From: Owenia fusiformis
Lineage: Eukaryota > Annelida > Polychaeta > Sabellida > Oweniidae
Direction of reading: 5' to 3'
Assembly (NCBI GenBank): GCA_903813345.2
Contig: CAIIXF020000007.1
Coordinates: 18,957,564-19,021,563, forward strand
Length of the DNA: 64,000 nt
The notes beneath the pieces are model-generated. The model was not told where the DNA came from, searched no databases, and worked only from the letters and a program-made list of their open reading frames with translations. Below are positions 1 through 64,000 of this stretch, piece by piece (the first letter of the stretch is position 1; each line of letters begins with the position of its first letter). A program made the translations under genes and the position numbers.

Positions 1-1480
1 AATGGAAAAGTTCTAAATTTATTTTAGTGTTTTGTCTCAGACACTTTTAAAGTGCCCAGACATCATCAAATAGCTCCTTGATATAGTTAGTGTTTCTGGG
101 GGACTTGCCCTCTTGCATCTTGGACTTGCCCTCTTGCATCTTGCACAACCCCCCCCCCCCCCTCTGGCGCCCCCCCCCCTTGACCCCCCCCCCCCCCCCC
201 CCCCGCAAAAAAAAAATTGTGATTTTCTCAAATTCTTTAATTGACTCATACAATTTGAAAATGCCCAGAAAGCACCAAATAGCGTCGTAAAATTGTAAAA
301 TTTTTTAGGGGGAGTGGGCCACCCCTCACTCCCCAAACAAAACAATGAAAAAGTTCTGAATTTGTTTTATGTATTGTCTCAGACACTTTTAAATTGCCCA
401 AACATCATCAAATAGCTCCTTGATAAAGTTAATGATTCTGGAAGACTAACACTTACTCGCCCTCTGGCATCCCCACTCCACCTCCCCCTCTGGCAGCCCC
501 CCCCCCCCCCCCCTTAACACCCCCCCCCCCAAATAAAAAATTGAGATTTTTCAAATTTTATTGACTCGTACATTTTGAAAGTGCCCAGAAAGCACCAAAT
601 AGCATCTTAAAATTGTAAAATTTTCTTGGGAAATATGCGCTTTTAGGCACAGACACTTTTAAAGTGCCCAAACTTCATCGAATAGCACCTTGATGTTGTA
701 AATTTTGATATGGGGGACAAACACTTGCTCCCCCTCTGGCACAACAGCCCCCCCCCCCCTCTGGCACCCCTCCCCCCCCCCCCCTTTGACACCCCCAAAA
801 TTTGAAAAAAATTGTGATTGTTTTTCAATGTTTTTATTGACTAATACCTTTAAAAGTGCCCAGAAGCACCAAATATCATCTCTAAATTGTAAAATTTTCT
901 AGGAGAGTTAGCCACCCCTCACATCCCCCACAAAACAAAATAAAATATTCTGAATTTCATGTATTGTCTCAGACATTTTTTAAGTGCCCAGACATCATCA
1001 AATAGCACCTTGATATGGTCAATGTTTCTGGGTGACAACCCTTGCTCCCCTACTGGCACCCCACCCCACTTCACCCTCTCATCCTCTTTGACACCCCCAA
1101 AAGAATTTGAAAAAAATTCACATTTTTCTTATTGACTCATAACGCACAGGCGTACCAGATGGTTGCAAAGTCGCTCCAAATACAACCAAATTTCAAAATT
1201 TTCCCCAGACCCCCCAGAATGTTCGGTTTTTTATTCACTCAACTCTTATTCTTGTGGTGGTGGCGTACTACTTAGAAACTTACACTTTGAAAGTGCCCAG
1301 AAAGCACGTCCCAAATAGCATCTCAAAACTGTAAAATTTTCTAGGGGGAGTGGACTACTTCTCACACCCCCCACAAAACAATTGGAACGTTTGGAAGTTG
1401 CATTTGTTAATTCCAAACCAATATAGGGAGTAACTGACCCCCCCCCCCTCTGTCTTACGCGATTTGATTTACGCGGCAAA
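1..1480. repeat. C-rich tandem repeat array of about four 270-430 bp units
   Basis: Two alternating signatures recur. One is 'gcccagacatcatcaaatag' near 50, 390, 660 and 985. The other is 'gcccagaaagcaccaaatag' near 260, 580, 855 and 1290, followed by 'ttgtaaaattttctaggggg'. Between them lie long C runs with 'tctggcaccc' phrases. The many glycine- or proline-rich open frames here are translations of the C/G runs and are not genes. Confidence 0.8.
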
Positions 1481-2033
1481 AAATTGACAATTTTACATTC
1501 TCTTTAGTAAGCTAAAAACCGCACCCCCCTTGGAGAAAAGTGTCTTACGGGCCTGAAAAGAGTGGTGCATTTTAAGATTTCACTTCAAATATAGATGGCA
1601 TGTTGTCACACACTGGCTATACAATGTCTAGGTCCCTGAAGCTCTTTAGACGACTTTCTCAGAGTACTAGATAAAGTATATAAAACGTATAGTATATAGT
1701 AATAGTATATAAAATAGTAGATTTTAGACTAGAGGGGTTGCACCCAATGCCCCCTCCTAGTGATGGTATATATTGTACTGAGCTTCTGTATGGCAAGAAT
1801 GAAATATGAATTTCTACCTCAAACACCATACTTCAAAATTATTGTTCTACTGTAATATACTGCATATTCAACAGATGGCTCTTGGTATTTTCACTATTTT
1901 TTATTTCTTAATTTATTGTTATATGACAATTTGTAACATAATTACTGTATCTGTTTATGTAAATCAATGAACATGTATGAACAAGGTGGGCAAGAAATTT
2001 TTTTTATTTGGCATGAATGATATCAGTGTAAAA
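1481..2033. other. Gene-free AT-rich spacer
   Basis: I see no coding signal, RNA gene or terminal-repeat structure here. It is AT-rich sequence with a short run of 'tatagtat' repeats near 1680-1715. Confidence 0.5.
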
Positions 2034-2423
2034 GACTAGTCTCGGTTTGGAGAACAAACTTCATCCGTCTACTGCATGTTACGTTTGTTTTAGACAATTT
2101 TGATATTTTTACATATTGTAGATTTAAATGTCTTCTTTTGAATAGGCCTATCCATAATTTAATTTGGATGTTATTTCTATATTTTTCATAAAATAATCAT
2201 TAGTACAGTAAACTGATGAACTTCGTTCTCCAAACTGAGACTTGTCTTTTATTGGATCGGTCAACTGCATGTTATGCCTGCTTCAGACAATTTTGACATT
2301 TTTACATATTGTAGATTTAAAAGTTCTCTTTCAAATATTCATAATTTAATTTGGATGTTATTTCTATAATTTTCATAAAAAGATTATTAGCCCAGTGGAC
2401 TGTTCTCCAAACCGGGACGTGTC
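2034..2423. repeat. Two-copy repeat with inverted and direct ends
   Basis: A 22-bp end at 2034-2055 (core tctcggtttggagaac) is inverted at 2225-2246 and appears again at 2402-2423. The two interiors (about 2084-2215 and 2270-2398) are direct copies sharing 'tttttacatattgtagattt' and 'ataatttaatttggatgtta'. This looks like a short terminal-inverted-repeat element duplicated head to tail, sharing the middle end. Confidence 0.65.
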
Positions 2424-2643
2424 CTTTGTGCTTCAAATATCATCCTGACATTTCTTAATTTTCATTATGGACCCCCAGTGTCTGTCAACTTCTCAAGATA
2501 TATTCATCCCATTTAAAAACATCTACAGTGAAATTCTAATCAAAATCCATGCATTTTAAAAAGTTATTAATAATATGGAGATTTTTTGAATCACCTGTCA
2601 ATCAAAATATTGAAATGAGTGCTCTTGCAAGTTGTTGTATATA

Positions 2644-3080
2644 ACAATACTAGACAACAGCAACGCCAAAGCATAGCAAATCTCATCGAACAGCCATGGC
2701 TGGCAAAATCGCACACACGTTCAGGTCAATGGCGGCCATTTTAAAAAATGGCCGCCTCCTTTCCAAAATGTCATAAAACAGTGTGCCGTGCTTATGAGTA
2801 TTTACATATCAAATATGAACAAAATCGCTCTATTACTTTTTGAGTTATAGTAAAAAACATAAAATAACACAGTGTACCATGCTTATAGTATTCACGTACC
2901 AAATATTAATAAAATCGCTCGACTACTTTTCCAGTTATAGTAAAAGACGTAAAAATGGCAGCCATTTTTCAAAATGGGTGCCTTCTACCAAAAGTGTCAT
3001 TAGCCAGTGTGCCATGCTATAGTTTTCACATACCAAATATGAACAAAATCACTCCACTACTTTTCGAGTTATAGTAGAGT
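2644..3080. repeat. Partial copy of repeat family X with 'gtgccatgcttatagt' satellite units
   Basis: The left end at about 2646 carries 'caacgccaaagcatagcaaa' and 'catcgaac', shared with the copy at 9833. It is followed by about three units of roughly 130-160 bp with 'cagtgtgccatgcttatag', 'aatatgaacaaaatcgctc' and 'tttttcgagttatag', and by 'aaaatggc' motifs in both orientations. No right end (ttcgatgggat) is seen, so the copy is truncated. Confidence 0.65.
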
Positions 3081-3533
3081 GGAAAGTTGGTCAAGAAAAA
3101 TCAAGCTTAAGCCAAGAAAGTTATTTACGATTTTGAATACAGAATTGATTTTGAAAAGGCTATTATTTATACATGACGTGTCGATATAAAGCAAGTTAGA
3201 GTCCAAAAATACTTTTTGAAGAATAATAGCCATATAGAAAATTCATTGTGGAACAAATGTTCAATGCTCATATGCCAATTAGCTATAAAAGAACCAATTG
3301 TGCAAGTAATTAAGTTCGCAATGATGACATATTTCAAAAAATGCAGCCGCATTGAAAATTCTATCTCCAACAGAGGTCTTAGTAATATTATGCTTTAACA
3401 TGTACGGGTATAAACATCAGGAATGATGTCACCTGTTAAACCTTTTATATGTACTGTATTTTATTATTTTATTAAGGAATAAATTGAATTGAATTGAATA
3501 TTTCCATCATAGACATTAGCCTATTAAATGAGT
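3081..3533. other. Gene-free spacer
   Basis: AT-rich sequence downstream of the minus-strand phytochelatin synthase gene. I see no convincing gene, RNA or terminal repeat. Confidence 0.4.
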
Positions 3534-3790
3534 GGTATCGATATGGAGAACTTTTTGAACAAACGTTTCTCTTAAACCAGTCATAAAAAAATCTAAAAAT
3601 TTTACACATCGTCAATTTAATGGTCATCTTTTGAATGGTAACAATATAATTTGAAAAATATATAGTATATACTTTCATCTATATTGTTTTAGAAAACACA
3701 TCAAACACTTGTTTTGTTCTTGGTATTATGTTTCCAGAGTGAAATGAAACATCTTTCCCTCCCACAACGTGTTTAGGTCTCTCAATATTG
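3534..3790 (+). repeat. Interspersed ~260 bp repeat, copy A
   Basis: It starts 'ggtatcgatatggagaac' and ends 'ggtctctcaatattg'. Diverged copies lie at 4965-5244 (same orientation) and 5833-6109 (opposite orientation). All three surround the last two exons of phytochelatin synthase. Copy A and copy C could pair as a hairpin about 2.6 kb apart. Confidence 0.75.
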
Positions 3791-4017
3791 TAATTGTATA
3801 AATTAATATATTACATGTACATGAATGATACCATGTACCAACATGTCATAAAACATGTACAAGTATGCCACAATAATTCCAATTTAATAAATTCCCACAG
3901 TTTTCCAAGATTCTATTTTCACTTTGAACATCTGCATCTTGTTAAATTATTGATATGGGGATAGCAAATTGATTTCAATGCAGATATCTATGTTACTCAG
4001 TTCAGTCTATTGAATTT

Positions 4018-7000
4018 TCAGTTATATGTGATAGTCCTCTCCTGTTTACAACTGCACTCATTACAACATTGATTTTCAAAGTAATTTAAGACTGTGTCTA
4101 TTTTCACTTTCAACCATTCAACCTCATCCCTTAGTACCGCAACCACAGTAGACATTTCATGAGCTACAATATCCTGTAATATTTTGCCATATGATTTACA
4201 GTGCTTGTCATACTTATATGGCCATGTGAGGAGGAAAAGAGTCACAAAATGAGCGTCTGTTATCCTTGAAATTAAGTGATGTAATTCAGAGTTGTTATTT
4301 GCACACTCTTCATCGTAATCTCTTGGATAAATTCTTCCAATTTTTTTAGCTGATTTCACCGTATCACAAACTTCCAATGTTTCTCTGACACATTTAAATA
4401 TCGTAACATTTTCCAATGCATCGATTATATTGTTTATCGTGGAGGAATACTCGGAGTCCATCTTGACTGAGCACATTTCTAATTGAGTGGTATAGAGATA
4501 ATGTGATGCTTCTAAAATATCAGCTGCGATTAGTACTTGTCTGACCGATTTCTCTATGACATCATCACTACTTGGGCTGTGATTGGCTAATGGCATGGAC
4601 TGGAACCAGTTTGTTAAGCGTGTGATAAATTGATTTATTGTTGAGAGAGAGTCATATGAAGGTAGAGTAACGCTTAGACTCGTCGAAGGTCGAAATAACA
4701 TCAATGGTTCTACCCCTTCTTTTTTCTGCAGGATACAGTACCCACGTGGCTTTCCTGAAAAATACAAGTAGATTAGAGCTGAGTGATCTATGATTTTACT
4801 CATACACACATTTGATTAGGGTAAAAAAATAAGCAAGGGAAATCCAAAAAATGAGAAAAATTTAGGCTCAAGAAGATATAACGACCTGCATATTGAACAT
4901 TCATTCACAAACATAAATTCTATCCTCACAAGGCATCAGCCTCTCAAACTTGAACCAAAGGATAGGGATCGATATGGAGAACTGAATTCAACAATGTTTT
5001 TCTCTTAAACCAATCATTGAAAACATTCTGTTAAAAAACATGGTATTTTATCTAATGTTGACTGATTGACAACAATTTAAGGTGAAAATTATTTAGAAAT
5101 ATTTTATATAACTGTTTTTGTTAACATTTTTTGTGCAATTGTTTTTGCTCCTTTCTACCAATTCTTGAGAATGAAATAAAATATCTTTCCGAACCTTGTT
5201 GGAACAAAATAGCATTTACAACATGTTTTAGACCTCTCAATATTAAAGTTATACAAAGGAATTTTTGGTTGATTCTAAAAAAGTATTCAAAAATTAAAAC
5301 AAAATCCCCCCAAAATAGATAAAAATCAAGAAAAACCTTATATTTCATTAACAAGATACTTTTTTAAAATCAACCAAAATTTCCTTTGTACAATAGACTA
5401 GATGCGAATAGAAATAATCTTGATTTACGTCATTAAATATTCAAAATTCAGTCAAAGTGATGTCATATTTGAAATCTACATGTAAAAGTACGTCTAGAAA
5501 ATGGTTTCGAAGATGGTTTATCAACTTTGAAAATTTAATATTTTTGAAAATGTGACTTCTAGCTCGGGTTGATTCCTCATAGACCCATGTTACAAAATCA
5601 CAAAAAGTTAAATATCTTTTCTTGTATTGGACAGATAACATTTTCTTTTACTGGACATATTTTAATTTGCATAACTATTAGATACATAAGGGTAATATAA
5701 AAATTTAGCCACTACAACAGATGTAATTTAAGTTAAAGGGAACTTTCTAATATACCCGCCATGTTATCTGACCCGAACGAGCCACCTGGTGGCGAAACTG
5801 GTAACTACCTACTCGCATCTGCGTTATTAGAAAATTGAGAGACCTAAACATGTTGTGTTTATGTCGTTTTGTACCAATGAGGTTCGGAAAGATGTTTCAT
5901 TTCACTCTGGAAACATGATACCAAGAACAAAACAAGTGTTTGATGTGTTTTTTAAAACAATATAGATGAAAGTATGTATATCTATTTCAAATTATATTGT
6001 TACCATTCAAAAGATTGCCATTAAATTGACAGTTTGTAAGATTTTCAGAAATTTTTGAAGACTGGTTTAAGAGAAACGTGTGTTCAAAAAGTTCGCCATA
6101 TCGATACCCATTCTCTGACAACTGATATCTAAGTTACCAATAATTACATTATTACATTATTACATTACCTTGAAACATTAACATATGGATGAATTATTAG
6201 CTTTTACATATCCCTACTCCAATATCATTCAATAAAATGACAAACTGCTATTTACCTGTATCTTTATCAATTTCTCCCATTGCTTTCCATAGTATATCTA
6301 GTTTAACCCAGTGAGGAGGATATTTAAACCTTGCTGTGTCAAGGATCAAAACAAGGTCCCTGCCAGGATGGTACCCACCAATGGGAGAAAAGTGGCCGGA
6401 TCCAGTCTGATGTAGAATTGGTCGAGAATATGAACAGACGACAAAGCGATCATCAACTTTGGTCATTGACTTCACAAACTCCCTAAAACTGTCCAAATTG
6501 TTAGTGGTGTTCATCTCTGTATTTAACCTGACTGTTTTAACAGTTAGCGTATTGCAGTCAGCGAGGCAAGAGAATTGGTCAAGTGTGATGCCCTGTTGAG
6601 TTATGACATCAATGGGTATGCAGCAGTCTAGCATGTTCTCATGGTACCACCTCCACGGTCCCTTCCAGACTCTCCCTGGGTCAACACTGAGGGCATTCAG
6701 GACCATTACCAATGTAGAAAGGCCACAAAATGCTGGTTCATCCTGTGTTCTGGAATCAAACAAAGGTTCACATATTTAACATTCACATCAAATTCAAACT
6801 AGATTACAGTAATGTCAAGGCATGGCAAATCCCATGGAGTGTCATACTATGTCATCATGACATCATCATCAACTTCAGTTAAAGTCAACTTGTGACATCG
6901 AAGAATGGAAAATGAATTATAGAGACTGTCATATTAAAAATCAAAAATTTTAGAAAAGTGCCAGTCAATATATTGGCTATAAATATCTGCAATATCAGAA

Positions 7001-10000
7001 AATTCCATGGTGAACTTTTGGAGAAAATGACAATTTGGTAAAGCCATATTGATAGTAGTTTATAATGGCGGTCAATGGAGATTTCCCAAAATCCAATCGT
7101 CAATATCTTTTGAACTAGATGAAATCCAACGTGTAACCCTTCTTAATTTGGTTACATTCTAGTGAGATTGACTTAATTGCTCTTGAACTGTTCTGCAGGG
7201 GTCTTTTGAAGATTGATAAATTAACATGAGACTCAATGGAGTTTTCGTGAGCAACTTAAGAACTAGATTAATTAAAAATAAGAAATTTTTAGAAAGTGCC
7301 TGTTTGGTTTTTTGAAACTCAATATATTGGCTGTAGAAATCTACAACATCAGAAAATTCCATAGTGGACTTTTGGAGAAAATGACCCTTTAGTAAAGCCA
7401 TATTGAAAGTAGTTTATAATGGCAGTCAATGGGAATTTTCCAAAATTCAAACACCAATATCTTTTGAACTAGACAAAATCTAGCTTGTAAACCTTCTTAT
7501 TTTGAAGACATTTGAGTCATGGTTACATACTAGGAAGATTGACTTTAATGCTCGTGGCTCAAAATAATTTTTTGGAAATGTTATGCTCCCTACATGAATC
7601 AAGTTGCATTTTGGGGTAAATATCACCTATGATTTTTTTCAAATTTTTTAGTCAACTTTTAGGGGTCCCCCACAGCCTTTGAAGTTTGCCCATAGGCTTA
7701 ACATTAGTGGGAGTGGGCGTCGCCCAAAATCGTACTTTGTAGAAGCTTTTTTTCTAGTGATTTATTTATGTTGTTTGAAGAAAAACAACATTGTATATCC
7801 TCTCACATTACCAATAAACCATCTATGATTACTGTAATTAATCCTCTATTGTAATTTAAACTACCTAGAATGCCTATGGCGATTGGTAGTAGATATTTTG
7901 TGTATTTTTTGATTATGAAGGAAATAAATAATATGTTAAAAAAACAACATTGTATATGATATGATTAGATGTTTAAATCATCATATTACTCTGTTTCATC
8001 ATGTGAACTAATATACAAGAACACAAATGTGTACAAAATGTCCCCACCAATGGGTGATCCCGTCAAATGGTTATCCTGGAAATAAGTAGACAAGACTTTA
8101 CCAACACAATTTGAGGATGGAAAATCCAGAAAACATGTAAACAAGACTTTACAGACAAGATCTAAGGATGGAAAATCCAAAATGGCTGCCTTGACATTTA
8201 CCCAAAATGTCAAAAAACTAATCTGTTTCTAGATTTTCATACTAAGAATCATCCCTGAAAATATGAAATTGATCTACCGTACAGGTCACCTGAAAACACG
8301 TAGACAAGACTTTACAGTCAAGATTTTAGGACAGAAAATCCAAAATGGCTGCCTTGACATTTACGCAGAATGCAAAAAATCGGGTGTAGATTTTCATACT
8401 AAGTATCCTCCCTGAAAATTTGAAATTAATCTACCAAACGGTTCACCATATAAACATGTAGACAAGACTTTACAGGCAAGATTTTAAAAAAAAAATCCAA
8501 AATGGCTGCCTTGACATTTATCCAGAATGCCGAAAAACTAATCAGATTTAGATTTTCATACTAAGAATCATCCCTGCAAGTTTGAAATTGATCTACAGAA
8601 CGGTTCACCTGGAAATGTGTAGACAAGACTTTACAGACAAGATTTTAGGACGAAAAATCCAAAATGGCTGCCTTTGCATTTACCCAGAATGCCAAAAAAC
8701 TAATCAGATCTAAATTTTTATACTAAGAATCATCCCTGAAAATTTGAAATTGATCCACCAAACGGTTCACCTGAAAACGCGCTGACAAGACTTCACAGAC
8801 AAGATTTTAGGACGGAAAAATCCAAAATGGCCGACAATAAAAAAGTGATTACAAGTTTTTACTGATTTCTTTTTACAAAATTATCACATATAACTACTGT
8901 TAACAATAACATAGGCTTTTACAAGAAAGTACATCTGAAATTATTTATAAAGTTACTAAAAAGTTCAAGTATGAAAACTCAAAAACACCATTCAATATGA
9001 TACAAAGTATTATCGCGCGCTAACTTTTCTTAAGACATTCAAAATGGCTGCCATGACTGAGCTAACAGGTCCAAAACCTAATCAGATCTAGAATGAAGTG
9101 AGCTGAACAAGATGTTAAAGTTTTAAAGCAACTGTGAAGCCGTTTTTCTTAAAGTTTGCAGACAAGGATTTTAGCATTTGACTTCAAAATGGCCGACAGG
9201 AAGTAGGTTTCGAGTTAAATTTTTTTCATCCACATCTGTATGCACTGATAAGTTATCCCTGAAAATTTGAAGATGATATCTGTAGCGGTTTTGGAGAAAA
9301 CTGCCAGACGTACGGACGGACGGACCGACGGATGGATGGATGGACCGACGGATGGACGGACGGATGGACGGACGGACAGACAGACGCGTCTAGGCCGACA
9401 ATATGGCCCCACACTATGTGGTGGGGACATAGAAAGGTTCTACTTACAATATCCTATTAACAATATATCAGGTACATTCGACCAGTACAATTACATGTAC
9501 CTGTCAAATGTACCTGATATTTTGTTAAAAGGATATTGTAAGTATAACCTTTTATATAAGTTCACACGATGAAACAGAGTAATATGATGATTTAAACATC
9601 TATCATATCATATACAATGTTGTTTTTCTTCAAACAACATATTAATAAATCACTAGAAAAAAGCTTCTACAAATTACGATTTTGGGCAACGCCCACTAAT
9701 GCTAAGCCTATGGGCAAACTTCAAAGGCTGTGGGGGACCCCTAAAAGTTGACTAAAAAATTTGAAAAAATCACAGGTGATGTTTACCCCAAAATGTAACT
9801 CGATTCACGTAGGGAGCATATCATTTCCAAAACCAGAACAACGGCAACGCCAAAGCGTAGCGAATCCCATCGAACAGAAATGGCTGGCATTTTTATAAAC
9901 AAATAGCAAATATCATAAAATAACACACCAGAAAGGCCAGCATTTTCAAAATGGTTGCTCACTAGCCATGTTGTCATCAGGAGAAATAATATGCTTTTAA

Positions 10001-11951
10001 GTAGCCACTCTAAAATTTTTGAAAAATCGCACACTGCTTGTAAAATAACACACATAAAAATGGTGGCCATTTTTCAAAATGGCCGACTACTCCCCAAAGT
10101 TTTATTAGACAATGTGCCATGCTTAAAGTATTCACATATCAAATATGAACAAAATCGCTCAACTACTTTTCGAGTTATAGTAAAATACGTTAAAATGGCG
10201 ACCAAAAGTGTCATTAGAAAAAGACAGTGTGCCATGCTTATAGTATTCACATACCAATGAACAAGATTTTTTCAAAATGGCCGCCTTCTACCAAAAGTGT
10301 CATATAACAGTGTGCCATGCTTATAGTATTCACATACCAAATATGAACAAAATCGGTCCACTACTTTTCGAGTTATAGTAAAATACGTTAAAATGGGGGC
10401 CATTTTTCAAATTTTTTTTCAAAATGGCCGCCTTCTACCAAAAATGTCATAGGACAGTGTGCCATGCTTATAGTATTCACATACCAAATATGAACAAAAT
10501 CGCTCCACTACTTTTCGAGTTATAGTAAAATACGTTAAAATGGCGGCCATTTTTCAAAATGGCCGCCTTCTACTAAAAGTGTCTTTAGACAGTGTGCAAA
10601 GCTTATAGTATTCACATACCAAATATGAACAAAATCGCTCCACTATTTTTTGAGTTACAGGAAAAATTGTAAAATGACGAGTAAAGGCCGCCATTTTTCA
10701 AGATGGCTGCCATGTGCTTTTTTAATATCTACATTTGTAGCATTATTAATGTCCTTTATAATTTTTTTACATTTAAAACATATTGCTATTACAGTTTTAC
10801 ATATTGCACCTAAATTACTGTAAAATCGGCACTAAAATGGCCGCCATTTTGAAATGAGCGGCCATTTTGAAAATCAGCCTTCGAGCAGAACTTCTACCCC
10901 CATAGGGTATATGTGTACAAAATATGAACAAAATCGGGCCAACGGTATTTGAGTTATTGCCCCGACGGACGGAGGCGTTCCCTATATCCCTCCGAACTTC
11001 GTTCGATGGGATAATAAAATTATTTTGAGCCACTTGTGCTCCTGAACTGTTCTGCAGGGTGTCTTTTGAAGATTGATGAATTAACATGGGGCTCAATGGA
11101 AACATGCAAAATTCTCGAAGCCTGTTATTATCCACTGGGGCCACTTTTTGACACCACTTCGGTAGATTTCATAAATATATGTAATAATGATACTTTGGTC
11201 AAAAAATGGTGCCGTATATACACTGGTGTTAAAACACGAATATACCATGAGCACATGCTTTGAGGATCCGCATTGTTTGAACCTACCGCCGAGCACACTT
11301 ATACATTAAGACCCGTTACACAGTCATGATACCGCCGAGCAAGCTCATTGCATCATCGGGTCTGCTTTACCCCCGTGTATATATTGCAAGTGCAATTCAA
11401 GGGTTTTATTGTCATTACTGACTGCACTATTTAAGGTTATCATGAACATCGTAGATATAGTTCTTAATATTTCGGAGACACATCTGTAACAGCATTATGC
11501 ACACAAATGGCTCTATCGATAGTGGTAAGTGAATAATTCAATATTAACCCTATTATCGCTTGCTCGAATAAATTGTATTTTTTCTTGATTTTTGTTTTTC
11601 AAGTTGCCAGTCTTTCTTGGATAAGTCGGGTGTGCGTTTATTGGAGTGTGTGCGTCTATTAGAGATAATACAGTAGGTATTTTTATACCATCTTTTATAT
11701 ACTTAAAACAAGTATTAATAAATAAAATGTTACCTGAATTGTTCGGCAAGCTTAAAGTAACATTCCATATGTCCAGTTAATAAGGCTTCAGAAAACAACT
11801 TTTTTCCTTGAGGGGAACTGAATGCTATGCAGGAATCAGGGAGAGGCTTTCTGTAGTACTGCATCTTTGGTAAGTTCAATACTGCAGTTGTTCCCTTCGA
11901 TTGTTGGAGTGATGCCATGATTGCAAACAGTTTCTTTTGAGTTATTCTCAT
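4018..11951 (-). CDS. PCS: Phytochelatin synthase (glutathione gamma-glutamylcysteinyltransferase), three exons
   Basis: This papain-fold peptidase-like enzyme joins gamma-Glu-Cys units of glutathione into phytochelatins that chelate cadmium and other metals in the cytosol. Coding exons are 11951-11734, 6749-6256 and 4754-4018. All junctions are GT/AG, and split codons restore Arg in 'AEQFRTQDEP' and Gly in 'DKDTGKPRGY'. The model gives 482 aa, or 471 aa if the second Met ('MASLQQ', 11918) is used; an in-frame stop precedes the first Met. The family signature 'EPAFCGL' holds the catalytic Cys81, with His192 in 'GSGHFSP' and Asp210 in 'ILDTARF'; the Cys-His and His-Asp spacings (111, 18) are close to plant PCS. 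All three catalytic residues lie in exon 2. Exon 3 encodes the divergent C-terminal metal-sensing region, ending in a Cys cluster (CC..C.C). Intron 1 is about 5 kb and full of mobile DNA. Confidence 0.93.
4965..5244 (+). repeat. Interspersed ~260 bp repeat, copy B (diverged)
   Basis: It shares 'gatcgatatggagaact', 'tctcttaaacca' and the end 'agacctctcaatatt' with copy A at 3534. It lies in the intron between PCS exons 2 and 3. Confidence 0.6.
5400..5820 (+). mobile_element. MITE-like 420 bp element, copy 1
   Basis: Ends are near-inverted 'agatgcgaatag' and 'ctactcgcatct'. A second copy of the same length lies at 60345-60767 in a RACGAP1 intron, and the two align throughout (shared 'gccacctggtggcgaaact', 'tttcttttactggacatatt'). 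No target duplication is obvious. It is intronic in PCS. No coding capacity is visible. Confidence 0.75.
5833..6109 (-). repeat. Interspersed ~260 bp repeat, copy C (inverted)
   Basis: Reverse-orientation copy of 3534-3790, sharing 'agatgtttcatttcactctg' and 'atatcgatacc'. It is the better-conserved partner of copy A and directly abuts the MITE at 5400-5820. Confidence 0.75.
6936..7553. repeat. Tandem duplication, ~355 bp unit
   Basis: Two direct copies share 'aatatattggct', 'cagaaaattccat', 'cttttggagaaaatgac', 'gtaaagccatatt' and 'caatatcttttgaactaga', about 355 bp apart. A third unit is interrupted: it stops at 7553 and resumes at 11037 ('cctgaactgttctgcaggg', compare 7180). A short relic of the family X left end ('gcaaatcccat') lies just upstream near 6798. 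Confidence 0.75.
8080..9430. repeat. ~160 bp satellite array plus GGAC microsatellite
   Basis: Units repeat 'gacaagactttaca', 'ggaaaatccaaaatggctgc', 'cagaatgccaaaaaactaat' and 'cctgaaaatttgaaattgat' at about 8143, 8308, 8464, 8628 and 8787. The array closes with a gacgga/ggatgga microsatellite at 9311-9385. Related blocks occur in 17968-18360, 21600-22308 and 38190-38440. Confidence 0.8.
9833..11012 (+). mobile_element. Family X element with internal ~160 bp tandem repeats
   Basis: The left end reads 'ggcaacgccaaagcgtagcg' followed by 'aatcccatcgaac'; the right end is 'cttcgttcgatgggat'. The ends share an inverted 'atcccatcgaac' motif. Between are about five units carrying 'gtgccatgcttatagtattc', 'aaatatgaacaaaatcgctc' and 'aaaatggcggccatttttc'. 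It sits in the right arm of the fold-back: removing it rejoins 'tttccaaaa' to 'aaaattattt', the mirror of the left arm. Other partial copies are at 2644, 6798, 18780, 30034 and 61786. Confidence 0.75.
11037..11409. other. Gene-free stretch inside PCS intron 1
   Basis: The first ~70 bp continue the interrupted tandem unit. The rest is unique sequence with a short direct repeat 'accgccgagca' (about 11288 and 11332). No gene is seen. Confidence 0.4.
11410..11672. repeat. Truncated copy of the 12508-13302 element
   Basis: It matches the right half of the element at 12508, sharing 'aaggttatcatgaac', 'tctgtaacagcattat', 'ggctctatcgatag' and 'gtgtgcgtttattggagtgt'. It ends at 'agagataatacagta'. The left half is absent. 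It lies in PCS intron 1, only about 60 bp from exon 1. Confidence 0.75.
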
Positions 11952-12507
11952 TTGTAGCTTAATTGGTTATTCGTTTATTTCCATATGGTGAACTGCAAAA
12001 CAAAATTTAAAAATTAAAGCGACTATTATAGAGGCTATTTCCAAAGGTAACATGTCAATTATATTGTCAATGTATGTACAGTATATAAATAGATTAAGTG
12101 GACCGATTCATTTCATTTACCCTTATTTATATATGGTCACATTTGCTCCAATTACTGCAAATCGGAGCAAAATGTAACCATGGCATTAGTATGGTAAATC
12201 ACATTTAAAGACAACAATTACCAGGTCACAAGTCCATCTTCATTTTTAAGTTTCAATACTGTTTTATGAAACTTTAAACTGGTATAATGATGACATTTTG
12301 TAAAAAAATCTCCAAAAGGTGTGTGTGTGCCATTTCACTGTTCAAAAGCCAAAGTGTTCTATTTCAAAAATGAGTTATGGGAAATCATGTTTGAAAGTTT
12401 GATACTTAATAATTTTTTTCATATGAAACCCAGCTTATTGATGTTTCTACAACTGATTAATATTACTATAATCTCTGATATTGCAAAAAAATTAGAATTA
12501 TTTGATT
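11952..12507. other. Upstream region of PCS, no gene seen
   Basis: This is the likely 5' flank and untranslated leader of the minus-strand PCS gene. It is AT-rich with no clear core promoter motif I could assign. An open frame at 12321-12578 runs into the element beginning at 12508 and shows no family resemblance. Confidence 0.35.
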
Positions 12508-13302
12508 ACCGTATTCTCTCCAATAAACGCACAGTGCGTCTACCAAATTCTCCTGGAGGAGATCGATGTCTCAAATGACAAAATCCCCGGGGATTTGTGA
12601 AAAAAAAATTGGGCGATAATAGGGTGTTTCATGATTTTCCTCTTTAAAACTAGACTCACTCCAACTAGATAACATATTATCATACCTCTATGTTTTCCTC
12701 ATACATTTATCAATCTGCTGAATGTGTTTCCGTGGGTTAATTGGCATTATAATACGCATCAATATTGATGATAAACATCCACTCCCAATTGCTCCGAGCA
12801 GGCGCCATTTTGGAAATTGACACCGATACCTGAGTCAAAATCTAAAGGCTTCTTGTATCTGAATGGTCCTCATAGTTGGTGAAAATATGTTTTATTTCCA
12901 TATAATGCTACTTAACATTTATAAAGGATTGAATATTTGTTTGTGAAAGGGCAGAAGAATATTTATAGTTTGTTTATAAATCGGAACTCCCATGATGCAC
13001 TGCGAGTTTAAGTAATGGCGACGGGCCCGATTTAACGTTCATTGTAGCTTTTAACTCATCACTATAAGGTTATCATGAACGTAGTTATAGCTCATAAGGT
13101 TCCTTAGACACGTCTGTAACAGCATTATACTCACAAACGGCTCTATCGATAGCGGTAAGTGAATAATTCAATATTACCCTATTATCGCCCGCTCGAAAAA
13201 TTATATTTTTTTCTTGATTTTTGTTTTTCAAGTTGCCAGTCTTTCTTGGAAAAGTCGGGTGTGCGTTTATTGGAGTGTGTGCGTTAATAGAGATAATACG
13301 GT
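12508..13302. mobile_element. Terminal-inverted-repeat element, ~795 bp, non-autonomous
   Basis: The left end 'accgtattctctccaataaa' is inverted at the right end (13279-13302, 'agagataatacggt'). An inner inverted pair, 'gggcgataatagggt' near 12612 and 'accctattatcgccc' near 13174, extends the palindrome. The right subterminal region repeats 'gtgcgttta'/'gtgcgttaa'. No transposase is visible. A truncated relative is at 11410-11672. Confidence 0.7.
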
Positions 13303-14227
13303 AGTTTAAGTAAATATGGGAAGTGGAGAACAATTTCAGTCACTTTTGTCTTGAAGAGTTGACTTAGAACAAACTTGTATTGAGATAGAACAACTACACA
13401 ATTGGCAGGTGCTGACAGGTGTATATATTAACTTCATTTCATGAAACTTACCATCATTTCGTTCAGACAATTATGTTTAATTGCGATATAAAATACAAAA
13501 ATTGGCACTCTGGGAAAAACATAACTTTTGGATCAACCCTCGTAGATTTCAGACTATACAAGATATCATTTTTAACTTTTTCCAACCTGATATCATGCCA
13601 CACATTGTATCATCAATTACACTTACTTTCTTTCAGTTATTTATTCTTAATACTCAGTTCTATTTACCACACAAAATTAACACTACTATCTTAAGTTGAA
13701 AAATGTATAAGATATCATTTTATAAGGTTTTTACTACTGTCTTCAGTTAAAAAATAAAATATATATCATTTACATACTAGATATAGTAATACCATATAAG
13801 ATATCATATGTGTACAAGACTATAAAATATCACTTTTAACTTTGCATGTGATATCGTCATAAGTATCACCAATTAATTACACTGGTCATCTGTCATTTTT
13901 GATACTTTTACATTTTACCACACTAAATGAACACTACCGTCTTAATTCTAAAAACTAATTTATATGTAAGATCATATCTTCATTACATATATAAAACTGT
14001 ATATGGTATCATATTTTACCTAATTTCATCAAAATAAATTGAGTTTTTAAAAAAAAAGTATATATAGGCATTATATCAATATGCTTTTTTAATAAACTTT
14101 TATAAAATACTAAAGTCATTCCCCTCCAAAATGTGTGTCCCTTATGGAAGACAATGGAAGGTATCACAATAGATTTCAAACATTCATTTGTTGAATTTTG
14201 GCTATTTTCTGATGATTTGAACAGGTG
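13303..14227. other. AT-rich gene-free stretch with weak repetition
   Basis: Phrases such as 'aagatatcat', 'tttttaactttt' and 'caccaattaattacact' recur loosely between 13555 and 13990, suggesting a decayed tandem array. Open frames here are composition artefacts. Confidence 0.4.
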
Positions 14228-15068
14228 CATATGTTAGGTCAATGCATAAACTCCTGGAAAAGTACTCATGGAGAAGATAAAATATTTTGGACTTGAGACA
14301 GAGAATATGCAAACACCCAACCAACATGTTTTTTCTAAAATGTTGTCCTGAAATTCAGCCCTTTCCACCCCTTTTTTCAATGTTTGATGCATCAGTATGT
14401 TGCGTTTTGAGAAACGGTTAACCTCCTCAAAGGAAAATAGGTTTCATGCAGGGGTTTTAAAGGTATCAGTAATTTGGTGACCAAAGTTAACCTGAAAACA
14501 ATGGATTGCATGAGTTTTCCCTCAACATGGGAACAAGGAAAATATTTTTCCACTTAAAGGCAGAATCAGATCTATAGGGGGTGACAAAATTACAAGCAAT
14601 GTGCATAATTGACCTACCAATCAATTGCTTACAATATCTAATACAATATCTCCCAAAAAATTCACAATATGTTTTAAATTGGTAAAGTTATTAATGATTC
14701 AAAGTGCAAAAATGATTTCAATTCTCCCAAATAATAAGAATGGTAACCATTCTTATAGAAAAATAATACATTATTGTAAAAATCTTTCGTTTTCCTTGAA
14801 TAAAGTATGCACTTTTGTGATTTTTAGAAAATAGACATGACAAGGAATGACATGAGCCAAAAATATTCTAAAATTGAAACAATTTTTTGTTTAGCCTACT
14901 CGCTATCTCTGATTCTCTCTTTAATCCCAAATAAAATCATTTTTTCTTTTGAAAGGTTCGGAAAAAATCTGTTGGTTTGGGTGTTTGCACCTTCATGTCT
15001 TAAAGTCTCAAATTATTTTATCAACTCTTTGAGTACTTTTCCTGGAGTGAATGCATTAGCCTAACATA
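14228..15068. mobile_element. Fold-back element, ~840 bp
   Basis: Arms of about 125 bp face each other. The left arm contains 'atatgttaggtcaatgcat', 'ctggaaaagtactcatgg' and 'gcaaacacccaaccaaca'. The right arm carries their reverse complements at 14955-15068 with roughly 80% agreement. The central 600 bp is AT-rich with no gene. Confidence 0.7.
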
Positions 15069-15110
15069 TCGTCCCATTATTTCCACATTGTTATAACTCA
15101 CTTTTTACAG

Positions 15111-15740
15111 CTGTCTGGGCCACCATATACATGTAGAATATGCAGAGATATAACTTGATTCTCAATTGGCTGTCTGGGCCACCATATACATGTAGAATAT
15201 GCAGAGATATAACTTGATTCTCAATTGGCTGTCTGGGCCACCATATACATGTAGAATATGCAGAGATATAACTTGATTCTCAAGTGGCTGTCTGGGCCAC
15301 CATATACATGTAGAATATCTTGAGATATAACTTGATTTTCAAGTGGCTGTCTGGGCTACCATATACATGTAGAATATGCAGAGATATAACTTGATTCTGA
15401 AGTGGCTGTCTGGGCCACCATATACATGTAGAATATGCAGAGATATACCTTATTCTCAAGTGGCTGTCTGGGCCACTATATACATGTAGAATATGCAGAG
15501 ATATAACTTGATTCTCAATTGGCTGTCTGGGCCACTATATACATGTAGAATATGCAGAGATATAACTTGATTCTCAATTGGCTGTCTGGGCCACCATATA
15601 CATGTAGAATATGCAGAGATATAACTTGATTCTCAATTGGCTGTCTGGGCCACCATATACAAGTAGAATATGCAGAGATATAACTTGATTCTCAAGTGGC
15701 TGTCTGGGCCACCATATACATGTAGAATATGCAGAGATAC
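15111..15740. repeat. 59-bp minisatellite, about 10.6 copies
   Basis: The unit begins 'ctgtctgggccaccatatac' and contains 'atgtagaatatgcagagata' and 'taacttgattctcaattgg'. Starts fall every 59 bp (15111, 15170, 15229 and on). Copies are nearly identical, with a few substitutions (aattgg/aagtgg, ccacc/ccact). A decayed half unit near 15983-16035 suggests the array was once longer or was interrupted. Confidence 0.95.
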
Positions 15741-17304
15741 TGAGGAAAACAAGTTCTTATACATTATGTCATACAAATCAAATATGGAGGAAGTCCTGCA
15801 TTTCATTGACATGTGCTTTAAGAAAAGAAACCTATAACATTCAACCATTACAACACAATATCTTTGTAGATTAAGGTGACTGTATAAATGTAACTGTATC
15901 TGTAAATGTAGTTCGTATAATTGTAGTCTGGCCATGCCCTGATAACACAGTGGCCGTACGTGCCTTAATAAATTCTAAATTCTATAACTTGATTCTCAAT
16001 TGGCTGCTTGGGCTACTTTTGTATGTAGAATTCACAAACAGAATACCGTTATCAGCAAAGATAGATCAAAGGACGCAAATATGCCGTTTTATAACCTTAA
16101 CTTATAAATGAAATATAAAAAAAAAATGAATTGTTCTTTAAATGACACAACAAGGGTATAAGAGTAACAAACATTAAAATAACATTATAAATATACATTT
16201 TTTCGTTACTTTCGTTGCAAATAAGGCATTTTTGGCAAGAAAAATTCCCATACATGAAATTCGCGAGGATTTTTGACTTCTCTCATATATGGGCGCTCTT
16301 CGTAATGGGTTACAATGGGAATTTCAATTTCAATAGCACCCTGGGCACTTATTACTGTGAGTACAGTATAAAATATCACCAAAAGTTTGAACTTTACATG
16401 GGCCATTAGACAGATCTGCATGATGAGAATTTTTTGCAATTTTGAAAAGAAGACCGCTAATTTATGTAGTTATTCATTCATTCTAAAGAAAAATTAACAC
16501 TCAATATAAGTTAAGTGTTTAATTGGAATGAGTTACATTCATCTGAAAAAAGCACATAGCCATCAAAATGGTAGAAAGTGCAGTCTGACCTAAAGATAAT
16601 ATAATATGTCCTCACCTATATGCATAGCAATAAACAGCCAAGAAGGAAAATTGCATGAAAAGTAAAGTAACTTTGACATATTCTGTAAATAATATTTTTC
16701 ATTGACAATGTCATTTCAGTACACATACTCACAGAGGGCCAACACACACATATCCCATGCATAAAGAATTGCTGGGCAAAGTTCAGAACTTCACTCTAGA
16801 TAAACAGAGGTTTGAATAACACATGTAGATATTGTTTTACATGTTTACTATACTGTACCATACAGTCAGACAGAACTGGTAAGTCACTTTTACAATAAAT
16901 ATGTCTGAAATCTAAATCTATTAGTTTTATTCACTGCAAACGATGTTTAGAAAATTCATCTGTTCTAGCTGTATCAAAATGCATTTTTGTGACTGGGGAT
17001 TGACAAATAATAGATGTAGGAAGGAGGGAGGGGGGGATAGAGAGTTTGTTCCTCTATACACGGTGTATAGTAAATGTGATCAATAGCAAAGCAATCATCA
17101 TATATACATTGATAAATGTTTATACTGTGCTGAACAAAGTCATCTAAATAACGTACCAAGGAATGGGATTTGTGCACCCCTCCTTCTTCAAAGAGGGAAT
17201 TGTGCTTTACATGGGACACATTATATTACATTCTAAACATCTTAATTTTCAGATTTACATAACTGTATATCATTTTGGAGAGTACACTAATATCAGAAAA
17301 AGAA
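15741..17304. other. Intergenic stretch upstream of the USP gene
   Basis: Beyond the half minisatellite unit near 15990, I see no recognisable gene or repeat to about 17250. A splice acceptor-like 'aattttcag' at about 17243-17251 probably starts the first coding exon of the USP gene, so its transcription start lies further upstream. Confidence 0.4.
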
Positions 17305-20300
17305 ATGGCGTCAAAAACTGAGAATTCAAAATGTGTAGTAATTCCAGTCGATTCCAGTGATAATGCATCCAAGGCATTTGACTGTAAGTATTTGACTGTT
17401 CATTGTAATGATGTCACAACTCGAAATCAGCAACTCTATTGGAGAAACAAATCCCAACGCACATTGGATATCAAAATTTTCACCAATTCAAGCATTTGGG
17501 TGGCCATTTAGGAGTTTCAAAGGTACAAGTCATAAAGACAACAATACAATATTTGAGATCTAATTAAGAAATATAGACTGAAGAGCAGAGGTAATATCGT
17601 TGAGTATTACATACCTAGCGAAGCATTTGTATGGAAGTCAATGGGAAAGTTAGCGAGCTATATCCACCGATATTGCCCGATTACCCCGATATAGCCCGCT
17701 TACCTCGTTTTGATATTAGATTTCTTTAATAACCATGATAATATCATGACGTCACGTCATTGATACAAAGTAACCATGGGAACAAAGGCATGTAATACAT
17801 CAGTTATGTCACTATGACGTGAAATATGCCTTCGTTCTTGCCCAAATATAGAGCCTCCCAAGGTCGGCCTATATTGGGAGAACTCAGGCATATTTCACGT
17901 CATAGTGACATAACCTCTAAATACACACCACAGGGTGGCTTTGTATACAAGGCACAGACGTGAACAATATCGTACCTAAAACACAGCATTGTGGTCTTGT
18001 TGACCAAGAAAGCAAGATGGCCGCAGAAAAGTTAATCAGCTCTAGAACTTATCACTGTGTAACATATATGTAAAAATTTGAACGGTTTGGCTGGAAACCT
18101 GTAGACAAGTCTTGAAAGTGAAGATTTTAGGACGGAAAATCCAAAATGGCCACCTTAAGATTGACCCAGAATGCCCAAAAACTAATCAGTTCTTGACGTT
18201 GATATGTAGAAACATCCCTGAAAATTTCAGATGAATCCCTCTAATGGTTTGGCTGGAAACCTGTAGACAAGCTGAAAAGTGAGACGCTGCCCGCCGCCCG
18301 CCCGCCTGCCCGCCGCCCGTCAAGCTGACTACAATATCGTACCTTTTGTTAGGTACGATAAAAAAACCTCCTACCTCATACCCACCTACGTGGGACATGA
18401 TACAGTCATTGAAGGGTTCAAATTTAAAGATTTTTAAATCTCAAAATAGCTCTTATTTTTAACATTTCTACAATTCCGGCTTTTTTGCTTGACTAGCCGG
18501 ATGACACATCAATAAATAAAGGCATATGGGTGGATTGTAATATGTAATGACCCGAGGGCGCCCTTGGGGAATAACTAACTAACGACCGCGAGCATAGGTC
18601 AAACCAGCCAGACAAATAAATTGAGAGAAAGTGTGCTAAATTCGATGCCCCGATAGGGATTTGAACCCAGCTTGGCCATAATAGCAACTTGCTATCAAGG
18701 GTCATTACATTACTGCTAAACTGTAATATAGTCTATACTAGGCAGAGGGTAGTTTATAACAAGACTGCACGCAGGGTACTTCCTGACTGGATAGACTGAT
18801 GGACAGAGGGCTTCGCTATATACCTACAGAACTTCATTCATTGGGATAGTGAAGTAATCATACAGACCATACCTGCCAACCTACCGTAAATTTTTCGTTT
18901 TTTCCGTAAAAAATGACAAACTACCGTAAGAAAAAGCCATTTTTTTCCCGTAAAAATGCCCGTAAAAAAATCTACCGTATTTTTTCCTAAATCTACCGTA
19001 AATTTTTTTTTTAAAAACTTGTTTTTTCCATGAGAACGGCCGTAAAATCTACCGTAAATTTTTGAAAATCTACCGTAAATGTTTGGAAATCTACTGTATT
19101 TCTGCTAAAATCAACAGTATTTTTGTTCAAACTACCGTAAAATCTCCCGTTTTTGTTTGGAAATGCTTAAAATTGAAGTCTTTCTGTACTGTCCCTGTAA
19201 TAACCTTTACCAAACCGAATATAAGGTATCGGCAGGATATTGAATCGATTCAAAATTCTAAATCACATTCCCCGTCCGGGAAAGTCCATGAAGTTCGTAA
19301 ACAGACCGAAGAACGTTGTAGCTACGTTCATTCAGTTACATTATCACTCGTGCTGATTGCAGAATGTGACGATCACCAGAAAATTTTGAGCATGCTCTAA
19401 GTTCTGGAGGACCTACTCGTTCAAGTAGTTTCATGAAGTTTGTAACTGATCCAAAACGGTTCTTAATGGTTTCTTAGTACGTCAAATCCGTTCGTGCACA
19501 GTTTAAGCCCGTTTTCGAGAACGTAGTGAGAACTAGTTTGGTGTGATAACAGGGTTAACATACTGTTTTATTCATTAGTTTTTTAGAAATCTACTGCAAA
19601 AACTACCGCATTTTTTCAAAATCGACCGCAAAACTACTGCATTTTTTCAAATTTTTTCGCAAACTAGTTTTTTTAAATATACCGCAAAAACTACCGCATT
19701 TTTTCAAAATCTACCGTAAAAGTAACGCATCTTTTGCATATCTTCTGCAAAAGTACCGGTTTTTCAAAATATTACCGTAAAAACTACCGCATTTTTCGAA
19801 ATCTACCGTAAAACTACAGCATTTTTTCAAAATCTTCCACAAAACTACCCGTTTTTCAAAAAACTACCGTAAAAACTACCGCATTTTTTCAAAATATTAC
19901 CGTAAAAACTACCGCATTTTTCGAAATCTACCGTAAAACTACAGCATTTTTTCAAAATCTTCCACAAAACTACCGGTTTTTCAAAAAACTACCGTAAAAA
20001 CTACCGCATTTTTTCAAAATCTACCGTAAAACTACCGCATTTTTTCAGAATCTTCCGCAAAACTACCGATTTTTCAAAAAACTAGCGTAAAAAACTACCG
20101 TATTTTTAAAAATATACCGTAAAACTACCGCATTTTTTCTAAATCTTCCGAAAAACTACCGCTCTTTTAAAATTTCTACCACAAAATTACACTTTTTTCA
20201 AAAATCTACCCCAAACCTCTGAAACTACAGTATTTTTAAAAAATCTACCGCAAAAACTACCGTTTTTTAAGAAATTTTCCGCAAAAACTACCGTTTTTTA

Positions 20301-23300
20301 AAATCTACCGCAAAAACTACCGTTTTTTTTAAAAATCTACCGCAAAAACTACCGCATTTTTGTTGAAAAATACCGTAAAATCTACCGCATTTTGAAAAAA
20401 TCTACCGCAAAAATACAGCAATTTAAAAAAAATCTACCGCAAAATTTTGGTCTTAGGTTGGCAGGTATGCAGACAAACATGAAGAATCCATTGTTCTCTG
20501 AAATACATAAACAAGTTATAGCCTCAACTTGAACCTTGTTTAACAAATAATTATCAAACAGATGACCAGATGCCAGTTCTTGAAGGTCATAGTAGTTCAA
20601 CAATTGATAATAAACCAATATCATCAAATAAAATTGAAAGCACCTGCAGTGCAATAGATCATGATTATTTTGCTCATTTTTCATAAATAAGGCACTGCTA
20701 TACTAATTGCTTATGAATTTAAATACTGCACAAGTGCACACTATTTCTGAGTTTCCCCCAGATTTTTTTTACTTGCACTTGTACTAGAGTTTGAATAGAA
20801 AATGAATGCCAGCTATCTAACAGTGCATACAATTCCTCATTTGCTAATAATGGGCACTGCCATTTTCATAAATCATTGCTAAAGTTCCACAATTTTACAA
20901 GGTTAAAAAACATTATTTCTCCACTAGGGTATGTGTCTGAGATTCACAGACCAGGAGACAAAGTCCACCTACTACATGTCCACCAGCCTGTACTCACTGG
21001 ATACCAGGGATGGAAGTTCACAGGTAAGTATAGTTCACATGAGGATGTGTTACCTTGATTTTATTAATGAACTATGTAACTGAATCAATATTAAAAAGGA
21101 TTATCAATATATTTGTGTGTTTATTTCTTCTTCCAAACTAATTTAGATTATGTTTGTAATAAATTAAAATTCTACTGATTGCATTGATAGCTGGTTAACA
21201 CTTTGCATTAGAGCAATCAAAATTCTACTGATTAGGATTATATGTCTAGCTAATCAAAACTGATTGTGTTAAACTGATCAAAATTCTACTAATTAGGCTT
21301 ATACGTGTAGCTGATCAAAAATGATTGTGTTTAACTGATCAAAATTCTACTGATTATGCTTATACGTGTAGCTGATAAAAACTGATTGTGTTTAACTGAT
21401 CAAAATTCTACTGATTAGCCTTATATGTGTAGCTGATCAAAACTGATTGTGTTTAGCTGATCAAAATTGTACCATTCGCAGGTGAAGTTCATGACAGACT
21501 TGAACAGGAAAAGAAAAAAGTTATGACTTTACTCTCAGACTACAAAGCAAAACTGAAACAACACAAGGTAAAACAAGCCACAGGGTGAACAGAATCGCAC
21601 CCTTGAACAGAATACACTTTTCGGGATGGAAAATTCAAAATGGCCACCTTAACATTTACCCAGACTGCCTAAAAACTAATCAGTTCTAAACTTTCCATAG
21701 AAACATCTCTAAAATTTTAGGATGAATCCTTGAAACCTGTAAACAACCCTCAAGAGACACGTCTTAAGGTATTACTTCAGAGTGTATCAGCTTTTTTTCT
21801 ACCATTCAGATTTTCCTGAAAATAATCCTGGTAAAAGATATACTGATGTATTACAAAATATGTGAAAATTGGAAAGATTGACCATTTAGTTAGTTCTAAA
21901 AAATGTTTTCATTTAACATTGCTCTCAATGGAAAATTCTTTTTTATCGCACCCTAAGGTGCTATATTGTAATAATCAGTTTGCTGGGCGGTTGGGCGGGC
22001 GTGCGTCCCGAATAATCTTGTCTACAGGTTTCCAGCCAAACCATTTGAGGGATTCATTTGAAATTCTCAGGGATGTTTTTATCCATGAACATTTAGAACT
22101 GATTAGTTTTTCGGCATTCTGGATAAATGTTAAGGCGGCTATTTTGGATTTTCCGACCTAAAATCTTGTCTGTCAATGCTTGTCAACAGGTTACCAGCCA
22201 AACCGTTTGAGGGATTTGGCTGGAAACCTGTAGACAAGATTATTCGGGATGACCGCCTAACCGGCTGGCAAACTGATTACAATATAGCACCTTAGGGTGC
22301 GATAAAAATATCAAGTAGAAAGATATACAGTTACACGGATAGTTTTTCACTATGTTGTTCTTTTAGATTTCTTTTTAATGAAAAATGTTCATCATGTAGG
22401 TGCGTTATCATTCTTATTGATACCTGTATATTATTATTGACATTTACTCTTGATGTACATTGATGATAAAGACACTATTTCAGATAGAGGGTGATGCTCA
22501 TTATAAGATTAGCATGAACACAGGGGATGTAATTGTGGAGTTCTCTGAGGATGAAAATATAAAAGCTGACATAATTGTCATAGGATCTAGAGGATTAGGT
22601 AAGCTCTAAGGTCTGGTATTATTGTAATATGATCTAGGGCATTGTTTAAGGATCTAGAGAACTTGGTAAATTTAGGATTTACATTATCTTTAAAAGATCT
22701 GGGAAAACAAGTAAGCTTTAAAATTTAACATCATTGTAATATAATCTTTGGGACGAGATATGTTTCGGGGTCTAACATCATTGTGATAGGACCTAGGGGA
22801 CTAAGTAAGCTACAGGATCTTTATGATAGGATCTCTTGAGAAAGGGTAAGCTCTAAGTCCACCCGTGTAGCTCAGCGGTAGCGCAGGTACCTCTTACGCA
22901 ATAGGTCCCGGATTCGATCCCCGGTTCAGGCAAGACTAAATTTGCTTGTTTGCGTGAAGTACTTCAGGGTGTTTGACTGAGTGGTCCGCAACTCGTACAA
23001 AAGGCTGTGGTGTGTACTTGTATGTCTATGTATAAGTGCACATAAAAGAACACAGGGCTCCTTCAAGGAGGGGTTTCTGGGTCTTCCATGTTAATTACTT
23101 AAATTACGACCGTACATATACGGGACATACCCAAGAGGTATTGCTAACCTTCATTGGTGGTAAACAAAATACAATACAATATAGGGTCAAAGCTCCAATA
23201 TAAGGTCTAACATCATTGTGATAGGATCTATGGGACTACGTAAACTCAACTTGACATGTCTGACATTGGAGAGTTTAAGCTTTCAATGTTTTTCAATGTA

Positions 23301-24117
23301 AAATAAGCGTGCATAACAAGTGCTAATGAGTCTACTTCAGATTACCGTTCAGATTCGGTTTTGTGTTTAGAATACGAATAAATCCAAATTTCACGTTGGT
23401 GTCAATGGGAATCATTATACTTGGTGTCTATTGCCATACTATGCTGGTAATTTTGATTTCCATACAGAGTAGAATTCTTTCTGAAGATGATGATGTACTC
23501 GATGGCTATTTAAGTGAGGAAGCTAAATGTATTTATATATGGGCGATTTATACGTACTATATACACTGTCGATTTGATTTTATATCTCATACTAGCTTAA
23601 ACTCTCCAATATTGTGACAGAATCTAAGAGATCTACATGTAAGGTATCATTTTGATGCAAATGGAGATTCAATGTAAGCTGAAACAGCAATCATCAGATC
23701 ACTCTATTTATTTTGTTTAACGATGTTTTTTCCCTAAACTTTTTTGTTTCAAAAATCTAAAGTCATGAAAAATAGTAATAGATGAATGATAAAAACATAT
23801 TTTCAACCTTAAGATGGGGCATTTAAGAAATTTTATAATTTTGATTTCTTTTTATACATATGAGTATATTATATCCACCTGAAAATATTCTTGATATGTA
23901 AATTTCACCGTCATTTCTAATACAAAGTCCTTCATAAAAAATTCTCTTGATCTTGATAAACATCAAACTTTTTTACATATCTATGTCCCGAGTACATCCG
24001 AGTTTGGTTAATTTTTCAGGTGCTGTAAGGAGAACTATCCTAGGTAGTGTCAGTGACTATGTACTTCACCACACCAAAATACCAGTTATTGTAATTCCTG
24101 GTCATGGCAAACACTGA
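17305..24117 (+). CDS. Universal stress protein (UspA family), five exons
   Basis: A small soluble ATP-binding UspA-fold protein linked to stress responses in other organisms; the exact role in animals is not established. Exons are 17305-17383, 20928-21023, 21482-21567, 22484-22598 and 24020-24117, all with GT/AG borders and matching phases, giving 157 aa, the usual size of the family. The N terminus 'CVVIPVDSSDNASKAFDWY' is the first beta strand and helix. The ATP-binding signature G-x2-G-x9-G-S is exact: Gly121, Gly124, Gly134, Ser135, in 'GSRGLG' plus 'AVRRTILGSVSDYVLHH'. The C terminus 'IPVIVIPGHGKH' is the last strand. The start is ATG 17305; the frame runs upstream only through a non-ATG codon. 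Intron 1 (3.5 kb) holds three mobile elements. Confidence 0.93.
17803..17914. repeat. Perfect 29-bp inverted repeat hairpin with CRE-like sites
   Basis: The arms 17803-17831 and 17886-17914 are exact reverse complements and contain 'tatgacgtgaaatatg'. The 54-bp loop has a further inverted pair (cccaaatatag / ctatattggg). An upstream 'tgacgtcacgtca' at about 17747 contains the full CRE palindrome. It is in USP intron 1 and could be a MITE or a cruciform-forming regulatory site. Confidence 0.75.
17968..18360. mobile_element. Terminal-inverted-repeat element of the satellite-bearing family (family Y)
   Basis: It begins 'tatcgtacctaaaac' and ends 'gttaggtacgata', an inverted pair. Inside are 'aatccaaaatggccacctta', 'cagaatgcccaaaaactaat' units shared with the 8080 array, and a GC-rich cgcccgcc run (18295-18320). 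Its relative at 21940-22308 has the same architecture. Confidence 0.7.
18493..18735 (-). repeat. tRNA-derived repeat (SINE-like), minus strand
   Basis: On the minus strand a B-box 'gggttcaaatccc' (18656-18668) lies at a tRNA-like spacing from a weak A-box. It is followed by a non-tRNA body with 'tattccccaagggcgccct'. The flanks carry inverted 'gtaatgaccc'/'gggtcattac'. The anticodon arm does not form properly, so this is not a functional tRNA. Confidence 0.5.
18780..18850 (+). repeat. Right-end relic of a family X element
   Basis: The stretch reads 'gatggacagagggcttcgct', then 'acagaacttcattcattggg', matching the right terminus at 10970-11012 (gacgga, ccctccgaacttcgttcgat). Only the end remains. 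Confidence 0.5.
18868..20469. mobile_element. 1.6 kb TIR element filled with CTACCG-rich tandem repeats
   Basis: Perfect 14-bp inverted ends 'catacctgccaacc' (18868-18881) and 'ggttggcaggtatg' (20456-20469) are flanked by a perfect 5-bp direct repeat CAGAC (18863-18867 and 20470-20474). Nearly the whole interior is degenerate repeats of 'ctaccgtaaaa' and 'ctaccgcattttttcaaaat', about 30 bp per double unit. A unique ~330 bp patch (about 19150-19560) breaks the array. No transposase is visible, so this is a non-autonomous DNA element. The TSD length does not by itself fix the superfamily. Confidence 0.85.
20475..20920. other. USP intron 1, right part
   Basis: AT-rich intronic sequence leading to the exon 2 acceptor at 20927. 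I see no further structure. Confidence 0.4.
21158..21475. repeat. ~60-bp minisatellite, about 5 copies
   Basis: The unit contains 'tgatcaaaattctactgatt', 'aggcttatacgtgtagctga' and 'tcaaaactgattgtgttta'. It occupies USP intron 2 and stops about 10 bp before the exon 3 acceptor, so expansion could affect the branch point and polypyrimidine tract. Confidence 0.85.
21600..21800. repeat. Relic of family Y satellite unit
   Basis: It contains 'aaattcaaaatggccacctt', 'aacatttacccagactgcct' and 'aaaaactaatcag', matching the 8080 array and the element at 17968. It is one decayed unit in USP intron 3. Confidence 0.6.
21940..22308. mobile_element. Family Y TIR element, ~370 bp
   Basis: The ends are long inverted repeats of about 37 bp. 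The left begins 'tttttatcgcaccctaaggt' and continues 'gctatattgtaat'; the right is its complement, ending 'cttagggtgcgataaaaa', with one 3-nt indel. The interior carries the satellite phrases and 'gggcgggcg' seen in 17968-18360, in the opposite orientation. It is intronic in the USP gene. Confidence 0.8.
22858..23184 (+). mobile_element. tRNA-derived SINE
   Basis: The 5' head has a good A-box (tagctcagcggtagcgc, from 22868) and B-box (ggattcgatcc, about 22910). The anticodon stem is broken, so it is not a tRNA gene. A roughly 240-bp non-tRNA body follows ('gggctccttcaaggaggggt') and the tail is 'aaaatacaatacaatata'. This is the layout of an RNA polymerase III SINE mobilised by a LINE. It lies in USP intron 4. 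Confidence 0.75.
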
Positions 24118-25312
24118 TTAAAAGTACCAACTATTTAAGGCTAGGTTAAAAAAGGAAACGTTAGCATGCACATACTTCCCCTCATCTTTTTGAAAGATAT
24201 TTCAATCATTTTGACAGATATGTCAGATCTATTTGAAAAATTGGAGAAATAATCTAAAAAACTGAATCAACTCATCCTTTCAAGGAATCCAGAAGTACTG
24301 TATTATTTCAAGGAGGATACAAATGCTATGGGGAAGGAGTAATTCAATTTCTAAATAGGACCATGGACTTGCAGTCTATGATAGGACAAGGAGATTATTT
24401 CATGGACCTTTGTGAATGTAGAGAATTAAAATAAGAAAATGTCAATCAAATATATATTCATGTGTTTTTTCAGTATAACTAAGTTGGTCTTATTTACATA
24501 TACATGCTTCAACAGTCAGCGGTAATCCACTTTAGCGTCGCTTTGAAAGACGACAGTTGTGCGTCATATTTTTTTGCAAAAAAATGCTTATTTTCGTTGT
24601 TCTAGCCGAATTAGAAAAAATGATTAATCCCTTCCACTCCCTTATTTCTACATTATATCTGTGCAATATGTGCATCATATCACTAAGGATGTAACATTTT
24701 ATTAATGTACTAAAACATTTAGTCACTAGTGGCACATTTATTTTGACATTTCATTATTGAAATAGTATGTCATTTATCTTTGCATTGGTGATAAAAAGAT
24801 AATATTTTTGCACTGTATAGTGGGATTTTTGATGATTAAAATGTTTTAACTTTGTTAACTTTTTTAAAAATTGTGGGAAATTTGAATATTTGAAAAACGA
24901 AAAGTTGACAACTTTTTCCCCCCAAATCTTTTTTTCAAAAATATCTAAAAATGACTCTCTTATAACTAAAGTCATGAAAAAGATCCATGTGCAGTATGGC
25001 AAGCGATTTTAGATGGTCATATCTTTTACCATGAGTACTTTCTGGGCATAAATACAGTGGTTTTTATTAAGACAATATGTTTTCTTTAAAGTGAAGTCCC
25101 CATGGTGATAAAAATATCAATCAAACAATTCGAAAAATTATAAATAGGGACTCCACATCAATAATTTTCTCAAAATGTTGAACTTATTTGCTCAAAAGAG
25201 GATCTTCTTTTTCTGATTTTTATTGCGTGAAAACATTATTCAACAAGGGTCTAAACCGGGGTCTAAACATCTTCAAAAGTAGAATGGTATTGAAAGTCTA
25301 GTTTTAAAGATA
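24118..25312. other. USP 3' flank and gene-free stretch
   Basis: Probable 3' untranslated region of the USP gene followed by AT-rich sequence. I see no obvious canonical polyadenylation signal close to the stop codon and no other gene. Confidence 0.4.
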
Positions 25313-25599
25313 TCAATTTTCGATGACCAAAATCATACTGCCATAGGACCTTTTCAAACATTCCATTGGGCCTGAATGCATCACACTTTAACATTATTAT
25401 CCATATATTACATAAACAAACAATAAATTAACAATAGGTTGATTATAAACTTACCAGAATATGAATGGAGTTGACACATGACAGGGATGGTTTCAGTTTT
25501 TCTTGACAATAGTGAAGCTTGAACTGTAATACCAAAAAGCAATATTTATAACAAGGCATTAACATGACAAAATGTCACCACCTGGTTGCTCACATTCAA

Positions 25600-26110
25600 T
25601 CTTAAGTCAGATTTGAACTTCCGAGAATTTGTAATGATTGGTTAATTTTTTTACCTTGAGAATGAAGGTCAAATCTATAGTCAGATTTGAACGTTTGAGA
25701 GCTTGTAGATCATTTTGAAAAAATGGTCAATTTGAGACTTTTTTGACCTGGAGAAGGTCATTGAATGTCAATCTTTTTTTACCTTGAGAATGTCATTGAA
25801 GATCAAATCTACAGTCAGATTTGAATTTTTGAGAAATTGTAGATGATTTTGAAAAAATGGTCTATTTGAAGCAGGTTGAAAAAATACCTTTTGATCTTTT
25901 TAGACCTTGAGCAGGTCATTGAAGGTCAAATCTCAAATCTAAAGTCAGATTTGAATTTCTGATAACTTGTAGATGATTTAAATAGAAATTTGGTTGAAAA
26001 TAGACCTTTTTAACTTTTGTTACCTTTTTTGACCTTGAAAAGGTCATTGAAGGTCAAATCTTAAATATAAAGTCAGATTTGAACTTCTGAAAACTTTTAT
26101 CTATGACTTT
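25600..26110. repeat. ~130-bp tandem repeat, about 4 copies
   Basis: Units share 'agtcagatttgaacttctga', 'acttgtagatgattttgaaa' and 'gaccttgagaaggtcattga'. Starts are near 25602, 25680, 25815, 25940 and 26072. The first spacing is shorter, so one unit is deleted. Confidence 0.8.
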
Positions 26111-26136
26111 AGAAAAAAATTGAAGTCAGTCTAAAC

Positions 26137-26645
26137 AGTGTCATCATGATCATTGTAACATGTAACTGTCATCAAAATCATTGTAACTTGTAACTGTCAT
26201 CATGATCATTATAGCTTATAACTGCCATCATGATCATTGTAGCTTCTAACTGTCATCATTATCATTGTAACTTGTAACTGTCATCAAAATCATTGTAACT
26301 TGTAACTGTCATCATGATCATTATAGCTTATAACTGTCACCAAGATCATTGAAGCTTATAACCATCATCATGATAATTGTAGCTTTCGTATAACTGTCCT
26401 CATGATCATTGTAGCTTCTAACTGTCATCATTATCATTGTAACTTGTAACTGTCACCAAGATCATTGAAGCTTATAACCATCATCATGATAATTGTAGCT
26501 TATAACTGTCCTCATGATCATTGTAACTTTTAACTGTCACCATGATCATTGTTGCTTATAACTGTAGTCATGATCATTGTAACTTTTAACTGTCATCATG
26601 ATTATTGTAGCTTACAACTCTCATAAAGTTCATTGTAGCTTAATA
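26137..26645. repeat. 28-bp minisatellite, about 18 copies
   Basis: The unit is 'tgtcatcatgatcattgtag' plus 'cttataac', with variants (aaaatcatt, ttatcatt, accatcatc). It directly follows the 130-bp repeat. Some pairs of units recur as longer blocks, suggesting higher-order duplication. Confidence 0.9.
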
Positions 26646-26861
26646 ACTATTAACAATAACATATAGTTTGAGATAGATGTCACTTAGTCACTTAAAGTCT
26701 GTTTCAATGCTTCAAAGGCAAGCAGTTGAAGCTGAAAAAGAAGAAATCTAAAGACTATTGTGCTATAATATATAGAAAAATATATTCATATTGCACATGA
26801 ACAAAACCTGTACTCATATTTTTAAGTAAAAATTGAAATTTTGTTTGTAAATTGAACAATT

Positions 26862-27295
26862 AGGCCATAAGAAGTAGATTCTTTGTTTTGCGTCCTGGCA
26901 AAATCAAAGTCATACAAGGGTACAAGGAAAACAAACACAAACTCAAGAAAAAACACAAACTTGTTTGCTGAGAATTGTATACATTTTATGGGCATAAAAA
27001 GGGATGACATACCAATTTGTAGTGATAACAAACACATATCTATACATTTATATAATATATTTAAACATAGCTATTATTCAAGGGTAAAAAATAAGAAAAT
27101 ACACTATGTATGCCAAACTTATTAATACCACTGTCAATTTTGATGCACAACAAATTATCTGCCATTTCGTCTGATTCTGATTGACGTCTGATTCAGATCC
27201 TTGTGATTGCTATTTGAATGTGTTTGTTTTTTCTGATTTACTCAAAATCGTGCAAGCAAGGGGACGCAAAACAAAGAATCTACTTCTTATGGCCT
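26862..27295. mobile_element. Fold-back element with perfect 34-bp inverted ends
   Basis: 26862-26895 and 27262-27295 are exact reverse complements, containing 'aagaagtagattctttgttt'. The interior has 'caagggtacaaggaaaacaa' and 'tttatgggcataaa'. A diverged copy is spread over about 29690-30560. Confidence 0.85.
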
Positions 27296-27358
27296 TACAA
27301 TGTTACGTCGTGATCTGATGTCGTATCATCAGGACTAATATACTATAGGACTATAGGG

Positions 27359-29301
27359 GTTACCTTCTTCTAAGGCCACTGTATCCTGGCCTTCCAGTAA
27401 AGATATATTCCTGCATGAACAACTGGTCATGTTGTAATCATAAAATTTGAAATCATTTTTCCACATCACAATTTGAATTGCGAGTTTTGGTCTTATTACC
27501 TCACCAAAAATTCCAAAACACACATGAAGTGATCAGTGTATTAGTTCACATCTTCTGGATCGCTAACTTAGAATTTACAGCCAGTTACTAATGTCAAACG
27601 TTAACGACATTTCGTCCAGTTTTCGAACATCGCCATTTTTCTTGGAGCCATTTTGTTTTAATTTTAGACAAAATCCTGATGAAATCATGTCATATCTCAT
27701 CAAGGAGCCGAGTAGTCATATAAATCCGACCGTTGTATGCTGTTCTTCGATATTCCTTGTTCTTATTTGGATATTTATTTTTTATCATTTTCTTTGCATA
27801 CACGGTCGTAGATATTATATGGAACAAATTGCGGTAAACGCTTTTCTGGCCTGTCTTGGTAAATATAGTTACCATACTAACCAAAGTCACACAAATTATC
27901 ACGTAATTATTTAGCTCCAACATCAAAGTGTTAAATCTTACCTTAGACATGTAAAACGCTTGATAATTGACGAAATATAATCAATTGAATTATATTTTCA
28001 TTATCGCCCGCCATGTTGCTGAATGTTGTTTCCGGTAGTCTAAATGTATAACATGTATCGAAACGGAATCATAATTATTTATTACACAGAGATCGATTCC
28101 AAAGCCGTTCTCTGCCACTTATTACTTTTCTCATTTTGAAACAATAACTTTTCCAAATAACTTCCCTTCTCAACGACACTGCTTCCCTTTCAACTGAATA
28201 TTTGTGTAACAATAACTTATGATTTCGTTTGATATAGTTTTACATCTAGACTATCAGATTAACCCGGAAGTGACCTTGGTAGGCAAAATGAGAAAATTTT
28301 AAAATTTAGCAGCGTGCTTATATTTCTTCAATTACCAAGCGTTTTACGTGCCTAAGGTAAGATTAAATACTTTATAGTTGAAGCAAAGAAATTAATTTAT
28401 CATTTGTGTGAATTTGGTTGGGTAGACATGCCAGGAAAGCAATTCCCGCAATATACAAGCGCTAGTGTTTATGACCCTCGTATGCAAGAAAATAAGAAAA
28501 ATAAATATCCAAATCAGAAAAAAATAACAACAAATAACATCATACGAGGGTCAGATTTATATGACTAGGAGCCGAGCGGGGTCCGTTTTGATTAATGATT
28601 TATTTATCTGGCGATTTTTAAAATATTCAATAAATTTATGACTCGGCGGCCAGCTTTTTTCAAATGGAGTTCACAGTATTCCAGATGAAATCCCCTCTAG
28701 CCAAGTATTGGCTAGGGACTCGAGTAATATAGGGGGAGCGCGCATCCCGAGTGCACCCCTATATATTATGTTAATTCCTGGCGTGTTAACCAATATAATA
28801 GCTTCTTATTTCACATCAAGATAAAGAAAGATGTAAGGAGTATGCTAACATCGATAAAACATCATGACGATACGCGTTATATTCAAAAACTAACTGGTGA
28901 GAATTTGCGCAAACTAAAGTCCATTTCACTGCTTCATTTCGTCAGTAGAACGGCAAAAATAAGAAATTGGGAGACCATTGTGCAATAATATATGGAAAAA
29001 TATATTCATACTGTACATGAAGGAATGTACTAAAAACCCTTCGACCCTTCGACCCTACGACCTACGACTTACAGGGTGTCAAGAATTTTTGAAATATATT
29101 TTTATAAAAACCCTTCGACCTTCTAGATATTTCTCAGTCCATATGAAGTTGCTGGAAATATTACTTTGTGTATAGAACTTAAGAATCTGTCCCAAGAGAG
29201 TTAAAGATATTTAAAGCTGGACTTCGATCGGAGCCGGCGATATTTACTCGAGTCTCTAGCCAATACTAATATACGATACAGTGGCCTTAGAAGAAGGTAA
29301 G
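27359..29301. repeat. Nested ~1.9 kb imperfect palindrome
   Basis: Three inverted pairs are nested: A 27359-27385 with 29275-29301 (26 bp, ttccttcttctaagg region); B about 27690-27830 with 28435-28590 ('gtcatataaatc', 'ggatatttatttttt'); C about 27925-28010 with 28300-28390 ('aaaacgcttg', 'ccttagacatg'). The order A-B-C-C'-B'-A' shows one large palindrome centred near 28150. Open frames inside have no recognisable products. Confidence 0.7.
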
Positions 29302-29405
29302 GCGATATGATTTTGGAAAGGTTTCTAAATGAAGAACGTGACGTCACTTCCGAATCATAGCATTCAAAATAAGTAGCTTTTAATTACCTCCATCATTCAT
29401 AATAT

Positions 29406-29474
29406 TATGGTGGTCCAGCGGTAAAATGCTCGCTTAGCACGCGGGAGGCCCGGGTTCGAATCCCGCATTCGCCT
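29406..29474 (+). tRNA. tRNA-Ala(AGC)-like sequence, probable pseudogene
   Basis: A-box (ggtccagcggtaaaatgctc), an anticodon arm ctcgc-ttagcac-gcggg with anticodon AGC, and a B-box (gggttcgaatccc) are present, followed by a T-run. The 3' acceptor strand 'attcgcc' has no complementary 5' strand and the T-stem has one mismatch, so it is unlikely to be a functional tRNA. It could be a degenerate gene or a SINE head. Confidence 0.45.
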
Positions 29475-29689
29475 TTTTATTTTTTTAACTAAATGATTGT
29501 TCTTTGACATTACGCAGATAATTTTTTTTTATTTACATAAACTTTATATTAGAGCTTGAAAATGTAAAAACAATGTGTGTCAACATATTGCGTTTTGGAG
29601 CGATGTACAGGTTTAATGTATTCAAGCACATTCGAATGTGAACGTTTCTTACCTCCTCAGTAAAAATATTTGTGCTTTTCCCATCACAT

Positions 29690-30560
29690 TGTAGCATGCA
29701 AGGGTACAAGGAAAATAAACACAAACTCAAGAAAAAGTTTGCAAGCTAGGTCATATCAGGTTCGTATAACCAGCTTTTGCCAATTTAAGTTTTTCAAAAG
29801 GATCAAGGGGTGAACATTTGACAATTTTCACGGGCCCAGAAATCTTGAAAATGCTCAGAATCGTGAAAAATTGTACTGGTTTTGAGAGAATATTTGGCCA
29901 ATGGAGTGGTCCACTTGAACCCACGAATGTCCCCCCCCCTGAATATATACATTTTAAGGGCATAAAGATTATTACAAACACATCTATACAACTATATTTA
30001 TTAGACATAGATATGAAACATTTCAGAACTAGATAACAGCAATGCGAGGTGGAGCAAATCCCATCGAACTTTTGATCTCAAAATCGTTCAACTACTTTTC
30101 AAGTTTTAGAAAAAAAGTAAAATTAGACTTTAAAATAGAGGCCACTTTTCAAAATGGCCACCTGGCCAATGTGCCATGCTTATGAGTATCAACATATCAA
30201 ATGTGAAAAAATAGGTCCACTTTTGAGTGGTAATATGCAAAATAACACACACTAAGTTAGAAGCCATTTTTCAAAATGGCTGCCTACTTGCCAAAGTGTC
30301 ATAAGATAGTGTCCCATGCTTATGAGTTTTCACAAATTATATATGCAAAAATCGCTCCATAGCCTATTACTCTTCCCAGTTACAGCAACTTAGAATTTTG
30401 ACGCACATCAAATTGTCCGCTATTTCCAATTCTGATTGAACGAAATGCGATGGTACCTTCAGACCCTTGTGTTGCCATTTGGAAGTGATTGTGTTTTCTG
30501 ATTTGCTTAAAATCTTGCAAGCAAAGGGATGCAAAACAAATAAGCTTATTCTCATTGCCT
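29690..30560. repeat. Diverged, interrupted copy of the 26862 element plus family X end
   Basis: 'caagggtacaaggaaaataa', 'acattttaagggcataaag' and the right-end 'gggatgcaaaacaaataagc' match 26862-27295. A family X left end ('gcaaatcccatcgaac') starts at about 30034, with satellite units ('gtgccatgcttatgagtatc') to about 30380, apparently inserted. Confidence 0.6.
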
Positions 30561-31383
30561 AGTCTAAATTAGTGTGTTTGTTCATTTCCCGCCTGCCGGG
30601 CATAGACGATAATCATTCATTTTCAGTTATTTATGTTCTTTCTGGTCAAATATAGAGAAAAGTACTTCTCCATTAATCATGAAAATTATTTCTTAAATTA
30701 TCGGTGAATTAAGCTTTTTAATGGTGTATAAAACTTAGTGATTGGTCTTATATTTCTAGAGATATCGTAATTTGAAAAGATTGTTTTTCAGCGCGATTCT
30801 TATATTCCTTCCGCAATTCAGCTGCACTATTCATACCTTTGATTGATAGGCTAGCAGTAGATTATGAATTCTTTGAAGTGACAATGTTTTGACATGTACA
30901 AACCTTCCTAATTCATAAATATTCAAATCGTCATAGTTACATTTCCTTTTATGACCAGAGATTCTAGAGTTCTCAAGATTTCTGCTAAGTCTAATAACCA
31001 TCATATTTGTAATGTGTGTGGGGTTGGTGTTGGTGTTGGTGTAGGGAGGAAAGATTTCGAACGCAATGCGTGACATATACGTAATTCGCGTGAAAAGTCC
31101 GAACGAAATGCGTACGTTTTTTTTCGGCGTTCATATTTTTGCTGTGTAGACGAACTTTTTTAGAAATTTTTCTACTGAAACATTTTTGCTTGACAATTAC
31201 CAGGTAAATGCGTATTTGCGTGCACAGGGAGCTCAAGTTGGAACTATACGTAATCATTTAGTAAACTGGACTGGGAAATCAGAGGTCGAAGGGATTTTCA
31301 ATAAAATATATTCCAAAAATTCTTGACACCCAGTAAGTCGTAGGGTCGAAGGGTCGTAGGTCGAAGGGTTTTTAGTACATTCC

Positions 31384-31582
31384 GTACATGAATGACATTT
31401 GTATATCTTGGATTGCTTCTAGTTTGGCTTATAAAGTGTGTGGCCTCTTATATTAGGATGTTTCTCTGCCATGTTATTTTCAATAAGATTAACATGGCTG
31501 AAATTCTTCAAATTACAAGACGGCACAGGCTTATTGCACAAATAACTAAAAAATCTGAAATATACAAATGTCATTCATGTAC
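31384..31582. mobile_element. ~200 bp hairpin element nested in an inverted-repeat arm
   Basis: Perfect 22-bp inverted ends (core catgaatgacatttgtata) at 31384-31405 and 31561-31582. It interrupts the right arm of the 28918-31677 inverted repeat, where the left arm has no such insert. Confidence 0.75.
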
Positions 31583-31677
31583 ATTATGAATATACTTTTC
31601 CATATATTATTGCACAATGGTCTCCCAATTTCTTATTTTTGCCGTTCTACTGACGAAATGAAGCAGTGAAATGGACT

Positions 31678-33510
31678 CTAAGGTGGTACGCAATAGAGGT
31701 AACATGTCAGCCATCACTAAAGCTCTGGGGCATTCCCTCCTCTTGATGACACTGTTATTTGTAAAGATCTCATAGCAAGTTAAGCTTACAAGGCTACTTT
31801 CATTTTCATATCACCATTTGTCGCTCAACTGGATATTTGCTTGGACCAAGACTATTTTCTTCATTGGTAAATGTGTTAATAACAAGATTTTATTGCAGAA
31901 AATAGTCTTCCTACTACTATGATGATTTTAAAACATTTTGAGATACCAACAACCTAACAGGAAGTTCTACTAGAGAGTACTTACCGAGATCAGAGTGGAA
32001 AAATCGTAAAAATCTAACTTTTCTGCAAAATCATGACCGATGAATGGTCATTGATAATTTCGATTTTGAGTTCATGAAACACCACCACTCCTAGCCATTG
32101 TAACAATCAGCACACACTTTAACTTATTCAGCATTCTTCAATCGCAATTCACTGCACATCGATAATAATAGCGCAAATATGGTGCTAAAATGTACAAAAC
32201 AGAGATAAACAGTTACCACTAGGGCATTTTAAACGTTCGCATAATCGATGCATATTGGACTATTTTTATTCATCCGCAAAGACGGGAGTGAAATGCCGGG
32301 GAATGCATCATAATGATGTATGATGTTATATGATGTACTCACATGATAGTATTTTATTAAAACCTCAATGATAAATGTTTTCAAAGACATAAATAACAAA
32401 TAGGTGTGCAGAAAAAGAAATATAACTTCCAAATTATATTCTACGCGGATAGCGATTTGACACTTGCTGTGTTCCTGGGCACTTCCGGGTAATATTTTGT
32501 TTTGTTTACAAAAATGTAAACATCATGATCATCATTGGATTATTAATATATATCAGAGTGACATTTTGAGTCATGACCATGGTGAAAAAACACATACTCG
32601 TGCTGTTGGTAAAACTGAAGAGATTACGCGTTAATCAGTAGCCTAGTGAAAATAAGGTTAGTGACTTTTTGAAATTGTAGTGTACACTGTATAAATGTCA
32701 TCCACTTTTATTGATCACCTAAATACAGTTTGGAACATAAATAAATGACAGGTGGATTTGCTGAAGTGACGATTTCCCATGTCAAACAAGAAGCCTTACA
32801 TCAGTGGATGGGATTATACAAAATGTAAAATATACAAATTTTAAGGGATATGTATCGAAACAATATTGGAAATTGTGGGCTTTCAGACGACCATGGTTAG
32901 GAAATGGTCATAGAAAACCCAAGTGTAATTTATTTTTGTTCCCAACTATACATGTAAATGTGGAGTTGATTTGCGTTTTTTCTTAGTTTTGACATTTGAC
33001 TTTAGCAAATCTCCCCCACTACTGTTTTCCCAGGGAAATATGAAGGAATAAAAATCGTTTTGAATCGTGCATTACATGAATAAATCATATTGTCCCCGGG
33101 AAAAAATCATATTGGAGCATATTAAATGAAAAAATCGTATTGTTCCCGGGAAAAATAGTATTTGAGCGTATTAACCTATTTTATGTTTCCCGGCCATTTT
33201 TAACTTTAAATTTAATTTAACTTCAAACAATGTGCATTTATTAATATAATGTTTTGCATTATCCAAATGTAACATTTTAGACAGATGTATTATGGAATAA
33301 ATAGGTTATTTCTGGTCGGGATTGAATATCATTGAATATGGGTTCTATTCCGAGGAACAATATGATATTGATCAAAGGGTAATATGATATTGACCGAGGG
33401 AGCGCAGCTCCTGATTTTGTTAAGTATGAGTATGAGTTTTATTAAGTATGAGATTTTGTAACTTTCTTTAAAACGTGATTTTATTTAGTGTTGAAAACTT
33501 TTCAGAGGGA
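31678..33510. other. Region upstream of the RING gene
   Basis: No recognisable coding sequence. A possible untranslated first exon could end at the donor-like 'aaaataaggttagt' near 32656. At 33090-33170 'tattgt(c/t)cccgggaaaaa' recurs, and at 33350-33410 'caatatgatattga' recurs; these short repeats may be part of an unclassified element. The acceptor 'aacttttcag' ends at 33505. Confidence 0.4.
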
Positions 33511-35673
33511 ATGGCTGAAGCAACTTATTCTGCAGAGCAGGTAGGCCAGCTCCTGCAGTGTCCCGTGTGCCTAGACAGATTTAACAATCCCAAGATCCTA
33601 CCATGCCAGCATACCTTCTGTGTTTCTCCATGCTTAGAGGGACTTGTTAATCAATCATCAAGAAGCCTTAAATGTCCAGAATGTCGCAAGGAGCACAAAT
33701 TACCATATGCTGGTATTAGTGGATTTCCAAATAATCTGACAATATCACGCTTTCTTGACTTGCCTGCACAGTCAAGGGAACCACCTGAGGAGAATCGTAA
33801 TCTTAGCCAGAACCAATGTCGTGTATGTGAAAATGAAGCTGACTTATCTAAATGTGTACATTGTGATAAAATGGTCTGCTCCTCATGTAAAGAATCCCAT
33901 GTGAGTGAAATGAGACTTGAAATAGGACGACTTGTGAATCAAATAAGAAATGGATTACCAAAAGTGAGTGAATCAATAAGCACTGTTGAAAACAAACAAG
34001 AACAATTGAAACAAATGTGTGAAGGTGTCAAAAGTGAAATAAATAACTCTGTTGAAAGACACATCCGTGATTTAAAACAAAGACAAAAGTTACTTCAGAG
34101 TGAACTTGATACATTTTTGACTGGTGAGCAAAGATCACTGCGGTTACATCAGGAGTCATTAGAGGTTCAGTTAGCAAGTATTTCAAGCTCTTGTGACTCT
34201 ATTGAGACAAAGCTTAACACATCTAACAATACCATCCAAGACTCTGCTCTTATAGCATTTAAAAACCAGTGTAATGAGTCCATGGAACAAATTAAAAAGC
34301 TTGATCAAAACTCAGCTCCTCAACCAAAGCCTGTCCATTTCAAAGCAAATGATTCACCCCTGCAATCCTGCATTTCAAACTTTGGGGAAGTGACCTGGGT
34401 TACACCCTCAAGTAATACAAGATCTAATGATCAAGTCCAACGCATTCTCCCTTTAGACACTGTTGAATCAAACACATTTGGGAATAACATGAATAATATT
34501 TTTCGATCTGAGGAATCTCTTGTACCAAATAATGCAAGGTCAAGAAATACTATTCCACCCACACGAAGACTTGATTACATGTTTAATGCATCTGAATTTG
34601 ACTCTCGGGGAATAGGTGGCACTTTACCAGCTCCACGGCAATCACATCCTCCAAGTAGAGCAAATCAAACTATAGGTGGCGGTAATGGTCCTCGCAGGCG
34701 AGATGACCGTTACCGGGACAACTTCATCCATCAGAATCAAAGCAGCATATTTGGTGGCTATGACCCATTTGCTCCAAGTTTAGATAATCCATTTGGTAAT
34801 GAAACTCACAATCGAATTACCACGTCATGGGATTCTCCTTTAGGAGGGACTGGTAGTCGACGAAACAATCAGAATAACCAAGACTCTGGGTACATAAGCT
34901 CTTGGAATGCAGGAGCTGGAGCTACCACGCCAACACCGAGACATACTAATCAATCATCCAATAATACACGACAGACCCATTTACCCAATCCAAGACAGAG
35001 CGACATCAGTCCAAGAACAAATGTTGCAACACAGAGAAGAATTGCAGCAGCCCAGGCAGCACAAAGAAGATCAGAGAACCAACAAGTGCAAAACAATACA
35101 ACCCGTAATGAAGCTGTTAATAGAACCAGGAATCAACATGCTTCATTAAATCCAAATATTCAAAACAGAAACCCAGCTAGTAATGCCTCCTCAACAACAA
35201 ACAGTAATAGGAATGAAGGAGTACCTTCCATTGCAGATAATAGAAATGCCCTTGCTAATACAACCACCAATGTGACAAATAATAGAAATACTATTAACAA
35301 CAGTTCCAATGCAACAAATACATTTGGGAACAGTCCAGGATACAGACTTGGTACAAGGTCAGAGAACACTTCTCAAAGTTCCACAAACCAGTCCTCTAAT
35401 TCCGCACCTCCGCCAACGCATAATGATATAGAAAACCAGACTTTACCTGTGCGAAACCAGAACAGTGGTTCATCAACTTCAGCTCCTACAATGGTCAGGA
35501 GTGGGACATTTGTTCGTGATGAAGGACCATCTAACTCCAACAGTAATAACATGCCAAGGGTTACAGACCAAGGAATGAGTTTTGAAGTTAATCTTGGAAC
35601 TTCAGCTGGAGCTACAAACCAGCCAAGAAGAAACAGAGGACCAAGAGGTGTTGCTTTCAATGTTGGACTGTAA
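33511..35673 (+). CDS. RING / B-box-like coiled-coil protein, likely E3 ubiquitin ligase
   Basis: 720 aa in a single coding exon. The RING is Cys17, Cys20, Cys32, His34, Cys37, Cys41, Cys55, Cys58, with the unusual C-x3-C spacing 'PCQHTFCVSPC' seen in thin/NHL-1-type TRIM proteins. Next come 'FPNNLTISRFLDL' and a second zinc knuckle (Cys103, Cys106, Cys115, Cys118, Cys123, Cys126, His130), then a predicted coiled coil (about 135-260). The C-terminal 400 residues are Asn/Ser/Gln/Arg-rich and low in complexity. No NHL repeats follow. The RING implies ubiquitin transfer; substrates are unknown. The start is ATG 33511, six bases after an acceptor-like 'ttttcag'; the frame extends upstream to an ATT at 33475, which is not a start. 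Poly(A) signals lie at about 35773-35795. Confidence 0.88.
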   Translation: MAEATYSAEQVGQLLQCPVCLDRFNNPKILPCQHTFCVSPCLEGLVNQSSRSLKCPECRKEHKLPYAGISGFPNNLTISRFLDLPAQSREPPEENRNLSQNQCRVCENEADLSKCVHCDKMVCSSCKESHVSEMRLEIGRLVNQIRNGLPKVSESISTVENKQEQLKQMCEGVKSEINNSVERHIRDLKQRQKLLQSELDTFLTGEQRSLRLHQESLEVQLASISSSCDSIETKLNTSNNTIQDSALIAFKNQCNESMEQIKKLDQNSAPQPKPVHFKANDSPLQSCISNFGEVTWVTPSSNTRSNDQVQRILPLDTVESNTFGNNMNNIFRSEESLVPNNARSRNTIPPTRRLDYMFNASEFDSRGIGGTLPAPRQSHPPSRANQTIGGGNGPRRRDDRYRDNFIHQNQSSIFGGYDPFAPSLDNPFGNETHNRITTSWDSPLGGTGSRRNNQNNQDSGYISSWNAGAGATTPTPRHTNQSSNNTRQTHLPNPRQSDISPRTNVATQRRIAAAQAAQRRSENQQVQNNTTRNEAVNRTRNQHASLNPNIQNRNPASNASSTTNSNRNEGVPSIADNRNALANTTTNVTNNRNTINNSSNATNTFGNSPGYRLGTRSENTSQSSTNQSSNSAPPPTHNDIENQTLPVRNQNSGSSTSAPTMVRSGTFVRDEGPSNSNSNNMPRVTDQGMSFEVNLGTSAGATNQPRRNRGPRGVAFNVGL

Positions 35674-35929
35674 ACGCTGGGACATTATTTTTTGAAAATA
35701 CATGTAAGATGAAATGTGCAATACATTGTGTTATTTAATTATCATGTTGGTCTGGTGACCCATGTAATGAGTAAATAAATATACTAAATAAACCTAACAA
35801 GGAAGGCTTTTCCAAGGTCGGGTAATGTCTATTTTATCATGGAATTTAACTGGGAACAAGGCCCCTCTGTTTTTGTAAAAGCTTATGGGCATTGAGATGA
35901 TGCCTAAGCACTTTAAATACAGGGTGTTC
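35674..35929 (+). terminator. 3' UTR and polyadenylation signals of the RING gene
   Basis: 'gtaaataaatatactaaataaacc' contains two overlapping AATAAA-type signals at about 35773-35793, roughly 100 bp after the stop codon. Confidence 0.6.
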
Positions 35930-36668
35930 AAAAAAAAACGCAACCCAAAGAAATCGCTATATCTTGGAAAATACTTATCCAATTGTGTTCATTTTTTCAG
36001 GAAAGAAAGAAGAGACTATGTGTGTATAGCTCCTGCTGTTAGTTAGTTGTAAAACATGATGTTTTGGACACCTTCTCAAAAGACATTAGTATTGGAAAGA
36101 TACGAAAAACGCAACCAGAGGTGACTGCCAGAGCAATAAACCCTAATAACTTTCTAACCATGGTGTTTTGGCACTTCAGATTCACCACAAATTATCTTCA
36201 TATAATGTGTAGTGAATTGGGGGAGTTTCATTAAAATCACTCCAGGGACTTTACAGTCATGGTCAGAATGCCTTCTTAAGTCTGGCTGAACCAGGGTGTT
36301 TGACTGAGTTTTGAAAGCATTTCGACCAAAACTGTAAAGTCCCTGGAGTGATTTTGATTTCACTCTACAGATTTATCATACATTGAATGAAGATGATTTG
36401 TGCCAAATTTGAATAGCAAAAACACTATGGTTAGAAAGTTATTTGGTTTTATTGCTGCGGCAGTAGTCTCTGACTGCGTTTTTCGTATCTTTCCAATACT
36501 AATGTCTTTTGAGCATTTGTCCAAGGCATCATGTTTTGCAACTAACTAACAACATGAGCTATACATACACAGTCTCTTCTTTCTTTCCTGAAAAAATGAA
36601 CACAATTGGACTAGTATTTTCCAAGATATAGCGATTTCTTTGGGTTGCGTTTTTTTTTGAACACCCTG
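35930..36668. mobile_element. Mariner-like palindromic element, 739 bp, TA target duplication
   Basis: Ends 'cagggtgttcaaaaaaaaac' and the complement 'gaacaccctg' are flanked by TA on both sides (35928-35929, 36669-36670), as for Tc1/mariner. The two halves are inverted over about 240 bp each ('gaaagaaagaagagactatg', 'agacattagtattggaaaga'), leaving a short centre near 36300. No transposase remains. Confidence 0.88.
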
Positions 36669-37144
36669 TATTTAACAATACAGAGTTCAAATTCAGTGCT
36701 TTCAAAATATTACAAAATATATAAGTGCTTAACTGTGTTAATGCAAAAAAATCTGAGGGTCGATCCAAAATTGATGTCAAAATTGGATTGATTATGTTTA
36801 CTGAACAATGAATTCTATTGACCCTATTGACATATTTTGTGGGCATGTATCTTGTAAGCTATCATGTATAAAGCAATAAGAGGATTATTTATGTGTGTTT
36901 TTGAATAAACCTTTTAGATCTGTAACTATTTTATGATGCAAAACACCATATTTTGCTTTTATAGAAATATAATTTACTTTATCGTATGATCTGTAAAATG
37001 AAGCCTTCTGATTGGTTAGTTCTTGTACGGTACCAATCTGTATTGCTACTGAGATTGTCCCCATTGATCATCTCCGAAATACAGAAAATACTGGTAAAGA
37101 GGGGACATTCTCAGTTGCAATACAGAGGATCACACGATAAAAAC

Positions 37145-37285
37145 GTTATAGAATGATTTGAAGTGCAATATACATTATATATTCTGCTCTCGATATTCTG
37201 TATTGGCACTCAACTATGTCTCGTTCCAATACAGAATTTCTCGAGCAGAATATATCCTGTATTGCACCTTAAATCATTCAATAAC
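37145..37285. repeat. Hairpin with ~60-bp arms, beside a second smaller hairpin
   Basis: 37145-37206 pairs with 37226-37285 ('ctgctctcgatattctgtat', 'aatgattt'). Just upstream, 'caatctgtattgctactgag' (about 37035) pairs with 'ctcagttgcaatacagag' (about 37110). Both are probably decayed fold-back elements. Confidence 0.7.
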
Positions 37286-37509
37286 TTATAGTACGAGCTT
37301 TACAGATATATGTAATTTTGTGTAGATTAGTGCAATATGAATCTATGCCATAAATTGTGTTGTATATTTTTGATAGTCACTTACCTGCTTAGAATAGTAT
37401 AGAACACATTTATAAAATCCTATTGTTATTTTAGGAAATGTGACTTATTAAATTGCCAATTTGCTCAAGGTATTTCACAAATTGATTGGTATCTTATAAG
37501 ATCGATGTG

Positions 37510-37705
37510 AATTAGTATGTAACCACATGTGATTTGGTAAACTACCACTGATGACTTTGAATGTACCACTGGAGATTTGGTATGCTACCACAGTTAACTT
37601 GATATTATACCACAAGTGACTTGATAACCACAACTGACTTATTATGTTACCACTGGTGATCTGATATACTACTTGGCAAAATACCATCCACAGGTGACTT
37701 TGTAA
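37510..37705. repeat. Degenerate ~36-bp tandem repeat
   Basis: Phrases of the form 'taccac(t)ggtgatttggtat' recur about six times with variation. The open frame across it on the minus strand is repeat-derived. Confidence 0.55.
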
Positions 37706-38625
37706 ATTATTACCTGAATTCACCGTCATCTTTAAATAGTTAAATGCTACTTGACAGTTTAATGCAATCATGAAATAAATAGAAAGTGAATATAATTCTT
37801 CTTTGTCCATAGTTTTTATCTTTAACCATCTTGGCCCTATTTTTCATAAACCTCACCAGGAGTTGATGGATTTCACACATTTCCTCCCTGATCACATTAT
37901 TTACAACTTCACTATATCCAACTACAGGGCCTATCTAAACTACCAGATGTTGCATCCAAAACAAATATACCATCTAATCATTGCTTTGTTTTGAGAAAAT
38001 GAGTACTTTGTTGTTTTTTCCAAGAATTCAACTTAGGCTTCTACTGTTATGTTAGTTCTAAGTCAGAGTACAAGTGCTTCTCTGTATATTTCTTTCATAA
38101 ATTGAACATTTTACATTTACATGAAATAACATAGGCTTGATATATAGTATAAGATAATTCTTATGATATAGTTCAACAATTTAGCAGATTGGGGGCAAAA
38201 CCTAGCGAGGTGAAGGAAAAGTTGATGATGTTAAAAATCCAAAATGCCCATTAAACATGCCCAAAAACATTAGGCTAAGAATTTCATACCAAAAGGCAGC
38301 CTTGAAAATTTCAAATTAATCTATCGATAGGTTTGCCTTGGATTGCATAAAGAAATTTAATGCAACATTTTGTAAAAGAAATCCAAAATGGGTTCCTAAG
38401 AATTTACCCAGCATGCCCAAAAAAAATTAATGTGGTTTTCCGGAAGACCACTGGCAAGCTAATGACAGTAGTGTATCTTTGTTAAGATACAATGAAATTA
38501 GTAAATGCTTTGTCCAGAAAGCACAATAACACTTAAAATACAAGTATAATTATATTTTACAAATTTATTAAGTGTATCTTAGTATATGCCAATACAAGTT
38601 GACGTACAGGTTAACATTGGATAAG
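37706..38625. other. Intergenic stretch with family Y relic
   Basis: 38190-38440 carries decayed satellite phrases ('aaaatccaaaatgcccatta', 'catgcccaaaaacatta', 'ttgaaaatttcaaattaatc'). The rest shows nothing recognisable. Confidence 0.45.
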
Positions 38626-39584
38626 CAGGGCACGCCTTAAGCGTCGGACTGTCGGACTTGTCCGGTAGAATATTGATGGGACCGGTTAAAAATTAAAAAC
38701 TGTCGGACATACTGACCGATACATACTAGTCAACTGGAAATACGGCCTGGATATTTTGTCCGATACCTTGACACGACCCCTAAACTTAGCTGGGAGTGTG
38801 GCTGTTCATTCATCTTTACACGCCCCTTATATTTAATTCAATATTAATTAATGGAGCCTACGTTTGTTAACTGTTCGACGATGATCCACAGGGGTCAGTG
38901 TCATTAATAGATCAGCCCTTACGTCACTGCATACATAATTAATCAGTATCACGTGAATATACGAATATATCCAAATATAGGTAACGGAAAGTAGCGAATG
39001 CTAATTTTACCCTAATTCAGGAACTATTTCTATATCCGGTCAAGTTCGATGCATCCATTTGTAAAATTTGCGGCCAAACCTGGCGCCAAGCGGGGTTCTG
39101 AAGGTAAGTAGAATAGCTAGAAAGATTACTCAGTAATCCTGGATCATCTAGAACTATAATTTATGTCCCTTTTAAGCCATAAATTGCCGCAAAATGATAA
39201 TTTCCAGTTCAATTTTTAAAAATGGCGGTCGAAAAAGTTTCGTAATGAGTGCTTATGAGTTTTATCACTCATTATATATATCCATGCGCCATAATGACTA
39301 TGAATGAGTTTTACTACAATCAAATAATTTTTACTACGATGTGATGTTTTTGTTTTTTCTGATTTATTTTAGTATACTGTAATAAATGAGCTTGATAAAT
39401 AGAATAAGGTGCTTTTTTTTACTTTAAGAGTTATTTTCATTGACCAGCTAAATCTCTCAATGACCAGCAGGTTTTGGAGTGCTGCTGGTCATTGTGACCA
39501 GCTGATTTTATAGTTGACCACCTCGAATTTTAATACTGCTGGTCATGATGACCAGCAGGGAAATTTGGCTTAAGGCGTGCCCTG
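38626..39584. mobile_element. Non-autonomous hAT-type element, 959 bp
   Basis: Perfect 17-bp inverted ends CAGGGCACGCCTTAAGC (38626-38642) and its complement (39568-39584) are flanked by a perfect 8-bp duplication TGGATAAG (38618-38625, 39585-39592). A CAGGG start and an 8-bp TSD are hallmarks of hAT. Subterminal repeats of 'gaccagc'/'gctggtca' (39440-39560) and 'gtcggac' (38643-38710) may be transposase-binding sites. No transposase frame is visible. Confidence 0.9.
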
Positions 39585-39592
39585 TGGATAAG

Positions 39593-40156
39593 GTGTATGT
39601 GATCATTAATTAACAAATATCATCAAATATGTATGCTGGATAAACTGACACTGAATGTCTCGGTGTCTCACAATTGTAAAATGCTTACCTAATTTAATTT
39701 TTAAATTTAACTGATGTGCACTCTCCCCCTGACCCATTGTAGTTTGTTAATGCATGTTAATGTTTGAATTGGATATTTTTTCCTGAATTACAAGAAGTCA
39801 GCAATTTATGACCACAACATAGGATTCAACACATGGCCCAGTGGAGTTAGGGTTGCCTTGTTGAAGTAATAATTTCCGCAACATATTTCTGAATAAAATT
39901 ACTATGTGTTTTAACATTTTTAGAATATTTAGTATCTGGCCAGGAAACATTTCATATTTCCCTCTAAAAGATCATCATGTCTCAAATATTCAATGTACCA
40001 GTATGACATAGGTCAGTGTCAGATTTGAGAAGAACTTCCTTCGGCTCTATGGGTTTTATAGTAGTAATATAAGCTTGTGATTTATCATACTTCCAGTTCT
40101 CGAACCTCCTCCATTATTTACAATGTTATTGTTAAGTTCATAATTATTGGAACACT
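39593..40156. other. Intergenic, includes the ARPC2 3' end
   Basis: No gene or repeat is recognised. The stretch next to 40156 should be the 3' untranslated region of the minus-strand ARPC2 gene. Confidence 0.4.
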
Positions 40157-43100
40157 TCAATCTTTTCGCACAAATGTCTTTCCTCTGAAAAATAAAAAAA
40201 ATGTTAACATTTAATGCATAATAACATATTAAATTGCATCTCAAATAATGTGTATTCTGTATTGTATAGATGTTGCCATAGTTGTTTAAAACTAAAAAAT
40301 AAAATGTTTGCTTTTGAGTACAGTTTTGGTGAGCAAAATAGTCTTGAATGATCAAAAATGATTAAAAATTTAGGAAGATCTGATTCCTAATCGAAACACC
40401 AATCGAAAAAAAAACTTACGAAATGGTTTTCTTCTCTGTAGTTTTTTGCTCTGGTCGAGCTCGGTTGAGCACTTTAAGGAAATCTACAGTTTTCGCTCTC
40501 ATTCTACTGTGAATATAAGCCTGAAAATAGAAGAACATTTGCACTAAAAATAATAATAATTTTTGGGAACTAAAAGCACATGTAACATATCAAGACTAAA
40601 GACATACATGTATGTTTATTTATTGGTGTTGCCTTGTGATCTCATTCTATAGTATATCATAGCCAGAATTCAGACCTCATATTGAGAACAGTACTTATGT
40701 CTCATTTTACATGTACGATATTCTGTATACACTGTACATTAAAAACAGTGTATCAAATTTTGTATGAAGCTTTTATCCTTGTTTTCTCCCTAAACCACCC
40801 AGAGCAGATTTTTCTCCATGTTGTCAAGATCATTAAATGTGAACACTTCTAAATCATCCCAGCAGTGTTCACTTTGAACAAATATAAGTTGATTATACAG
40901 TTTCTTACCTTGGAACATTTTATATGATAATGCAGGTAATCTCTAAGAGTGTGGATCAGGTTAATTGTGTTGTCTTTTGACTCGTCGGTGATGTGTCGTG
41001 GAAATAGCACTACAATATGAGGAAAACCTTGTACATTTGCTACAATAAGTTGTTAAGTCTTAATCTTTATCTTTACTTGTTCAGATGTTTTATGAACTGA
41101 CTTGACAACTAGATTAATTCCAAATACAGTACCTTTAAATAATTGTTTTATAAATAAATATTCCTCATTTAGTCACATTTGAAGACGAAAACATTGGGCT
41201 AGGGTGTCCCCTCACCAATTCATCTTCACACATTTCACAAACACATTCAGGACCACCCCCCCCCCACACACACCAAGTTGAAATAGAACACCTTTGCAAA
41301 ATTAGTATTTCTTTCTCTTCAAAGATTCCACAATGACCTTCAAGGGAAGCCTTCTTTTTGACATTTTGAGCAAATAACAACAAGACAACTAATTGAATCC
41401 CCAGACTAATAAAAATGTGTTGACTACAAAAAAAAAACACGTTTTGTGATTTTTCCCCAAAATATTTACCAAAAGTAATGTATCCAATATTGTCCCCGAC
41501 AGCAGCATCTGTGCCTTTAAGTTCACTGGGTGGCTCTTTGTGGGAGAAAAGCACCTGTGGGGCTTGCTGAAACTTCCTCCTACCTTCCTTGAATTCCTAC
41601 ATTCATAACAGAATCAGATTAGGTAATATTTAACATGATGGATTATTGTATTACATATGCATTTACAAAATCAATGCACAGCACAATATTTATAAATTTC
41701 AATTATACACGAAGCAACAACTGACACTTGCATTCTTTTATCATGTATAAGATCAAATGTCTCATTCGCTGGAATGTAACAAGGTTCTTTCCAGAATATT
41801 TAGTAAGCTATAAACAAAATATCCAAAGTCTCAATTTGATCTAAACTGAGTTCAATTACCAGTGTGTTAATTTTCAATAAATGTGTGCGACAGCACATTG
41901 GTTCAAAGCTAAGCAGATCATGATTACTGTACATACCCAAGAATAGCTAGAGATGGTGACCATTTGTCAAGTTGTCAAAGAGCTTGAGATGTTATAACAT
42001 AAGCCTAGACTAGCAACGAATGCTCTCAAAGTGTGAACAGTTGTGGAAAAAACAAAGTTCATTTACCAAGGGGAAGGGGTAAATGAAATTTTTTTGACAT
42101 CAATATTCCTTTTTGGGCATGGGGATCAACAATTTAAACTTTTGTATAGAGTAAAGACAAAGGGGAAATTACCATGACCATAATGCAACAATTAACCTTG
42201 CTTTACACAACTGTCAACAGACCACCACTCTTAATACTAATGATACATACCTGAAGGAATACTTTTCCTATGATGATATCATCGTCATCTTTGAAAACAG
42301 TACTAAATACAACAGTAACACGGTCTTTCTGGGCATCAACATACCTACAAGGTTGACAAATTCAGCAGTGTAAGTAGGTGTTATAGATAATGTTTCATAT
42401 ACATGTACTGGTATGACCCTTTCACTGGTTATGTAGACATGTAGTTTATGGTTAAATCACACATAAAGGGGTAAATTTGTAGAAAAGAAGGGACAGACTT
42501 TGCAACTTAAATGAAATTTGCTCTCTTCAATTCAAATGAAAGGCTTATTTAAATATGCTATATTTTCAAGAATAAAAGGCAGATATGAATGGTTAATAAC
42601 TACATGTACATGTAAATAGAATTTAAGAAGATCAAAAATCAGATTCTACTTGAGTCCAGCTAACTCACTAGATGAACAACTTTGATACGGTTTGCATCAT
42701 TTTTAAATGCTATTGATGAAACTGGCAACAGATAATTCTGCTGAATTTGAATTTTGGTGTATTATAGGATAAAATTCAGATTTTACCCATATTAATAATT
42801 TAATTCACTAAAAACAAATTCCTTACATAGTTTCATCATCCCTATAGTGAATTACAGCTTTCTTGTGGCCGAGAGAACCCTGCCTTTGGAACTCAAAATA
42901 TTTTTCAAAAACTGAAGCGAAACAATTTCTTTTTAAAAGGCCAGCTTTCTTCACCCATTCTTCCCAGTTTGGTGGAACATTTTCAAGGTCAAACAGCAGT
43001 GACACGTTGTAGCCTGGAACGATAATTATTCACTAGTTACATGAGGAATATGCATAAATTCTTGCTGATGACTTGATTTTAGGAAATCATTTAGTGATCA

Positions 43101-46100
43101 TTTAATTCAATTCATTTATTGAGCAGCATATTAGTATAAAAGAAAATAAAAAGCTTAAAACAAAGATGATGATCAACTCAACAAGCCCTCAATACAATAT
43201 GGCTGATCAAGTAAAAGGTACAGAACTTACCATCCTCTGTGTCTGTTAGTACAGGTCCATATTCTCTCTGTATGAGCTGAAAAACACAACTGCAATGTTC
43301 AAATATGTCTTGTCAAAGAACACGTTCTCCTGATAAGACAGACCCGTAGCTAGGGGGTGGCTTGTTTTTTAAATTTATGTACTATTAATGCGGATTATTT
43401 GCGTAATAACTGGCTACATCCCCTGGCTACAAGCATAAAGATATCATAAAGCGATTAAAGCCCATTCAGCGGGCTAGAAGTGTATTTTACTCATTTTGGG
43501 TATGAAGGCAAAATATGAAAAAAGAAAATAGGTGATCCAGTGTTTAAAGAATCCCAAGATGTAGCAGGGGATGTAGCCTATATAATGAATTCAGATATTA
43601 TGGTTCAAAAATTACACATTTCAGTATTTATAGTTTTTCACACCTGACTGATCATGGCCTACACTCAATCAGTTTGTATCAAGTTACCTTATAGGTAAGC
43701 TTTGCAAAGGTATGAGTTATACTTTAAATAAATCTTACCTCATCTGCACCATGTTCCTGAAGATCTTTGTAGAATTTTAGTGATATGCTCACCTAAAAGA
43801 CACATATATAATGCATAAGGACTCAGGTGTATAAGACCATAGCTTGGATATACTTTATGCATGTAAAATGTACATAAAGGTATTATATGATCATAATCAT
43901 ACATGTTTTATCAAGATAAGACTCTCATATTTAAGTAGTTTTGGTCAAGCTGTAGAAAGTAGGGATTACATGTATATACTTATGGCTGTGTTGAATAAAA
44001 AAAATCACATGTAAATCTTTTTTATATTTGTAGTATTGGCGTATTGTCCCTTCTTTAGAGGTCAACTCTTGAGAACTTTTCTCTTGTTACATCATGTAAT
44101 ATCATATCATTACAAAGCTGCAAGTTCTAACTTACTCTTATTTTAGATCTGTCATCATTTACTTGTGACACGTGGTAAAGAACACCATCAAAATCTAGAA
44201 AATAAAAAAAATATATAATGAGTTAAATCAAGAATACAAGATCAATAATACATGTACAGTACTGGGAATAAATGCAAATACATAAGCACAATAATATACT
44301 ACATGTATATTGTAAATAATAACAAAAGTTAATGACTCAAATGATAGCAAAAACAGTAATTCCTATTTCAGAAAAATGTACATTTGCATACCTTGAATGA
44401 AAATAAGATTTCTCTTTTCAGTCTAATATACCGTATAAAATCAGTATCAATGTTCTACCATGTATATGGAGGTACAGCAATTTTCATACTATACAGTGTA
44501 TATGTAATGGTCCTTTTTCCATACAGCTTTGAAGTTTCATTTAATAAAGTCTCGTTTTCATAAGATTTTAGGAGATATGCATTTTTAACCATTACAGACT
44601 AACTTTTTTTCTTCTTTTGATGGCATTTTTCAATTCTGTGTGTAATTATCTATCAAAATAACTTTGATTTGCAACGTTATTTACTTTCATTCAAATTCTA
44701 ATGATTTTCTGGTTGTCTAAAAAAGGTCAGGCTAAATCCCCATTTACACAATGGTGAAAAACCTTTAAAAGTTCATTTACTCTTACAAGGATCACAATTT
44801 TAATGTGAAATCACAATCCACATTTCAATAAGATCATATACTGTAGTTAAATTCCAATGATGTTTTAAGTTGATCCAAACGGAATTACTTCTTAAATCAA
44901 GAAAAAATGAAGTGACTCTGGCGATACATTTACATGTATTCTAGCCCTACCATAGCCCTACCAATACCCATGATGCCATCTATTTTCCATTTATATGGAA
45001 AAGGGTCAATTGTCAATGTATAATTTAGAAAGAGCATGAACATCAGGCAATTTCTTTTTCTAAAAATTTCAAATTGACTAGTCTAGTCTGTATTAACTAA
45101 AATAGGTCAAACTACAAGATTGGCATAACTAAATAAACGCAGAATATGCAGTCGCATACTATTAAGAGTCGAGACCAGACCAAAAGTGTAAATTGAATTT
45201 GATCATATATTTTGATCTTTTAATCGCTCAGAACACGTCAAATAAGCCCAAAAATTCAATTTATTAAATTAATCATATATTTTGATCCTAGAATCCATCA
45301 GAATGTGCCACAATCTCTCAGAACGCGCCAAAAAAGCCTAAAAATTAATAATTTTTTCAAATATGTAAACCATATATTTTGATCCAAAATGTCACTTCTG
45401 GTGACATTGATGCAAAATCTCCATCAACTATGTCAGTGGGTCAATTGATATTGTTCTTTTCAATATAATCACTTAGCTTGATGATTTTTTAAAAGGTTTT
45501 GTTTTTATTTCCTCAGTTACACGTACACACAAATCACATCAAGATGAACAGAGAGCCATCCATAAGTAATGCTTGGTTTTTCCAGATTACGAGACTCTTG
45601 CTATTTTTTTCTAATTATGGTACATTTAGCAATTACTTGCCCTGAACTTTACATAAATACCTCATATGGCCACTGCACATACACTTAAACTTACTACACA
45701 CACATACACACCATTGGATTTGGCATGGCTTCATTTTTTAAGTATCATAAACACTAACCTATCCAAAAGTAGTATAACATGCATATTGAAACCAGGCGTA
45801 AATCATGTGAATGGGCTGATGCCATCAGGATGTGACTAGTGCAAAATAACTATGATGCAATCAGGATATGACTTGTGCAAAATAATTGGTTTCACCAAGC
45901 AATCGCGATCTCTGCTGTTAAGCATAACATGAATGCATGTTTTGTAATTAAGTAGCTAGATTTAGATACAAACTAAATAAATATAACATAAACCAATCAT
46001 AACTGGCGAAGTCGCAAGGAAATATGCGTAACTGAATGTTGATCAACAGCATAGCCCTTCAAATATAAGATGAAAAAAATGTAAAAATAAAAACAAAAAT

Positions 46101-47378
46101 GAATCTCACAGAATAGAGCTATTTATATGATTCTAAGTACATTTTAAGTGCTCCATACATTAATGTAAGTATAAAACCTATTAACCTCAACTGGGAAGCA
46201 CTTTTCAACCATCTTTACGAAAATGGCACTTGTCTCAAAAGAAGATGAAGTTTATATATAAGGGAAAATGGCGATATATACCCCAGAACTTGAATTTTGT
46301 GATTTTTTTCAATATTTTAAAATTAATTACCGTAGTAATACCATAACGTATCATAACTTTCAATTTTACATGTCTTTGATATTGTGCTCATGGTCTATGT
46401 GGATGAAATTAAGCTTACAGTGTTATATTTATGAGTGTCTTCTTTCTAGGACCCATGAAAGGGTCCCATTCATGAGATAACTCTTATATTTCTAACTAAA
46501 CTGCTTGCCTTTTTTCATGCTAACAGCGAGTCATGGATAATGGGAAGTTCTCCATATATATATACTGAATACTCCAGGTTTGGCATCTTGAATCAGAAAA
46601 GAACTGGCTTCGCCCTGAGTTGTTGTTATTCACTGACATTACAACTGGCAATAAATTCAAAGCCAGTTTGAGGTGAGAAAGAAAATTATATTTTTCCTTG
46701 AAGTGTTACAGTATGTCCATGTTTGGGTGCCAGGAGAATCATGTAAACAAAACGAAGTCAAAAATGATTTTTTAATTTACCCTTACTTCCTGCGATATAA
46801 TAGCTTTCCCACGGCGCACTCCAATACTTGCACGGAAGGATGATGATGATGTATGGCATACTTTAGAGAACAAAAGTAAGCCGCGGATCAACTTACTTTG
46901 TGTTTCAAAGGTCACTATTATTCAGCTGTCCAATTCTCCGTTGGAGAACCATAAGTTTTAAAAATCTAACATGTCTCTCGAAGTGAATAAATTTACTCTA
47001 TTTTTCTTTCAAAATTCTTTCCACACTTGTAGCCTAGTGTAACCTATAGAACTGGTGCTTGGTGGAGAACTTGGATATGTGTAAAACAATAATTGCATAT
47101 TGAACAAACAATGACAAGTTGTGAATTTAAGAACAAGTACTTACCAGCAACTGTCACATCAACGACATCTGGCTTGTTTCTGTAAAGAAAATTAGAGAAT
47201 CAAAACCAGGAAATGAGAAATTGAAAAAACGCCGAAACGGGAAAATAAATTTTAGGCCGGTCAAATTCGTGTTGCAGTTTCTAACAAAGTGTAAGTGTAC
47301 CTACCCTGCTAATGCATTTGTAAACTTTAAAGTCAATGTTTCTTCTATAATACGGTTATTTATTTCTAACAAGATCAT
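40157..47378 (-). CDS. ARPC2: Actin-related protein 2/3 complex subunit 2 (p34-Arc), 11 coding exons
   Basis: Structural subunit of the Arp2/3 complex that contacts the mother actin filament and supports branched actin nucleation. Exons: 47378-47305, 47179-47145, 44194-44136, 43792-43739, 43276-43231, 43013-42827, 42344-42251, 41596-41470, 41009-40909, 40520-40420, 40184-40157. All borders are GT/AG and phases match, giving 301 aa against 300 in human. Diagnostic stretches are '[15 protein letters not shown]' at the start, '[10 protein letters not shown]', '[18 protein letters not shown]', '[19 protein letters not shown]', '[20 protein letters not shown]' and '[20 protein letters not shown]'. 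The C terminus is 'GKTFVRKD'. Intron 2 is large (about 2.95 kb). Nothing suggests a pseudogene. Confidence 0.97.
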
Positions 47379-48719
47379 GATTGGAGTATTCTTTTAGCAC
47401 ATTTGTAAATTATTTTGGAGGAGTTTTTAACAGGAAGTAACTTTTAGGCAATATGGCTGTTCTGTAAATTGATTGGTTAGTTGAAGTCACATGTCCAAAT
47501 TTGATGAAGACATATCACATTATTTTCAAATTGGTCAAATATGCACAAGCTGCTCTCTACGAGGATAGTTCAATATTAACTGATACAAACGGTCTTATTT
47601 TTTAAAGGAATCAAGAAATTTTCACCGATCAATTGCAATATGTATGTATTACAACTGATCAAATCAAAGAAATATCATATTGTAATTTAAAAGGTTGCAG
47701 AGAAAAGACAAGACTTGCACGGCTTTCAATAGAACTTAGAAGGGTAGGCAACTTCCCATATTCCATACATAAGCATTGTCTTGGGTTTTCAAAACTGGAG
47801 AAGAAATGCTTCCTGTACACAGTCCAGGGAAAATCTTGTTTTATGCGTTTCATGTATGATTTTAAGAAATAACCCAAAAATAAAAACATGATTATGGAAT
47901 TCATCATAATTATTATATATGGCAATAATGAAACTGAACATTCCCCCACAAATTATATTTTTATTGGAATGTGTTATTGAATAATTACCCACGATGCAAC
48001 ACTCGAAGAGAACATTTTCATACCTGTTTTCCTCATTGGTCTTTTTTGTTTACTATAAAATGAGATTAATCATGTTTCATGTTTTGATCATATTCAAAAT
48101 TGATTTTTCTTAAAGATAATGCTATAAACATATACTTTAATCTAAAACTAAATCTTTTTGAAATATTACCAAAAGGGAAGCATGGCACTGCTCACTTTGA
48201 AGTTCTCATGTAATAACACATAGTTGCATATTCTATTGAATGCCCATGACATGCCTAACCGTGACCGTGATGTACAATATGACAAAATATATGAGTGTGG
48301 TGGTGTGGTGATTAGTATGTTGCAATGGGGTATTATATTATGCTATATCTGATCAAGTTCAGAAATTCAATAGTTTTAAGTTTATTCAGGATAAAATAAT
48401 TGTTCAAATCAAGATCGTCTTTATAATTGTTCAATAAACAATCAAGCAATAAATAAGGACATCTTTCTGGATTACAGTGTTTTTAAATAAGGCCAATGAT
48501 TGAGCTCTATTCTTTTTTCTCAAAGAATGTATGATTAATTTCAGTTCACAAGATTATTTCTGAGAAAACCTGAATTCAGCAATTTGATTGGACATCATTA
48601 ACTGGGGAATCCCTGAATACGATAAAATATGAAAGAATTATGGCAGCTACTCACTTTTTCTGAATATGGTCGAACTCGTACATGAGTCTCATTAGCTTAT
48701 GTTTTCTTCACTCTTTTTT
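47379..48719. other. ARPC2 upstream region
   Basis: Likely holds the promoter and any non-coding first exon of ARPC2. I see no coding sequence with a recognised product; open frames near 47633-47992 look like chance. Confidence 0.35.
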
Positions 48720-49075
48720 TTTTTTTTACTCTCAAATATAATACATATACAATAACAAGACAATAAATTGTGTATAAGCAGGATTCACAAAAATTGTTTT
48801 ACAAAAATATTGATAAAGATAAATGTTTTTTTTCAAAAGTTCTTGATGATGTCTTCAATCCATACAGACAAATTGTACTCCTTTTTTATGAGTTTAAATA
48901 AGCAGGAATAATATTGTGAATTTCTTATGAAAGTTGTTCGAATGTTAAATAGTTTCCAACTGTTATTGTCTTCTGAAAATTTACACCAGTTATATATTGC
49001 GATACCTAAAATTTCTTCTCTCTTGGTATGATAATATTTGTAAGTTTATGTGATACTTAGTTGTGATAATTAGTT
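48708..49075 (-). pseudogene. Possible retro-copied 3' end with poly(A) tract, minus strand
   Basis: Read on the minus strand, about 68 codons are open and end in TGA near 48836 (pieces: 'KREEILGIAIYNWCKF', 'LIKKEYNLSVWIEDIIKNF'). About 130 bp later comes a 13-15 A run (48715-48730 as T on the plus strand). The composition looks protein-like, but I do not recognise the family. It may be the tail of a decayed retroelement or processed pseudogene. Confidence 0.3.
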
Positions 49076-49339
49076 TTAAAAGTACTCACAAGAGGGACAC
49101 AAGCACGTGACAAGTTTTCTCGTATTTCATTGGTCAGATGAAAATTTTGAATGAATGGCCGCGAAGAACAAAACAAGAAAACAGCACACAAATACTCAAT
49201 TTTACATCGATTTTAGTGAATATAGAGACTTAATGGGGTTTTAGGCAATTTCTCACAGCGGTTTTTATTCCAGGGATAGATTGTGGTAAGTATTTTTGTG
49301 TACCATACAGTCTAAATTTTCAAAAGAACATCATTTTCT

Positions 49340-49375
49340 ACACATGCGCATGCGTCATTAATGGCGGATGTTTTC
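49340..49375 (+). promoter_or_regulatory. NRF1-like and YY1-like sites in the LINE 5' region
   Basis: 'acatgcgcatgcgtcattaa' contains the palindromic core TGCGCATGCG of NRF1 sites, and 'taatggcggatg' resembles a YY1 core. They lie about 270 bp upstream of the retrotransposon ATG and could drive it, or ARPC2 on the other strand. Motif match only. Confidence 0.35.
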
Positions 49376-49636
49376 TTCTCTCTTACGAAAATTAAATCAT
49401 AATTACATCGATTACCTGCGCAATTCTAATTTATTCTCGATAAAACCTCCAGATTTTAATAACTTACATACTTACTTCTAATAATCAACGACATTTAAAT
49501 TATAGCAGGACCCCCCTTTTGGGGATAAATCAGTTTTAATTTTCGTATTTTTCAAACTTCGGTTTTCGCGGTATTTTTCATATTTTTGCGCGAATTTTCT
49601 TATTTTCAGCTAACGGGTTTTACCTACCTCTTCGTC

Positions 49637-52600
49637 ATGGGTTTCCAAGGATATGGATTGCTCCTTCTCTGCTTTGTTTTCGCAGTCCAGTCATTTTTCT
49701 GTGATCATGGAAACCACTTACCTTCAACAGAGTCATACACACAGTTGATGCAACTGCGACGTTTCCATAAGATTGTTGGCTCTCGTGGAATCCTTCACAA
49801 GAAATCTTCCACACCACTGCTCTTCCTATGTCTTATTCTTAGTGGTGACATCCACCCAAACCCAGGTCCTGTTAAATTTCCCTGCGGTATGTGCCACAAA
49901 GCAGTTGCCAAGAATCATCGCGCCCTTGAATGCGATGAATGCGGTACATGGGTACACATCAAATGTGGCAATGTTTCCCCTGCTGAGTACAATGTTTTTC
50001 TTGAAGCGGGCAGTTTCACTTGGATCTGTCCTGGATGTGCCCTACCTAATTTTTCCAACAGCTTCTTCAATGACTCCACTCTTTCTCATTCCTCGGTAAC
50101 AAACTCCTTCAGCGCTCTCTCTGATCTTGACAATTCGTCATCATCATCTGATTCTACCGAATCAGAACCACCGAGGCCGACTGCACGAAAGAGGCGAAAC
50201 CAGGTTCGCCTCATGTCTATCAACTTCCGCAGTCTAATTAGTCATGAGAAGCAACTACACCTTCAACAACTAATTGAAACTCACAAGCCAGATGTCATCA
50301 TAGGCTGTGAGACTCACCTGGACAACACCATCGACAGCAAATGGATATTCGGTCAAGACTACCTTAGCCCACCTCCATACAGGAAAGACCGAAAGAAAGG
50401 TGCTGGCGGTGTCCTAATCGCAGTCAAAAGTGACTTCATATCAGTCGAATATGAAGCGACAGCTGATTGCGAAATCATATGGTCCAAAGCATCTCTATCA
50501 AATGGGGACATACTGTTTGGATCCTTCTATCGTCAACCAAACAACGATACTGGTGCTTTGGACTCGCTCCAAACATCCCTCGATAAACTTTATGCTAATG
50601 GTAATACACATATGAAAAATATCTTCCTATGTGGTGACTTCAACTTACCAGACATCGATTGGGAGAATGGAACTATAAGGCCTAATTCTCAATATTCTAA
50701 TGATCTTAATGAGAAGATGATTACAATAACTGATGATCATGGCCTAACCCAACTAGTCAAGGAACCAACTAGACAAAATAACATCCTTGACTTAGTATTC
50801 ACTACATGCCCAAACCTCGCAGAAAGAATCTCGGTGGTTCCGGGCATGAGTGATCACGAGGCAGTCCTATGTGATATAAACCTAAAAATGAAAATTCAGA
50901 AAAAGAAGCCTCGTAAGGTCCACATATACAAGCGGGCAGAATGGACTGGACTTAAAGAGACTCTACGATCTAAGTTCAGCGAATTCAAAGAGAACTGTGA
51001 AAGTAGATCAGTTGAAGACAACTGGTCCTCCTTCAAATCTACATTAATATCGTCAATCAATGAGCATATTCCAAGTAAAACTCTAAGTGGGAAATTCAAA
51101 GTACCCTGGATTACCACCAGGATACTGAGAATGATCCGACAGAAACAAAGACGATATAATGTTGCCAAACGTTCAAATGAACCTCATCATTGGCATAAAT
51201 ACAAATCACTACGGAAATTAATCCATAGTGAAATTCGTAAAGAACATCAGCGCTACATCAACGATCTGCTTGACATTGATGAAAGCGAAATCATAAATGA
51301 GAATGTTCAGCACAAAGGCATTACCAAACGCTTCTGGAGCTACATAAAGTCTAAACGCAAAGATGCATCAGGTATCAGCGTGCTGCGTAACAAAGATGGC
51401 GACGAAATAACAGACGCCGCCCAGAAAGCAAACATCCTCAATGACCAATACAATTCTGTATTCACAGATGAGGATGCCACTCTACCGACAATGGTACCTA
51501 GTCAAATTCCTGAAATGCCAAATATCAAAATTTCGACAAAAGGAATTCACAAATTGCTAACTGGCCTAAATCCATCAAAAGCCACTGGACCCGATCTTAT
51601 TCCGACTAGGGTCCTGAAGGAATGCAGTGACAGCATATCACCATTCCTTCAAATAATTTTTCAACAGTCTATCGATGAAGGCTTAGTGCCTTTGGACTGG
51701 AAACATGCCAATGTTACTGCTATCTACAAAAAGGGACGAAGAGATGAGGCTGTGAATTACAGGCCTGTATCTCTGACGTCAGTTCCATGTAAAATAATGG
51801 AACATATTATATTCCATCATGTTATGGCCCACTTTGACCTCTATGAAATTCTAGTAAAATTCCAACATGGATTCAGGTCAAAGCACTCATGTGAAACACA
51901 ACTTGTCAATACAATAGAGAATATAGCTCGGGCCCTCGACAACAATAAACAAACAGACATGTTGGTATTAGACTTTTCCAAAGCGTTTGACACGGTGGCT
52001 CACGAACGCCTCTTGCTCAAACTCGACTATTATGGAATTCGCAATAATAACTTGAACTGGTTCAGATCCTGGCTTGTGGGAAGATCACAACAGGTAGTGC
52101 TCGATGGTGAATCAAGTTCAAAAACTCCAGTAAAATCAGGAGTTCCTCAAGGAACAGTTCTTGGACCACTCTGTTTCCTTGTTTATATCAATGATATGGG
52201 CAATAACCTATCATCCTCAGCCAGTCTTAAGCTTTTTGCCGACGACAGCCTTTTATTCATGACAGTCGAAAGCAAGCAAGATGCATTAACACTACAGGAG
52301 AATCTTGATAAACTGGTCTCCTGGGCATCAACATGGCAAATGAAATTCCATCCATCAAAATGCTATGTGCTAAATATTCACAAAGGTAAATCCCCTATCA
52401 TGCACAATTACACCATGCTAGGGGAAAACCTTAAGTCGGTAACACACATCCCATACCTAGGAATTGACATCACAAATAACTTACGCTGGACTACACATAT
52501 TCAAACTATTGTATCCAAAGCCAATAAGGTGCTTGGATTTCTCAGGCGCAACCTCCATCAATGCCCTGAAAAAGTGAAGGCTCAGGCGTATAAGTCACTA

Positions 52601-53056
52601 GTCCGGCCTAATTTAGAGTATGCCAGCTCGGCATGGGATCCATACCGACAAAAAGATATTGATATGTTGGAACAGGTACAGAGAAGAGCAGCCAGGTTTG
52701 TAACCAAATGTCACTCAAGGGAACCAGGCTGCGTCACCAAAGCTCTTCAAGACCTACAGTGGGAGCCACTGAAGGAGCGTCGAGAGGCTGCTAGAGTTTT
52801 CCTTTTCTACAAAGGAAAGCAGAACCTAGCAGCCATCGACGTGCCTCCATACTTCCGCCAACAGATCAATACCAACACTAGGTTGTATCATCCTTCTAAG
52901 TTCATACAACCATCAGCTAGAACGGATGCATACAAATTTAGCTATTTCCCTAGGACAATAGCTAAATGGAACACTCTACCTGGTGACATCTTAGACTGTG
53001 ACAGTCTAAGTAGTTTTAAATCATCATACTATGCCTATGTCAATAACTGCAATTAA
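49637..53056 (+). CDS. Retrotransposon polyprotein: 2A-like motif, PHD finger, APE endonuclease, reverse transcriptase
   Basis: 1139 aa, intact. The first ATG in frame is 49637; the frame extends upstream only through a TTG. Residues 1-20 are hydrophobic and signal-like. Residues 69-78 (SGDIHPNPGP) resemble a 2A peptide, with His in place of the usual Glu. A PHD finger follows from Cys83 (Cys83, Cys86, Cys99, Cys102, His107, Cys110, then WICPGC). The APE endonuclease shows 'CETHLD', 'GSFYRQP', 'CGDFNLPD' and 'SDHEAVL'. The reverse transcriptase shows 'NYRPVSLTSVPCKIMEHII', 'DFSKAFDTVAHERL', 'GVPQGTVLGPL' and the catalytic 'FADD' (867-870). No RNase H is seen. This supports a target-primed CR1/L2 clade element. 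Confidence 0.92.
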   Translation: MGFQGYGLLLLCFVFAVQSFFCDHGNHLPSTESYTQLMQLRRFHKIVGSRGILHKKSSTPLLFLCLILSGDIHPNPGPVKFPCGMCHKAVAKNHRALECDECGTWVHIKCGNVSPAEYNVFLEAGSFTWICPGCALPNFSNSFFNDSTLSHSSVTNSFSALSDLDNSSSSSDSTESEPPRPTARKRRNQVRLMSINFRSLISHEKQLHLQQLIETHKPDVIIGCETHLDNTIDSKWIFGQDYLSPPPYRKDRKKGAGGVLIAVKSDFISVEYEATADCEIIWSKASLSNGDILFGSFYRQPNNDTGALDSLQTSLDKLYANGNTHMKNIFLCGDFNLPDIDWENGTIRPNSQYSNDLNEKMITITDDHGLTQLVKEPTRQNNILDLVFTTCPNLAERISVVPGMSDHEAVLCDINLKMKIQKKKPRKVHIYKRAEWTGLKETLRSKFSEFKENCESRSVEDNWSSFKSTLISSINEHIPSKTLSGKFKVPWITTRILRMIRQKQRRYNVAKRSNEPHHWHKYKSLRKLIHSEIRKEHQRYINDLLDIDESEIINENVQHKGITKRFWSYIKSKRKDASGISVLRNKDGDEITDAAQKANILNDQYNSVFTDEDATLPTMVPSQIPEMPNIKISTKGIHKLLTGLNPSKATGPDLIPTRVLKECSDSISPFLQIIFQQSIDEGLVPLDWKHANVTAIYKKGRRDEAVNYRPVSLTSVPCKIMEHIIFHHVMAHFDLYEILVKFQHGFRSKHSCETQLVNTIENIARALDNNKQTDMLVLDFSKAFDTVAHERLLLKLDYYGIRNNNLNWFRSWLVGRSQQVVLDGESSSKTPVKSGVPQGTVLGPLCFLVYINDMGNNLSSSASLKLFADDSLLFMTVESKQDALTLQENLDKLVSWASTWQMKFHPSKCYVLNIHKGKSPIMHNYTMLGENLKSVTHIPYLGIDITNNLRWTTHIQTIVSKANKVLGFLRRNLHQCPEKVKAQAYKSLVRPNLEYASSAWDPYRQKDIDMLEQVQRRAARFVTKCHSREPGCVTKALQDLQWEPLKERREAARVFLFYKGKQNLAAIDVPPYFRQQINTNTRLYHPSKFIQPSARTDAYKFSYFPRTIAKWNTLPGDILDCDSLSSFKSSYYAYVNNCN

Positions 53057-53327
53057 ATAGGTGTGTTTTTAATATAGATCTATGTTTTAATGTAAAGGGT
53101 CCCCAGTGCACAGCAACAAGCCTGCACTACTGGTAAAAGGGGGTGATGTCAACGCGGTAGCCTGACAGTCTCCCCAGGTAAAATGAGTTGTAAACCATAG
53201 ATCTATTTTTAAATGTTAAGGTTTTAAATTATATTCTATTCAAATTCTATCACTGTTAAATTATATATCTGCTATATATGGGCTTATTAGCCTTTTGCAG
53301 ATTATTGACATAGACATAGACATAGAC

Positions 53328-53738
53328 AAAAAAATCTTTTTTTTCTTTTTTTTTCAAAAAAGTTTCAGTTTGAATTTATTTTAGGCCCAAACTTAGCCTA
53401 GTATCAGAGAAGAGCAAAATATGGGTGGCATATATTCAAAGATTTAAATATATGTTGATGTGTGGGGTAATGTCGACATAAGAAATGGGGTAACTTAGAC
53501 GCAGCAGAATGTAAAGGTTTTTCGCCATGTCTGACTTAAAAAATTAAAGAATTTGTTAGATCTCGATCCATGGGAGAAATAAAAAGAAATCTTCTCCATA
53601 TGATTGGAAATTAGAGCTATCAAACAACAAAGTATCGAATTACCTTATGCGTAGAAGTTACCCTAAATTGAAACAAAATGGCGTCTAGTTTTTATCCTTT
53701 TCACTCTATATCTTCTTTCTGATTGGGAGTTTTTCATA
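53328..53738. other. Intergenic stretch after the retrotransposon
   Basis: Poly-T-rich sequence (53330-53360) then unique AT-rich DNA. Nothing recognised. Confidence 0.4.
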
Positions 53739-54052
53739 AAGGTAAGACTGCATATTCGGAATTTTGCTGCAATCAATTGAGTCACTTGTTATTTTTCAAA
53801 TAGGAATCACTCCTCCACATTGTCTACATCTTTCAGTTTGCACAAAGAGTACACTTATGTTCCTAGAAAAGACTGAAGAGATGATTTAACAAAACAATGC
53901 TTCTCACCAGTCTTTTCTCGGTTCATTGGTGCACTCTCTATGCAAAACTGAAAGTTGTACACAATGTGAGGAAGGAGTGATTCCAATTTGAAAAATAATG
54001 TGACTCAGTTGAGGAATGTGGCAAAATTCTGAACATGCAGACTTACCTTAAG
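53739..54052. mobile_element. Fold-back MITE, ~314 bp
   Basis: Two ~135-bp arms are inverted: 'aaggtaagactgcatattcg', 'cattgtctacatctttcagt' and 'cctagaaaagactg' on the left have complements on the right up to 'tgcagacttacctta'. Only a short centre near 53890 is unpaired. It lies in the upstream region or first intron of RACGAP1. Confidence 0.8.
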
Positions 54053-54766
54053 ATTCTTTTGGTTTGTATGATCTGGCCCTCCCAAATTAGATGGATACCT
54101 ACCTTCAGCTACCACACCATGTAGAGCATATTTTCATAAATATTTCAAAATCACATCAATTAAATATAAAGTACAGCCTCATTAGCCTTGGGGCAATCTG
54201 TGTCAGGTTTGCTCTTTTGGTTTGGTTTATTTAGAACACACCTGTGCATATTATACCAATGTAATAGCTACAGAGCAACTAGCCAAACCTTTTTGGTCCA
54301 GTAATCTATTACTGATGTCGTACATCTAAAACATTTCAGAATCAGGAAGTAGATTAATGGGTCAGACTGGTTTGGTAAGAATACAACACAATCCCAAATT
54401 ATGCGCATAGTTTAGGCCAGCTGAAAACTATGTGTATTCTGAATAGTTCCTGTACAACATATTCATGAATAATCCTTCCTTGCTCATGGAAGTCACTGTG
54501 TTCTTGTACTGTTAACTCTATAATCGTAATGCTCCCTTTTATTTTTATAAGTACCTGATATTTTGAAACTAATCATCACTTTATAAGTCAGGTTCAGGGG
54601 TTTCATACTAAGTAGGTATCACAAGAGAGGTTTTCAGTGATCTGCTCTCATCATAATTGCTTACTTTAGCTAATTAGCTACCCTAATTTTAGTTAGATTA
54701 ATTTGAAAGGTGAGAAAGATACTACATGTACTTAATTATTTTGTATCTTGTTTTGCAGACTCCAAA
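54053..54766. other. RACGAP1 5' region
   Basis: Probably a 5' intron or leader: an acceptor 'tcttgttttgcag' ends at 54758, just before the first coding exon. No coding sequence is recognised here. Confidence 0.4.
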
Positions 54767-57700
54767 ATGAGTACACCTAAATTATCACTCGTCGCAGCTT
54801 TTGACGACCTGACACGAAATACGAAAGTCTTGACAAAGGGCATTGAACATGAATTCTACACATTTGTTTTGAATCAAGAGGAGTGTCGTAAAAAGTGGCT
54901 TGCTGCTGAAGAAGAAAATCACAAGCTCAAGTTAAAGCTAAAGGAATTAGAGGGTGGATACCAGGCATATGAGACAAAGCTGCGCCATGCTCGAAGTCAA
55001 ATTGACCATGAGTTGAAAAGACGTAATAGAGCAGAACAAGATAGAGATGCCCTGGTATGTTTCCAGAATAAAACCATTATTCAAAAAGTCTTGTTTTTTC
55101 ATGAAATAGAAGGAATAGAGATTGTTAATAGTCAATTTCTCAAAAAGGCTTCTAATATTTCGGTTTTATTCCTTCAATAAGCAAATATTTGGGGCTGGCC
55201 GCCAGTATAAGAATTTACTATTTGTTTCCCGCCTAATGTTTGACATTGTATGTTTGTTACTTACTTTTTTTTTACTTTTTTACTTTTTCAGGAGAGACAA
55301 ATTGCATTGATCCAGGAACTCTTAGGTAACAATGGAAATAATAGTAAATTGGATGAGAAGGACAGAGAACGTCTACACTTTCTCAGTAGTTTCAGTACAA
55401 CACAACACCACAACTCTCACCATTCTCCCCGTAGGGCAGGGTAAGTAATACAAAGAATTATTTGATTCAGGGTGGTCAAAAAATGGAAACCCTGCATTTT
55501 CCTAATATCTTTGTTGTTTTAAGGAATTTCTGCCTTATATTTCACACATTTGTACATCATTCAATCTCCTACCACCCTACCAAATTTCAAGACCATCAGA
55601 CTGACAGCACTTTGAATAACATGCTTCAAGTTTGGCTATCATCGCGTTATTAGGCAAACATGCATAGTTGTCAATGGGCCGAATGCATTCCTCAGCTGGT
55701 ATGGCCTGAATGATACGGATGATCTCACTTTTGAGGTTTGTGATTGTCCTGAGGTCATTCTCATACACTTTTTCCTTGCCATATCACTACAAGTAGGGAC
55801 ATTTTGGACGGCGAGTGCAGGTGGCCCGACAGCGCAATAGTGCCCACTAGGGCATGTTCTGTAAAGTGCTGTAACATTGTGACTATCAATCTGATAGTCA
55901 TGAAATAATATAAGCTGGTAGGAAATTGAATGATGTACAAAATATCAGGGAGTTAGTTCTTAAAATGACAAATATATGAGAAAAATGGTGTAAGGGTTTC
56001 CATTTTTTTAGACCACCCTATAGTATTATTAAATATTAGTGGTGCTGCCCAAATATCGAAAGTTGTAAAATGCCTTGATTTCATTAGGCTCTTCGGGTAA
56101 ATGTTTATTTCATCAGTGAAAATGTTATTTTTTGAATGATTCAAGTGAAAGGTAAACCAAAAATTCATCTTATTGAAGGTTGGGTAGGATCAACCATGAT
56201 GAAATTACTTCTATTTTTGAATTATATATCAGAGATGCCCTCCCCCATGTATATTTCATTTGATTTGAAGAAATGCTTTGCAGGTTACTCATCATAGTTG
56301 ATCAAAAATTCATAAATCACATGTAATGCACTTACAATAGATTATTTTTCTTTTTTAGACTGGATACAATTTGTGAAACATCTGCATCGATTCTCTCTCC
56401 ATCAGACATCAGTGAGATCTATGACAAAACAGATGATGGTAATCTCGAAATTTCATTTTTGCGCAGTGGTAAAAGATGGAAGCGACCATCAGCGCCACCT
56501 TTTCCTGATGAAGAGATGGAAATGGAGGCCAGTCCACCAAATACAAAACGCAGAAAAAGTGGAGCAGACAAGGAGGTAATTGGCATTTTAAATTTGCTAG
56601 AAGTTTTTACTATATTTATAGATGTATATTAATATTAAGATGCTCACCTTACCTGGTCACGTCCATATCTGTGAAAAGTTTAGAATTGAAAAGCTGAAAA
56701 TTGAATCACAAACTGAAAAGAAACCTGAAATGAGAAAAAGTTATTTGCCTCTTTTACTTGAATATTTCTTTGGTATAAGGATATACAAGTATTAATGCAT
56801 TATGCTTGAATTTTGATTTAGCAAGCCTGAGGATGTTATCAACTTTGTCTTTCTTTTGGCTTTAATCACATTTTAGCGGGAATTTACCTTGTCTCAAAAC
56901 TTTCAGAACTCTGCCATCACCACCACTACCACAGTTAAGGTGCCCCAGGATGGAGGTCCTATTGAAGCCACACATGAGGTCTCAGCAAACCCTACTGAGA
57001 AAAAATCACGAAAAAACAGAAAACGTTCAAAATCAGCTGGAGAAATCAAACTCCTCCAACAACACAGAGGCAGTGCAGATTCCACTGATTCATTCTGGGG
57101 TATTAAAAATAACATCAATAACAATCATGCTGTGGATGACCAGGTTCTACGCAATAGGAATTTAAATTCACCAGAGTCTCAGCGCTCTCCATTGATTCGA
57201 CACTACAGCTCTGCAGGAAAATTAAACAACAGGGCGCATATCTTTGTCTCCAAAACAGTCATAAGGCCTGAGACATGCAATCCAGTAAGTAATAGTTGTA
57301 ACAGAGTACTGTAAAACCTGTATATCCCAACACCTCTCTGACCTGAACATCTTGATGTGATCACTTTTTCTCAGACCTAATATTATAATCTCAGATTTTC
57401 TTCCATGTTTAAAATCCTTGAAATGTGAATGCTTGATAATCAAAACAACTTTTTGCCAGTCCAGTCGTTCACAGATTAAACAGATTTTAGTTATTTTACT
57501 TCCAGGAAACCTAATTTCCCCAAAAAATAAATGTTTTTTAAATATCTCTTTACTAGAGATCTAAAAATCCATATATCTAAGGAACCCATGTTGATTTTGA
57601 TCAATTTATATAGCTAAAATGTGTCAACAATTGTGCATTTATAGTGTGGTAAAAGAATAAAGTTTGGCAAACCTGCTATGAAGTGCAGAGACTGCAAGGC

Positions 57701-60700
57701 AACTTGTCACCCTGACTGCAGAGACCAGGTGGCGCTACCATGTGTTCCTAGCAGTGCAACTCCAGGAACTGCTGGCAAATTAACAGGGGTGAGATGTAGC
57801 TACTGTTGGTATAGTTAATGTTTAAAAAATTCCAATATGTATCTGATGTTATAACTTTCAACATTTTGATTTAGTTGTATTTCAGACTGTGAAACATGCA
57901 ATTAAACTTACGTTTTATTCCAGGGTGTGATATCTGACTACACCCCTACAGACCCCCCTATGATCCCAGGCCTAGTCGTTCACTGCGTTAATGAGGTAGA
58001 GTCCCGGGGCATTCAAGAAGTGGGAATATACAGAGTGCCTGGGGCAGAGAGGCAGGTCAAAGACCTCAAAGAAAAGTTTCTCAGAGGAAAAGGAATGCCT
58101 AATTTGGTAAAAAAATTACATTTTATATAAAACCTCAAATAATCCAACTAAACATTTTTTATAATAAAATTCACACAAAATCTTTTGATAAGAGCGTTTT
58201 TCGTAAATCAAATATGTTAATTTACACCATGGTCTGTTTTCTACAGGTGGTTTGTTTATTTTATTCATCTTAATAATACAAATTTAATTATATTGTTTTT
58301 CAAGTTGTTGCATAAGTTTTCATTTGCTCTCTCACCTTATTATTATGTGTCTATTGTATTCAGTGTTGTGCATTGTTTTTTGCAGACTGCAATAGATGAC
58401 ATTCATGTGGTATGTGGGTGCTTGAAAGATTTCCTAAGAAGTCTGAAGGAGCCATTGGTTACATACAGTCTGTGGAGAGACTTTGTCAGTGCAGCAGGTA
58501 GAGAACATCATATGCTTTTTTACTTTAAATTTGATGGTTGATCTTTGTTTTATCATTTTTTAGTTCTCACTTGAGTTGATCTCCAGTATACAAATGTTTA
58601 TCGTTTGCTAATGTATATTATCGCTTGATTTAGTTAAGTTACATGTATTTTCGCAAATGCTTCTCAGCTCAAGTCTGTAATGTATGAATGAATATGTTCA
58701 ATCAAAATACTTCATATTTTGCTTTAATTTTTTTAAAGTTACCTTCCAATTGCCTGAGTGATATTTGTGCTATTTGATATAGATCTACAGATTAAGAACT
58801 GAACATGTCATGTTATGTGTTCTTCTTGCACTTTCAGAGCGCAATGACCAGGATGAGTGCTTAAGTGGGCTTTACCAAGCAATAAGTGAATTACCCCCTC
58901 CTAATAGAGACACCTTAGCATTCATGATCCTACATCTACAGAAGTAAGTAATTATTCAGAAAATAACTTTGTTTACTCGGGGTTTTGGATGGTTGTGGAA
59001 AAGTCTGGACAGTCCAGGAATTTCCCCTAAATGGCTAAAGTGGTCAGGAAATTTTACAGTTTTGACAGAAGATATTTTAAGTCTGAAAAATAGGCAAAAG
59101 AAGAGAAATGCCATCAACACAAAATTCAAATTTCACATGTTATGTGAAAGAGCTCTGTTCATTCACTTTGTTGAAATTAATTCAATTCATGTTTCCAGGA
59201 TTGCTGAGAGTGCAGAAGCTAAGATGCCAGCAGCTAATCTGGCCAAGGTGTTTGGTCCCACTATGATAGGCTACTCAACACCAGAACCTGAACCAATGCA
59301 GATGATCAATGAGACAAAGAAACAAGCCACTGTAAGATCTTATATATTAAAATGTTTGGTGCTATAAAGTGCCCTATGTAAAGGCATTAGACTAGTCATT
59401 TTCTGTCTTGGCCATTTGAGTTTTTCAGCATGTATATATGAAAATAACATGAGAATGGGACCATACGTCCATACTTCCAACTTTGAGCAGTTCTGAAGTG
59501 GTGGTTATTTATTAAACAATGGTTGAAAAAATCAACCTGATCTCCACCTAAGTATTACTTATTTACAATTTTTGCAGGTTATGGAGGGTCTACTGTCAAT
59601 CTCTAGTGACTACTGGAGCAACTTTATCAATGTAGAAGAAGAGCCCATGTACATAGGTGATGGCAGAGATACCCCTCAGACACCAGAGCCAAGACAAGGT
59701 AGGCGCCCATAAGTATCTTTGACAAAAGGGACAATTTCAATATATGGCATACTATTGTTTGATTCACATCATACACATGTCGTCTTGTAAGTTTAACCTA
59801 AAACTGAGAAAGGGTTCCAGTGATAAATTGTATGTGCCTAATGTGTCACTAGGCCTAAACTTGAATTTGTGAAAAATACCTGAATTGAATTTTCAATATT
59901 TTTTTATTATGAAATGGATAAACCATTAATTTTGTATTGTATTTAATATTAAACTTGTCGGTGCATGTGTTCTATTCTAGGCCCCTCCTACCGCAGTATG
60001 CTAGGCCCTGTGGGCAGTGCCAAAACAGGCAAAACTACACCAAGGTTATAACACATTACATGGACAAATAATACACATGTACAGTACTTGGTCGTCTCAG
60101 CTTGTAAATGATTCCCAGTACTATTCGAGCTGAAAAATTCACAATCTGAATAATATATGAATTTCATGAGAAAATGTAATGAGAATTATCAATTTGATAT
60201 GACCAAGTATTTTACTTGTATATGCACATGCACAGTGCTTTGTTTCTCTGGAGAATATGGTACACCCTGACCTCCATTCTCTTATATATATGTACCTCTT
60301 ACTGTGTGTTAAAACACCAAGCAATAAGAGCTGGTCAATATCTTAGATGCGAGTAGAAATAATCTTGCTTTACGTCATTAAAAATTCATAATTCAGTCAA
60401 ACTGGTATCATATTTGGAATCTACATGTAAAATTACATCTAGAAATGTGGTTTTGAAAAGAGTTTATCAACTTTGAAAATTTATTTTTCTTTGAAAATGT
60501 GACTTCTAGGTCGGGGGGATTCCCCATAGACCCTATGTTGTAAAACCACAAAAAGTGAAATATCTTTTCTTGTGTGGGGCAGATAATATTTTCTTTTACT
60601 GGACATATTTTAATTTGTATAACTATCACATACATAAGTGTAATATGAAAAGTGAACCACTAAAACTGATGAATATTCAAGTTTAAGGGAATTTTGTAAT

Positions 60701-62418
60701 ACCCTGCTATGTTATTTCCCCGAATCAGCCACCTGGTGGCGAAACTGTTAACTACCTACTCGCATCTGAGTAATTCATTTGACATTTCCTCAAACAAAAG
60801 CTAATTCTCAGGCATACAATTCAAAAAGTTTTAACACAGAGGTTAGAGGTAGATTATTTTCACTATATGTTTATTCTGAATATATGGCATTTCATAGCAG
60901 CAGGTGATTGCATTCATGATTCAGAATAGACTGTATGCATGCACTATTCTACATTCTACTCTCCCAATACCCTGCATGATCAAGGGAACTGGTCAATGTG
61001 TCTTTTTGTGAATTTAATTAGATAAATGCTTCAATCCCATCCCACGTTGGTTAAATCCCATCAAACATTGAAGTTAGATAGTCATCCACACTATGTTTTT
61101 ATTATTTTTTCAATACGAAAACTTTTTCCCCTCCTCCCCTTCCTGATGTAATTAGTTTCATGAAAATGACACATTGATATTTGACTGGGTGTAAAACAAT
61201 ACTATCCTTAGTGAATACTGTCCTAGTTTGTATTGGGACTTACCTGGCCCTAACTCTGTAACTCTCCCTATCTCAAATTAACTCAAGTCACCATGTAAAT
61301 GTAAGGGAATCTGCATGGTACTGTACAGTACAGTACAACATAGTACTAAGGCAGTATTCACTTTTACACCAGCTCCTTCCCTCCAAACACACAACACGAC
61401 AGGATTGTATTTAATGCTTTGGTGCTAACAGTTAGGTGATGGGGCTTTATTGCAGTGTTGCACAGCATGTTAGGCCCTGTAGGTACCCCATCGTCAGCTG
61501 AATTCACCAGTCAATATTTGCGCAGTACTAATAAACGTGAAGGTGGCTACTTCACTCGTACTACACCAAGGTAGGGGGTGTACTCATACCAATCTAAATG
61601 ATCAACCAAAACAAGAATTTCACAAATTGTTCAATCCATATATTAACAATAAACATAAGAGACTGCACCTGGCAGTTGGTAAGTAAAGAAATGAACATGA
61701 TTCAAACTTCCCAGTGCAAACATATCAAGGGGTAGATTGATTGCCAGTAAAATTGATAGATACTAGATAGTACATCTTCAACCCTAATTATCCCAACGAA
61801 CAAAGTTCGGTAGGGATATAGTGAAGCCCTCAAAATGGCTGCCTAGAGCAAGGGAAGAGTAGATTGTTAATATTACAGATTCTTGAATATAGGGTTTGTT
61901 GGGATTTGCTACTCCGTGGAGTTGCCGTTTTCTAGTTATGTAAGTCAGTGGTAAATGTATTACATGTAAAGACTAGCTTAATGTGCTGATGCTTAGCTTG
62001 TCATCTACAATTTTTAAATTAAAATTTCTTTTTCTAGTAAATGTAAAGCTTTGTACAATACTATATACCAAATAATAAAAATCATTTCATTAAAATATTT
62101 AAAATCTAGTAATATACGGATATTGTTTAAATTCTTTCAAAATAATATATAAAATCTCTCACATTCAATTTTTATGATGCCACCAAGTGGTGACATTGTT
62201 TTGGTCTCCATTTTTGTGACGGCGGTCGGCGTCTGACGTTCGGTATCTGTAAATGGCAGGTGGTGACATTTTGCATGTTAATGCCTTATTGAAATATACA
62301 GTCAGTTATTTGGAGTCTTTATTTAAATCAATATATTTCATTTTTCAGATTTGGGAGCAAGAGTAAGCAGTCAAATAAGAAACCATCTTACTTCTTTGCA
62401 TCGCCACATCTGAAGTAG
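54767..62418 (+). CDS. RACGAP1: Rac GTPase-activating protein 1 (MgcRacGAP/CYK-4), 12 coding exons with two alternative penultimate exons
   Basis: Centralspindlin subunit that bundles midzone microtubules and regulates Rho-family GTPases in cytokinesis. Exons: 54767-55054, 55292-55440, 56359-56575, 56907-57284, 57645-57788, 57924-58106, 58386-58497, 58838-58943, 59199-59331, 59578-59698, then either 59981-60044 (11a) or 61456-61570 (11b), and 62349-62418. With 11b the product is 671 aa (human 632); with 11a it is 654 aa. Domains: N-terminal coiled coil (about 30-105), '[13 protein letters not shown]', C1 zinc finger (His329, Cys342, Cys345, Cys358, Cys361, His366, Cys369, Cys377), and RhoGAP from about 393 with arginine finger Arg429 in 'GIYRVPGA' and 'NLAKVFGPT'. 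The C terminus is 'RFGSKSKQ...YFFASPHLK', as in vertebrates. Confidence 0.95.
55468..56022. mobile_element. Mariner-like deleted element in RACGAP1 intron 2
   Basis: Ends 'cagggtggtcaaaaaatgga' and 'ccatttttttagaccaccct' form inverted repeats, extended inward by 'tgtacatcattcaat' on both sides. On the minus strand a fragment '[15 protein letters not shown]' resembles the C-terminal tail of mariner-type transposases, but it is broken, so the element is dead. Confidence 0.7.
59981..60051 (+). CDS. RACGAP1: RACGAP1 alternative exon 11a
   Basis: In phase with exon 10 it encodes '[17 protein letters not shown]' and 'KTTPR'. The 3' border is weak (caag|gttata). If not spliced, it reads on to 'AGG TTA TAA' and gives a short protein ending in TPRL. 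It shares SMLGPVG and TTPR with exon 11b, indicating exon duplication. Confidence 0.75.
60345..60767 (+). mobile_element. MITE-like 420 bp element, copy 2
   Basis: Second copy of 5400-5820, with ends 'agatgcgagtag' and 'ctactcgcatct' and the shared interior 'gccacctggtggcgaaactg'. It sits between RACGAP1 exons 11a and 11b. Confidence 0.75.
61456..61570 (+). CDS. RACGAP1: RACGAP1 alternative exon 11b
   Basis: It enters at phase 1 and leaves at phase 2, like 11a, with a strong donor (caag|gtaggg). It encodes '[17 protein letters not shown]' and ends 'YFTRTTPR', longer and closer to the vertebrate arrangement than 11a. Confidence 0.85.
61786..61940 (-). mobile_element. Short family X copy, inverted, in RACGAP1 intron 11
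   Basis: It starts 'atcccaacgaacaaagttcg' and ends 'gttgggatttgctactccgt' then 'ggagttgccgtttt', the complement of the family's left end. At about 155 bp it is an internally deleted copy keeping both ends. Confidence 0.65.
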
Positions 62419-63487
62419 ACTTGTACAATACCCAGATACCACAAAGCATCATATCATAACAACACACCCACAACATGACTGGACCAGAGTCCATGACATG
62501 ATTTGATAGAAAACTGAACATAAAAAGATATATAGCTTATTAGATACTAAACACAAGTTCAAATAAAATGCTTATTCTGGAATATATTAAATGGATACCA
62601 CCAAAGATAGCAGCACATTTCAAATAAACTACATACACCAAAGGACCACTCAATCAACATTAAATCAGAAAATTGAGATCGACTAATATAGATGTGCAAA
62701 TTTTTGTGTTCGCATATATTTATTGAAATGACCATTGGTTTCTTTGGATGTGTAAAACAACATTCAACCTTTATAGAATGGTATATTTATGCAAGTCATT
62801 AGAATGTCATGCTTTTGTACTGATGCTTCCTATATCCACAATCCACTTTATAAGTACAGTTTAGTGCATAGCTCCAAAAGTGACCCATTTGGGTAATTTG
62901 CCCATGTAAATAAATGAAGGAATTCCTTGGGCTATGCATCAGACTGTATAAAAATAACATCATAACCTCAAGACTAATTAATTACAATACAGGAGTTTAT
63001 TTCTTGAAACATTCTTAGGAATTTCTTAAATTCATTACATCAATGTGGAAACTATGATGTCATAAAATGTACCGAAAGACTCAATTTGGGAATGTTTCAA
63101 GAAATTCTCCCCTTATTCTAAACATGGGGTAAAAATATTTTACCACATCATCTGTAGATAATACAAAATATATCTGAGACTAGAGCAAGCATCAACATAT
63201 GACCTGTGATCATTTATGTTGATTTAATATATGCGAGCTTCTGATGCATGTTTTCTTGAATTCTTATACAGAGTGGTCCAAAAATGCAACCCTCTTTTTG
63301 AATAATTTTTTTTATTCACAGGTAGCATTTCTAGGATCAATCTGTATTATTATCGAAGAATTGGAATTGCAATTTTGAATTTATTATTTTGAACAAAAAT
63401 ACCTGGAATTTTCAATTTGATTTTATAAATTGAATTTAAACCAAAATACTCGTATATTGTGTAAATGAACAAAAACATGCTATAAAA
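62419..63487 (+). other. RACGAP1 3' UTR and downstream flank
   Basis: 'caaataaaatgc' at about 62561 and 'caaataaactac' at about 62620 provide AATAAA-type polyadenylation signals 140-200 bp after the stop codon. At about 63270 a lone mariner-like end ('agagtggtccaaaaatgcaa') is seen without its partner. Confidence 0.5.
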
Positions 63488-63670
63488 TGCCTAGGTCACA
63501 CTTGTGCCGATTCATCGGCCGGTGCCCAGCCGATTGCAGTATTTTGTTCAAAATTGATTTCAACTTTCTTCAAGTCTGACCTCAAATCTGAGATTTGACC
63601 TTCAATTTTGAATAAAATACCCAATCCGCCAGGCGCCGGCTGATGAATCGGAGCAAATGTGACCTAGGCA
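63488..63670. mobile_element. 183-bp MITE with inverted ends
   Basis: Ends 'tgcctaggtcacacttg' and 'caaatgtgacctaggca' pair, and the pairing continues through 'ccgattcatcggccggtgcc' and 'ggcgccggctgatgaatcgg'. The centre is AT-rich. It could fold as one long hairpin. Confidence 0.8.
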
Positions 63671-64000
63671 TAATCTGTACAGGTGCTTTCGGTGTATGTG
63701 TTCATGATAAGCAGTAGGCACCCTGGTTTCAACAATTAAGATTTCATATACCCTTTGGATGAATACTACATGCTTTCAAATGATCTCTTAATCAATGGAA
63801 TAAAATATGCCAAATTCAGTACCTTTATTTAGATATTGTTGCTCATGTGGAGACAAAAGGTCCGAAGCAGTCAATATTTATAGAATGCATTGAACATTGA
63901 TCACATACATTCTGTATATACTTTCAAAAAGTGTATTGGCTGCCAACTCCAGTAGCTTTATGGTTTTACATTTGTTATAACATCATCAGAGCATCGTAGA

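What the first reader, a model, noticed from the sequence alone, without database searches (positions are those of the whole stretch)
59578..62418. Mutually exclusive penultimate exons in RACGAP1
Exons 11a (59981-60044) and 11b (61456-61570) both encode a segment running from SMLGPVG to TTPR. Both enter at phase 1 and leave at phase 2. Including both shifts the frame and gives a stop about 15 codons into 11b; skipping both shifts the reading of the last exon. So only one can be used for the conserved C terminus. 11a also has a weak donor and an in-frame stop 7 bases past it, offering a third, truncated isoform. The segment lies between the GAP domain and the C-terminal tail, where phosphosite-rich control of centralspindlin is known in other animals. 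I am not aware of this duplication being described.
Basis: partly seen in the sequence, partly recalled or inferred. Interest (0 to 1): 0.7.

Follow-up and report, generated by a model that had tools for sequence, protein, structure and literature searches.

The report
Duplicated alternative exon in worm RACGAP1
In what is probably a marine worm, the gene for a core cell-division protein carries two related versions of its second-to-last exon, and only one at a time fits the reading frame, so the animal can probably make two forms of the protein's tail, though no RNA was available to prove it.

Summary
The window holds a RACGAP1 (MgcRacGAP/CYK-4) gene of 12 coding exons. Between exons 10 and 12 lie two homologous, phase-matched exons, 11a (64 nt) and 11b (115 nt). 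Either alone gives a full-length protein (654 or 671 aa). Both together put a stop 69 nt before the last junction; skipping both gives a frame-shifted tail ending in the last exon. 11b is the ancestral type: it matches the human tail, including the equivalent of phosphosite T580. 11a keeps SMLGPVG and TTPR but lacks that site. Flanking intron similarity is erased except for a co-linear 12-mer, while the kept blocks differ by 4 silent changes only; neutral decay explains this poorly. Against use, 11a has the gene's weakest donor. New here: five UGCAUG (RBFOX) sites in the three introns around 11a/11b, none in the other nine, suggestive only. I favour a regulated, largely exclusive pair. The truncated isoform has little support. 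No transcript or relative could be examined. It is a new member of a known kind, tandem-duplicated exons.

The parts
54759..59331 (+). RACGAP1 coding exons 1-9 (54759-55054, 55292-55440, 56359-56575, 56907-57284, 57645-57788, 57924-58106, 58386-58497, 58838-58943, 59199-59331); ATG at 54767; a 5' untranslated exon further upstream was not sought
   Evidence: spliced translation; C1 and RhoGAP domains; best PDB matches are RACGAP1 chains
59578..59698 (+). exon 10, end of the GAP region and TPQTPEP stretch; its human counterpart contains the mapped APC-CDH1 degron 537-570
   Evidence: human sequence and degron from PMC3656054
59936..59947 (+). 12-mer ATTGTATTTAAT upstream of 11a, identical to 61404-61415 upstream of 11b and co-linear with the exon similarity (offset 1468 against 1469)
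59962..59967 (+). UGCAUG (RBFOX-type site) just upstream of the 11a acceptor; the aligned place before 11b reads GGTGATG
59981..60044 (+). exon 11a, 64 nt, short alternative penultimate exon; donor AAG|GTTATA
60335..60775 (+). about 440-bp high-copy inserted repeat with imperfect 20-nt inverted ends, in the intron between 11a and 11b
   Evidence: 40 near full-length matches at 94-95% identity elsewhere in the genome; inverted arms
60936..60941 (+). UGCAUG between 11a and 11b
60973..60978 (+). UGCAUG between 11a and 11b
61312..61317 (+). UGCAUG upstream of 11b
61404..61415 (+). 12-mer ATTGTATTTAAT upstream of 11b
61456..61570 (+). exon 11b, 115 nt, ancestral-type penultimate exon with the GPVGTP (human T580-like) site; donor AAG|GTAGGG
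   Evidence: human [13 protein letters not shown] in PMC3656054
62272..62277 (+). UGCAUG upstream of exon 12
62349..62418 (+). exon 12, C terminus FGSKSK...FFASPHLK and stop

Best explanation
A tandem duplication of the penultimate coding exon of RACGAP1 produced two exons that are used as alternatives. 11a is a diverged, shortened copy that selection still holds to the two conserved blocks SMLGPVG and TTPR. One exon per message is enforced mainly by reading frame (inclusion of both makes a premature stop 69 nt before the last junction, so decay is expected) together with splice-site choice, probably steered by an RBFOX-family protein through UGCAUG sites around the exons. Direction is a guess: three of the five sites lie between the exons, as in FGFR2, which would favour 11a over 11b in RBFOX-expressing cells; the site beside the 11a acceptor argues the other way, as in C. 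elegans egl-15. The 11a protein would have a tail 17 residues shorter, without the T580-type site, so it should respond differently to mitotic kinases while keeping the GAP domain and the exon-10 region that matches the human degron. Shown: exon anatomy, frames, homology, flank erosion, UGCAUG positions, an RBFOX-type exon in the genome. Inferred: use in RNA, exclusivity, decay, RBFOX control, effect on the protein.
For: Anatomy and frames. Homology above chance. Selection: block 1 matches at 17 of 21 nt, all 4 differences silent (0 of 300 shuffles score as high); block 2 is identical over 13 nt (5 of 300). The 46-47 nt between the upstream 12-mer and block 1, 60 nt upstream of the 12-mer and 60 nt downstream of block 2 are not clearly alignable (230, 31 and 170 of 300 shuffles reach the observed score). 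A simple simulation puts the chance that SMLGPVG and TTP both survive neutral change at 0.10, 0.011 and 0.0017 at 0.1, 0.2 and 0.3 substitutions per site, and at 0 of 20,000 at 0.5 or more. The co-linear 12-mer shows that the duplication reached at least 45 nt into the upstream intron. UGCAUG: 5 on the transcript strand in 59699-62348, 0 in the nine other introns between coding exons; 2 of 1,000 shuffles reach 5; against the rest of the window it ranks first of the 562 hexamers present at least twice, 5 against 0.48 expected. An RBFOX-type RRM exon exists in the genome, 78% over 36 aa, E 2.2e-11. Stop-to-junction distance 69 nt.
Against: No transcript and no related animal was examined. The 11a donor scores lowest of the gene's 12 (-3.49; 30% of the 3,252 GTs in the window score as high; recalled matrix). 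UGCAUG enrichment weakens against 12 other 10-kb pieces of the genome: with all of them P for 5 or more is about 0.07, 168 of 1,824 windows reach 5, and UGCAUG is not among the 8 top hexamers printed. Leaving out one satellite-like piece, P is about 0.002 and 16 of 1,672 windows reach 5, all in one other piece. Over the whole window, both strands, UGCAUG is rarer than in shuffles (30 against 41.7). The predicted directions of the single sites conflict. The kept blocks were chosen because they match, so the neutral-decay figures are optimistic; about half of 11a (11 of 22 codons) lies outside them. Plain DNA alignment of 11a with 11b is not decisive. The length difference (22 against 39 codons) is large for a substitution pair.
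Confidence: 0.6

Rival explanations
1. 11a is a decaying duplicate: it was an exon until recently, its donor has been damaged, and today only 11b is spliced in productive messages.
For: Donor GTTATA is the weakest of the gene; stop just past the donor; 11 of 22 codons of 11a outside the matching blocks.
Against: Blocks kept with only silent changes while flanks are erased; open frame, matching phase at both ends, acceptor like the others (11 of 17 pyrimidines; the 13 acceptors listed range from 8 to 15).
Confidence: 0.22
2. 11a is an alternative last coding exon: the weak donor is not cut, translation ends at TTPRL, and the message is polyadenylated in the intron, removing the conserved C terminus.
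For: In-frame TAA 5-7 nt past the weak donor.
Against: No AATAAA in 60045-61455; one ATTAAA at 60377, inside an inserted repeat, and two AATATA (60152, 60879), while 62419-64000 has five AATAAA. The identity of 13 nt across the donor is not needed for such an exon.
Confidence: 0.07
3. Both exons are cassette-like and not strictly exclusive: double skipping or double inclusion is used to switch the C terminus or lower protein level.
For: Double skipping ends in the last exon with a 21-residue new tail, so the usual decay rule (recalled) would not remove it; UGCAUG sites upstream of both exons could repress both.
Against: Would discard FGSKSK...FFASPHLK; the preserved phase of 11a favours substitution.
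Confidence: 0.11

Closest known systems
Tandem-duplicated exon substitution events / mutually exclusive exons (human set in PMC9741552; abstract and outline seen)
   Same: Adjacent homologous exons, same phases, only one fits the frame.
   Different: This pair encodes a tail segment outside the known domains, differs by 17 residues, and lies in a cytokinesis gene, whereas that abstract reports enrichment for brain and skeletal-muscle terms and several ion transporters; transcript proof is missing here.
FGFR2 exons 8/9 (PMC2880598, passages seen)
   Same: UGCAUG in the intron between two mutually exclusive exons, repressing the downstream one.
   Different: No ESRP-type element was looked for; sites here are also upstream of 11a and of the last exon.
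C. elegans egl-15 exons 5A/5B with ASD-1/FOX-1 (PMC3585155, passages seen)
   Same: UGCAUG in the intron upstream of the first of two alternative exons.
   Different: No second factor identified; direction untested.
KIF23 isoforms MKLP1/CHO1 (PMC4320110, passages seen)
   Same: Alternative splicing near the C terminus of the partner of RACGAP1 in centralspindlin (partnership recalled).
   Different: Presence or absence of 104 residues (exon 18), not a duplicated pair.

Membership tests
Tandem-duplicated mutually exclusive exons | neighbouring exons are homologous | tested here: met
Tandem-duplicated mutually exclusive exons | same entry and exit phase; length equal modulo 3 | tested here: met
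   64 and 115 nt, phase 1 in, phase 2 out
Tandem-duplicated mutually exclusive exons | inclusion of both breaks the frame | tested here: met
   stop 15 codons into 11b, 69 nt before the junction
Tandem-duplicated mutually exclusive exons | similar length (a criterion of exon-pair predictors, recalled) | tested here: inconclusive
   22 against 39 codons
Tandem-duplicated mutually exclusive exons | transcripts carry one or the other, not both | not testable with these tools
   no RNA data on hand
RBFOX-regulated exons | UGCAUG in the flanking introns beyond chance | tested here: inconclusive
   2 of 1,000 shuffles and first of 562 hexamers against the window; weaker against other genome pieces
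RBFOX-regulated exons | an RBFOX-family gene in the genome | tested here: met
   one RRM exon, 78% over 36 aa; the rest of that gene was not assembled
RBFOX-regulated exons | binding and dependence on RBFOX | not testable with these tools
   needs experiment
Docking/selector (competing RNA structure) exclusive exons | pairing between flanking introns beyond chance | tested here: not met
   duplex energy of the two introns around 11b is like that of shuffles, 20 of 40 as low; intron 10 was not tested this way
RACGAP1 (MgcRacGAP/CYK-4) | C1 and RhoGAP domains with RACGAP1 as closest solved relative | tested here: met
   C1 and RhoGAP over cut-off; PDB RACGAP1 best, E 9.9e-72
RACGAP1 (MgcRacGAP/CYK-4) | N-terminal coiled coil that binds KIF23 (recalled) | not tested
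   no coiled-coil prediction was run

The most novel reading that the evidence does not exclude
An RBFOX-steered exon switch exchanges the tail of the centralspindlin GAP subunit, producing in some cells (for example post-mitotic or germ-line cells with stable bridges) a RACGAP1 that lacks the T580-type mitotic phosphosite: a splicing-level control of cytokinesis evolved by exon duplication.
Probability: 0.2. Interest if true: 0.6.

Novelty: new member of a known kind. Interest (0 to 1): 0.4.

Why it matters
RACGAP1 is an essential gene for cytokinesis (recalled). A lineage that holds two tail exons, one with and one without a conserved phosphosite, offers a natural experiment on a tail of poorly known function. 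In human genes, exon substitution of this kind is enriched for brain and skeletal-muscle terms (abstract of PMC9741552), so a cell-division gene is an unusual place. If the organism is the annelid I suspect, transcriptomic profiling over its life cycle has been published (abstract of PMC9977687), so the question can be settled quickly.

Tried and rejected
Retrocopies or allelic copies that would show which exons are spliced: none found. This rests, where all 4 candidates were scored: 3 are exons of this locus and one, on C5, has E 8.2; that search did not report 11a itself, so short exons can be missed. cannot exclude copies, because only 40 of 6,292 first-look candidates were scored and the repeat filled them. 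Relatives in prokaryotic and viral contig collections: 72 and 9 pattern matches, none confirmed, as expected for an animal gene. Competing RNA structure around 11b: no better than shuffles. Idea that the alternative exon removes the APC-CDH1 degron: rejected, since human 537-570 corresponds to exon 10. Chance similarity: rejected. COX1 to place the organism: no match in the assembly. A plain DNA local alignment of 11a with 11b was not decisive (score 27; the best of 2,000 shuffles reached 29); significance comes from the peptide blocks, their ends and the phases. Tandem repeats, tRNAs and Rfam families: none (for 59578-62418; for the window).

Printed accounts. RACGAP1 with alternative splicing, isoform and exon: 40 papers, 15 listed; MgcRacGAP, isoform, C-terminal, phosphorylation: 65, 15 listed; RACGAP1 with 'mutually exclusive exon': 8, all listed; centralspindlin with alternative splicing and isoform: 20, 12 listed. 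No title or abstract start listed describes this pair. PMC6537309 names RACGAP1 among spliced human genes and counts one mutually exclusive event among its validated ones, without linking the two in the passages seen. The other seven papers I know from the listing only, so a human RACGAP1 event of this type cannot be excluded. Of six recalled human tail peptides searched, only [11 protein letters not shown] was found in print.
Full report
What is there. The window lies on contig C7 (39.8 Mb) of a 498-Mb animal assembly; contigs C1-C12 are 31.9 to 62.2 Mb each and hold about 477 Mb of it. Erythrocruorin-linker domains (Eryth_link_C; that the family is annelid-specific is recalled) occur on C6, 3 matches over cut-off. 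Owenia fusiformis has a published assembly of 505.8 Mb in 12 chromosome-scale scaffolds (PMC9977687, passages seen), so the source may be that annelid or a relative; this is inference. The gene at 54759-62418 is RACGAP1: Pfam C1 and RhoGAP domains and a RACGAP1 chain as best solved match, E 9.9e-72.

Exon anatomy. Twelve coding exons in either splice form, all with GT..AG borders, were joined. Exon 10 ends in phase 1 at 59698. Either 11a (59981-60044) or 11b (61456-61570) restores the frame into exon 12. The products have 654 and 671 residues. Both together give a stop (TGA 61499-61501), 69 nt before the last junction, far enough for decay by the usual 50-55 nt rule (recalled). Neither gives 21 new residues and a stop inside exon 12. 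Read-through of 11a ends after TTPRL.

Is the pair real homology? Yes. The peptide match ranks first in the window: 2,442 candidate exons counted, those overlapping 11b dropped before ranking; 45 against 37.5 for the next, unrelated one. It is not reached by any of 22,909 candidates in shuffled copies. A 21-nt block (17 matches in its coding frame) and a 13-nt block across the donor (13 matches) occur in the same order, and an identical intron 12-mer lies 45 and 52 nt upstream of the two exons, on the same diagonal as the first block to within 1 nt. A plain DNA alignment alone would not have been decisive.

Which is ancestral? Human RACGAP1 reads ...[24 protein letters not shown], within residues 554-583 (Table 1 of PMC3656054, passages seen). 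11b reads [23 protein letters not shown], 11a reads [24 protein letters not shown]. So 11b keeps the TP at the place of human T580, and 11a does not. T580 is reported as a phosphosite raised in tumours (PMC9695706, passages seen; I assume both papers number the same sequence). The rest of the human tail I know only from recall. The human degron 537-570 corresponds to exon 10 and is shared by both forms.

Is 11a functional? In favour: within the blocks only silent differences exist (4 in the 7 codons of SMLGPVG, none in TTPR), while the neighbouring intron is no longer clearly alignable (230, 31 and 170 of 300 shuffles as good in three flanking stretches). If 11a had drifted freely to the level of its flanks, SMLGPVG and TTP would rarely both survive (0.10, 0.011 and 0.0017 at 0.1, 0.2 and 0.3 substitutions per site, 0 of 20,000 at 0.5). 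Caveat: the blocks were singled out because they match, and the extent of the duplication is known only from the 12-mer. Against: its donor AAG|GTTATA scores lowest of the 12 donors with a recalled mammalian matrix, -3.49; the next weakest is 58106 at -2.02.

Regulation. On the transcript strand, UGCAUG occurs five times in the three introns around 11a and 11b (59962, 60936, 60973, 61312, 62272) and not once in the nine other introns between coding exons. Shuffles give 0.9 on average, 2 of 1,000 reach five. Against the rest of the window it ranks first of the 562 hexamers present at least twice, although over the whole window, both strands, it is rarer than in shuffles (30 against 41.7). Against twelve other 10-kb pieces of the genome the result is weaker: P about 0.07 with all pieces, 168 of 1,824 windows reaching five, and UGCAUG not among the top 8 printed; P about 0.002 without one piece made of a UGCAUG-bearing array, 16 of 1,672 remaining windows reaching five, all in a single piece. 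I therefore call it suggestive. An RBFOX-type RRM exon is present. UGCAUG steers mutually exclusive exons in FGFR2 and egl-15, and RBFOX2 affects splicing of ECT2, a partner of RACGAP1 (partnership recalled), in human cells (PMC10730836, passage seen). No structure-based mechanism was found around 11b, and the 1,411-nt distance speaks against steric exclusion.

Third isoform. The intron after 11a has no AATAAA; one ATTAAA (60377) lies in an inserted repeat, and there are two AATATA. I consider a truncated 11a isoform unlikely.

Conclusion. The finding stands as a sequence observation. The best reading is a regulated exon substitution in RACGAP1 with 11b as default (0.6). A recently damaged relic is the main rival (0.22). 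RNA junction reads would settle it.

Noticed in passing
window 49586-53056 (+): A LINE-type retrotransposon with one uninterrupted 1,156-codon frame carrying PHD, endonuclease and reverse transcriptase domains, ending 1.7 kb before the first coding exon of RACGAP1.
   Followed up: partly
window 60335-60775: A roughly 440-bp high-copy repeat with imperfect 20-nt inverted ends, 94-95% identical to 40 other near full-length places; only 40 of 6,292 first-look candidates were scored. It looks like a recently active MITE-type element that lengthened the intron between 11a and 11b.
   Followed up: partly
window 6248-6763 (-): An open frame, probably an exon, of a phytochelatin synthase gene (Pfam E 6.2e-71), a heavy-metal detoxification enzyme, in an animal genome.
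   Followed up: no
window 33475-35673 (+): A 732-codon open frame with an N-terminal RING finger and a long tail that looks Asn/Ser-rich by eye.
   Followed up: no
L020 (C11:10000001-10010000): A satellite-like array with common spacings of 70 nt, rich in TGCATG on both strands (98 and 43 in 10 kb).
   Followed up: no
window 60866-60887 and 61636-61657: Inverted arms of 22 nt, 91% complementary, flanking exon 11b; a related TCAATATATGGCAT lies at 59737-59750. They could loop out 11b, but the two introns as a whole pair no better than shuffles.
   Followed up: partly
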